NCBI GenBank assembly: GCA_029938135.1 | Contig: JAPYOO010000008.1 | Coordinates: 1 to 45,480 of the forward strand | DNA: 45,480 nt | Direction of reading: 5' to 3' | Source: Bermanella sp. | Lineage (GTDB): Bacteria > Pseudomonadota > Gammaproteobacteria > Pseudomonadales > Oceanobacteraceae | In this document: one piece after another, positions 1-45,480 of the stretch | Position numbering within the stretch: position 1 is the stretch's first letter | Layout of the letters: every line of letters starts with the position of its first letter | Translations under genes and position numbers: made by a program | The notes under the pieces: generated by a model | The model's database searches: none | Told to the model about the DNA's origin: nothing | What the model saw: the letters and a program-made list of their open reading frames with translations, nothing else

Positions 1-41
1 ATCTTCCCGCACAGGCTATATAGAAGCCTTTAAACTATAAA

Positions 42-1649
42 CTAGGCTACTTCTAGTGACTCACTTTGGCTATCCAAGTACTCTTCATAAGTACCTTGGT
101 AGCTGATTACTTCTTGGTTTTTAATTTCAATTACATGGCTTGCTAAAGACGATACAAACTCACGGTCGTGACTTACAAAAATCAAGGTTCCGTCAAACTC
201 TTTAAGAGCTGAGTTTAACGCCTGTATAGATTCCATGTCTAAGTGGTTAGTCGGCTCATCCATGATCAATACGTTTAGATCCATCATCATTAACTTACCA
301 AACAACAAACGGTTCTTTTCACCACCAGAACAAACACGCGCTTTCTTTAAAAGGTCATCTGGAGTAAACAACAAACGCCCTAACATGCCACGAACCATTA
401 AATCGTCGTGCTTAGAGGTGCGCCACTGAGACATCCAATCAAACAAGGTTAGGTCGTTATCAAAGTCTTTAGTGCTGTCTTGTGGGCAGTAACCAATAGT
501 GGCATTTTCAGACCACTTAATAGTACCGTCATTGGCTTTTAATTCTTCGATCAAGCACTGTAAAAACGTGGTTTTACCTGCGCCGTTTTCACCAATCACT
601 GCCAGTTTAGCACCGGCTTCTAAAATTAGGTTACCGTTAGAGAATAAGGTTTCTTCCCCTTCGTAGCCGTGTGCTAGATCTTCTAAAATTAACACCTGGC
701 GGTGTAACATTTTATCTTGTCTTAACTTAATGTTAGGCACTAAACGACTGGTTTGTTTTACTTCATCTAACTCAATTTTATCCAGTTTCTTAGCGCGCGA
801 GCTGGCCTGCTTGGCTTTAGACGCATTGGCACCAAAACGGGCAACAAACGCTTTTAGCTCTTCTATTTCTTCGCTCTTCTTAGCGTTCTCACCCAATAGC
901 TGCTCACGAATTAACGATGAAGCTTCTAAGAAGTATTCGTAGTTACCAGGGTAAATACGCAGCTCACCATAATCAATATCGGCCATGTGAGTACATACTG
1001 AGTTTAAGAAATGGCGATCGTGCGAAATAATAATCATGGTGCATTTACGTTGATTTAGTACACCGGCCAACCAGTTAATAGAGTGAATATCCAAGTTGTT
1101 GGTAGGCTCATCAAGCAGCAAGATATCAGGGTTAGAAAACAACGCCTGCGCTAATAATACTCGTACCTTATAACCCGGAGATACCGCGCTCATTAGGCCA
1201 AAATGCAATTCTTCATCAATACCGGCTTCTAGCAAAATATCACCCGCACGACTTTCGGCGGTGTAACCGTCCATTTCAGCAAACTCAACCTCAAGGTTGG
1301 CTACTGTCATGCCCTCGTCTTCGGTCATCTCAGGCAATCCGTAAATACGATCACGCTCTTGCTTAATTTCCCATAATTTTGGGTCACCCATAATTACAGC
1401 ATCAATTACGCTGTACTCTTCAAAGGCGAACTGATCCTGACTTAAAACACCTAGCTTATTGCCTGGTGTAATAGAAAGGTTGCCCGAAGTAGGTGCTAAT
1501 TCGCCACTAAGGATTTTCATGAACGTGGATTTACCACAGCCATTAGCACCAATTAGGCCGTAACGGTTGCCGTTACCAAACTGTGCAGAGATGTTTTCAA
1601 ACAAAGGCGAAGCGCCAAACTGCATGGTGATATTTGCGGTAGTAATCAA
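42..1649 (-). CDS. ybiT: ABC-F family ATPase YbiT
   Basis: Soluble cytoplasmic protein of two ABC ATPase domains with no membrane segments; ABC-F proteins act at the ribosome in translation control. Domain 1 has Walker [10 protein letters not shown] and Walker [14 protein letters not shown]. Its signature is the degenerate VSPGYKVRV, which is also degenerate in E. coli YbiT. Domain 2 has Walker [10 protein letters not shown], signature CSGGEKNR and Walker [13 protein letters not shown] charged linker rich in Lys and Glu joins them. The 535 aa length and near-collinear recall of E. coli YbiT (530 aa) support the specific name. The start is TTG, preceded by AGGA at 8-base spacing, and it aligns with the YbiT N-terminus (about 8 residues before TMQFG). 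The gene is alone, with a near-300-base gap upstream. Confidence 0.93.
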
Positions 1650-1946
1650 AGAGATAATCCTGACATAACAAAGAGTGAATGACGCTATAGGCCTTATCTG
1701 TGCTGCTTTTAGTACTTATTGTGGAGAAAAAACCACTGGCAATAGATAGGGTGCGTTCAATTTGGGCGCACTATAGACATTTAACGCATGAATGTCGAGC
1801 TAAACTGACTATTTTATGTACAAATACACATATTTAAAAGCAACTCTAAACACGCTGTGTGCTGCCTGCTTATTGCTATTTTGGGAGAGTAAAAGGGCTT
1901 TAGGAGCCCATTTATGGGGACGTGGTCGTCAGACTAGGTTCTGTTT

Positions 1947-2438
1947 TTAATCGGTAAGAAGCGCTTTTTGCCAAAACATCGCTTTTCCCATGGCAGGATC
2001 AAGCTCGTAGCCTGCAAATCCAAACTTTGAGTAACTATTTTGAGCCACCTTATTACCCTCCAATACCTCAAGGGTTAATTTACTGCAGCCCTTATCGATG
2101 GCAATGTTTTGTACCGCTTCTAACATCTTCTGGCTAATACTCAGCCTTTGATAATCACTTAAAACTATAACGTCATGGATATTCAACAAAGGTTTACACT
2201 GAAATGTAGAGAACCCTTCAAAGCAGTTAACCAATCCAGCAGGTTTGCCGTCTACGTAACACATAACAGTTAGGGCGTGAGCCGTTTTCGCCAGCTCTTT
2301 AACTAAATTATCTTTAACGAATTGCGAGAGAGGCTCACCGCCTCCCATGGGGTCTTTTGCGTAACTATTTAATAGAAATACAATGTCCTGGGCATGTTGT
2401 GGGTTCAGGTAATCGGCATTTATTACTGTTATGTTCAT
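1947..2438 (-). CDS. GNAT family N-acetyltransferase
   Basis: Predicted acetyl-CoA-dependent acetyltransferase of unknown substrate, about 163 aa. The fold is suggested by the central segment around VIVLSDYQRLSISQKML, at the position of the acetyl-CoA pyrophosphate loop, followed by LTLEVLEGNKVAQNSYSKFGF, the usual GNAT C-terminal motif. The Q/R-x-x-G-x-G/A loop is degenerate, with serines in place of glycines. I prefer the second Met (start at 2438) because AAAGGA lies 8 bases before it, while the longer ORF start overlaps that ribosome site. It is a single cytoplasmic domain. The next gene upstream, an NTF2-like protein, lies about 100 bases away in the same direction, so cotranscription is possible but not shown. 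Confidence 0.8.
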   Translation of the reverse strand: MNITVINADYLNPQHAQDIVFLLNSYAKDPMGGGEPLSQFVKDNLVKELAKTAHALTVMCYVDGKPAGLVNCFEGFSTFQCKPLLNIHDVIVLSDYQRLSISQKMLEAVQNIAIDKGCSKLTLEVLEGNKVAQNSYSKFGFAGYELDPAMGKAMFWQKALLTD

Positions 2439-2546
2439 ACACGGCATCCTTTCACTGCTTTAAAAGCGAGGCAGGCCGGTGGTAGCAGCCCTTCCCGCGT
2501 TTATAAACTATTTGAGTTAAGGCAAGCGTAACATGTGCCCTTTACA

Positions 2547-2942
2547 CTATTTAGGAACGAAGCCGGCATCTTGTAAATTTTTAGTCATTTTATCTAACAT
2601 TAATTGCAAGCCATTAATGGGTCGTAACATCACTTCAAAGTGCACTATTTTACCTTGATCGTTCCAACGAATTAAATCGATGCCTTTTACCTTTTTATCA
2701 TCCACTCGGGCTGAAAACTCCAACGCTAGGTTTTCACCGTCAATCCATTCTCGCTGGTATTCAAAATCCTGAAATATATCTATGACCATTTTTAAGATGT
2801 ACTGGGTAATATCACGGCCTTTTTTTGGCTGCCAAACGGTGGGCGAGTGAAACTCTACGTTCTCGTCCAGTAATTCACGTAATAGGGCCATATCTTTGTT
2901 TGCCACCACTTGGTGCCAACGATCTAGGTTTTCCTGACTCAT
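2547..2942 (-). CDS. NTF2-like / SnoaL-like domain protein
   Basis: Small (131 aa) single-domain protein of the NTF2-like fold. Visible family features are the N-terminal helix with WHQVVANKD, the FHSPTVWQPKKGRD strand-turn, and the conserved strand pattern ending in a GKIVHFEVMLRP segment. Members bind small hydrophobic ligands or act as isomerases, cyclases or hydrolases. No substrate can be assigned here. The start at 2942 is chosen because AAGG sits 7 bases upstream of this second ATG, while the first ATG abuts the ribosome site. It lies upstream of the GNAT gene on the same strand. Confidence 0.75.
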   Translation of the reverse strand: MSQENLDRWHQVVANKDMALLRELLDENVEFHSPTVWQPKKGRDITQYILKMVIDIFQDFEYQREWIDGENLALEFSARVDDKKVKGIDLIRWNDQGKIVHFEVMLRPINGLQLMLDKMTKNLQDAGFVPK

Positions 2943-3178
2943 GTTCATGCCTTTTATTATCTAAGGTAACGATAGAGACGCTTATTTGAATTGCATATAC
3001 AAGCAAGCGCACCCCACTTATAAAGCCAAGCTACAGCATAAACCTTACACTGTATAGTTCACTTTAAGGCATAAACCACTTAATTGAGCTTACTGTACTT
3101 AAGACTACCAAAAGGATGTATCAATAAACGGGCCCACTGAGCAACACTTACGCCAGCAACCTTTTTTGTAAAGGCGGA

Positions 3179-3832
3179 TCAGCTTTTTCCATGAAACTCG
3201 TTAATGATGGATTTAAATACATCCGGCCCATACCAGCCTTTAGTATTGAATTGATATTTGCTCTGAAGCTTCAGTAACTGTAGCTTGGCCGTTTGAACAT
3301 TATCTTTTTGATTATTTTGATAGAAATCTACTTCTGCTAAAAACTCCAAAAACCGTGAAGCCAGTATTTTTTTAGTTAAGCACTGATCTTTATCCTTGCC
3401 TGCGGTGAAATTAAGGCTAGTGCCATAACACTGAGTGTCATGATTAAAAATTAACAGCTTATATAAAAAGGTGCCATCTACACGCTGCACTTCAGCTAAT
3501 TGACCCTGCATTTCTTGTATTTTTTTCTCATGCATTTGTACTTCGGCTTGGTAATCGGCCAACAAACGCGTTATTTCCTGTTGCGTTAACGCGATCGTTT
3601 CTTGCTGGGTTTGCACTGGAAATAATTTAATAATATTCGCAGGTGCCATGTAATCTTGCCGTTCATTTAATTTATTTTTCAATTCAAAAATATCGTCGCT
3701 GCCTTTTTCATGAATAACCGGCGGCCAGAATTCCACTCGTCGACCATCGGCTACCGCAAAACAGGCCAATACCATTAAAATTAATAACAACGCCACAATA
3801 GACCACACGGGTAATTTTTTTATTATTTCCAT
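3179..3832 (-). CDS. membrane-anchored coiled-coil protein, unknown function
   Basis: Protein of 217 aa that I do not recognise. Residues 10-28 form one hydrophobic segment (VWSIVALLLILMVLACFAV) after a short basic N-terminus, so it is probably a single-pass inner-membrane protein with a periplasmic C-terminal part. Residues about 75-115 are rich in Gln, Glu and Lys with heptad-like spacing (LLADYQAEVQMHEKKIQEMQ), suggesting a coiled coil. Two cysteines (in TQCYG and DQCLTK) could form a disulfide. The C-terminus holds WYGPDVFKSIINEF. A binding partner for the family-3 solute-binding protein upstream on the same strand is possible but unsupported; the two are about 240 bases apart. Confidence 0.6.
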   Translation of the reverse strand: MEIIKKLPVWSIVALLLILMVLACFAVADGRRVEFWPPVIHEKGSDDIFELKNKLNERQDYMAPANIIKLFPVQTQQETIALTQQEITRLLADYQAEVQMHEKKIQEMQGQLAEVQRVDGTFLYKLLIFNHDTQCYGTSLNFTAGKDKDQCLTKKILASRFLEFLAEVDFYQNNQKDNVQTAKLQLLKLQSKYQFNTKGWYGPDVFKSIINEFHGKS

Positions 3833-4070
3833 TTACTTGCCCATCCCTGAATTTTAGCACAGGTAATTCAAAGGGCCTGAGTCGCCCAAGTCACAATAGA
3901 CACCAGATTGAATGGTCTATTAAAGAAGGGCTAATATAGCAGTTATCAACATTCAGGGAAGCCCACACGCCACCTTGAATTGACAGGTATACACGGGCAA
4001 GAAAAAGAATAAAAAATTACAATTTAAATTATTTAGTGGCATTACAGCTTGATTTAAAGTACTTGGCCAA

Positions 4071-4850
4071 TCAGTAATGCCATTTATCCACTACCGATTT
4101 TACGAACCCACTTCTTTTAAGCTTTTTTAACTCACGATCAAATTGGTCCCTTAATAAAGACAATTGACGCTTTTTTGAAAATGCCACATACAAAGGAATA
4201 GATCCTATAGGATGCGCGACTCTAACAATGCCCCCCGCTGGGTATGCTTTTAATATTTTTGACGCTCGCTGCTGAGTACTCACGACTACATCAACCCGAT
4301 TTTTCAATAACATGAAAAAACTAGAGTCTAAAGTCTTAGTTCCTATAAGATTTAAGCTGGCAGCCATTTTATTGAAGGCCTCGCCATACGTATCCCCTAG
4401 AATAACCGCCATCTTTTTTTGCTTAATGGCGGAATAGTCGCCACTAAATTCAAACTGATGACCTGCGTTTACGTAAAAATAGACATTCTCATACAGCAGG
4501 ACTTCTTGGCTGTAATCTAAATACACTTCACGCTTAGGTGTTTTGCGAATAAAAGGCACACCATCAGCTTGTCCATTTTCCAGCATATGAATCACACGCT
4601 TGCCAGGTAAAAGCTCCAACGTCGAATTATGACCTAGATTGCCCATCACCTTTTTAAAGATTTCAATCGCCACACCCTGCACTTGCTGTTTATCATCATA
4701 AAAACCCAAAGGATGGGCATTTACATCAACAAAAAAAAGCTCGTCGCTAGCGGCGCTAAAAGAGCCCAGTGCATGAGTCACTAACAAACATATTGATAAC
4801 GGCTTAAACCTCACTGAATGCCACCATAAACTGATATTGCTAATTATCAT
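4071..4850 (-). CDS. periplasmic solute-binding protein, family 3 (SBP_bac_3-like)
   Basis: 259 aa exported protein with an N-terminal hydrophobic segment (FKPLSICLLVTHALGSFSAA) and likely cleavage near SAASDE. The mature part has the family-3 pattern: NAHPLGFYDD at the ligand site, VQGVAIEIFKKVMGNLG as the first helix, then ADGVPFIRKTPKREVYLDYS and the hinge strands. No ABC permease or ATPase is adjacent, so this is an orphan binding protein, as often seen in marine bacteria where such proteins may feed sensors. The start codon is ATG with AGGG 6-8 bases upstream. A 13/19 match to the Fur consensus overlaps the start codon, but it could be chance in AT-rich DNA. Confidence 0.78.
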   Translation of the reverse strand: MIISNISLWWHSVRFKPLSICLLVTHALGSFSAASDELFFVDVNAHPLGFYDDKQQVQGVAIEIFKKVMGNLGHNSTLELLPGKRVIHMLENGQADGVPFIRKTPKREVYLDYSQEVLLYENVYFYVNAGHQFEFSGDYSAIKQKKMAVILGDTYGEAFNKMAASLNLIGTKTLDSSFFMLLKNRVDVVVSTQQRASKILKAYPAGGIVRVAHPIGSIPLYVAFSKKRQLSLLRDQFDRELKKLKRSGFVKSVVDKWHY

Positions 4851-4854
4851 TATT
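4836..4854 (-). promoter_or_regulatory. weak Fur-box-like sequence over start codon
   Basis: On the minus strand, AATAATGATAATTAGCAAT matches 13 of 19 positions of the Fur consensus GATAATGATAATCATTATC. The left half is near-perfect and the right half poor. It overlaps the start codon of the solute-binding protein, so part of the match is forced by the coding sequence. Confidence 0.2.
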
Positions 4855-5190
4855 GCCCTATCTCATAAAACGGTACTTAACCTACCCTCAGTATAGAAGC
4901 CACTCTAAATAGTGATACCTACGCCCCCTTTTTCACTAAACGATACGCCCTATCATTACTTTGATGATGCCAACAGCCTATTTAAGTGACGTTTTGACCA
5001 AATTAACAGCGCTTTTGGGCCATTAATACCCCGCTGCTCCTGCAAACCATGTACATAAGCTTAATATTTTGACCCATTGAATCGAATACTTAACCCAATG
5101 CCTCTTAAGCTGCCATCCCACTAGCTAATTACCACTCTTTAATACAGTATATTGATCAATTTCCACCGTCACATTAAGTAGAAGCTAAGT
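4851..5190. other. intergenic region upstream of fabV
   Basis: About 340 bases between divergent genes (solute-binding protein and fabV). It is AT-rich, with no ORF or RNA gene that I recognise. The only clear structure is the 10-base perfect palindrome ATTGATCAAT at 5151-5160, about 30 bases before the fabV start. This position could suit an operator, but no regulator can be named. Confidence 0.5.
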
Positions 5191-6393
5191 ATGATCATTA
5201 AACCTAAGACTCGTGGCTTTATCTGTACCACTGCTCACCCTGTGGGCTGTGAAGCTAATGTACTTGAGCAAATTAACATCACTAAAGCTCAAGGGGGCGT
5301 AAAAGGCGGCCCTAAAAATGTTTTAGTAGTGGGCTCATCTAGCGGCTACGGTTTATCTTCACGCATTGCAGCGGCCTTTGGCAGCAAAGCGGCCACCTTA
5401 GGGGTGTTTTTTGAAAAGCCCGGCACAGATAAAAAATCAGGAACTGCAGGCTGGTACAATTCAGTTGCATTCGACAAATTGGCCAAAGCCGACGGCCTTT
5501 ATTCTAAAAGCATTAACGGCGACGCTTTCAGCCATGACGCCAAACAAAAAGCCATCGACATTATTAAACAAGAGATGGGTCAAATTGATTTAGTGGTGTA
5601 TTCACTGGCCTCTCCTGTACGAACACTGCCTGACAGCGGTGAGTTAATTCGCTCAGCACTTAAACCCATTGGCAACACTTACACCGCTACCGCAGTAGAC
5701 ACCAATAAAGATAAAATCATTGAAACCAGTGTAGAACCCGCCACCGAACAAGAGATCGCTGACACCGTAACGGTCATGGGGGGGGAAGACTGGGAGCTAT
5801 GGATGTCTGCCTTATCTCAAGCAGGCGTATTGACCGATACTTGTAAAACCGTAGCCTATAGCTACATAGGAACCGAACTTACTTGGCCAATTTACTGGCA
5901 CGGTGCGCTGGGTAAAGCCAAAATGGACTTAGACCGCGCCGCTAAAGAATTAAATTCAAGAATGGTTGTTACCGGTGGCAGCGCCAACGTTGCCGTTCTT
6001 AAAAGTGTGGTCACACAGGCCAGCTCTGCCATTCCCGTTATGCCGCTTTACATCGCAATGGTATTTAAAAAAATGCGTCAGGAAGGTCTGCACGAAGGCT
6101 GCATGGAGCAAATTAATCGCTTATTTAATGAACGCTTATATCTTGAAGACGCAGCCACACCTGAATTAGATGATTGCAACCGCATACGTTTAGATGATTG
6201 GGAATTGCGCGATAATATTCAGCAGCATTGCCAAACTATCTGGCCGCAAGTCACCACTGAAAATTTATCTGAACTCACTGACTACCGTGAATACAAACAA
6301 GAGTTTCTTAAATTATTTGGTTTTGGTGCCCAAGGTGTTGACTACGAAGCCGACGTAAATCCAAATGTCACGTTAGACGTAGTTGAGCTTTAA
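5191..6393 (+). CDS. fabV: trans-2-enoyl-ACP/CoA reductase FabV (NADH)
   Basis: Catalyses the last step of the fatty-acid elongation cycle, reducing trans-2-enoyl-ACP (or -CoA) with NADH. It belongs to the FabV class, which is usually tolerant to triclosan. The 400 aa length is typical. Residues 48-54 (GSSSGYG) are the dinucleotide-binding loop. Y235 and K244 form the Y-x8-K catalytic pair ([10 protein letters not shown]), a spacing that separates FabV from FabI (Y-x6-K). The opening residues [20 protein letters not shown] are a family hallmark. The start is ATG without a strong ribosome site. The gene stands alone and ends in a strong intrinsic terminator. A run of eight G (within VMGGED) is a slippage-prone stretch inside the frame, but the frame is intact here. 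Confidence 0.96.
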
Positions 6394-6437
6394 ACTTAAC
6401 GTATTAACGTTTTTTTCATTCTTTAAGTGAAAGATAA

Positions 6438-6473
6438 TGTGTTACTTGTTCATACAAGTAGCACATTTTTTTT
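6438..6473 (+). terminator. Rho-independent terminator of fabV
   Basis: Stem of 11 base pairs (one G-T type pair), TGTGTTACTTG with CAAGTAGCACA, six-base loop TTCATA, followed by eight T. It lies 45 bases after the fabV stop codon. Confidence 0.9.
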
Positions 6474-6614
6474 ATCTGGTTAACACGTCAACTGCTTTCA
6501 ACTGTTAGAACACAAGCAGATCAAACTCATGATAAATGGTGATTTAATAAGTATCACCGAGGTTTATGCTCTTGTTGTTACTCTGCCATTTAGATAAAAC
6601 AAAAAGGATTGTTC

Positions 6615-7310
6615 ATGGGCCCATTTATTAAGTTTATCAGCGTGTCATTATGTATATTATTAGCCGCCTGCGCTTGGCAAACCAGTGATGAAATAAAAAC
6701 GCCACTGCAACCTGATATTGTGGGCATAGATATATCCAAGTACCAAGGTGACGTTGACTTTAAACAACTTAAAGCTGCCGGTATCACCTATGTATTCATT
6801 CGCGCCAGTGAAGGTAATACTTACCAAGACCCTGAGTTTAAAAGCCACTTTGCCAAAGCAAAGGCCGCGGGTTTAATCGTTAGTGCCTACCATTTTTACG
6901 AAACCAATGATGCTCCTCACAGCCAATTGGAAAACTTTACCCAGCTCGTAAAGCTATCTGTCGGTGACTTACCACCCGTAGTCGATATAGAGCGACTGCA
7001 TCAACAAGATGACACCCTTTTGAGTGAAAATTTACAAGTCTACTTAAACGGGCTAGAGCGTCACTATGGCGTTAAACCCATCATTTACACTGGGCTTAAT
7101 TTCGCTAATCAGCACGTAACCCGCTTTTCACAGTACCCGTTGTGGTTAGCCGAATACGGACGCACTCAACCCACCCTGCCCTCTGGCTGGTCACAATGGA
7201 CATTCTGGCAATGGTCCCAGTCACATGCGCTTAAGGGCATTGATGGCAAAGTAGATGCCGATAAATTTAATGGCGATGCACTCAGTTTTGCTAAGTTGTT
7301 AATTAAATAA
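6615..7310 (+). CDS. GH25-family muramidase, predicted lipoprotein
   Basis: Predicted peptidoglycan hydrolase cleaving the MurNAc-GlcNAc beta-1,4 bond. The N-terminus has a lipobox (LLAAC, Cys19); the residue at +2 is Trp, not Asp, so outer-membrane sorting is likely. The catalytic domain runs about residues 34-231: VGIDISKYQGDVDF carries the first conserved Asp (D39), followed by VFIRASEG, YHFY and PVVDIE with the DxE pair (D124, E126), and the closing strand WTFWQWS. The ORF track extends to an upstream TTG, but ATG at 6615 has AAAAAGGA at good spacing and gives a normal lipoprotein signal. It resembles chromosomal cell-wall lipoprotein muramidases rather than phage endolysins; no phage genes are nearby. 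Confidence 0.88.
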   Translation: MGPFIKFISVSLCILLAACAWQTSDEIKTPLQPDIVGIDISKYQGDVDFKQLKAAGITYVFIRASEGNTYQDPEFKSHFAKAKAAGLIVSAYHFYETNDAPHSQLENFTQLVKLSVGDLPPVVDIERLHQQDDTLLSENLQVYLNGLERHYGVKPIIYTGLNFANQHVTRFSQYPLWLAEYGRTQPTLPSGWSQWTFWQWSQSHALKGIDGKVDADKFNGDALSFAKLLIK

Positions 7311-7420
7311 ATCTATACCGCCGCACCACCATAATGGTTCCATAGTACCCCTTAAATATACATTGTATAGTTAAGGGTATGTTAATCTGAATCATCCCTT
7401 AAACTGAGTCTTTGCCTTAC

Positions 7421-8251
7421 ATGCACCAGCCGCATAGCCAAAGCACTACACCTAAGAGTGTTTCCATTACCGCACGTAGACCACAGTTTGATTTTTCGCA
7501 TGTAGAAAAGGTGTGGCTGGCAGACCCTATTAAGACTCATTTCTTAAATGCCTTGTCAGTACTGATTCCTCAAAGCGAACGGGTTGTAAATGACATCATG
7601 CGCCGACAACTTAAACACATTCACGACCCTGTTTTAAAACAACAAGTACAACTTCTAATTAAGCAAGAAAGTGCCCACGCCCTTATGCACCGGCAATCTA
7701 ATAACACGCTTAAGCAGCATTACCCGCTGATAACTCGTTTTGAAAAAATACAAACGGGTGTAATGAATCAAATTTTAAAATGGGGCAGCACAGCATTTAT
7801 TTTGGCGTTGCCGGCCGCGTTTGAGCATTTTACCGCTGCAGTTAGCCGAGATTTTTTAACACATCATGATAACTGGACTCAGGGTAACCAGAATCAAGCC
7901 ATTGAATTTGTAAACTGGCATTGCTTGGAAGAAATAGAGCATCAAGCAGTGTGCTTGGATGTTTATAAAACAGAATATTCCAGTGGCTGGCGCTTAGTCT
8001 GCATTTTATTGATATTTTGGCTGCCACTTACCCTAGTGTCTACTTTTACTATTCATTTATTTTTACTGCATAAGGATAGAGTGATTTATAAACCTAAAAA
8101 CTGGCTACCCTATTTTAAATTCTTGGCTCGCAGCACAAAGCTTTTAAGCCAAGGCATTTTTGCCTATCGGAAACAACACTTTAACCCTTGGCAAGCAAAA
8201 GACCAACAGCTATACCAAGACGCTCTTAAACGTTTTTCTCAATCACAATAA
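7421..8251 (+). CDS. predicted metal-dependent hydrolase (COG3687/PF10118-like)
   Basis: 276 aa protein resembling the Metal_hydrol family, which is uncharacterised biochemically. The all-helical core has repeated Glu/His motifs suited to metal binding: KQESAHALMH, AAFEHFTA and CLEEIEHQAVCLD. Their spacing recalls ferritin-like diiron proteins. A hydrophobic stretch near residues 196-218 (VCILLIFWLPLTLVSTF) could be a membrane segment. The family motif RRPQFDF is present near residue 22. The start is taken as ATG 7421; the ORF track begins at an upstream TTG. It lies about 110 bases after the GH25 gene and converges on the thioesterase gene. Substrate is unknown; long-chain lipid-related roles have been suggested for relatives, but nothing here proves it. 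Confidence 0.78.
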   Translation: MHQPHSQSTTPKSVSITARRPQFDFSHVEKVWLADPIKTHFLNALSVLIPQSERVVNDIMRRQLKHIHDPVLKQQVQLLIKQESAHALMHRQSNNTLKQHYPLITRFEKIQTGVMNQILKWGSTAFILALPAAFEHFTAAVSRDFLTHHDNWTQGNQNQAIEFVNWHCLEEIEHQAVCLDVYKTEYSSGWRLVCILLIFWLPLTLVSTFTIHLFLLHKDRVIYKPKNWLPYFKFLARSTKLLSQGIFAYRKQHFNPWQAKDQQLYQDALKRFSQSQ

Positions 8252-8281
8252 ACACAGCTTAAATGCTCAACACGCAAACCT

Positions 8282-8707
8282 TTAAGCGGGAATGACCGCC
8301 ATGGTGAGACGTGAAATACAGCTTAACTTACCCTGACTATTCACCATGCGAATCTCCCATACTTGTGAAGCTCGACCTTTATGGATAATAGTTGCCGTAC
8401 CGGTTACGACTCCGTCTCGTACTCCACGTATATGATTGGCGTTTATTTCTTGGCCCACTGCATACTCTTTGCTGTTATCAAGGCATAAATTAGCGGCCAT
8501 GCTGCCTAAGGTTTCGGCCAACAATACATTCGCCCCGCCATGCACTAAACCAATGGGTTGAAAGGTACGAGCATCCGCGGGCATCGTGCCCACAACATAA
8601 TCAGGCCCGATCTCTGTGATCTCAATACCTAATTGACTGCAGGCGGTATTTTGCATCTGACGATTCATGTCTTCTATTTTTGGGGTGGAAAACCAAATAC
8701 TATTCAT
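8282..8707 (-). CDS. hotdog-fold acyl-CoA thioesterase (MenI/YdiI-PaaI type)
   Basis: Small (141 aa) thioesterase of the 4HBT group. The active-site helix and strand read QPIGLVHGGANVLLAETLGSM, with the catalytic Glu in LLAETLGS and the conserved HGG. The C-terminal strand holds WEIRMVNSQGKLSC. Similarity to E. coli YdiI (MenI, 1,4-dihydroxy-2-naphthoyl-CoA hydrolase) is visible along the whole length, but no menaquinone genes are nearby, so the true acyl-CoA substrate is open. The start ATG has AGGG 4 bases upstream. It lies about 45 bases downstream of the AraC regulator on the same strand, so cotranscription is plausible. Confidence 0.88.
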   Translation of the reverse strand: MNSIWFSTPKIEDMNRQMQNTACSQLGIEITEIGPDYVVGTMPADARTFQPIGLVHGGANVLLAETLGSMAANLCLDNSKEYAVGQEINANHIRGVRDGVVTGTATIIHKGRASQVWEIRMVNSQGKLSCISRLTMAVIPA

Positions 8708-8753
8708 AAAACCCTACGTAATTTCAATAAAAACGGATGCTTAACTCTGCCAA

Positions 8754-9524
8754 TCAAGATAAAGTGCGCAGCGCATCTCGTATAGTCATGCCAAATAAAC
8801 GCTTAAACGTACGACTTAAATGGGCACTGTCTGAAAAGCCCGCTTGATGGGCGGCCTCGGTGGCATTTTTTTTAGCGCTTAACGCCTTAATAGCACACAA
8901 CAGGCGACGCCATAATAAATAGGGGCGCCAAGGCAAGCCCATTTCTTGCTTAAACAAGTGTAAAAATCGACTTTCAGACACCCCTAAATCCTGAGCAATT
9001 TCTTGCGCTAACCATTTATCGGGCTTTACACACTCACCTTCAAAACACGCATTTAAGGTATGTAAAAGCTGTTCAATACGTTTATCTAACGGCGCACCAA
9101 AACAGTTTACCCCTGTGTTAGTTGATGACAACAAGCTAGCTGCATTAATACTAAAAATATCAAATAAGGGTTGCAGACATTGCGCTAAATCCGCGCAAGG
9201 TTGAGGGCAAGTGATTTTTGTAATATTCAAGGACGCAACTGGTCGCTGTTGTAAATAATTAGCTAATGTTATGCCAGCTGACGATTGAGGCTCAATTAAA
9301 ATAATCCAGCCTTTAGACATAACTAACTTATGTTCAATATTAGACTGTATTAGGAAGCCATTATACGAGCCTGTCACCACCTCACCCTCAACCGTAAGGG
9401 TACAAACACCTTTTAGGTCAGGCCAAATAAGCTGCACAGCCTGATGCTGGTGGTCTGAGGCTGCAAGCGATTCACCATAAATCGCCAAAATCCCAGGCAA
9501 GCAGATTACATTGTCATTTATCAT
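8754..9524 (-). CDS. AraC-family transcriptional regulator
   Basis: 256 aa regulator. The C-terminal 100 residues carry two helix-turn-helix motifs: LAQEIAQDLGVSESRFLHLF, then ATEAAHQAGFSDSAHLSRTF followed by KRLFGMTIRD, the AraC signature. The N-terminal part (residues 1-130) looks like a compact beta-rich cupin-type ligand domain with a weak match to any family. It is followed closely by the thioesterase gene, which may be its target or operon partner. It is divergent from the response regulator-TPR gene; the shared upstream region contains an inverted repeat at 9639-9663. Confidence 0.88.
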   Translation of the reverse strand: MINDNVICLPGILAIYGESLAASDHQHQAVQLIWPDLKGVCTLTVEGEVVTGSYNGFLIQSNIEHKLVMSKGWIILIEPQSSAGITLANYLQQRPVASLNITKITCPQPCADLAQCLQPLFDIFSINAASLLSSTNTGVNCFGAPLDKRIEQLLHTLNACFEGECVKPDKWLAQEIAQDLGVSESRFLHLFKQEMGLPWRPYLLWRRLLCAIKALSAKKNATEAAHQAGFSDSAHLSRTFKRLFGMTIRDALRTLS

Positions 9525-9836
9525 ATTTCATTTACTATTTAACAATTCTGGCAAAGTACCATTTACGTCTAAAAGAATTAATTATTCAACCTTTAAACAC
9601 ATGCTGGAGTACTTATTATATACCCTAAGCCGTTATTGATTGATGTATTCAAGTGCCATCAATTTTTCATATTTCACATTAAGAGTAAGGTAATATCACC
9701 GGGTTAGGTTTCATGTTTAAGGTAATGCCTAGATACCCACAGCTAAAAATCGAAATGCCATCTCGGGTAATTTTGCACTTTTTTTGTGCCCGCCTATACT
9801 CACAACATAGCCATACTATCAAGCTAAAGGGGCGGC
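9525..9836. other. divergent intergenic region with inverted repeat
   Basis: About 310 bases between the AraC gene (minus) and the response regulator gene (plus). It contains the repeat ATTGATG/CATCAAT (7-base arms, 11-base spacer) at 9639-9663 and a good ribosome site AAAGGGGCGG just before 9837. No gene is seen. Confidence 0.5.
9639..9663. repeat. inverted repeat ATTGATG/CATCAAT
   Basis: Perfect 7-base arms with an 11-base spacer between the divergent AraC and response-regulator genes. It is a candidate operator, possibly for the AraC protein; it could also fold as a hairpin, with TTTT following on the plus strand. It lies 174 bases from the plus-strand start and 114 from the minus-strand start. 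Confidence 0.35.
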
Positions 9837-11492
9837 ATGCCTGATATTGACTACAGCCAAAGTTCCATCCTAATCATAGAATCTACCGAGCTTTATCGTG
9901 GAATATTAAAGAAAATCCTCATGGACATAGGCGTAGAAGATATTCGTGTCACCTCCACCGGTAAAGGCGCCATAGCAGCGTGCCAAGAAGCCCTATTTGA
10001 CGTGGTATTTTGTGACTTTGAGTTAGGCCGAGGTAAAACAGGCCTGCAAGTCTTAGAGGAGCTGCGCACCACAGAACTCATTAAACCCTCTTGTATATTT
10101 GCAATGATCACCGCTGAGGTTGATAAAAGTATTGTATTGTCCTGCCTTGAACACAAACCCAGCCTGTTTATCACTAAACCCTTCACCCATAACAGCTTAA
10201 AATCCCGACTGGATAGAATTATTGAGCTACATACATATTTAAGGCCGATCATTAATGCCATAGATGATCAAGAATATAAATTAGCCCTATTATTGTGCGA
10301 TAAAGAACTTAAATCCGATAGCCGTTACCCATCATGGTGTGTAAAAACGCAATGCGAGCTTTTGTTTAAAATAAAGGCTTATGAACCGTGCATAGAAGCC
10401 TGTCGTGCCGCTTTGACACTTAAAGCACACACATGGGCCCAACTACTGTTAGGAAAGGCACTGTGCGCCACTGAACAACATGACTTAGCATTGCATACGT
10501 TTAACGTACTGTATTCTGGTGAATCTATTAGCGTAGATGGAATAGAAGCATTTGATGAAGCTGCCCAAATTCATTTTCAAAAAGGCGAAAGTGAAACAGC
10601 TCAAGTGTTATTACAGAAAGCCACTGATTTGTCGGGTTTATCGGTACCACGGTTACTCACACTAGCCGATTTATGTGAACAAAATGATGATGTTATTGCC
10701 GCCACTAAGGTCTATCGCAATGTAGCTAAACATGCTGAATATTCCATGCATGCCAGCCCTGACAATCAACTAGATTTTGCCCGTAGCCTTACCGAATCTG
10801 CCACGCGTTCCGACCAAGTACAATCAAAAATTTTTATCGCCGAGGCGCTTACTACGATCAATAAAGTGAATCGTAGTTTTAATGATAACAATACTCGAGT
10901 ACGGTCTGGATTATTGGCCAGCCAAGCCTATTCATCAATTGATGAAAGCGAAAAAGCCAATCAACTGTTAACAAAAGCCTTAGTAAACTACAACGAACTA
11001 AATGATGCTGAAAAAAATATCGACGTAAAAGTTGAATTGGTTCGCACTTATATAATGACGGACAATCAAGACAAAGCTGACGCATTAATGGAAGAGGTGA
11101 ACCGGTGTGATGAGTTCAGTACTAAGCTTGCTTCGCGTATTGACCGTGTATCGGAAGAACCGGTTAGCCCTTCAGGAAAGAGTGAAGTGGTTAAAATTAA
11201 TAATAAAGGCATTACCTTTTATAATGCCAAAGAATTTAATAAAGCCATTACCTATTTCAGTAAAGCACTTAAACGTTTTCCCAAGCACATAGGCATTCGA
11301 TTAAATCTAGCTCAGGCTCTGATTGCACAATTAAACGTACAAGGCCCTGATGCTGTACTTATTCAACAATGCCGTGATGATTTAGACCACTTAAACCACA
11401 TTACCTCCACCCACCCTCAATATCATCGATTAACAGAATTAACTGAAAAAATTAATGTTTGTCAAAAAGAATTGGACATAGAAGTGCTCTAA
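9837..11492 (+). CDS. response regulator receiver domain fused to TPR repeats
   Basis: 551 aa. Residues 8-130 are a receiver domain: D60 (VVFCDFELG) is the likely phosphoacceptor, T92 (MITAE) the switch residue, and K114 (FITKPF) the conserved Lys. The acidic pair after strand 1 is reduced to Glu15-Ser16 instead of two acids, which may lower Mg binding. Residues 145-545 are helical with TPR-like repeats, clearest near the end (NNKGITFYNAKEFNKAITYFSKALKRFP). No DNA-binding or enzymatic output domain is present, so output is likely through protein contacts. Similar receiver-TPR proteins occur in Pseudomonas relatives. No histidine kinase is adjacent. A very strong ribosome site (AAAGGGGCGG) precedes the start. 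Confidence 0.88.
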   Translation: MPDIDYSQSSILIIESTELYRGILKKILMDIGVEDIRVTSTGKGAIAACQEALFDVVFCDFELGRGKTGLQVLEELRTTELIKPSCIFAMITAEVDKSIVLSCLEHKPSLFITKPFTHNSLKSRLDRIIELHTYLRPIINAIDDQEYKLALLLCDKELKSDSRYPSWCVKTQCELLFKIKAYEPCIEACRAALTLKAHTWAQLLLGKALCATEQHDLALHTFNVLYSGESISVDGIEAFDEAAQIHFQKGESETAQVLLQKATDLSGLSVPRLLTLADLCEQNDDVIAATKVYRNVAKHAEYSMHASPDNQLDFARSLTESATRSDQVQSKIFIAEALTTINKVNRSFNDNNTRVRSGLLASQAYSSIDESEKANQLLTKALVNYNELNDAEKNIDVKVELVRTYIMTDNQDKADALMEEVNRCDEFSTKLASRIDRVSEEPVSPSGKSEVVKINNKGITFYNAKEFNKAITYFSKALKRFPKHIGIRLNLAQALIAQLNVQGPDAVLIQQCRDDLDHLNHITSTHPQYHRLTELTEKINVCQKELDIEVL

Positions 11493-11665
11493 AGCTGATT
11501 CCGAGTAATGCCCACGCCTATATTTATGATCTATTCCTACAGCGACTAAATGTATTAATTAAGCTTTAAGAGACGTTAAAATGACTCTGGAGCCATATAG
11601 GCATGCACGCTTACAGGGAATCTACCTGCACATTTAGCCCTGAACTCATAAAAACCTCTTTACAT

Positions 11666-11684
11666 GCGAATGATTATCATTATG
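11666..11684 (+). promoter_or_regulatory. Fur box
   Basis: GCGAATGATTATCATTATG matches 15 of 19 positions of the Fur consensus GATAATGATAATCATTATC, with an intact central core. It lies about 75 bases upstream of the start of the small protein at 11757, a distance suited to overlap its promoter. Iron repression of that gene is inferred. Confidence 0.6.
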
Positions 11685-11716
11685 ATACGAGAAATAAATA
11701 ACCACGCCCCCGAATA

Positions 11717-11754
11717 AAGAGGCGCTACTTCATTTATTTCAATAAGAGCCTCTT
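11717..11754 (+). promoter_or_regulatory. leader hairpin abutting the start codon
   Basis: AAGAGGC (11717-11723) pairs with GCCTCTT (11748-11754), two bases before the ATG of the next gene. The only Shine-Dalgarno-like bases (AAGAG near 11744-11748) fall at or inside the 3' arm. The structure could mask the ribosome site; this is inference from pairing alone. Confidence 0.35.
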
Positions 11755-11756
11755 CT

Positions 11757-12197
11757 ATGAGATTTTTGTGTACCGATCACCGCCGTGAATTAAACTGTAA
11801 CCCTAAGCAGGCCGCCCAATTATGGCAGAAACTCATTTTACAAGGCAGAGGCTTGTTCCACTTACAGTACTGGGAACAGGCGGTGGTGGTATACGGCAAC
11901 GCTTTTGAGATATCTGAAATGCTCATCGCTAACAGTCAGACCAAATATTCCATAGACAGGTATCTACGCACCGCCCTTGAATTCGCATATGTCTTACGAA
12001 AAAGCCAAACGCCATGTAATCTCGAGTCATTCCCTCTTCATGTTAAGAAGCAACTATCACTCCTGAAGACTGAGCAGCCTATCTCGCACTTAATGCAACC
12101 CATCGAAGAGGTTATCGACTTGCCACTGCATATGGCCGATTTTTGGCTCAGGGAATTATTGTCACTGGATAGTATTGAGTCGCGAATTTATCATTAA
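11757..12197 (+). CDS. small protein, unknown function, Fur-box-linked
   Basis: 146 aa, no signal peptide. The sequence is mostly helical, with a TPR-like helical pair around residues 20-60 (LWQKLILQGRGLFHLQYWEQ, then AVVVYGNAFEISEMLI). Three cysteines are present, two in the N-terminal FLCTDHRRELNCN segment, which could hint at metal binding. I do not recognise the family with certainty. Small Fur-linked proteins such as FagA of Pseudomonas are a possible comparison that I cannot verify here. Upstream are a 15/19 Fur box and a hairpin next to the start codon. The protein ends with IYH. A 100-base gap separates it from the next gene. Confidence 0.6.
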   Translation: MRFLCTDHRRELNCNPKQAAQLWQKLILQGRGLFHLQYWEQAVVVYGNAFEISEMLIANSQTKYSIDRYLRTALEFAYVLRKSQTPCNLESFPLHVKKQLSLLKTEQPISHLMQPIEEVIDLPLHMADFWLRELLSLDSIESRIYH

Positions 12198-12240
12198 AAT
12201 ACAATTGTCACGTTTAACATCCTTCAAAAAGTTATTTTAC

Positions 12241-12258
12241 TCAACTGCACACAGTTGA
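12241..12258. repeat. inverted repeat TCAACT/AGTTGA
   Basis: Perfect 6-base arms with a 6-base spacer, 48 bases before the start at 12306 of the secreted helical protein. It could be an operator; no regulator is known. Confidence 0.3.
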
Positions 12259-12305
12259 TAGTCTGCCCGATACAATGACAATATGATGTATCTTTAAGGT
12301 TGCAC

Positions 12306-12746
12306 ATGAAAACGATTTCTAAGCCCCTATTTATAGTTTTATGCCTATTGGCTTTTGCAAATACACACGCCAGCGAAAGTCAAACACTGGGCCAGCAGCT
12401 AGACAGTGCAGTAGACGCTATTAAGGAATTTAGCCATGACAAAAAAACGAAAACTCTGTCACAGGTAGAAATGGCACTGAATACGTTGGATGTGCGCATC
12501 AATGATCTTGAGAAAAGACTGGATAACAAATGGGATACAATGGACCAATCTGCCCGTAAAGAAGCACGTAAAAGTTTACAAGCTCTCCATAGCAAGCGTA
12601 CTGAAGTGGCCCAGTGGCTAGGCAGTATGAAGCAGTCTACCTCCAGTGCTTGGGGTAAAATTACAAATGGCTTTTCACAAGCATTCAGCGCTCTAGAAGA
12701 ATCCTGGCAAGATGCCGAAGAAGACATCCCTGTAACGACAATTTAA
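12306..12746 (+). CDS. secreted/periplasmic helical protein, unknown function
   Basis: 146 aa. The signal peptide is MKTISKPLFIVLCLLAFANTHA with cleavage likely before SESQ. The mature part is highly charged and almost wholly helical, with heptad-like repeats (LDVRINDLEKRLDNKWDTMD) suggesting a coiled coil. It contains no cysteine after the signal and no recognisable catalytic motif. The ATG at 12306 is chosen (AAGG 6 bases upstream) over the TTG used by the ORF track. A terminator directly follows, so it is a transcript separate from the bufferin operon although only about 170 bases away. A periplasmic scaffold or stress protein is possible, but no function is assigned. Confidence 0.65.
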   Translation: MKTISKPLFIVLCLLAFANTHASESQTLGQQLDSAVDAIKEFSHDKKTKTLSQVEMALNTLDVRINDLEKRLDNKWDTMDQSARKEARKSLQALHSKRTEVAQWLGSMKQSTSSAWGKITNGFSQAFSALEESWQDAEEDIPVTTI

Positions 12747-12766
12747 GGTTCATCATTAAAGATAAC

Positions 12767-12799
12767 AAAACCACATGGGGTCTCACCCGTGAGGTTTTT
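12767..12799 (+). terminator. Rho-independent terminator before the bufferin operon
   Basis: AAAACC and CATGGG on the 5' arm pair with CCCGTG and GGTTTT on the 3' arm, separated by one A-A mismatch (12 pairs, six-base loop), ending in a run of five T. It insulates the helical-protein gene from bufA. Confidence 0.75.
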
Positions 12800-12868
12800 C
12801 TGTGCATCTTGACCCCTTCCTTTTTTATTTTAAATACCCTGCAATCAATTTGTCTGCTCGCTCGTCTA

Positions 12869-12889
12869 TATAGTAGGACTCATAGTCCT
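12869..12889 (+). promoter_or_regulatory. predicted bufA promoter -10 and operator-like inverted repeat
   Basis: TATAGT at 12869-12874 matches the -10 consensus at 5 of 6 positions. No convincing -35 hexamer lies 16-18 bases upstream, which suggests activator help or an alternative sigma factor. AGGACT-CAT-AGTCCT (12875-12889) is a perfect inverted repeat with a 3-base centre at the expected transcription start, a common position for a repressor site. The regulator is unknown. Confidence 0.45.
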
Positions 12890-12913
12890 TGCTAACTAAA
12901 TATTGGAGCAAAC

Positions 12914-13177
12914 ATGAAAGACACTAAAAAAATAATGAGCACTGCCATCGCCAGTACCTTACTTGGGTTAACCATTGCTTCCTCGTCAGTACTTGCGGCT
13001 AAACCTGGATTTGAAAAATGCCAAGGCATTGCCAAAGCCGGATTGAATGATTGCGGCACCAGCAAACATGGTTGTGCTGGACTTGCTAAAGCCGCAGGTG
13101 ATGCCGAAGAATGGGTATACGTGCCTGAAGGTACTTGCGACAAAATTGTAGGCGGGAAGATTAAAGCCGCTAAATAA
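12914..13177 (+). CDS. bufA: bufferin precursor BufA (DUF2282 RiPP metallophore)
   Basis: 87 aa precursor of a ribosomally made, modified peptide of the bufferin group. Residues 1-28 form a Sec-type signal peptide (basic MKDTKK, hydrophobic core, VLA cleavage site) that also serves as leader. The mature 59 residues carry four cysteines: C36 in KCQG, C47 in NDCG, C54 in GCAG and C75 in PEGTC. These match the DUF2282 pattern KC-G/NDC/CAG/VP-GTC. In characterised bufferins, cysteines are converted to 5-thiooxazole by a DUF692 enzyme and the product binds copper; both activities are inferred for this protein. GGAG sits 6 bases before the ATG. bufB and bufC follow on the same strand. No DoxX-like protein or sigma/anti-sigma pair is adjacent. 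Confidence 0.88.
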
Positions 13178-13189
13178 AAGCGCCCATAT

Positions 13190-13223
13190 AAAGACTAAAG
13201 AGACACTATGCTCTTTAGTCTTT
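13190..13223 (+). other. intercistronic hairpin between bufA and bufB
   Basis: Perfect 13-base-pair stem, AAAGACTAAAGAG with CTCTTTAGTCTTT, and an 8-base loop, starting 12 bases after the bufA stop. Only three T close the 3' arm and the next bases are GTTAAAA, so it is a poor full terminator. It more likely stabilises bufA mRNA or partially attenuates read-through into bufB, favouring precursor over enzyme. This is inference. Confidence 0.6.
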
Positions 13224-13253
13224 GTTAAAACTACCAAGCCCGATAGGTTGTAA

Positions 13254-14093
13254 ATGTCCCAACTAAAATTTAAGTCTAACGCTATTTATGGCGCAGGATT
13301 AGGCCTGCGTGCTAGTCATTATCAAGAAGTATTGTCTTCTAAACCTAATATTCCTTGGTTTGAATTGTTGGCTGACAACTACATGAGCGATGGCGGTTTA
13401 CCCATTGAACGGGCACACAAAATTCGCCAAAATTACCCCATAACCTTGCACTGCGTGGGTATGTCATTGGGTTCATGTGACCCTCTGAACATAAACTACT
13501 TAACTAGGCTTAAGGCGTTAAGTGAGAAACTAGAGCCTGCTTATATATCCGACCACTTAGCATGGGCGTCCATTGACGGTCAGTACACCCATGATTTATT
13601 ACCCTTGCCCTATAATGCCCACACCCTTGATCATATGTGTGAACGTATTTCAAAAGTACAAGAGTTCTTAGGGCGAACAATCCTCATTGAAAATCCATCG
13701 TCCTATTTAACATTTGAAGAAAGTGACATGACAGAGTGGGATTTTATCTCTCAAATGGCAAAGATAAGCGGCTGCGAATTGCTTGTTGATATTAATAACA
13801 TTTATGTGAGTTCCATCAACCATAAGTTTGACCCTTTGCACTATGTAGCATCCCTGCCTGCGGAAAAAGTAAAAGAGCTTCACTTGGCAGGTTTTACTAA
13901 GATGGATAATTACCTTTTAGACACGCATTCAGAAAAGGTGCACCCACCTGTATGGCAATTGTATCGCGCTGCCATAAAACAATTTGGTGCCACCCCCACA
14001 CTTATTGAATGGGATAGCGACGTACCCGACTTTGCCACATTACACCAAGAAGCCCTCACGGCTGAAAGGCACATGTGGGCATTATCACAATGA
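13254..14093 (+). CDS. bufB: BufB, DUF692 multinuclear non-heme iron oxidase
   Basis: 279 aa, cytoplasmic TIM-barrel enzyme of the MNIO family, predicted to oxidise cysteines of BufA. All metal-ligand motifs are visible: H66 in LHCVGMSLGS, H101 in SDHLAW, E146 in IENPSS, D179 in VDINNIYV, H210 in ELHLAG, D223/H225 in DTHSEKVH, and E252 in IEWDSDVP. The opening GAGLGLR and the WFELLADNYM strand are family-typical, as is the length. It lies 76 bases after bufA, past a hairpin, and overlaps bufC by 4 bases (ATGA), implying translational coupling. It needs BufC for substrate recruitment in characterised systems. The start ATG has only a weak ribosome site (AGG), fitting lower expression than bufA. 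Confidence 0.93.
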   Translation: MSQLKFKSNAIYGAGLGLRASHYQEVLSSKPNIPWFELLADNYMSDGGLPIERAHKIRQNYPITLHCVGMSLGSCDPLNINYLTRLKALSEKLEPAYISDHLAWASIDGQYTHDLLPLPYNAHTLDHMCERISKVQEFLGRTILIENPSSYLTFEESDMTEWDFISQMAKISGCELLVDINNIYVSSINHKFDPLHYVASLPAEKVKELHLAGFTKMDNYLLDTHSEKVHPPVWQLYRAAIKQFGATPTLIEWDSDVPDFATLHQEALTAERHMWALSQ

Positions 14094-14878
14094 ATTTAAA
14101 AAAATGGCAACAAGATTTTTATCAAGGTATTTTTCACCCAAGCCAAAATAACATTCAGCTGGCTTGCCAAGGCATCAATACCACCGGAAACCTCAGTGCA
14201 TCACAACGTTTGGACATATATCGTGATAGCATTTTGGGGGGCATCACTGATGGTTTAAGCGGGGTATTTCCAGTGTGCGAGAATCTGGTAGGGTCGCAAT
14301 ATTTTTCTCACATGCTCACCGATTTTTTAAAACAGAATCCATCATATTCACCCGATCTAGGTAACTACGGCGCATTATTGCCTAATTATATTGCGCAGTT
14401 TAAACCGGCCAAAGATTTAGTATACTTACCTGAAGTGGCTAAACTTGAATGGCTGTGGCACAAGGCATTTAATGCTAGCGACGTACACAATAATAACGCT
14501 GCCATTTATACACTTGAACAATTAGCAAGCATTACAGAAAATGAGCAGGGCCGTATTCAGTTTGTATTGCAGCCAAGCATTCAATTAATGCAATCCGATT
14601 ACCCCATTCACCTTATATGGGAAATGAACCAAGATAACTACGATGGCCAAAAACAAGTAGATTTGAATGAGGGTGAAGTTAACTTACTCATATTTAGAGC
14701 CCCCGATTACTCAATGCATATAAATCCATTGAATAAAGACGAATTTATTTTCTACCAAGCATTGCAGGCAGGGTTAATATTTTTAGATATTGCCAAGCTT
14801 ACTTTCACTGCCCCCATAGAGACGCTGCTGGCCCCCGCCATTCAGTCTGGATTAATCATCGGTTTTAACATAGCCTAG
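14090..14878 (+). CDS. bufC: BufC, DUF2063 partner protein of the MNIO
   Basis: 262 aa. The N-terminal DUF2063 domain is recognisable from LSASQRLDIYRDSILGGITD and the following GVFPVCENLVG, then FLKQNPSYSPDLGNYGALLPNYI and YLPEVAKLEWLWHKAF. The C-terminal half is a beta-rich domain typical of partner proteins that dock the precursor peptide. The start is taken as ATG 14090, which overlaps the bufB stop in ATGA; the longer GTG start in the ORF track lies inside bufB and is rejected. It is the last gene of the operon: no DoxX-like gene follows, and the next gene encodes an unrelated secreted protein about 200 bases on. Confidence 0.9.
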   Translation: MNLKKWQQDFYQGIFHPSQNNIQLACQGINTTGNLSASQRLDIYRDSILGGITDGLSGVFPVCENLVGSQYFSHMLTDFLKQNPSYSPDLGNYGALLPNYIAQFKPAKDLVYLPEVAKLEWLWHKAFNASDVHNNNAAIYTLEQLASITENEQGRIQFVLQPSIQLMQSDYPIHLIWEMNQDNYDGQKQVDLNEGEVNLLIFRAPDYSMHINPLNKDEFIFYQALQAGLIFLDIAKLTFTAPIETLLAPAIQSGLIIGFNIA

Positions 14879-15079
14879 TGCCCGCTGAGGCATGAAGGAA
14901 GCCAGCATTTATTAACGGCAATGCACACGTATACCCATTTACCATTCCAGAGCCCCACCTAAACTCATCATGCTTTATCCCGAGTTGGGTCAATTTTTGC
15001 AATAGTCTCCTTACACAATAAAAAACTGGCACTCTTTGTCGTAATCGATAATACCGTGCAAACTAGCAGGGATCAGCCC

Positions 15080-15613
15080 ATGAAGTTGCTTGTATTAGTA
15101 GCCGTAACGGCCTTATTTTGGTGTACGCCATTCACAGTTCAGGCCTCCGTTTGCTCTCCTAACTGGAAGGTCACCGGCTATTACTCCCCTATAGAAACTG
15201 AATTCCCACGTGGGGACATGAGTGGTATTAAAGTGCAAAACTTAACACGGCTAGCCTTTAACAGCGCCTTTTTAAAGGAAGTGAAATTAGAAGGCTGGGG
15301 ACGTACCCGTTATGGCTGGTACTTAGGTTATTTTGGTCAGCAATGGCATAAAAATGCCACCCCCTTAGATGCAAGAGGCAAAGATTTAACACTGGGAGCC
15401 GTGGCCATAGATAAACGCTACTTAAAAATGGGCCACAGAATTTCTATCCCTCAGGTGAATGACATTGTAGGCGTTCCTTGGTTTGTAGCCCGCGACACCG
15501 GCAGCGCCATTAAACGTAAACACATTGATGTGTACACTGGTGAAGGCCTGCTCGCTAAAAAAACATCCTGGAAAGTCACCGGCAATAAACAAGTATGCAT
15601 CACAACAATCTAA
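15080..15613 (+). CDS. secreted 3D-domain protein
   Basis: 177 aa exported protein. The signal peptide MKLLVLVAVTALFWCTPFTVQA is followed by a mature part starting SVCSPNWK. The C-terminal half resembles the 3D domain found in MltA-type lytic transglycosylases: GAVAIDKRYLKMGHRISIPQ, then WFVARDTGSAIKRKHIDVYTG with the conserved Asp residues (RDTG, HIDVY). Such domains form double-psi barrels that bind or cut peptidoglycan. The catalytic portion of MltA is absent, so this is a stand-alone 3D protein, and hydrolase activity is uncertain. The start is ATG 15080 with AGGG about 8 bases upstream; the ORF track begins at an upstream GTG. Confidence 0.78.
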   Translation: MKLLVLVAVTALFWCTPFTVQASVCSPNWKVTGYYSPIETEFPRGDMSGIKVQNLTRLAFNSAFLKEVKLEGWGRTRYGWYLGYFGQQWHKNATPLDARGKDLTLGAVAIDKRYLKMGHRISIPQVNDIVGVPWFVARDTGSAIKRKHIDVYTGEGLLAKKTSWKVTGNKQVCITTI

Positions 15614-15758
15614 ATCAGAGAATTTTGAAATAAAAAACGTAACCACGCGCTAATTGTGTACGACTTATTACACTCCATTGCACATTTTGTTACATCTAAT
15701 TTAAACCGTTCCGTATAAGATGCTGGCCTTAGAGTATTACCCTCAGGAAGAGACCAAC

Positions 15759-16076
15759 ATGCACTTCAATAACCATGCACAAAAATTGCTGCAGGAAGCT
15801 AAAAACACTCATTTAAAAGTAAAACAAGTGATGCCCAACACATACCATATTCAATGTTTATTGGGCGAAACCATTGTTCAAGAACACAACACACGCTACT
15901 ACCATCGCATTACCAATGCCTTAATTGAAAAATATGCCAGTGAGACGGAACACGACTGTTGTCTCATTGCCTTTCACCCCATTTTAGAGAAGTTTAAAAA
16001 CCCTTGTTACAATATGTCGGGCACAATTCATTTAACACTTAAAAAATTAAACGATAGACAAAAGGTTAATGCATGA
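15759..16076 (+). CDS. small protein, unknown function
   Basis: 105 aa from the ATG with AGGAAGAG upstream (the ORF track begins 39 bases earlier). It is soluble, with no signal peptide, and rich in His. It reads as a mixed alpha/beta chain with TYHIQCLLGETIVQEHN and CCLIAFHPILEKF. It contains four cysteines, including an adjacent Cys-Cys pair. I do not recognise a family. The gene stands alone, upstream of a convergent sulfatase gene. Its stop codon lies within three tandem copies of GCATGAA. Confidence 0.55.
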   Translation: MHFNNHAQKLLQEAKNTHLKVKQVMPNTYHIQCLLGETIVQEHNTRYYHRITNALIEKYASETEHDCCLIAFHPILEKFKNPCYNMSGTIHLTLKKLNDRQKVNA

Positions 16077-16091
16077 AGCATGAAGCATGAA
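16071..16091. repeat. three tandem copies of GCATGAA
   Basis: GCATGAAGCATGAAGCATGA plus one A: three perfect 7-base units that include the stop codon TGA of the preceding gene. Because 7 is not a multiple of 3, the units place TGA in all three forward frames. A copy change would alter only sequence beyond the stop. Confidence 0.8.
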
Positions 16092-16120
16092 TAATGCCCC
16101 ATACGTTTATAAATAAACGA

Positions 16121-17869
16121 CTAAAATAATCGACTAAAAAATGCCTTTATGGGCCTGACCACTCTTACATCGATAGCATTATTGATCACTTGGCGACGCT
16201 GATCGTAATCACTGGGTACTGGTAACACCCCATTATCAGTTTCATATTGCGCATAAGCTAATTTCATATCCTGGAACAATTGTGGCATTTTGGTACTTAA
16301 ATCCAGAGTTTCACCAGGGTCTTTTACTATGTTATATAAGTGCCAAATACCATCCCCCACTGCGGGGCGATTTAACATGATTTTAAAATCCCCTTTAAAT
16401 AATGCGGCGTTACCCCCAATTTCATAGGCGATGGTATCTTGGGGCCCGTGCACACTTACTTGGCGATTACTAACAATCGGCATGAGGCTTTTACCGGTAA
16501 CAGGCTCAATGGATTTACCTTTATATTCAACACCTGGATGGGACGTATTGGCTAATTGTAGAATGGTGGGCGCTAAATCTTTTACATACGTAAAGGCTTT
16601 ATTTACAGTGCCCTCTAGGGCGTTATTTAACGCTGGTCCAGAGATAATCATGGGTACTCGCAGCCCACCCTCCCCTGAATAAAATTTATAGTGACCCAAA
16701 GGCCCCACCACTGCACTGGCAAAACTGGCGCCTATATAGTTATAACTGCCTTTTTCGCCAAGGGTTTCATAATCTTGATTGTAATCTTCAAACCACATCC
16801 ATAACGGAAACAATTTTGAAATATCCCCGGGAGCTGACGCCTCACCGCCATTATCAGATGTAAAAATAAACACGGTATTATCATATTCACCAATGTCTTT
16901 TAAATGCTGTATTAAACGGCCAATATTAGCGTCCATAGCATCCACCATGCCGGCATACACAGCCATACTTTTTGAATGATACTTTTTTTCTTCTTCCGTC
17001 AGCGCTTGCCAATCTTGAGTGGTAACCACGTCGGTCATAGCCGCGTCTTTGGGTATTAAACCTAATTCTTTTACGCGTTTTTGACGTAATTTACGTAGCG
17101 CGCCCCAACCTTCATCATACTTGCCTATATATTTTTCTGTGTATTCTTTAGGTGCCTGCACCGGAATGTGTACTGCTTGAAATGCCACATACGAAAAAAA
17201 CGGTTTATTGTCTTTGAGGTTGCTATCAATAAACTCAATGCTTTTATCTACAATGTATTTTGAGGAGTAAAAGTCATCGGGCAACGTAATATTTTTGCCA
17301 TTGGCGAACCATTCAACTTTTGCATAGTTTGGTAGGTATGATCGTTGTTGCCAGTTATCAGCCCCTGAATAAGGCATCATGACGGTTTGCTCAAAGCCTC
17401 GGTTTATAGGCCGTAACTTTTCTTGTTTGTACCCCAAATGCCATTTACCCGCCATATAGGTGTGATAACCCTTATCCTTTAATAAGGTGGCTACTGTCAC
17501 TACGTTTTCATTTAGACTGCCGTTGTAAAAAGGTGAGCTGGCTTGAGATTGAGTTTTTGCCTCGGCAATATTACCTACCCCCGCACGATGACTGTCCACA
17601 CCAGACAACAACATGGCTCGGGTAGGCGCACAGCTAGCAGAGGTGTGATAGTTACTAAAGCTTAAGCCCTCTTTTGCTAACTGATCAAGATTAGGGGTGT
17701 CTATTTCACCGCCATAAGACTGAAGGTCGCTGTACCCTAAGTCATCGGCCAAAATCAAGACGATATTGGGGCTTTTAGCAGCGCCTGAGGCGATTGCACC
17801 GAAACTCACGCAAAGGGCCAGCAATGCACTTAAGGCCATGGAAAAACAAAATTTTGATAATGTTGGCAT
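16121..17869 (-). CDS. secreted arylsulfatase-type sulfatase (type I, formylglycine)
   Basis: 582 aa exported hydrolase of sulfate esters. The signal peptide (residues 1-30) ends near GAIASGA. The sulfatase signature C-x-P-x-R is CAPTR with Cys80, the residue converted to formylglycine. Metal ligands appear in LADDLGYSD (D42, D43) and FIFTSDNGG. MAGKWHLGY with Lys and His of the active site is typical, as is SGVDSHRAGVGN. The length fits large bacterial arylsulfatases. The maturation enzyme (formylglycine-generating enzyme or anaerobic maturase) is not in the window and must be encoded elsewhere. The substrate is unknown; marine polysaccharide or aryl sulfates are likely. The start ATG has AAGG upstream. 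Confidence 0.93.
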   Translation of the reverse strand: MPTLSKFCFSMALSALLALCVSFGAIASGAAKSPNIVLILADDLGYSDLQSYGGEIDTPNLDQLAKEGLSFSNYHTSASCAPTRAMLLSGVDSHRAGVGNIAEAKTQSQASSPFYNGSLNENVVTVATLLKDKGYHTYMAGKWHLGYKQEKLRPINRGFEQTVMMPYSGADNWQQRSYLPNYAKVEWFANGKNITLPDDFYSSKYIVDKSIEFIDSNLKDNKPFFSYVAFQAVHIPVQAPKEYTEKYIGKYDEGWGALRKLRQKRVKELGLIPKDAAMTDVVTTQDWQALTEEEKKYHSKSMAVYAGMVDAMDANIGRLIQHLKDIGEYDNTVFIFTSDNGGEASAPGDISKLFPLWMWFEDYNQDYETLGEKGSYNYIGASFASAVVGPLGHYKFYSGEGGLRVPMIISGPALNNALEGTVNKAFTYVKDLAPTILQLANTSHPGVEYKGKSIEPVTGKSLMPIVSNRQVSVHGPQDTIAYEIGGNAALFKGDFKIMLNRPAVGDGIWHLYNIVKDPGETLDLSTKMPQLFQDMKLAYAQYETDNGVLPVPSDYDQRRQVINNAIDVRVVRPIKAFFSRLF

Positions 17870-18007
17870 AGACGTGCCTTTTTATTATGAACAAGAATTT
17901 ACTGTACCGCCAAATGGCATTCTATGAGGGAATATATTCATTCCAAATGCTCATCAACGGTTTTTACTTAACCCCTTACCGCGTACACCAGCCTTCTATT
18001 CTCACAA

Positions 18008-18778
18008 TTAAAGGGATAGAGGTAACTCAAGAAATCCCTCATAGATAAAGTCCCTATGAGCCAATAAAATTGGATCGAGTGCCTCCGTCACCTCTGCCGT
18101 GTTGGATTCAAATGCCGCTCGCATATGTGAATCCATAGGGCAAACCGACTGCTCAAGGGGATTAAAATAGGCCATAAACGTGGCGCTGTAAATGTCCACC
18201 GCACTTAAGGTGTCGCCAACATAAAAGCGACTACCGCTCTTTTTCTGATCCTTTAAACACACGGCCAATTTGTGTAGTAAAGCCACTAACCTGTCAGAGT
18301 TACTTTGAGCAAGGCCCGCGTCATAACCATATTTGGCCCCTAAATATTGGGCGATGGGCTTTGGGAAACCACCCTGATCGTTTAGACCACTGTGAACGCC
18401 ATCCAGTCGGCCACTCCATCCCAGTCCAGATTCCCCACAGATGTCTTCACACAACGCCAGCGCCTTAGCGCGCGCAGTCGCTTCATTAGGCAATAACTCA
18501 GGAGTGGGGCCCAATGTTTCAGCTAGCATTAATATTTGCTGCCAGTGCGACTGTGGCGCTTGTTTATCAAACATGACAACAGGCCCACTACGAGTGCCGG
18601 TCCACACAGCCATGTCCTTATCACGCTGATCTAACCGTACCGCCGACCATGTTATGTTTTTAACATGAAAAAAACCTTTGGCAGCCTCGCTCCAAGGACT
18701 GGGAATACCCGGCACCACCACCATACGCAGGCCAGATTGCTCTTTAGCCTGTTCAAAATTTATGTAATTAATTGGCAT
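18008..18778 (-). CDS. glutathione S-transferase-like protein
   Basis: 256 aa. The N-terminal third resembles a thioredoxin-fold domain (LRMVVVPGIPSPWSEAAKGF, then the ITWSAVRLDQ and GPVVMFDK strands). The C-terminal part resembles the helical GST domain, with SRFYVGDTLSAVDIYSATFM matching the conserved N-capping box region (G-D-x-x-S-x-A-D). The usual Ser/Tyr/Cys catalytic position is ambiguous (a Ser-Pro-Trp-Ser segment follows strand 1). It is divergent from a LysR regulator, with an 18-base palindrome between them. A detoxification role is inferred only from family. Confidence 0.75.
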   Translation of the reverse strand: MPINYINFEQAKEQSGLRMVVVPGIPSPWSEAAKGFFHVKNITWSAVRLDQRDKDMAVWTGTRSGPVVMFDKQAPQSHWQQILMLAETLGPTPELLPNEATARAKALALCEDICGESGLGWSGRLDGVHSGLNDQGGFPKPIAQYLGAKYGYDAGLAQSNSDRLVALLHKLAVCLKDQKKSGSRFYVGDTLSAVDIYSATFMAYFNPLEQSVCPMDSHMRAAFESNTAEVTEALDPILLAHRDFIYEGFLELPLSL

Positions 18779-18816
18779 TTAACTATCTCGAGATTCAAAT
18801 ATTTAATTAGCTAGAC

Positions 18817-18834
18817 TTACCTTAGTAAAGGTAA
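18817..18834. promoter_or_regulatory. palindromic candidate LysR operator
   Basis: TTACCTT-AGTA-AAGGTAA is a perfect 7-base-arm palindrome containing the T-N11-A LysR motif. It lies between the divergent GST-like and LysR genes, 38 bases from the GST start and about 120 from the LysR start. Confidence 0.55.
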
Positions 18835-18952
18835 ATATTTCATAAACCCCATAATTACTGGGTAACAGCCGTTAATCAAACGATAAAACATAATCATTAC
18901 ATTAGAATTTCTAATTTAATTTGTTAATATATGCCCCTGAGGGATTAGATGT

Positions 18953-19849
18953 ATGACTGTTTTTTACAAATCACCACCGATTCAATATTTACCGGCTTTT
19001 GTAGCGGCTGCCCGTGCTAGCAGTTTTAAAGTCGCTGCTAGCCAGCTCAATGTGACTCCTTCGGCCATTAGCCAGCAAATTAAAACCCTTGAAAACCATA
19101 TGGGCCTTAAACTGTTTAGCCGTAAAAAACGCAGCCTGCAATTAACATTCGCTGGCATAAGTTTTTACCAAGTGGCACAAGATACTTTGAATCAATACGA
19201 GTCTGGCTGCCGAGAGTTTAATGAAAAACACCAGTCCTCCACTTTAAACGTAAGTATGATTCCGTACATTGCCAACGAAATCCTTATCCCAAAGTTAGCC
19301 GAATTTAATACATTACATCCAGATATTAACTTAATGATTCATACCAGTGTGACCCTTGAAAATCTACAGGTACAAGAATTAGACGCGGCCATTCGGTTTG
19401 GCATTCCTCCTTGGTCCGAACAGGACATGGTAAACATTGAATTAATTTGCCACGCACAGTCTGCACTTGTGGCAAGCGAAGAATATTTAGCCCGCCACCC
19501 TATACACAGCACCAGTGATTGGAAAAAACAAACCCTGATTCATAGCCGCAGTCACATTAATGATTGGCAAGTATTCATGGACAAACTAAATTTTAAACCT
19601 CACCAACAATTAGTCTTTGATTCCTACGACGCCAGTATTCGAGCGGCCGAAGAAGGATTAGGCATCGCCATTGCTGTACTACCCATTTCTCAGGATAAAA
19701 TACACCAAAATAAACTAGTGTGTTTATCGCCAAATTATAAAGACATAGATGAAAGTTTTTATTTAGTTAGTAAACCCAACGAGCATAAACAAACCAACAT
19801 ATTAGCTTTGCATATTTGGCTTAAAGATATTTTTAAACAAGTAGGATAA
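18953..19849 (+). CDS. LysR-family transcriptional regulator (GcvA-like)
   Basis: 298 aa. The N-terminal winged HTH is clear: FVAAARASSFKVAASQLNVT, then PSAISQQIKTLENHMGLKLF and RKKRSLQLTFAG. The C-terminal effector domain has the two-lobe pattern with LDAAIRFGIPPW and EEGLGIAIAVLPIS. The first part resembles GcvA-type regulators. It is divergent from the GST-like gene, its most likely target. GAGGGA about 8 bases upstream supports the start. It ends 38 bases before the convergent TonB-dependent receptor. Confidence 0.92.
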   Translation: MTVFYKSPPIQYLPAFVAAARASSFKVAASQLNVTPSAISQQIKTLENHMGLKLFSRKKRSLQLTFAGISFYQVAQDTLNQYESGCREFNEKHQSSTLNVSMIPYIANEILIPKLAEFNTLHPDINLMIHTSVTLENLQVQELDAAIRFGIPPWSEQDMVNIELICHAQSALVASEEYLARHPIHSTSDWKKQTLIHSRSHINDWQVFMDKLNFKPHQQLVFDSYDASIRAAEEGLGIAIAVLPISQDKIHQNKLVCLSPNYKDIDESFYLVSKPNEHKQTNILALHIWLKDIFKQVG

Positions 19850-19887
19850 AGGTACGGTTAAAATAGATACGGGTAAACATGGGCATG

Positions 19888-21903
19888 TTAGTTAAAACTG
19901 TAGTCCATTTGTAAATGCCCTTCAATACCGGAGTTAGGTATGCCTTCGTTTAGCCGACTGCCCTGAGGGGCCGATTCATAGTTATTATCTAACAAGTTTT
20001 TCACTTGCATACTGACGTTTAAATTTGAGTTAACCTGATACTTAACTTTACCACTAAGCAATACGTAATCATTTAACGTTAGCTGTTGCGTGCCCGAAAT
20101 CATTTCTTTTTCCCCACCATAAATAGCCCCAAGAGTACCCAGCCAACTATGACCATGGACACTAAACAATACCGAAGCTTGGCGCTTAGCTTCACGAAAG
20201 AAGGCATCCGGTTTGTCAAACATTTCAAAATAAGTCACCCGCAAAGAACTGAACTGCCCCAGTTGGCAATTAATTTCAGCTTCAAATCCTTGGCCACTGG
20301 CGGCCTTACCATTAGCATACTGGCGCACATTATCACTGGATATCTCAATTAATATTGGATGTTCGTAACGATTAAAAAATAGGCCAAGCTGCAAATTTAC
20401 ATGCTGAAACTGATACAAACAAATAGCATCAAGGGTCTTGATTACTTCATGTTTAAGGCTGGTTGAACCACGTAAAATAGGGCTATCGGGGTTAGCGGTT
20501 TCATTCAAACTGGCGGCACGAAACGCCTCACCATATAACAATTTTATACTATGCAGCCCACTAATTTGATGCACCCAACCCACCCTTGGACTAAGGTGAG
20601 ATTGTTTTATCTTATTGCGGTCATATCTTAAACCTGCATTAATCTGGTTACTGGTATTAAACTGATAAATACTTTGCCAATATATCCCCACGGAACTATG
20701 TAGGTCTTGGTGATCTGCCCTAGTCACTTGAGTGAAATCACCAAAATAATCAATAGAAGATTCATTTCTTGTGAGCTGACCTGTATCAAAATTATTGGCG
20801 GCTTCAGATATCACCTCGTCATCTATTTGCCAATTTAAACCTGTTTGAAAACTGATATCTTCATTAAAGTACCAGTCATTATGCCAGTTAAACTTCAGTG
20901 ATTGAGATTTCAGATACGCTTTTAAAAATAATGGGTCGTCGCTGCTAGGATTACTTATAGGTGCTAAGTCTCCAGCTGCCGTCACCTGAGTATGTAGAAA
21001 CTGTTCCACATGGCTAAAAGAAAACGATACAAATGATTGTATACCTTGAGAGAGTGAATAATTTTGTTTTGCATAAACGGAATGTAAAATTGACTCATTA
21101 AAACTAAAACCATTCGAGAGCGTTTCAAGGGAGTAAAAATCATCCGCTTGAGTATTGTGATAAAAATAGCCAAATGAACTGTCGCCGTGATCAAGTCTAA
21201 GGTGCACGCTACTTTTTTTCAGAGGGTCTTGTGTAGGAATGCGAACACTCGGGTCCTGATTAAAATTATCATCCACCACATAACGTTCACCTTTATCGTC
21301 ATAAATGCTGGCAAAAACATTCAGATCCCAAGCACCACTTTCTACATGGGTATTTACACTACCAGCCACTCTATTGTGACTACCCGCTTGCAATTGCCAG
21401 TCGTCGACCCCTTTTCTAGTTTGTATATTAATCACCCCACTATAGGCCCCCGAACCATAAAGGGCTGAGCTTGGTCCGCGAATAATTTCAATTCGTTCAA
21501 TTTGGCGCACACTGAACATACGTACCGCGCTATTAGCCGCCCCTGTTCGTGGGTCGTTTAACACTAAACCATCCATCAACAAGAGTATCTCTTTTGACTG
21601 ATTACCATTACGTCGTCCGCGCGCACTGTACCCATAAGCGTTGGGGGTGTCAGCACTGCGCTGGCTTTGAAAGCCCGCCACATATACTAAAAGTTCGTGA
21701 AGATAATCAACCCCTAAAGTCGAAATAAAGGCATGATCAAATACGGTAACGGCAGAAGGGGCATTATTAATGGTTTGCTCAGTCAAGGTAGAACCCGTTA
21801 CGCGCAAACTTAGTAACTCGCTCAGGCTTAACTCAAATAGACTTTCGTCTATTTGCGAATAGCAGGCGTGACTATGCAATAACAAAAAGGTGAAGGCACA
21901 CAC
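19888..21903 (-). CDS. TonB-dependent outer-membrane receptor
   Basis: 671 aa receptor with an N-terminal plug and a 22-strand barrel. The plug reads LSELLSLRVTGSTLTEQT, then NNAPSAVTVFD, LLLMDGLVLNDPRTG and IERIEIIRGPSSALYGSGAYSGVINI, all typical. The C-terminal barrel includes YLKSQSLKFNWHNDW and ends with the signature QMDYSFN (aromatic penultimate). The ligand is unknown: no siderophore, B12 or haem genes adjoin and no Fur box was found upstream. The annotated start is GTG and gives a short signal without a basic n-region; a better n-region (MTRLFP) lies one frame away just upstream, see findings. The C-terminal end is convergent with LysR. Confidence 0.9.
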   Translation of the reverse strand: MCAFTFLLLHSHACYSQIDESLFELSLSELLSLRVTGSTLTEQTINNAPSAVTVFDHAFISTLGVDYLHELLVYVAGFQSQRSADTPNAYGYSARGRRNGNQSKEILLLMDGLVLNDPRTGAANSAVRMFSVRQIERIEIIRGPSSALYGSGAYSGVINIQTRKGVDDWQLQAGSHNRVAGSVNTHVESGAWDLNVFASIYDDKGERYVVDDNFNQDPSVRIPTQDPLKKSSVHLRLDHGDSSFGYFYHNTQADDFYSLETLSNGFSFNESILHSVYAKQNYSLSQGIQSFVSFSFSHVEQFLHTQVTAAGDLAPISNPSSDDPLFLKAYLKSQSLKFNWHNDWYFNEDISFQTGLNWQIDDEVISEAANNFDTGQLTRNESSIDYFGDFTQVTRADHQDLHSSVGIYWQSIYQFNTSNQINAGLRYDRNKIKQSHLSPRVGWVHQISGLHSIKLLYGEAFRAASLNETANPDSPILRGSTSLKHEVIKTLDAICLYQFQHVNLQLGLFFNRYEHPILIEISSDNVRQYANGKAASGQGFEAEINCQLGQFSSLRVTYFEMFDKPDAFFREAKRQASVLFSVHGHSWLGTLGAIYGGEKEMISGTQQLTLNDYVLLSGKVKYQVNSNLNVSMQVKNLLDNNYESAPQGSRLNEGIPNSGIEGHLQMDYSFN

Positions 21904-22022
21904 TACGGGAATAGACGTGTCATAAATTAAACCAAAAGGATTGTTTTTTAACTATAGTCCAATTGATTTCAAAATTGTTCGATTTAAGGGTATTTATGCC
22001 CCCTTAAATCGCCACTCTCTCG

Positions 22023-22568
22023 CTAACGAGCAAAGGCCGCCAGCTCAGTGTTTACTTGCGTTTTAGTAATATGGTTAGCGTAGTTAGATAGGCTTTTAAG
22101 CATATTACACACCAGTAAATCAAACATGTTTTCTCGACTAAAACCTGCGGCTAAAAATGCATCCGTTATCTCTTCATTCACAAATCCACGGTCGTTAACC
22201 AATGCACGTACAAAATCTACTAAAGCTTTATCTTTTGCATCGTTAATATCTCCGCCATCTCGTATAGCCGCCACGGTTTGTGCATTAGCTTTTAAGCTGT
22301 CTCCCATCCAGCTGTGAGCAGCAATACAAAATTCGCAATCATTCACTTCAGATATCGCCAGTAAAGCCACTTGCACTTCAATAGGCGTTAACGAGCTGTG
22401 CTTCATTAATTGATCATTAATATGTAGATATGCATTCAGTGCCACAGGGCTTTCAGCCAAATAGCCATATAGGTTAGGCAGCATGCCGTAAGCGGCCTTC
22501 ACTTCTTTAAGCGTATTTTTGGTGCTATCTGGGGCGGTGTTTTCGTTATACAGGGTAAAATCAGTCAT
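22023..22568 (-). CDS. AhpD/carboxymuconolactone decarboxylase-family protein
   Basis: 181 aa from the ATG preceded by AGAGAGA (the ORF track begins 13 codons earlier). Active-site motif CEFCIAAH (CxxC-x3-H) is the redox pair plus His of AhpD-like peroxidase-type proteins. The preceding LTPIEVQVALLAISEVN helix is family-typical. Such proteins reduce peroxides or act in reductive repair; the partner reductant is unknown. It is divergent from an AraC regulator with a shared promoter region that carries a long inverted repeat. Regulation by that AraC protein is likely. Confidence 0.88.
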   Translation of the reverse strand: MTDFTLYNENTAPDSTKNTLKEVKAAYGMLPNLYGYLAESPVALNAYLHINDQLMKHSSLTPIEVQVALLAISEVNDCEFCIAAHSWMGDSLKANAQTVAAIRDGGDINDAKDKALVDFVRALVNDRGFVNEEITDAFLAAGFSRENMFDLLVCNMLKSLSNYANHITKTQVNTELAAFAR

Positions 22569-22624
22569 GGTTATCTCTCTTATAAATGAGCTTGTTTGAA
22601 CACCCATTTAGAATACCCCAGAAC

Positions 22625-22663
22625 ACCTGAACGCTTGATACCATTTAGTTCAGGTTATATGAT
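22625..22663 (+). promoter_or_regulatory. AraC promoter with overlapping inverted repeat
   Basis: TTGATA (22635-22640) and TATGAT (22658-22663) are spaced 17 bases, each 5 of 6 to sigma-70 consensus. The perfect 8-base inverted repeat ACCTGAAC/GTTCAGGT (22625-22632 and 22648-22655) brackets the -35 and spacer, so a bound regulator could block or activate either direction. Confidence 0.6.
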
Positions 22664-22702
22664 TGATCGTTCACACATATCATCACCGTCACAGGTAACC
22701 TT

Positions 22703-23563
22703 ATGCTGTCAGCTCTGCTGAACACCTTTCGCTTACAGGCTCAGGTTTATAGTACTTATCAATTTTGTGGAAACTGGCAAGTAGATGCCCACGCCATTGG
22801 CCAAACCTGTTTTCACATGGTTACCACTGGACGCTGCCAGATGAAAATGACAGGCCATGACCCTGTTATTTTAGAGTTGGGAGATTTAGTGGTGTTCCCA
22901 AGAGAATTGGCACATCAATTAGTGCCCATGGAAGATGAGCTTAAATCGATGATTCACCAACCCATGGAGATTATTTCGCCCAACGATGCTGTGCCTGGCA
23001 CTGCCATATTATGCGGCGCGTTAATATTTGAGCACACCGGCTTTAATCATATATTGGATGCTCTGCCCAGTATTTTTGTCATACACGCGAAAGACGCACC
23101 CTGGATTCAACCGTTACTGAGCCAAATTAGGTTTGAAATGAATGAACGCCAAACAGGCAGTGACAATATTATTAACCGCCTAAGCGAATTGTTATTTGTG
23201 TATGCTTTACGGCACCAAATTAAACTACAACCCGAAAACAGTTTCTTAAATTTATTTGTGCATCAAGCTTTGGCACCGGCTTTAAAAGCAATTAATGACT
23301 ATCCACAAAACAACTGGTCACTGGAATCGCTAGCATCAAAATGTGCCATGTCGCGAACTAAGTTTTCTTTATTATTTAAAAAAGTCAGCGGACTCACTGT
23401 GAATGAGTATTTGACATGGTGGAGAATGCAATTAGCTTATGATTTGTTAAAAAAAGGCAAGCGAATAGCACAGGTTGCCGATCAAGTGGGGTATCAATCA
23501 ATGGCTTCGTTTAGCCGAGTATTTAAAAAGGCTTATGGAGTGAGCCCTGGAAAAGTCATTTAG
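22703..23563 (+). CDS. AraC-family regulator with cupin_6 N-terminal domain
   Basis: 286 aa. The N-terminal cupin-like ligand domain (residues about 10-180) includes CFHMVTTGRCQM and the LELGDLVVFPRELAHQL strand typical of the cupin_6 type, plus TAILCGALIFEH. The C-terminal part has two AraC HTH units: SLESLASKCAMSRTKFSLLF, then RIAQVADQVGYQSMASFSRV and FKKAYGVSP. It is divergent from the AhpD-like gene, its likely target; ligand unknown, often an oxidant or aldehyde in such pairs. A near-consensus promoter precedes it. Confidence 0.92.
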   Translation: MLSALLNTFRLQAQVYSTYQFCGNWQVDAHAIGQTCFHMVTTGRCQMKMTGHDPVILELGDLVVFPRELAHQLVPMEDELKSMIHQPMEIISPNDAVPGTAILCGALIFEHTGFNHILDALPSIFVIHAKDAPWIQPLLSQIRFEMNERQTGSDNIINRLSELLFVYALRHQIKLQPENSFLNLFVHQALAPALKAINDYPQNNWSLESLASKCAMSRTKFSLLFKKVSGLTVNEYLTWWRMQLAYDLLKKGKRIAQVADQVGYQSMASFSRVFKKAYGVSPGKVI

Positions 23564-23592
23564 AGCTGTTTAAATGGACATGAGAAAAGGTG

Positions 23593-23628
23593 AAACCCTG
23601 TTTTAAGTTATCCCTCAAAACAGGGTTT
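23593..23628. terminator. bidirectional hairpin between AraC gene and efpL
   Basis: Perfect 12-base-pair stem AAACCCTGTTTT with AAAACAGGGTTT and a 12-base loop, in the convergent gap of about 75 bases. T-runs flank it weakly (TTTT within 13 bases on plus). It is likely a shared terminator. Confidence 0.7.
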
Positions 23629-23638
23629 ACATCATATT

Positions 23639-24214
23639 TTACTTGGCTTCTGCACGGCCAGTAAATTTACGATCTTCAACGTTAATTTTAATACGCTCGC
23701 CGGTTGAAATATGCTCAGGTACTTGTACGGTTAAACCGGTAGACAGTACCGCAGGTTTCGTTCTGGCCGTGGCTGATCCGCCTTTAAGTGAGGGATCAGT
23801 TTCAACAATGACCAACTCAACCGTTGACGGCAAATCAAGGGCAACAGGCGCATCGTTTACCATGATAACTTGCAGGCCTTGAGTATCTTCGCTGATAAAC
23901 AATAATTCATCGGCGATTGATTCTTTGCTTAAACTGTAAGCAGTATAGTCTTCGCTGTCCATGAATACGTATTCGTCGCCGTCTGAATAAGAAAACGTCA
24001 CTGAACGTCTAAACAAGTCAGCCAAACTCAGCATATCTGAATCCTTAAAGGCTTCATCTATCTTGTTGTTGGTCACAACATTGTACATACGCATGCGATA
24101 GATACTGCCGCCGGAACGACCTTGAGGAACTGAACGTTCAATTTCTCGCACTACGTACGTTTCACCGTTAATCTCAACCGCGGTATTCTTTTTAATCTCA
24201 CTGGCTTTAGGCAT
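23639..24214 (-). CDS. efpL: EF-P paralogue EfpL (YeiP)
   Basis: 191 aa elongation factor P-like protein that helps ribosomes over proline-rich stalls. Three beta-barrel domains match the family length. The loop at the tip of domain I reads [10 protein letters not shown], with Arg33 at the position filled by Lys34 in EF-P; E. coli EfpL also has Arg here and does not use the EpmA lysylation. [20 protein letters not shown] and the [18 protein letters not shown] region are diagnostic, as is the ending [17 protein letters not shown] at 9-base spacing supports the start. It is convergent with the AraC gene. Confidence 0.94.
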
Positions 24215-24522
24215 TCGGTAGCGCTCCTGGTAAAAATTTGACGGTATTATAAGCCCATATTAGAGCAATCGATAATAGAAAGCCGTCTAACGGTGAATAT
24301 TGATTAAATTTACCCTTATTTACAAGCACTGAAAGGTTTATTGCCTTTAAGCTATTCCTGTTCTGAACAAAACCACCCAATATGGTTAAATATCAACCAT
24401 ACCTGGCCGCTTTTGTTATTTATTAAGCGCGAACAAGCCACATCCATACCATATGGCAGGGGCGCTGGTAGCCATTGATTTTATAAAATAAGTACATACA
24501 AATAAGAGTTTAAGGTTGATAC
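24215..24522. other. intergenic region between efpL and lipoprotein gene
   Basis: About 308 bases between divergent genes. It is AT-rich with no clear repeat. I see no ORF or RNA gene, only the ribosome site TTAAGG before 24523. Confidence 0.5.
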
Positions 24523-25242
24523 ATGCGCGTATTATCCCTGCCGTTACCCGTATTGCTTTGTGCCACTCTTTTAAGTGCCTGTGGTTTGGTAAGTGACGAC
24601 GAATCTCAAAAGGTTACTTCCCACCATTTCACACCTGTATCGGGGCAGCTATTTGATACGCCGCTGGCGAATATGAAGTATCACAGCACACATTTCAGTG
24701 GCGTCACCAGTAGTCTTGGGGAGTTTTTATACAAGCCAAATGAAAGCATTAGCTTTAGCCTGGGTAACTATCAATTCCCCCAAATTAAAGCTGCACCTAA
24801 ACTAAACATATTAACGCTTCTACAAACAAAACAGATCACGCCATCAGTGTTAAATCTTAGTCGCCTATTACAATCAATTAGCCTTAAGTCACCTGAAGCT
24901 ACCTTGCTATTACCTGACTTAAACGGATTTGACTTAAGCCACTTAGACTTAAGCCAGCCCCCTTCACACTTTGCCAAGGATAGCCTTGTGCTGAGTGTGC
25001 TTGCCAAATTTGGCAACCAGAAAAATCCACTACAGCTTATCCCTCACCAACAAGCCTTGTATCAATTACAAACTCGCCTTTCAGATACGGTTAGTAGCCG
25101 TGAAGCTAGTGAGCGGACAATAATAAGCGAGACGTCAAATGGGTTGTTAACACTGATGAATAAATTAGCCGGTAAAGATGATGTACAAAGGTCTGTACAG
25201 TTAGGATCTATATCTTTGGCCAGTATGGCTAACTTTCATTAA
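24523..25242 (+). CDS. predicted lipoprotein, unknown function
   Basis: 239 aa. Signal with lipobox LLSAC (Cys20), then a mature chain starting CGLVSDDE; the Gly at +2 fits outer-membrane sorting. The segment GVTSSLGEFLYKPNESISFSLGN resembles a repeated domain seen in large proteobacterial lipoproteins and adhesin-like proteins (Gly-rich turn, then FxYxPxExxxFxLG, later NLSRLLQSI). The remainder is unclassified. The C-terminus is Ser and Leu rich. It is convergent with the LuxR fusion gene, their stop codons overlapping by a few bases (24523-25242 versus 25239). Confidence 0.65.
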   Translation: MRVLSLPLPVLLCATLLSACGLVSDDESQKVTSHHFTPVSGQLFDTPLANMKYHSTHFSGVTSSLGEFLYKPNESISFSLGNYQFPQIKAAPKLNILTLLQTKQITPSVLNLSRLLQSISLKSPEATLLLPDLNGFDLSHLDLSQPPSHFAKDSLVLSVLAKFGNQKNPLQLIPHQQALYQLQTRLSDTVSSREASERTIISETSNGLLTLMNKLAGKDDVQRSVQLGSISLASMANFH

Positions 25243-27017
25243 TCATTCATCCTCATTAAAACCCCCTCCCGTATTGAAGGGGATTGAGCCTTTAACGTTT
25301 GTCCATTTTGCTTCCAATCAAGTGTTCTTATCAGCTTTGGTAAACTTAAAAATAGCATGGATGCAAAACCCTCATCCTTATAAAAGTGAGCCATATTGTT
25401 AGGCAACAATTGTTTCAATTTCTTTGAAAACTCTGTGGCCACCGGGTCCCCCTCTCCATAAAAAATATGGCAAGGACACACAATCTTAGTTACATCAAAG
25501 CCCCACTCTTGAGTCGTCAGTATTATATCGTGCAGCAAGGCTTCAACTCCCTGCCTTACGCTCTCAATGGCTTGCCATTTTGCTCGGCTTTGAATTTGCT
25601 CAAGAGCAAGATAGCGGCTATCCACATCATTAAACAACCCTAACAAATGACGGTATGATTTATCGGGTTTACGTTTAAATTCAAACATACTTAATCGCAT
25701 GGCATATAACGCCATACGTGGCCATGCATGGCAAAATTGAGGAAAATGCCGGTAAAAAAATGGAGCGCCTTTGATTTTACTCGGCTCTACAAAAGGAGCG
25801 AAAGACTCAATCAACATCAACTCTTTTACCCGCGCTGGGTAAGCGTAAGCCACGGCCAAAGCAAAACATCCTCCTGCCAACGAGCCAATAAAATAAGCAG
25901 ACTCTATTTTCAAATGATCAAGTAAGCGCTCCATATCATCGGCAAAATCTAACATTGTGCTGTATACCGGCATGCTTGATAAACCAAAGCCTGCACGCTC
26001 AGGTACGATCAAATAATAACCCTGATCAAGCAAAGACTGCATATGAATAGGTGCTTCTAAACGGCAGCTAAGAGATGCATGGCATAACACCAGCGGTGTC
26101 TGATTAGTGTCGCCATAAACTCTAAATGACAATAAGCGCTTATCATGCAATTCAAGTATATGGTCTCGAGCAATCCATTGTGATTTTGTAGCTACGGATG
26201 GTTTATGCGCAAGAGGTGAACGCAGTAATAATGAAACCAATTCTTGTTGTTTGGCAGTACCGGTCTTTTGTAAAATAGATTTAATGTAATTTCGAATAGT
26301 GGCGACAGTACTGTTACGCATCTGTGCAATCTGTTCAGTTGAATAAGCACTGGCCAATTTACCCGCGATAAAAGCTTCGGTGGGAGTTAGCTTATACAAA
26401 TTTTGTAGCTGCTCATACTGAATGGCCACATTGGGTTGCTGCGAAAGAAATAACGCTGCCACCGCAGTACTTGGCACATTTCCACTGTACATGCTTTGCA
26501 CTTGATCAATAGGACTAAGCATGGCCAACAACGAGGCGGCCTCACTAGAATGACGGTTAACCGGAATATCCAACAACATCGTTTGTGCATCACTATTGGT
26601 GTGCTGACCTAGGGTTTTTAGTTGTTTGGCAATCTGTAATTTTTGTTTGTCATTACCAATATTCAATGCTGCAGGCAGTTGTTTCACGCTATTAATATTT
26701 AATACTTTTAATGCGCTTTCATTGGCAAGTGTTACTTGTGCATTTTCATCTAACAGAATAATGGGGAACGGCAATTGGTCAGCAAGGGTGTTGTATAACA
26801 CCTGACTTTGCTGGCTTTCAAAAAATTTCTGAGAAATTTCAGAAGACTGTTTAAGGTGGGCTAATAGCGAATTGACAGTATTAACATTTTCTTGACCATC
26901 AATCTGGCCTTTAAGGTTTTCAACTAACTCTAAATACAGCTCGCCATTGGTAGCCGCTCCGTAAATAAGCTCAATAATTTTCTGGGAATCCTGCCCTGGC
27001 GACATGATGTGACTCAT
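25239..27017 (-). CDS. PAS-LuxR HTH regulator fused to an alpha/beta-hydrolase-like domain
   Basis: 592 aa. Residues about 75-170 resemble a PAS-type sensor (PFPIILLDENAQVTLANESA). Residues 205-268 are a LuxR/GerE HTH (KLTPTEAFIAGKLASAYSTE, then IRNYIKSILQKTGTAKQQEL). Residues 280-565 fold like an alpha/beta hydrolase (PLVLCHASL, YLIVPERAGFGLS, IFYGEGDPVA). The catalytic triad looks lost: the nucleophile elbow reads IGSLAGGC, where the expected Ser position holds Leu380, and the histidine position after KDEG holds Phe551; Asp524 remains. The domain is therefore likely a ligand-binding pseudo-enzyme coupled to DNA binding. The translated start has no clear ribosome site. Stop-codon overlap with the convergent lipoprotein gene is minor. 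Confidence 0.88.
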   Translation of the reverse strand: MSHIMSPGQDSQKIIELIYGAATNGELYLELVENLKGQIDGQENVNTVNSLLAHLKQSSEISQKFFESQQSQVLYNTLADQLPFPIILLDENAQVTLANESALKVLNINSVKQLPAALNIGNDKQKLQIAKQLKTLGQHTNSDAQTMLLDIPVNRHSSEAASLLAMLSPIDQVQSMYSGNVPSTAVAALFLSQQPNVAIQYEQLQNLYKLTPTEAFIAGKLASAYSTEQIAQMRNSTVATIRNYIKSILQKTGTAKQQELVSLLLRSPLAHKPSVATKSQWIARDHILELHDKRLLSFRVYGDTNQTPLVLCHASLSCRLEAPIHMQSLLDQGYYLIVPERAGFGLSSMPVYSTMLDFADDMERLLDHLKIESAYFIGSLAGGCFALAVAYAYPARVKELMLIESFAPFVEPSKIKGAPFFYRHFPQFCHAWPRMALYAMRLSMFEFKRKPDKSYRHLLGLFNDVDSRYLALEQIQSRAKWQAIESVRQGVEALLHDIILTTQEWGFDVTKIVCPCHIFYGEGDPVATEFSKKLKQLLPNNMAHFYKDEGFASMLFLSLPKLIRTLDWKQNGQTLKAQSPSIREGVLMRMND

Positions 27018-27202
27018 CCATTAGATGTTCGTTTATAAGGTACAATTCCTAGATTCATACATGAAGTGCGCCTTTAATTAAGGGCGAAATTAACATAGGA
27101 AGGAAGTTTTTACCAGTTGGCACAAGCCTGCTAAGTTGGTACGAATTAGGCTATTCATATGAGGGACGACAGGTTGCCCCTGACTTAGCGTAAAGGTAAA
27201 AC

Positions 27203-27240
27203 CCTATTTAATAATTGCTGTTAAGCCGCTATTAAGTAGG
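27203..27240 (-). promoter_or_regulatory. hairpin spanning the arfA stop codon
   Basis: CCTACTTAATA (27240-27230, minus) pairs with TATTAAATAGG (27213-27203) at 10 of 11 positions, with the TAA stop in the 16-base loop region. This matches the known arfA design, in which RNase III cleavage or early termination at a hairpin makes non-stop mRNA. The T-run beyond the stem is short (GTTTTACC). Confidence 0.6.
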
Positions 27241-27439
27241 ACTCTGCCCCTTTCTTGTGACTTTTGTCTTTACGCTGATAAGCACCCTTGCCTTTTTTGG
27301 ATTTAACAATTCTTTGTCGATATACCGTTGATGTCACTAGGGCCGCTAAAAAGTTATGGTTAACCTGCCCTCGACCCGTTTCAACAGCCCCTTCATGGGC
27401 TTCGGCTAAAACATCATGCCGTTTAGATTTTTTGCTCAT
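27221..27439 (-). CDS. arfA: alternative ribosome-rescue factor ArfA
   Basis: 72 aa, the same length as E. coli ArfA. ArfA recruits RF2 to ribosomes stalled at mRNA ends when tmRNA is insufficient. The diagnostic core is visible: GQVNHNFLAALV, then RQRIVKSKKGKGAYQRKDKS, a basic tail that enters the mRNA channel. The start is ATG 27439 with AAAGGA 8 bases upstream; the ORF track includes 27 extra codons. A hairpin overlaps the stop codon, as in E. coli, where the mRNA is cleaved so that tmRNA normally tags the product. Confidence 0.85.
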   Translation of the reverse strand: MSKKSKRHDVLAEAHEGAVETGRGQVNHNFLAALVTSTVYRQRIVKSKKGKGAYQRKDKSHKKGAESYLIAA

Positions 27440-27636
27440 GTCATTTATCCTTTGATTGGAGGAGATGAGTATATCAATTTTTAGGGGGATACAAAAAGTA
27501 GAATCTAAAATAGAGTGCATTTAGGCAATTAGCACTGCCAGCGAGAGTTGATAGCAGCCCTAAACAATGCGGTTGCTGAACTTATGACTCCATTAACTGT
27601 CATATTAAAATCACAGAAAAAGTGCATGGAAAAGCA

Positions 27637-28815
27637 ATGAAAAATACACTTAACCTATTTGTTACAAACTTTGTGTTTTGCGCTTTGTTATCTCTAGCCG
27701 TGCAAGCCGCGGCTCAACAAGACGCCACTCAAAGTGTGCTACCTGCAATAGTGCACCTGCAGGGAGTAGGAAGTATTGCAGGTATAGGCATACAAGGAAA
27801 AAATTTAGGCGATGATGACTTTTCTGCATTAGCTATGGCGGCTGCAGGGGATGCTCAGGGCGCACTTTTGTCAGTGTCTGAGCTACCTTGGGCCAACGGG
27901 TCCCTATCTCTTACTACAGCATTGATCACCGACATCACCCTAGATACTCAATATGCTCGTGGCACCAACACCACCACAGAATATGAGCAACACCTCAACG
28001 GACTGGCTCAGTTTGCCCGCCTTAATACTCGCATAAACCCGCAACAACATTGGTACGCAAACGTAGGAATAAGCTTAGTGTCATTAGAAGGTTACAGCGA
28101 TCGCCATGGAGTTGATATTGTTATCAATCAAGCGGGCCTGCACGACGTATTTACCACTATGGCAGCCGTGGGCATAAACTATGACAAACAAGCATTATCC
28201 AATAACACACCAGGGATAAAAGCCAACATTGAATTGGCCAGTTTATTATTTCGCGCCGGTCAAAGTGATCAAGCGCAACTAAACTACAGCACCAGTTATA
28301 TCTACCCCATTAACGATGCAACAAAACTCACAGGCTATATTCGTGGCAGCCACGGGTTTGTACTGGCTAAAAAATCTGACTACGATCAAGTCTCTGAGGT
28401 GTTGGCTGAAATAGATGGCCAATGTGATACGGCAGCCTGTACTGAACTTGAAAATGATTTGGCTAACTACATTGTAAAGGGTAACAAAAATGGTAATGCA
28501 CAAGCGTTGGGCGGCGCCTACGGTTTACGCAGTTACAGCGAACAATATATTAAAGGGGCTAATACATTATTAGAGGGGATAGAACTGGCTATAACCTTGC
28601 CCGTTGTGATGAAAGCAGGCAATAGCATTGAACTGGTGTCTTTTGTTGAAGCCGGACAAGCCAATGATGCACTTTCAGAATTAGTAAACGATTCCCTTTA
28701 TAGCCTAGGTGCCGGCGCACGTTTTAACATTGGAAACGTGCCCATTCGCTTAGAAGCGGCCGTGGGCAGTGATGACACACAAGCTTGGTATTTAACTGCA
28801 GGTAAACGCTGGTAG
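27637..28815 (+). CDS. outer-membrane beta-barrel protein, unknown function
   Basis: 392 aa exported protein. The signal MKNTLNLFVTNFVFCALLSL continues to a cleavage near VQAAAQQ. The mature chain has repeated amphipathic strands and ends YLTAGKRW, an aromatic C-terminus typical of Bam substrates. One disulfide-like pair occurs in GQCDTAACTE. No specific family is recognised; the last strands (GAGARFNIGNVPIRLEA) recall the closing strands of Omp85 proteins, but POTRA domains are absent. The start is ATG 27637 with GGA 6 bases upstream; the ORF track begins at an upstream GTG. It is convergent with the second solute-binding protein gene. Confidence 0.65.
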   Translation: MKNTLNLFVTNFVFCALLSLAVQAAAQQDATQSVLPAIVHLQGVGSIAGIGIQGKNLGDDDFSALAMAAAGDAQGALLSVSELPWANGSLSLTTALITDITLDTQYARGTNTTTEYEQHLNGLAQFARLNTRINPQQHWYANVGISLVSLEGYSDRHGVDIVINQAGLHDVFTTMAAVGINYDKQALSNNTPGIKANIELASLLFRAGQSDQAQLNYSTSYIYPINDATKLTGYIRGSHGFVLAKKSDYDQVSEVLAEIDGQCDTAACTELENDLANYIVKGNKNGNAQALGGAYGLRSYSEQYIKGANTLLEGIELAITLPVVMKAGNSIELVSFVEAGQANDALSELVNDSLYSLGAGARFNIGNVPIRLEAAVGSDDTQAWYLTAGKRW

Positions 28816-28912
28816 CGTGCATGCCTTACTGTTAGTTTAAAGCGCCACCCATTAAGCCAGCTATTTATTAGTAATACACCGTATTCACACTGCCTAAAAC
28901 ACATCTTCATTA

Positions 28913-29701
28913 TCACATTTTTTGCTGCACACCATATTGTTTCATTATTTTAGAGAATGTCCCGCTTAAGCGGATTGTCTTCAAACCAAGGTTAAAGTCC
29001 CTCAATATTTCTTGATATTTAGGACCGGCTTTGGAAAACGCTACAAACGTGTCTTCACTCTCAACCACCACACCCACCTCTTCTATGGCATTTACGTTAG
29101 GGTATTTTTTATTTAACAGGTACTGCATCACCATCTGATCCATTAATGTGAATTCAATCCGCCGTTTAACCAGTTTATCTACATTTAACTCATCACGGCT
29201 TACCTCTTCAATTTTAACATCAACCCATTTTAAAGCGTCTGGTTGAGCGTATCCCCGAACTACTCCTAAGGTATAAGGCTGTAAACTGTTAAACCCGCTA
29301 AAATCAAACTTAAAATCCTTATGTTTAAAAAGCACGGTATTATTTACACCAATAGGCTGTGAAAAGGCCAGCCAGCTTTGACGCGCAGGCCTAAACCAAA
29401 TACCCAAAATACCGTGATAGCGGTCGGCCTTACTTTCAACCAAGAGTCTTGTCCATGGTAAATAGGTTAATTTCAATTGATAACCCGATACGTTAAAAGC
29501 TGCACGGGTGATGGCCACTAAAAAACCATCACCTGCTATTTCAGGCGTTGTGTAGGGTGGAAACACAGTGGTAACTAAGGATACTGTTTTAGGGTTAAGT
29601 GCCACTGAAGGAGTTTGCGACCAGCAAAAAGGCGTAAAGAAGATTAAAATGATCACAAAAGACGCGCCATACTTAAACCGCCGGCCATGTGTCTGCATCA
29701 T
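28913..29701 (-). CDS. periplasmic solute-binding protein, family 3 (SBP_bac_3-like)
   Basis: 262 aa exported protein. The signal (FKYGASFVIILIFFTPFCWS) precedes the mature start SQTPSVAL. Family-3 features are VTTVFPPYTTPEIAGDGFLV, the hinge segment GILGIWFRPARQSWLAFSQP and the C-terminal lobe with TLMDQMVMQYLLNKKYPN. It is an orphan: no ABC permease or ATPase is adjacent. It differs clearly from the family-3 protein at 4071-4850. The ORF track starts at an upstream TTG; ATG 29701 is preferred although the ribosome site is weak. Confidence 0.78.
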   Translation of the reverse strand: MMQTHGRRFKYGASFVIILIFFTPFCWSQTPSVALNPKTVSLVTTVFPPYTTPEIAGDGFLVAITRAAFNVSGYQLKLTYLPWTRLLVESKADRYHGILGIWFRPARQSWLAFSQPIGVNNTVLFKHKDFKFDFSGFNSLQPYTLGVVRGYAQPDALKWVDVKIEEVSRDELNVDKLVKRRIEFTLMDQMVMQYLLNKKYPNVNAIEEVGVVVESEDTFVAFSKAGPKYQEILRDFNLGLKTIRLSGTFSKIMKQYGVQQKM

Positions 29702-30164
29702 AATCTGGCCCAACCTCTTAAATAGTAAACACTATGATCAAATGTGTATTTTTAATAATTGTAGCAACTAATTAAGGCCCCACCAGTTTAGGTAATATTC
29801 ACCGCATTTAAAAATGCGCCTTAAAGTAACGACTGATAATAATAAAAGGCCAACATTCATTCACCTTTCAATACATCGCGTTTGACTGTCAATAAACGCT
29901 TAATAAAACCCTTTGAGACATGCCGCTGAACACCCTGTATTCCAGTGTTTTAGTCTATCGCTCAAAGCAAGCAATACTATAGGGTTAACGGCCGGTTTGT
30001 TATGGCTTGGACATGTATTCAATCTCTTCAGGCACAATTTTTAACCTATAAAAATCAGCGAACAGACTTTACACAGCCCTGCTTTTTTTACTTCAAGTCA
30101 ATAAATGGTCAAATTTTATATATGCCCTAACCTTAAAGTACCTATACTTTAAAGTGGAGCTTTC
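29702..30164. other. intergenic region upstream of chemoreceptor
   Basis: About 460 bases between divergent genes. It is AT-rich with no gene. The only clear structure is TTAAAGT/ACTTTAA (7-base arms, 6-base spacer) at 30133-30152, just before the ribosome site. Confidence 0.5.
30133..30152 (+). repeat. inverted repeat TTAAAGT/ACTTTAA before chemoreceptor gene
   Basis: Perfect 7-base arms with a 6-base spacer, ending just upstream of the GTGGAG ribosome site. It may be a 5'-UTR hairpin or operator. Confidence 0.35.
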
Positions 30165-32078
30165 ATGTGGAACGCACTGGCCATACGGCATAAGCTTTCA
30201 ATTGTGATTGGTGGCGCACTATTACTTAGCCTTTTAATATCAACCATTATCAGTAATAACGCCATGCGTGATATGGTGATGGGCCGCATGAAAATCCAAG
30301 AAATACCGGCCACCTTAAACTCAGTGGCCAACGCCATTGAAAAAGAGATCAATATTCCTTTGGCCATATCAAAGTCCATGGCACAAAATCACTTTACTAA
30401 TAAATGGATACGCCAAGGAGAGCCTGATACTTTACTGCCAGATGTAATTGAATATTTAAAAGTATCCAAAACTGAAAACAACGCTATTACCTCCTATATT
30501 GTTTCCGGTAAAACCAAAAATTACTACACGCCACAAGGGATTTCTCGGCAAGTTAAACCCGGTTCCGACGATTGGTTTTTTAACTTTATAAAAAGTAATA
30601 GAACGTATTCTTTAGACATAGATATAGATGTAAAACTTAAAAAAGCAGCTCTGTTTATTAATTATCGAACCACAGACGGCAGTAGCGTTGCTGGAATTGG
30701 CATGGGCATCAATCAGGTAGTGGATCTTGTTAAAAACTATCAGATAGGTGAAAACGGCTTGGTTTATATCACTGATCCTGAGGGTAAAATTAAAATTCAC
30801 CCAGACCCTTCGGTACAAAGTGATACTGATTTAAATACGTATTTGGGCGATAGCGTTACTAAGCGATTACTCAACAAAAAATCTACCCAAGTGTTAGAGA
30901 CCAACAAAAAAGAAGACGCTATTTTATCGGCCCAATACATTCCCAGCCTTAACTGGTTTATTGTGGCCCAAATCCCCACCGACGAAGTCACCGGCCCCAT
31001 TAATGCTTCCTCGTTAAAATTAGTTGGGTTGAACATTATTGTCGCCATACTATTAATTAGCGTGGGTCTTTGGGTGGCCATGGGGGTTGCAAAACCGGTA
31101 TCTAATGCGGCCAGAATGCTGAATACCATCGCTTCAGGAGATGCTGACCTTACACGACAAATGCCGGTTACCACTGGGGATGAAGTGGGTAGACTGGCAA
31201 AATCCTTTAACAATTTTATCTCTCAATTAAGGGTGCTTATTCAGTCTGTGAGTATTAATGCGGTAAGTGTTAGTGATGCCGCCCACGAGTTATCTGATGC
31301 AGCAAAATCCACCGAGCAGAATACCGAAAATCAGCAGCAAAGTGTTGATATGGTGGCCGCGGCCATTAATCAAATGGGGGCAACCGTTCAAGAAATTTCA
31401 AAAAATGCCCACGACACCGCCGATTCAGCTAAGCGTGCGGCCATTAACAGTCAAGATGGACAAGCCGTCGTAAACACGACCGTTACTGGTATTAACAGCT
31501 TGTACGATAAAGTACAAAGTGCCTCTGACGTAATTGAAACACTGGCCAAAGATGTTGGTGAAATCAGTAGTATTTTGGCGGTGATTCAAGGTATCTCAGA
31601 GCAAACTAATCTGCTTGCGTTAAATGCGGCCATAGAAGCGGCCCGCGCTGGCGAACAAGGCCGAGGCTTTGCAGTAGTGGCCGATGAAGTAAGAACGCTG
31701 GCTAAACGTACCCAAGAATCAACCGAAGAAATAAACAGCATGATTCACAAACTGCAAAATGGTGCACAAGAAGCCGTAAGCGCCATGAATGCCGGCATTG
31801 AAACCGCGCAAGATTCCGTGGCCAGTGCTGATTCTGCCGGCCAATCGTTGCTGCAAATTACCAATGCCATCAATTCCATCAGTGATTTAAGTATTCAAGT
31901 GGCCACTGCCACTGAACAGCAAAGCTCTGTCGTTGAAGACCTAAACAATCACATTTTAAACATTAAAGAGATGTCAGATAATACAGCCGAACAAACCCGT
32001 ACTATTAGTGATAAATGCGCCGCCCTTAACCAGTCGTCAGATACCTTAACGGGCCTTGTGAATAATTTTAAGATTTAA
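30165..32078 (+). CDS. methyl-accepting chemotaxis protein (dCache sensor)
   Basis: 637 aa. A transmembrane segment (residues about 12-30) is followed by a periplasmic Cache-type domain (residues about 35-275) with [14 protein letters not shown] and a [17 protein letters not shown] segment. A second membrane segment near residues 285-308 leads to HAMP ([19 protein letters not shown]) and the signalling domain with the tip [19 protein letters not shown]. It is not a 40H-type receptor by eye; helices match the usual 36-40H size. It lacks the C-terminal CheR pentapeptide (ends NNFKI). Ligand unknown. GGAG lies 5 bases upstream of the start. Confidence 0.94.
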
Positions 32079-32613
32079 CTTAATTAAAGTGAACCCTTAA
32101 TACACATAACAAATCGCCATTACTAAAATAAGTAGATCCGATAGTGACCAGCGATCGAACATAAATCCAATTCTTGGGTAGCCATGCCTTTGAGCACAAG
32201 ACCAAATCCCAGCCGAGCCTCTAGCTGGATACTCTTAGGAGTCGCCGTAGAGACCTCCAAGCCAGCGCTTCTGCGCCACTTGAAAACACTTATTAAGAGT
32301 TATAACTTGATCGACCTGAGTCATCGGGTAAGAAAATACACATTCGCAATCCACTGAGACGTGAAAGGGTAAACAAAACAGGCACTAACGAATTTAACTT
32401 GTTAGATGTACGTGACTAATGGAATGATTTAACGTGGCATTGAATTTGTTTGCAGGGAGGTATTGGACAAGCTTATACGTTTTAATTATGAGCTGGGCCG
32501 TTTTTACACGAGTCTAATTTTAGTTTTTCTTGATACATATGGACTCAAGTGTTTTATACATAAAAAAGCCTTTAGGCGTGAACCTAAAGGCTTTTTTTAT
32601 TACAGCCTAGAAA
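32079..32613. other. intergenic region with hairpins and possible ncRNA or repeat
   Basis: About 535 bases between convergent genes. The centre (32135-32280) is GC-richer and holds three close hairpins: ATCCCAGC/GCTGGAT near 32206-32230, GGAGTC/GACCTCC near 32238-32259, and a GCGC-TTCT-GCGC stem near 32265-32276. The last 60 bases include a clear terminator. No coding gene is supported. It may be a small RNA or dispersed repeat; see findings. Confidence 0.45.
32562..32598. terminator. strong bidirectional intrinsic terminator
   Basis: AAAAAAGCCTTTAGG with CCTAAAGGC and a run of seven T, six-base loop. It ends transcription from the minus-strand lipoprotein gene (16 bases after its stop) and any plus-strand read-through. 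Confidence 0.9.
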
Positions 32614-33270
32614 TTAGGCTTCTTCAGGCTTATTCAACAACTCAGCAATGATCTTGTTCATCTCTACAGGCATTTGTGCCAATACAGCGCTTTCAGCTAA
32701 AGTAATGTCTTTTTCGATGTAAGAAACGATTTTCTTTGTTTCCATATCCATTACGCCGCCAAAAGCCGTTACTTTTTTCATAAAAGGAATTTGCATGCCG
32801 CTGGCTGAATCAACATGTAAAACAATTACGTACTTGAAGTTGTAGTTAGGATCTTTAATAGCACCAAGATCTTTAAGCTTACCCGTAAGCATTTTCATTT
32901 TAGTGTCTAGATCTGTTGCATATTTTGCAGCAGAACCCGTCATTTCCATTTTGTCTTTTTTAGCTTGACGACGCATGTTTTCACCCAGCGTCCAAGATAA
33001 ATTACCCACTGCACTGTAAAGTTGCTGACCAGATATAACAGCAGCGCCGTATTCACTTAGTGCACCTGAAGAAATGGCTAAACCCGTTTTAAGGTTGTCA
33101 CCAGGAACGCCGTGCAAACTAATTGGAAAGATGAATGCAGGAGCGCTAGCGCTAACCGTTAAAGGGAATTCTTGGCCTGCATTACGCTTAGTCATTGAAG
33201 AACTACAGCCAGATAAAGCAGTGGCGAAAACAACAGCAGCTACAACAGCCACGCGGGAAAATAATTTCAT
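32614..33270 (-). CDS. predicted lipoprotein, unknown function
   Basis: 218 aa. Signal and lipobox LSGCSSS (Cys 22 counting from MKLFSR) followed by a Ser-rich linker. The mature chain is unfamiliar, with FPLTVSASAPAFIFPI, a helical middle (MRRQAKKDKMEMTGSAAKYA) and a C-terminal helix (MPVEMNKIIAELLNKPEEA). ATG 33270 is preferred over the longer ORF because AAGGA lies about 8 bases upstream. A CRP-like palindrome lies about 150 bases upstream. A strong terminator follows. Confidence 0.65.
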   Translation of the reverse strand: MKLFSRVAVVAAVVFATALSGCSSSMTKRNAGQEFPLTVSASAPAFIFPISLHGVPGDNLKTGLAISSGALSEYGAAVISGQQLYSAVGNLSWTLGENMRRQAKKDKMEMTGSAAKYATDLDTKMKMLTGKLKDLGAIKDPNYNFKYVIVLHVDSASGMQIPFMKKVTAFGGVMDMETKKIVSYIEKDITLAESAVLAQMPVEMNKIIAELLNKPEEA

Positions 33271-33833
33271 TTGATACATCCTTATATTTGGAGCGAACAT
33301 ATTAGTTTTGAATATCTAATAGTACAAATATATTAATGAAAAATAAGATTAATGCATTAGATGTTTTTCTGTATTGATTAAAATACATTTAAGCTCTTAA
33401 GTTATTCCCAGTGCAGTAACAAGTGATCCATATCACAAAAACACCACTTGTATCTAATCACTTACAAAATAAATCAGAGCACCATTGTTTATACTTACAA
33501 ACAATGAACACTAAAAATCACACTATAGTATTGATTCTAAATTCCCCATTAATGCTATCCACACATTAATTTGCGATACAACCCGCTGTTAATTCACTTT
33601 AATTTTTATTCGTGAAGAAGCGAATACACAATTAGAAACATAGAATCGTTATGATCAACAACATCAGTGGCGCCAACCACACATTAATAAATATTTTAAT
33701 CACAAAACAATACAATCCAAGGTAATATTCTCCCGTCAATTATAGAAAACGCTGTATAAATGAAACTGGCATCCATTTTATCGGTGGAGACAATTACCGT
33801 GTTATATGTAAGTTAATATAGAGAAATCTTTAG
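33271..33833. other. AT-rich intergenic region with CRP-like palindrome
   Basis: About 560 bases between divergent genes, very AT-rich, without ORFs worth calling. The one clear signal is AGTGATCCATATCACA at 33422-33437. Confidence 0.5.
33422..33437. promoter_or_regulatory. CRP/Vfr-like binding site
   Basis: GTGA-TCCATA-TCAC is a perfect core of the CRP consensus TGTGA-N6-TCACA, lacking only the first T of the left half. It is about 150 bases upstream of the minus-strand lipoprotein and about 400 upstream of the plus-strand flavoprotein. Confidence 0.5.
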
Positions 33834-34415
33834 ATGAACGCTTCTTTAAAACGATTACAACGCTATTTAGAAGAAGAGCGAAAAAATGGAAACGCTTTTC
33901 CACAAGGGGCCGTTTTATGCACAGTTTCCAAAGATGGCGTCCCTCGCTCAAGGGTTGTTGGAACAATGTTTGATGATGAGTGGCGACCCAAATTCCATAC
34001 ATCACCTATATCAAGGAAAGTAGAAGACATTAAGCATACTTGTACAGCGTCATTGACCTACTCTTTTCAGAATTCATTACGGTCAGTTAGCATCGAGGGC
34101 ATTCTGAGTCCATTAGGAAAAGAAGAGCTGGATAGTGATTGGATGCTTTTCAATCTAGACTTTCGAAAACATTACCTAGCTTTTGGTAAAATATCCGGCC
34201 AAGTCATAAAGTCGTTAGATAAACTTAGGCTAAAACGCGACTCATTTGTTTCCGGAGAAGAAGCCACTCGACCAGAAAGTTTCATAGGATACAAATTTTC
34301 AATCATTAATAGAGTGTCCTTTTATACTGTGAAAGATGGGGACTTTGCAGAAAGCTTATCGTACGAAAAAGGCACTCAACAAGATTCATGGGTAGAAGTG
34401 CTACATATACCTTAG
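33834..34415 (+). CDS. pyridoxamine 5'-phosphate oxidase-family protein
   Basis: 193 aa FMN-binding split-barrel protein. Family features are GAVLCTVSKDGVPRSRVVG in the first strands, TASLTYSFQN, and SVSIEGILSPL. The last residues VLHIP recall the PdxH ending, but it is shorter than PdxH (about 218 aa) and lacks several PdxH signature residues, so a different flavin-linked reduction is more likely. No partner gene is adjacent. The start lacks a strong ribosome site. Confidence 0.78.
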   Translation: MNASLKRLQRYLEEERKNGNAFPQGAVLCTVSKDGVPRSRVVGTMFDDEWRPKFHTSPISRKVEDIKHTCTASLTYSFQNSLRSVSIEGILSPLGKEELDSDWMLFNLDFRKHYLAFGKISGQVIKSLDKLRLKRDSFVSGEEATRPESFIGYKFSIINRVSFYTVKDGDFAESLSYEKGTQQDSWVEVLHIP

Positions 34416-34833
34416 CAACACACAGACAACCTCAAGTAGGGCAGGCATATTATCAAATACCCATAATGGCATGCCTTGACCTACGACTAACGCCAATATT
34501 AGTTACGAAAAAGCTGCCCCCCTTAAGTAAACAATCAATCAAAATAGTATGAATTAACCTCTTATTTATGACCAATTGCCATAAATAAGCACTGCTGGCG
34601 GTATTGGAGGGCTTATTGAGCAGATAACTTACTGTCTAAGTATCACTATTTTTGGCAAATACAGTTCAAATTTGTTAAAATATTTCTTAACGGCTTTAAT
34701 TAGCATCGATTCGGCTGTAGCGTACATCGTAATCTTAGTTCTATCAGATACAGCCAAATAAGCTTAACAAGACTAACCAGAGGTGGAATTCTTCGCTCTC
34801 TGGCTGGTTTAAACTATAAAAGAGGCATATTGA
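34416..34833. other. intergenic region with leader of small HTH gene
   Basis: About 418 bases with no gene. Just before the next ORF are alternative overlapping hairpins: AACCAG/CTGGTT (34775-34809) and CCAGAG/CTCTGG (34777-34803). They share bases and exclude each other, so the leader could switch; no regulator is known. Confidence 0.45.
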
Positions 34834-35100
34834 GTGCAAGAAAAAATTACCGTGGTAGTTGACTACCTAAACGAAGTAAAAACACGCTGCACCTTCAATG
34901 CGGCGGCTGAAGCACTAGGTATCACACCCCAAGCGCTGAAAAAGCACTTAGGTGATGCACGCCCAGAAGTTTCTTGGTTTGTAAGCCCTACATCAGGTGA
35001 GCCTATGCGCTACACCGACAGCGAAAAGCACCCTGAGCTATATCGCACAACACGTATCATTACGTCTTCAAAGGTTTTAAAACGTAACCTTGATCTGTAA
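34834..35100 (+). CDS. small HTH-type DNA-binding protein
   Basis: 88 aa from a GTG start, with AGAGG about 9 bases upstream. Residues 20-42 contain a helix-turn-helix-like run (FNAAAEALGITPQALKKHLG), typical of small DNA-binding proteins that use a single HTH. The C-terminal half is unclassified (EVSWFVSPTSGEPMRYTDSE). It has no sensor domain. A large hairpin follows the stop codon. Confidence 0.65.
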   Translation: MQEKITVVVDYLNEVKTRCTFNAAAEALGITPQALKKHLGDARPEVSWFVSPTSGEPMRYTDSEKHPELYRTTRIITSSKVLKRNLDL

Positions 35101-35508
35101 TTAGTTAAAAAGGCGCTTAAGACCGATCGGTTACGGCGTCGTTTTAACTTAGCGGTACATTCAACGCTGTAATTTTCAAGCGTCTTTGATACCTACCGCT
35201 GCTCCCCCTATTTTTACCTTTACTGACCCTCTAAACGTTATACTAACCATACTGGCAACAAACCTAACTGCCAGACACGCACCTTGTTATTTTCACTTTC
35301 TGCTTTTTTCACCGCTCCCCCAAAGACTACTGACCCAATATTAATTTTTTAATACAAATACTAATGATGCAACCATTTACAGGCCTTACCTGCTAAGCTC
35401 ATTTGGAATTTTAAGCCCATTAAATTCAGTGGCATCTCATAACGTGACAAACGGCTAAACGTGATTGCATATTAAGCGCACACTCGTGCTTTATACTAAG
35501 GATATGAA
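35101..35508. other. intergenic region with large hairpin
   Basis: About 408 bases. The main structure is the hairpin at 35103-35149. Downstream AT-rich DNA has no gene I can support. Confidence 0.5.
35103..35149 (+). terminator. large hairpin after small HTH gene
   Basis: AGTTAAAA-A-GGCGC with GCGTC-G-TTTTAACT forms 13 pairs (one G-T) with one internal mismatch; the loop contains the perfect 10-base palindrome ACCGATCGGT. It starts 3 bases after the stop. There is no long T-run, so it may be a terminator or a stable 3' structure. Confidence 0.5.
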
Positions 35509-35925
35509 ATGAATATCAGCAAATACCCTCTTCATGGCTCTTGCCAGTGTGGCGGTGTCTCCTACACTCTTTTAGAAGCCCCACAAATGGTCGTTGCATG
35601 CCACTGCAAGGAATGCCAAAAGCTTTCAACCAGTGCATTCAGTATCACGGCCATGGTTAATTCACGTTCAGTGGAATTTAAAGGTGAGATGTCGCAATGG
35701 AATCGCCCAGCAGACAGTGGCAATATAAGCGCTGCAAAATTTTGCCCAACCTGCGGTAACCGCATATATCACTTTAATCCAGCCGAACCCGAAAAAATTA
35801 AACTTAAGCCCAGCAATCTTGATGACACCTCAATAATTGACCCAACCGTTCATGTTTGGTTGAGCGAAAAACAAGATTGGGTAAAGATACCAGCGGGCGT
35901 TAAAACCTTTGACAAGCAGCCTTAA
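35509..35925 (+). CDS. GFA-family zinc protein (glutathione-dependent formaldehyde-activating-like)
   Basis: 138 aa. Zinc-binding cysteines are in GSCQCGGV, ACHCKECQK and FCPTCGNR, the three CxC/CxxC motifs of the GFA fold. The founding member was reported to aid glutathione-formaldehyde condensation, but many members have other or unknown roles. No glutathione-dependent formaldehyde dehydrogenase is near. AAGGA lies 7 bases before the ATG. A short terminator follows. Confidence 0.9.
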   Translation: MNISKYPLHGSCQCGGVSYTLLEAPQMVVACHCKECQKLSTSAFSITAMVNSRSVEFKGEMSQWNRPADSGNISAAKFCPTCGNRIYHFNPAEPEKIKLKPSNLDDTSIIDPTVHVWLSEKQDWVKIPAGVKTFDKQP

Positions 35926-35960
35926 AAAAAGTCAATAAAGCGCTCCACAGCTTTCTTTTT

Positions 35961-35980
35961 AAGCGTGTGACACGCTTTTT
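35961..35980 (+). terminator. short intrinsic terminator after GFA-family gene
   Basis: AAGCGT-GTGAC-ACGCTT followed by TTT: 6-pair stem, 5-base loop, 36 bases past the stop. It is short but well placed. Confidence 0.65.
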
Positions 35981-36083
35981 CCCATGATCAATTTCATAAA
36001 ACGTACAGCCCATAGAAAACTCTCGCAATACACGAAAGGAAAACAAACATACACTTTTAAAGTTTTACACACGCAAAAAACCT

Positions 36084-38978
36084 TCATTCATGGGCCAGCC
36101 ATTGGCCCAATTTAATGCTTAATAATTTACTATCTATGGGCTTCGTCATGTAATCATTCATGCCCGCTGCGAGGCATTTCTCTTTATCCCCTTTCATGGC
36201 ATTAGCGGTCATGGCTAAAATGGGGATATCCTGATTAACAATGCCGGCTGCACCTAAACGAATCTGCCGAGTGGCTTCGTAGCCATCCATTTCGGGCATT
36301 TGGCAATCCATTAAAATAATCTGGTAGGGTGCGGTGTGAGGCGCACCATTTAAAGAGGCAATGGCCTCTACCCCGTTACCGGCTACATCTGCGCTAAGTG
36401 ATAAATCCTCCAGTATATTTAACGCCACCATTTGATTAATGGCATTATCTTCAACCAATAATATTCGTACAGCTGGATTAAATGCTTGCTGCACGTCTTG
36501 GGTAAGAATCGGTTCGGCATTTTCTGCAGCCTGACTCGTGCCCGTCTCACTTAATAAAGACAAAACCTCCACTAAATTATGCGCAGTGGCTGGTTTTCGG
36601 AAATAACCCGATAAAGACAACTCAGACAGGTAATCATCGCTTACTTGCTGCGCCATGGACGTCATAACTACCCGCTTACTTTGATCAAAACGTTTATCTT
36701 GCTGGATTGTTTTGGCTAACTCACTGCCCTTTTGAATAGGCATATCCATATCAATTAATATTAAGTCAAACCCCTTTTGATTATCCGAATACTCTTTATG
36801 CAAACACTCAAGGGCTTGATCCGCACTTACCGCATCAATCACTTTAGCTCCCCAATGCCTATACTGCTCACATAAGACCTGCAAGTTCTTACGATTATCA
36901 TCCACCACTAATATGTTCAAACGCGTGACATCTTGCCCCGCTAAAATATCAGCTGATTGCTGGCAACTTCGCAGAATAATATTAAAATCAAAGCGACTGC
37001 CACGGCCTACCTCGCTGTTCACGCTGATACCGCCGCCCATTAACTCAGATAGCTGCTTAGCAATAGACAAACCTAAGCCTGTGCCACCAAATTGCCGAGT
37101 AGTGGATGCATCGGCTTGAGTGAATGGTTTAAATAATTTTTCGGTTTGATGTTGGTCAATTCCAATGCCGGTATCTACGACACTGCAATTAAATTGTAAT
37201 TCAGACGGACTAATAATCTTAATCTCGCCACGAATAATAATCTCGCCTTGTTCTGTAAACTTAATGGCGTTGCCCACTAAGTTCACTAAGATTTGTCGTA
37301 ACCGTCCAGGATCTCCCATTACATTAGCGACATCAATATGAGTGGTATCCAGTACTAATTCCAAGCCTTTGTCTTGAGCCCTATTTGCCATAGATTCAGC
37401 AAAACTGCCAAGTTCAGTACGCAGGTCAAATTCTATTTCTTCAAGTTCCAACTTCCCGGATTCAATTTTAGTAAAATCTAGGATATCATTAATGATAAGT
37501 AATAAAGACTTGGCACAATCATTTGCTACATCCGCATAATGGTATTGATCTTGCGGTAGTTTAGAGCGCATCAATAAACCCAGCATGCCCATAATGCCAT
37601 TCATCGGGGTGCGAATCTCATGGCTCATGCAGGCTAAAAACTCCGATTTGGCCGCGTTTAGCTGCATATTTTTTTCGTTGAGTTCTTCCAATTCGGTGGC
37701 ACGCAGCCCAAGATTCATGAGTAAATCTTCACGCTCTATATCGGTAATATAGTTGTGAACCTTTATTGCTAGCCTTTCATTACACTGCTCAAGCAATTGG
37801 GTATCATTATTTTTTGGAACGCAAATATGACACGTCACCAATACGGCTATGCACTGGTTATTATGGAATAATGGGTATGACTGAATACGAAATAATTCGG
37901 CTTTTCCCAGCTTAAAATCAAACTGCAATTTTTCTTCATGCATATTGAATTCAAATGAGGTTTCACGTTTTAATCTAAAGCAGTTTTCAGCTATGTCCAT
38001 CTTAACGAGTGCATCAATATTCAGGTTTTCATGGTCAAGGGTTGATATATTTAAACAGGTTAATTCGCCCCCCTCTGCGGCCACAAACAAGGCACTACAA
38101 GGCAGGTTAAATAACTCCCTAATAGTCTGCGTGGCATTTATTAAGGCTTGTTTTGAATTCTCCCCAGCCATTGCATCCGTAAAGGCCGCAATAAGTACAT
38201 AACCCCTTTGCGCCTGAGAAATACTGTCACGCATAGTATCTAGCGATAACAATAATTTCCCGGTTTCATCTTTAGGAGTCGCGTGCTCAAATTCTCGCAA
38301 GTCCCCCCCTGCAATTCGTGCTGACATATCCACGGCCAACTGAAACGATTGTGAAACAGAACGAGAAATAAATAGACTTAACAATGTTACCAAAATAAAT
38401 ATGACCCCACCCAAGCCATACCCTAATGTTTGCACCTGATCATTTTGTTGATTTAGTTCAATGACTTTTTGCTTGAAGGACCGATAAACAATAGATTTTA
38501 AGGCATCGTAACTCTCATCAAATAACCGAGAGCTGGCGCTCATATTTTTAAGCGCTCGTATTTTTGGCGCTTCATCCTCGGGCGCTTCAAGCGACAGAGT
38601 AACAAACACGCGGGCGTATTGATGAAATTGGCGATACAACGCAATGAGTTGTGTCGACTCCGTTTGTAACTGAGGAATGGTATTTTTAATGAACTCGTAG
38701 GAGCTCAGGATTTCAGCGGCTACCTTTTCTGAAGCCTGCAATATACTAATATCCTCAAAATCCACCGCATCGGCCAGCAGTGTTCGATAACGGCCTACAT
38801 TACTTTCAAGCCCAGACAGCTCGGTCAGCACCACAAATTCTTGTGTACTAAGGGAAGTTAATAACACTCGATTACGTTGATTACTATAAATATTCACCGC
38901 TAAATAAAGCGTAAACCCCAGTATTCCCACAAGCCCAATAGCGAATATTTTTGACTTAATGGAGTGCCTGATTTTCAT
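36084..38978 (-). CDS. hybrid sensor histidine kinase with two receiver domains
   Basis: 964 aa. Membrane segment 1 (residues about 12-30), a periplasmic helical domain (35-185), membrane segment 2 (186-207), HAMP (208-260), a GAF-like region (265-415), coiled coil, HisKA with H453 (MSHEIRTP), HATPase_c (NLVGNAIKFTEQ, DTGIGI, GGTGLGLS) and two receiver domains (LILIDMDMP and IILMDCQMPEMDG). No HPt domain is present, so a separate phosphotransfer protein is expected. The sensor part looks like a four-helix-bundle type. It is divergent from a porin and a PstS-like protein, which may provide its ligand or be controlled by it. Start ATG follows AAAGG at 11 bases. Confidence 0.94.
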   Translation of the reverse strand: MKIRHSIKSKIFAIGLVGILGFTLYLAVNIYSNQRNRVLLTSLSTQEFVVLTELSGLESNVGRYRTLLADAVDFEDISILQASEKVAAEILSSYEFIKNTIPQLQTESTQLIALYRQFHQYARVFVTLSLEAPEDEAPKIRALKNMSASSRLFDESYDALKSIVYRSFKQKVIELNQQNDQVQTLGYGLGGVIFILVTLLSLFISRSVSQSFQLAVDMSARIAGGDLREFEHATPKDETGKLLLSLDTMRDSISQAQRGYVLIAAFTDAMAGENSKQALINATQTIRELFNLPCSALFVAAEGGELTCLNISTLDHENLNIDALVKMDIAENCFRLKRETSFEFNMHEEKLQFDFKLGKAELFRIQSYPLFHNNQCIAVLVTCHICVPKNNDTQLLEQCNERLAIKVHNYITDIEREDLLMNLGLRATELEELNEKNMQLNAAKSEFLACMSHEIRTPMNGIMGMLGLLMRSKLPQDQYHYADVANDCAKSLLLIINDILDFTKIESGKLELEEIEFDLRTELGSFAESMANRAQDKGLELVLDTTHIDVANVMGDPGRLRQILVNLVGNAIKFTEQGEIIIRGEIKIISPSELQFNCSVVDTGIGIDQHQTEKLFKPFTQADASTTRQFGGTGLGLSIAKQLSELMGGGISVNSEVGRGSRFDFNIILRSCQQSADILAGQDVTRLNILVVDDNRKNLQVLCEQYRHWGAKVIDAVSADQALECLHKEYSDNQKGFDLILIDMDMPIQKGSELAKTIQQDKRFDQSKRVVMTSMAQQVSDDYLSELSLSGYFRKPATAHNLVEVLSLLSETGTSQAAENAEPILTQDVQQAFNPAVRILLVEDNAINQMVALNILEDLSLSADVAGNGVEAIASLNGAPHTAPYQIILMDCQMPEMDGYEATRQIRLGAAGIVNQDIPILAMTANAMKGDKEKCLAAGMNDYMTKPIDSKLLSIKLGQWLAHE

Positions 38979-39258
38979 AAGAAAAACAAACCTTTAGCGA
39001 TTAACCTTAGTGTCATCATAGATATTGATGAGAGCTGATATTGGCCAAGTTACAGAGACTCCTAATTAGCGAAGGTACTCATTCATTAAATTATAGCAGT
39101 AACTTTGCCCGCTGATTGGAATGGGCCAAACCTGCCACCGATTTACCTCTAAACATGCAAATTCTCTGAAAACACCTATATTAAATATGTGTCAGTTTAG
39201 AACTTAACACGCTAAACAACCCACTCAACCACTTGCCTGAAGCAGGAACTCACCTCCC

Positions 39259-40371
39259 ATGAAACACTATCATGCTGCTAAACAGCCAATTCAGCGTGTT
39301 TTATCATGTTTACTGTGGTGTTGGCTTATGAATATAGGCATTGCCCAAAGCGCCACGCTAGATAACGTCACCATTAATGGCTATTTAAGCTTTGAATACG
39401 AGCGTCACCTCGATGGCGACAAAACAAATATCAGCAACGAGTCGGTGGGTGATGCCAATGGCTCGTTTGACATGGACTTATTTGACTTAGTCATTAATAT
39501 TCAAGCCACCGACAACCTACGAGTGGCCACCGATTTAACTTGGGAGCACGGTGCTGCCACAGAAGACGATCGTGGCAATGTCGCCATGGAATATGCCTTT
39601 GCCGAATACACCCTAAGCCAACACACTAAAGTACGAGCCGGAAAAATGTTCACGCAATTTGGTATTTATAACGAAATCCACACTGCTAAACCGGCCTCTT
39701 TATCCGTAAAGGAGCCCTTAACCACCAACAAAAATAATAAGCTTGGAAGCGATGTTCGTTTTTACCCACGCTGGTTAAATGGCCTCGCGGTCTCCGGCCA
39801 CTACCAACTTCCCGCATCTTCGTGGGATTATGTATTGCAATTGTCCAACGGTGAATCCCAAGAGGTTAATCCGTACGAAGAGGATGACAATATACACAAA
39901 GCATTTAACGGCCGTTTTCGATACCGTCCAGGGGATGCTTGGCAGCTGGGACTTTCTTTTTATCGGGACACAATGGAAGATTCAGCCGCTCAAATTAAAA
40001 TTGGAAGCTACGGCCTACAAGTTGAATGGGAGTCACAAGGCAACACAGAATTGGGCATAGAGTTTGAATATGTATCAGGCAATGAAGATCATTCAAACGG
40101 CGCCAATATCAACCGCAATGCCTATACCTTAATGATGTATCAACCCATCACCGATACCGTCACCCCTTATGTGAGGTATGAATACCTAGAGCCTAATACA
40201 GATGTAACCAGTGACGAAGCGAGTGTCTTAGTATTGGGCGGCAATATTCTAATCGATGAAAATATGTTTCTTAAGATTGAACTGGATCATTTTAAAGGTG
40301 AGGACAATAACGCTGACGTGGGTGGCGCCACATACAGTGAATTAAAAATATCCTTGTCGGTTGGTTTTTAA
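39259..40371 (+). CDS. porin-like outer-membrane protein
   Basis: 370 aa. A signal peptide (about residues 1-31, ending IAQSA) precedes an extended beta-barrel with strands alternating polar and hydrophobic. The C-terminus LKISLSVGF ends in Phe, a Bam signature. The N-terminal strand NVTINGYLSFEYER suits a porin. The channel substrate is unknown; phosphate, a sulfonate or another small solute are options. The stop codon overlaps the next start by one base (TAATG), so the two genes are coupled. It is divergent from the hybrid kinase. Confidence 0.78.
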   Translation: MKHYHAAKQPIQRVLSCLLWCWLMNIGIAQSATLDNVTINGYLSFEYERHLDGDKTNISNESVGDANGSFDMDLFDLVINIQATDNLRVATDLTWEHGAATEDDRGNVAMEYAFAEYTLSQHTKVRAGKMFTQFGIYNEIHTAKPASLSVKEPLTTNKNNKLGSDVRFYPRWLNGLAVSGHYQLPASSWDYVLQLSNGESQEVNPYEEDDNIHKAFNGRFRYRPGDAWQLGLSFYRDTMEDSAAQIKIGSYGLQVEWESQGNTELGIEFEYVSGNEDHSNGANINRNAYTLMMYQPITDTVTPYVRYEYLEPNTDVTSDEASVLVLGGNILIDENMFLKIELDHFKGEDNNADVGGATYSELKISLSVGF

Positions 40372-40832
40372 TGATGACCAGTGGCAGACATTTTATGAAG
40401 ATGAGCATTACATCAGTCATATTAATACTGGTTTGTATAAACCAAACATACGCACAATCCTTACTTGCCAATAATCAAGTGGGTGAGGAAAGCCTCAGCC
40501 CTCAAGAAATTAAATCCATTTTTTTAGGTACCACCTCACACTGGAAAAACGGACTTCCCATATCTTTATGCATAGATACCAGCAACCAAGAGTCATTTAA
40601 GCATTTTATTAAAAATGCGCTAGGGAAAAATGTAAGATCGTTTAAAAGAGTGTGGAGCAAACGCGTGTTTTCAGGCGCCTCTTCCGCCCTACCCCTGCTT
40701 ATCAATGACACTGAAAGAGCTCTTAAATATGTAAGCGAAAAGCAAGGAGCCGTTTGCTTTATAGAATCAGCCCCCATTCCTTTACCCAAACATACTAAAC
40801 AACTGAGCAGCCAAATAGATAACGAGCATTAA
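40371..40832 (+). CDS. short PstS-like periplasmic binding protein
   Basis: 153 aa by the ORF track, with a signal (ITSVILILVCINQTYA) and mature start QSLLANN. It resembles the phosphate-binding fold of small PBP-like proteins: LSPQEIKSIFLGTTSHWKNG, then NQESFKHFIKNALGK and LKYVSEKQGAVCFI. It is much shorter than PstS. Two cysteines (in SLCID and AVCFI) may pair. It is coupled to the porin by one-base overlap. Starts at 40374 or 40395 are also possible. Together with the porin and the divergent kinase it forms a likely sensing or uptake unit. Confidence 0.72.
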   Translation: MMTSGRHFMKMSITSVILILVCINQTYAQSLLANNQVGEESLSPQEIKSIFLGTTSHWKNGLPISLCIDTSNQESFKHFIKNALGKNVRSFKRVWSKRVFSGASSALPLLINDTERALKYVSEKQGAVCFIESAPIPLPKHTKQLSSQIDNEH

Positions 40833-40862
40833 AAGCGCCCGTTATATTAAGAGCGCTTAATG
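40827..40862. terminator. hairpin over convergent stop region
   Basis: CATTAAAAGCGC pairs with GCGCTTAATG with a 2-base bulge (10 pairs). It includes the stop codon of the PstS-like gene and lies between convergent genes. There is no strong T-run, so it is a moderate terminator candidate. Confidence 0.55.
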
Positions 40863-40886
40863 TCATTCAACTTATATTTGCGGATG

Positions 40887-41474
40887 TTATGCTGCTAAAG
40901 TTTCCTCAACAAAGTCTAAACGGTCTTGCCCAAAGAACATATCTTTACCCAAATACATAGTAGGCACACCGTAGCCACCGCGTTTAACCAATTCGCCGGT
41001 GGTGTCTTTAAGTTGATCTTTTATGGAATCGCTGTTTACAAGCGCTTGGAATTCTTCTGCGTTTATATTTAATTTTTTTACCACGCTTGCCAAGGCCTCA
41101 GGCTTAGAAAAATCCACTTTTCCAACCCACATCCCATCAAACACCATTTTTAAATACTCCATTTCCATAGATAACTCTTTGGCAGCATAATAACCTCGCA
41201 TAAGTGGCAAAGTGTTAAGCGGAAAATATGGATTAAAATTCATTTCAACTTGATAACGTTTGGCAAAGCGCGGTAAATCAATCGCCATATAACGGCCCTT
41301 TGGTGCCAATAATATAGGCGAGGTATTGCCTGTGCTTTTAAATACACCACCCAACAATACGCCCTTGTATTCTATATCCGCATTATATTTCTCTTGCAAC
41401 TGTTGCAATCGGTTAAACGCTAAAAATGCGGTGGGACTTGCAAAATCAAAATAAAACTCAATTTTTTTACTCAT
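40887..41474 (-). CDS. DsbA-family 2-hydroxychromene-2-carboxylate isomerase (NahD-like)
   Basis: 195 aa, thioredoxin-fold protein of the kappa-GST/NahD class. Features: FYFDFASPTAFLA with the family Ser, PLNTLPLMRGYYAA, KVDFSKPEAL, and RGGYGVPTMYLG with the cis-Pro loop, ending FFGQDRLDFVEE. NahD is a glutathione-dependent isomerase of naphthalene degradation, but no aromatic pathway adjoins, so the substrate is unknown. It lies 63 bases downstream of the SDR gene in the same direction, forming a likely operon controlled by HxlR. AAAGG upstream supports the start. Confidence 0.88.
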   Translation of the reverse strand: MSKKIEFYFDFASPTAFLAFNRLQQLQEKYNADIEYKGVLLGGVFKSTGNTSPILLAPKGRYMAIDLPRFAKRYQVEMNFNPYFPLNTLPLMRGYYAAKELSMEMEYLKMVFDGMWVGKVDFSKPEALASVVKKLNINAEEFQALVNSDSIKDQLKDTTGELVKRGGYGVPTMYLGKDMFFGQDRLDFVEETLAA

Positions 41475-41537
41475 TTTTATTCTCTACCTTTTATTCAAAG
41501 TTATATTTATGTTTTTGTTCATTAACCTTTATAAGGC

Positions 41538-42293
41538 TTACCATTTTTCGCTCCATGGACGAACATCCAACTCAAACGTCCAGGCATTACGAGGCTGATT
41601 GTGAAGCATCACATAGTTGGCGGCTAAATCGTCGGGGTTAACAATACCGTCTGGACCTGCAGCTTTCACTTGAGATGGGAAATTAGAATGAATAAAGTCG
41701 GTATCCACCATGGCATCTATTACCACGTGTGCCACATGAATATTTTTAGGGCCTAACTCACGCGCCATGCTTTGCGCTAAAGCCTTAAGTCCCTGCTTGG
41801 CACTGCTAAACGCCGCAAAAATAGACCCGCCACGGACACTGGCGGTAGCGCCTGTAAAAATAATGGTGCCCCGCTGTCGCTTAACCATATATTGAGCCGC
41901 CTCACGACCCGTTAAAAAACCAGCAAAACACGCCATTTCCCAAATTTTATAAAACTTTTTACTGCTCGTTGCCAAAATACTCATGGGGACATTGGCCCCG
42001 ATATTAAAGACCACGACCTCTAACGCCCCCACACTGGCTTCAATTTCTTTAAACAGGGTCTGTACCTCTTCTTCTTTACGAGCATCACAGGCAAAACCGT
42101 GGGCAATCCCCCCTTGAGCGTGTATTTGTTCAACCAAGGGGGCCAGCTTTTCACCGTCACGACGCACCAGGCACACCGTATGGCCTTGCTGCGCAAACTT
42201 ACGGGCAATAGCGCTGCCGATCGCGTCTCCAGCCCCCATAACCAATACTGCCCCTTTGCTTGGGCCGGCTATTTTCTCGTCTATATTAGTCAT
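41538..42293 (-). CDS. atypical SDR-family protein
   Basis: 251 aa. The Rossmann start GAGDAIGSAIARKF and nucleotide region are intact, as is NIGANVP. The catalytic positions are unusual: the segment TGATASVRGGSIFAAFSSAK aligns so that Ser becomes Ala and Tyr becomes Phe (FSSAK), with Lys kept. This fits a recurrent atypical SDR group and casts doubt on classic oxidoreductase activity. The C-terminal part reads ARELGPKNIHVAHVVIDAMV. The start is ATG 42293 with GGAAG upstream; the ORF track begins 11 codons earlier. It is divergent from an HxlR regulator with tandem operators and followed by the DsbA-like isomerase. Confidence 0.82.
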   Translation of the reverse strand: MTNIDEKIAGPSKGAVLVMGAGDAIGSAIARKFAQQGHTVCLVRRDGEKLAPLVEQIHAQGGIAHGFACDARKEEEVQTLFKEIEASVGALEVVVFNIGANVPMSILATSSKKFYKIWEMACFAGFLTGREAAQYMVKRQRGTIIFTGATASVRGGSIFAAFSSAKQGLKALAQSMARELGPKNIHVAHVVIDAMVDTDFIHSNFPSQVKAAGPDGIVNPDDLAANYVMLHNQPRNAWTFELDVRPWSEKW

Positions 42294-42318
42294 ATTACTT
42301 CCACCCCTGCCCTTAGTC

Positions 42319-42360
42319 AGTTCCAAATTGGAACTCGATAGTAGGTTCCATTTTAGAACT
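42319..42360. promoter_or_regulatory. tandem palindromic operators between SDR and HxlR genes
   Basis: Site 1, AGTTCCAA-A-TTGGAACT (42319-42335), is perfect with 8-base arms. Site 2, GGTTCCATTTTAGAACT (42344-42360), is a weaker copy, 25 bases centre to centre. Both contain the GTTC/GAAC core. This is the expected place for HxlR control of both directions. Confidence 0.7.
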
Positions 42361-42374
42361 TGTAAAGCTATAAT
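42346..42374 (+). promoter_or_regulatory. hxlR-type gene promoter
   Basis: TATAAT, an exact -10, lies at 42369-42374. The position 17 bases upstream, TTCCAT (42346-42351), is a weak -35 and falls inside operator site 2, so the regulator could repress its own gene. A run of nine C (42378-42386) sits between the -10 and the ribosome site. Confidence 0.5.
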
Positions 42375-42402
42375 TTACCCCCCCCCACTTAAGGCTCGAT
42401 TA

Positions 42403-42945
42403 ATGCGCTGGAATGAAATAGAGAGCGATGTATGCTCAGTTGCGCGCACCCTATCTGTGGTGGGCGATCGCTGGACGTTATTGATATTGCGAGATTGTTT
42501 TTTGGGAAGTCGCCGTTTTGACGAATTCCAAAAGAACATCGGTTTAAGCCGACACCGCTTAACCGACCGTTTAAATAAGTTAGTAGAACATGAATTACTA
42601 TTAAAAAAGCCTTACCAAGACAACCCTCCTAGAAGCGAATATGTATTAACCGCAAAAGGAAAAGACATACACCCTGTACTAGTGACATTAACAGGTTGGG
42701 GCAATAAATGGATGCAGGATGGGGATGGTGTGCCTTTGCTGTATCACCATAAAAAATGTGAACACATCACCCAACCACAACTAAGTTGTGATCACTGTGG
42801 CGACAGCATTGATGCGAGTAACATGTATGTGACGCCAGGTCCTGGGATTTTAAAAAAGCTACAACGAGGCGTGAGTCCAAGCTACGTGCCCAAACGCTTG
42901 CTAAAGCTATTTAAAGACACACTAAACCTAGACGCACAAAAATAA
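42403..42945 (+). CDS. HxlR-family transcriptional regulator
   Basis: 180 aa from ATG 42403, preceded by AAGG at 8-base spacing; the ORF track uses an upstream start that crosses the operators. The winged HTH is typical of HxlR: RTLSVVGDRWTLLILRDCFL, then FDEFQKNIGLSRHRLTDRLN and YVLTAKGKDI. The C-terminal part carries cysteines (CEHITQ, LSCDHCGDS) that may bind zinc or sense redox, fitting HxlR members that respond to electrophiles. It likely controls the divergent SDR/isomerase operon. It converges on the ABC exporter gene. Confidence 0.9.
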   Translation: MRWNEIESDVCSVARTLSVVGDRWTLLILRDCFLGSRRFDEFQKNIGLSRHRLTDRLNKLVEHELLLKKPYQDNPPRSEYVLTAKGKDIHPVLVTLTGWGNKWMQDGDGVPLLYHHKKCEHITQPQLSCDHCGDSIDASNMYVTPGPGILKKLQRGVSPSYVPKRLLKLFKDTLNLDAQK

Positions 42946-42955
42946 AAAACCGCGT

Positions 42956-44818
42956 TTATTCGCCAATAAAGCCACCGGTTTGATGACGCCATAACTGACT
43001 ATAAATACCTTTAGAATCTACCAATTCTTGGTGGCTACCCTGTTCCACAATTCGGCCTTCATCTAGCACCACCAAGCGGTCCATAGCCGCAATGGTGGAT
43101 AAACGGTGCGCGATGGCAATAACCGTTTTACCTTGCATCAATACACTTAAGCTATGTTGAATGGCCGCCTCTACTTCGCTGTCTAAGGCTGAGGTAGCTT
43201 CATCTAGTATTAATATAGGAGCGTCTTTTAACAGTACCCGTGCAATGGCTATACGCTGACGTTGGCCGCCGGATAATTTTACTCCGCGCTCTCCTACCTG
43301 TGCATCAAAACCGGTATTGCCTTTAGGGTCGGTAAGGTTAAGAATAAATTCATAGGCTTCTGCTTTTTTAGCGGCATCGATCATTTCTTCTTCGCTAGCG
43401 TCTGGGTGACCGTATAAAATATTGTCACGCACCGAACGATGCAAAAGCGAGGTATCTTGCGTTACCATGCCAATTTGTGCGCGTAAACTTTCTTGCTGTA
43501 TGGCGCTTATATCCTGCCCATCAATACAAATTTTGCCGCCATTAATATCGTAAAAACGCAGTAGTAAATTCACTAATGTAGATTTACCCGCGCCACTGCG
43601 CCCTACTAAACCGACTTTTTCGCCGGGTCTAATATCTAGCATTAACTCATTGAATACTGATTTTTGTTTGACGCCTGATTGTGCACTCTTGTCATCATTA
43701 GAGGCGTCGTAATTAAAGGCTACCTTGTCAAATACTATGGCACCTTCACTGACGTTTAATAACGGTGCATTCTTTTTATCTTGCACCTCTTGTGGTTGCG
43801 ATAACGTACCCATGCCATCGACAACAGTCCCTATATTCTCAAAAAGACTGCTCACTTCCCACATTATCCACTCAGCCATACCGTTAAGACGTAATGACAA
43901 ACTAATGGCCACAGCAATGGCCCCCACCGTAATAAAGCCATCACTCCATAAATACAAAGAATACGCGCCGATGGTAAATACCAGTAAATGGTTAATAAAA
44001 TCCACACTGATGTTCAGCCCCACGGCCAGGCGCATCTGCAAATAGACGGTTTTTAAAAATCCATCCATGCCCTGTTGGGCGTAGTCACTCTCACGCTGAC
44101 TATGACTAAAAAGTTTAACGGTACTAATATTGGTATAGCTATCAACGATTCGACCTGTCATGTCACTACGGGCATCCGCTTGTGAACTGGCGACATTTTT
44201 AAGTTGCGGTACAAATTTAATTTGGATCAATATATACAGCACCAACCAGATTAAAACGGGGATCATTAAACGCCAATCTGCGGCGGCAATAATGACCAGC
44301 ATGACGCTGAAGTACACCACGATATACACCATTACATTCAATAGTTTCATGACACTTTCGCGCACGGCTAAAGACGTTTGCATGACTTTAGTGGCGATGC
44401 GTCCTGAAAATTCACTTTCATAAAATGACATGCTTTGCTTGAGTAAATAGCGGTGCGCTTTCCAACGAATGGACATGGGCATATTCCCCATGAGCGTTTG
44501 ATGAATAACTAAAGAATGCAATAACGATAACAATGGCATACCAATTAACAACATGAAGCCTATGAAAAAAAGCTGGCGGCCATTTTCCTGCAATAACAGT
44601 TTTGGCTCTTTATCAACTAACCAATCGACCAACTGCCCCATAAAACCAAACAAATACACTTCAAAGGCCGCAATAGTAGCAGTTAGCAGTGCCATCAGAA
44701 TTAATGGTTTGCCCATACCTTGTGTGTAATGGCGGCAAAAAGCCCACATGGTATTAGGTGCTTGCACGGGTTCTTGGGGGGGGTAGGGATTAATGATTTT
44801 TTCAAAAAAAGAAAACAT
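42956..44818 (-). CDS. ABC exporter, fused permease-ATPase (MsbA-type)
   Basis: 620 aa from the ATG after the GTG start of the ORF track. The N-terminal half has about six membrane segments (PLILMALLTATIAAFEVYLF; VMVYIVVYFSVMLVIIAAAD; VGAIAVAISLSLRLN). The C-terminal ATPase has Walker A GRSGAGKST, Q-loop VTQDTSLL, signature LSGGQRQR, Walker B ILILDEATSALD and switch His in AIAHRLST. It works as a homodimer or with a partner half-transporter; substrate unknown, multidrug or lipid export by family. It is convergent with the HxlR gene. Confidence 0.92.
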   Translation of the reverse strand: MFSFFEKIINPYPPQEPVQAPNTMWAFCRHYTQGMGKPLILMALLTATIAAFEVYLFGFMGQLVDWLVDKEPKLLLQENGRQLFFIGFMLLIGMPLLSLLHSLVIHQTLMGNMPMSIRWKAHRYLLKQSMSFYESEFSGRIATKVMQTSLAVRESVMKLLNVMVYIVVYFSVMLVIIAAADWRLMIPVLIWLVLYILIQIKFVPQLKNVASSQADARSDMTGRIVDSYTNISTVKLFSHSQRESDYAQQGMDGFLKTVYLQMRLAVGLNISVDFINHLLVFTIGAYSLYLWSDGFITVGAIAVAISLSLRLNGMAEWIMWEVSSLFENIGTVVDGMGTLSQPQEVQDKKNAPLLNVSEGAIVFDKVAFNYDASNDDKSAQSGVKQKSVFNELMLDIRPGEKVGLVGRSGAGKSTLVNLLLRFYDINGGKICIDGQDISAIQQESLRAQIGMVTQDTSLLHRSVRDNILYGHPDASEEEMIDAAKKAEAYEFILNLTDPKGNTGFDAQVGERGVKLSGGQRQRIAIARVLLKDAPILILDEATSALDSEVEAAIQHSLSVLMQGKTVIAIAHRLSTIAAMDRLVVLDEGRIVEQGSHQELVDSKGIYSQLWRHQTGGFIGE

Positions 44819-45173
44819 CTTGAATTCAACTCGCTGGTACACAATACAGATTTAGTCACATATTGTAGCTGCTTCACCTACGCAGGTCTTGGTTATTAAG
44901 AACCAAGAGCTTTGAATTTTTACTCAATTTTGAATGTAAACAGACCCCTGACAGCCACATTAATCCGTTGTTTAGCAAACACAGGCTGCTACGCCACACA
45001 TGTCAGTATACTTTTCAACCAGCCTGAATGTTTTTAGTGGCTAGCAGGCTAATTACAGAGCCCCACCCAACTTTAAATGAATATAGCTCACCATTATCAA
45101 ATAAAACTTGAATATTTCTAATAATAGATTTTTAATACAAACATCTAATACACTGGCATTACGTGACAGCAAT
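44819..45173. other. intergenic region between ABC exporter and metR
   Basis: About 355 bases between divergent genes, AT-rich, with no ORF I can support. I looked for the MetR box TGAA-N5-TTCA and found none convincing. Confidence 0.45.
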
Positions 45174-45480
45174 ATGAAAATAGAGCTCAGGCACCTCAAA
45201 ACCCTTAAGGCGCTGCATTCAACCGGCAGCCTAGTGGAAGCTGCTGCATTGATTCATTTAACCCAGTCAGCCCTTTCACACCAGCTAAAGGAATTAGAAA
45301 GCCGCTTAGATCAGCCCTTGTTTTATCGTAAAACCAAACCGGTACGTTTCACTCCTGCTGGGCAACGATTGCTTGAATTAGCGAACTCGGTACTACCTCA
45401 GATTGAAGCCAGCGAACGCGATCTGTCACGCATACGCCAAGGCCGTAAAGGTCGATTAAACATCACCATTGAATGCCACA
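45174..45480 (+). CDS. metR: LysR-family regulator MetR, 5' end only
   Basis: Partial gene running off the window end, so absent from the ORF track. The visible 102 residues begin MKIELRHLKTLKALHSTGSL and include the winged HTH (AALIHLTQSALSHQLKELES, RFTPAGQRLLELA), ending in ITIECH. The IECH motif at this position and the HLKTL-AL start match E. coli MetR, which activates methionine synthesis genes with homocysteine as co-effector. A normal LysR protein is about 300 aa, so two thirds lie outside. No clear ribosome site precedes the ATG. Confidence 0.8.
   Translation, partial: MKIELRHLKTLKALHSTGSLVEAAALIHLTQSALSHQLKELESRLDQPLFYRKTKPVRFTPAGQRLLELANSVLPQIEASERDLSRIRQGRKGRLNITIECH

Follow-up and report, generated by a model that had tools for sequence, protein, structure and literature searches.

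Tandem dyads between an hxlR-family gene and a divergent SDR-isomerase operon in Bermanella sp. are predicted operators of a probable HxlR repressor and coincide with two predicted overlapping promoters

In Bermanella sp., the DNA between a gene for an HxlR-family regulator and a divergent operon for a short-chain dehydrogenase-like protein (SDR) and an isomerase-like protein carries two dyads that are predicted to act as operators. Throughout, the window is the whole stretch of 45,480 nucleotides that was analysed. From sequence comparisons we hold with good confidence that the MarR/DUF24 (HxlR) repressor encoded at 42403-42945 uses both dyads, that it represses its own gene as well as the divergent SDR-isomerase operon via two overlapping promoters and that it is probably released via Cys11. 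A palindrome that was picked out by eye becomes a regulatory switch with good support, serving an SDR/isomerase-like gene pair that is conserved but uncharacterised. The earlier note on this DNA had described a perfect 17-base palindrome, a weaker copy 25 bases away, an exact TATAAT beside the second site and divergent flanking genes; each of these is present as described (Table 1), with the TATAAT 8 bp past site 2.

Table 1 Genes, predicted operators and predicted promoter elements of the hxlR-SDR locus.
Feature	Positions	Strand	Sequence or length	Remarks
hxlR-family regulator	42403-42945	+	180 aa	Pfam PF01638, E 2.7e-23
Short-chain dehydrogenase-like protein (SDR)	41538-42293	-	251 aa	Nearest solved structure 3h7a
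DsbA-fold, 2-hydroxychromene-2-carboxylate isomerase/GST-kappa-like protein	40887-41474	-	195 aa	PF01323; 2imd E 2e-23
Operator site 1 (predicted)	42319-42335	.	AGTTCCAAATTGGAACT	Perfect 17-bp dyad; kept in orthologues
Operator site 2 (predicted)	42344-42360	.	GGTTCCATTTTAGAACT	Weaker copy, 9/10 core bases
SDR promoter -35 (predicted)	42361-42366	-	TTTACA	5/6; perfect TTGACA in most orthologues
SDR promoter -10 (predicted)	42338-42343	-	TACTAT	17 bp from -35
hxlR promoter -10 (predicted)	42369-42374	+	TATAAT	TATAAT/TATACT in orthologues
hxlR -35 slot (putative)	42346-42351	+	TTCCAT	Poor match; 17 bp upstream of TATAAT

The regulator contains an HxlR-type winged helix-turn-helix (PF01638, 82.1 bits against a cut-off of 20.8) and its fold is fixed, at the level of sequence, by matches in Pfam and the PDB. 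Alignment locates Cys11, a recognition helix with Ser49-Arg50-His51, and Cys119, Cys129 and Cys132. In the SDR the classical YxxxK motif reads FxxxK (FAAFSSAK), as it does with Phe in 3h7a (FAAFASAK), and this SDR subfamily appears to lack the catalytic Tyr. The isomerase-like gene is the second gene of the SDR operon, an order that is conserved.

Both dyads lie within 109 bp of intergenic DNA, bounded by the SDR start codon (ATG at 42293, minus strand) and that of hxlR (ATG at 42403). Site 1 has 8-bp arms around one central base and is 25 bp from site 2, centre to centre. Since the window holds three odd palindromes with 8-bp arms, a single one as such is unremarkable. Inside the intergenic region, however, one is rare, arising in 27 of 10,000 dinucleotide shuffles of this DNA. 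A palindrome accompanied at 18-35 bp by a second, similar site was obtained in none of 10,000 dinucleotide shuffles, which excludes a chance origin of the pair.

Promoters were assigned by consensus and conservation. Here the earlier note was incomplete, having missed the leftward promoter (-35 at 42366-42361, -10 at 42343-42338), whose TTTACA-17-TACTAT was also flagged by a separate scan. Site 2 is the exact 17-bp spacer of this promoter, and the SDR transcript is predicted to start near 42331, within site 1, and the hxlR transcript near 42381. The -35 slot of hxlR lies inside site 2, so that the leftward and rightward promoters overlap almost fully. MerR-like activation from within the spacer was considered and rejected, as MerR-type promoters have spacers of 19-20 bp and the leftward spacer has 17 bp. 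As a separate observation, a run of nine C (42378-42386) lies where the hxlR transcript is predicted to start, in its 5' leader; it is not conserved in the congener (L012/L103) and could invite slippage or length variation.

The same layout is found in relatives. In 28 orthologous loci from seven families (f1, f16, f20, f24, f29, f37 and f44) hxlR is divergent from the SDR gene, with HxlR orthologues of 46-100% identity, and the isomerase-like gene follows the SDR in nearly all. Two matching sites 24-28 bp apart occur in 19 of the 28 loci and, at a distance of 37 bp, in one more. The twin arrangement is not universal, as four SDR clusters of f29 have just one site, a strong one that lies farther upstream, and site 2 is degraded in the f37 clusters; two other loci have one strong site each. 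Clear sites are absent near several close HxlR homologues without the SDR. The place of the hxlR-proximal site relative to the leftward promoter is fixed: a TTGACA-like hexamer (at least 5/6, minus strand) abuts it in all 21 loci that have one and is found at no offset other than 0 (tested from -6 to +12), and a -10-like hexamer is flush with its opposite side in 20 of these. The 17-bp predicted operator and the spacer of a leftward sigma-70-type promoter are therefore exactly the same stretch. This arrangement is ordinary in kind and conserved across many bacteria.

The placement of the sites across both promoters predicts repression of both. An HxlR dimer on site 2 would fill the leftward promoter's 17-bp spacer as well as covering the -35 region of the hxlR promoter, while a second dimer, on site 1, would cover the predicted leftward start. 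Together the two dimers would repress both overlapping promoters, resulting in autorepression and control of the divergent operon. The earlier note had predicted this outcome, and it is supported by the conserved architecture, by sites that follow regulator and cluster across families and, as set out below, by the twin sites of a paralogue and the covariation of residues 50-51. That HxlR represses rather than activates is what we infer. It could instead be an activator, with HxlR on site 1, at about -54 relative to the start predicted for hxlR, recruiting polymerase to its own promoter and site 2 merely blocking the SDR promoter, so that the locus would switch between overlapping promoters. 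The poor -35 of hxlR (TTCCAT) would fit such a role, as would the founding member of the family, B. subtilis HxlR, which is a formaldehyde-activated activator operating via a Cys11-Lys13 bridge (PMC7835342) and is also an activator in the title of Yurimoto 2005. We nevertheless regard activation as unlikely: part of the hxlR promoter itself, its -35 region, is overlapped by site 2, and the leftward promoter is near-consensus with optimal 17-bp spacing, so an activator is not needed there. Moreover, Lys13, which is required for formaldehyde activation, is replaced by Val in the window HxlR (C11-S12-V13), so that the Cys-Lys bridge cannot form.

A repressor of this kind is likely to sense electrophiles or oxidants, judging from its cysteines. 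Cys11 is invariant (63/63 close homologues) and aligns with the sensing Cys of B. subtilis HxlR and YodB, and its modification by an electrophile or oxidant would probably free HxlR from the DNA or weaken its binding. An equivalent of YodB Cys101 is absent, the aligned slot near residue 106 reading MQDGD (query 15-110 aligned to YodB 9-105). Cys32 (codon 42496-42498) is found in 27 of the 28 SDR-linked HxlR proteins versus 4 of 35 others; it is a possible second redox Cys of the SDR-linked subgroup, or may reflect shared ancestry alone. There is also a conserved C-terminal cluster, C119...C129-x2-C132, that might bind zinc or serve as extra thiols.

Evidence that the regulator recognizes the dyads comes from covariation between its recognition helix and the half-site. 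At the N-terminal end of the recognition helix in the proteins of the retrieved loci (numbering of the window HxlR), Arg/Lys50-His51 pairs with GTTCC in the palindrome upstream of the gene, Arg/Lys50-Asn51 with GTTGC and also GTTTC, Thr/Ser50-Asn51 with CTTGC, Lys51 with GTTTC and Arg50-Thr51 with GTCCA. Residues 50-51 predict the half-site in 29 of 31 representatives (<70% identity, clear unique best motif, motif classes chosen on the same data; 0/20,000 permutations). Held-out loci from other orders and classes agree in 14 of 15 cases (54/20,000 permutations); 12 of these 15 have Lys51 and many of them come from one family, which makes the effective number smaller than 15, and the sole Asn51 case disagreed (GTTCA). 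HxlR (PMC7835342) and YodB (PMC8063818) both bind DNA through helix alpha4, which makes direct residue-base contact plausible. On the strength of this covariation, binding of both window sites by the window HxlR is very likely. Beyond this locus, we think it probable, with some reserve, that a joint statement holds: HxlR proteins would follow a simple code in which residue 51 specifies base -4 of the half-site (C for His, T for Lys, G for Asn), residue 50 specifies base -7 (G for Arg/Lys, C for Thr/Ser) and Thr51 shifts the site to GTCCA, the operator would be predictable from the protein, and the twin operator would be maintained because of no other position than that of exact spacer in a divergent consensus promoter. 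Neither an operator serving as spacer nor residue-base covariation was found for HxlR in the literature searched, outside which most subscription papers lay. The covariation rule is testable and relates DNA sites to two residues of the regulator in a family that is very large and for the most part unstudied; under it, the protein sequence of an HxlR regulator could serve to predict its operators and regulon. In addition, proteins with a Ser-Arg-Thr recognition helix (L092, L094, L070 and L019) were seen with AGTCCA..TGGACT dyads, not GTTCC, which are in tandem 31 bp apart in two cases.

The 4.73-Mb draft genome has three copies of the perfect core GTTCC-N5-GGAAC, one in site 1 and two as a tandem pair on contig C380, all just upstream of hxlR-family genes. 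The members of the pair are 28 bp apart (L001 4788-4830) and lie between an hxlR paralogue, whose product is 44% identical to the window HxlR, and a divergent gene that reads by eye as a PaaI-like thioesterase. TTGACA-17-TATATT surrounds the site in the same frame as in the window. The recognition helices are near-identical (TRHVLTDRLKKL in the paralogue against SRHRLTDRLNKL in the window HxlR), and cross-talk between the two regulators is therefore likely. Genome-wide, core matches with a single mismatch number 34 per orientation, fewer than the 151 of the reversed-pattern control, and give no credible extra targets. We also observed single ORFs of about 310-390 aa with two HxlR domains in tandem (L005/L007, contig C526 8445-9302), with further examples in other genomes (e.g., L023, L024 and L031), which are possibly single-chain 'dimers'.

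The binding of HxlR to the dyads is itself a prediction, which leaves room for another transcription factor using them beside an incidental hxlR gene, but we consider this very improbable, as the sites follow hxlR genes with differing divergent partners (the SDR, and the PaaI-like thioesterase on C380) and half-site bases -4 and -7 track HxlR residues 51 and 50. Least credible is that these perfect or near-perfect inverted repeats are RNA hairpins or terminators, a function rejected because no terminator was found and no T-run follows the dyads, or mere chance, against which stand the shuffles (0/10,000), and both are opposed by half-sites that are conserved around variable centres in a fixed place relative to promoter elements.

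Among known systems, GntR-family divergons likewise have two operators between divergent genes and have been subject to TF/site covariation analysis (PMC4494728), in a TF family unrelated to HxlR; such an analysis for HxlR was not found in the literature searched. The nearest solved structures to the window HxlR by sequence are PA1607 of Pseudomonas aeruginosa (2f2e) and 4gcv, which differ in having KN/PN instead of RH in the recognition helix. To our knowledge, neither has a known regulon. B. subtilis HxlR belongs to the same Pfam family and has Cys11 in the same place, whereas its bridge partner Lys13 contrasts with Val13 here. It likewise binds two sites, at hxlAB. The MarR/DUF24 quinone-sensing repressors YodB and QsrR share the HxlR-fold winged helix-turn-helix dimer and the N-terminal reactive Cys, and their repression of detoxification genes is a further likeness. 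Their dyad also has 4-bp arms 7 bp apart, TACT-7-AGTA for YodB (PMC8063818) against GTTC-7-GAAC, present twice, in the window, so that the half-site is GTTC(C) instead of TACT. In contrast to YodB, the window HxlR has no Cys near the Cys101 position, and it is longer than YodB and QsrR, with its C-terminal Cys cluster. Overall, the locus is an ordinary HxlR/DUF24 divergon with an unusually regular build.
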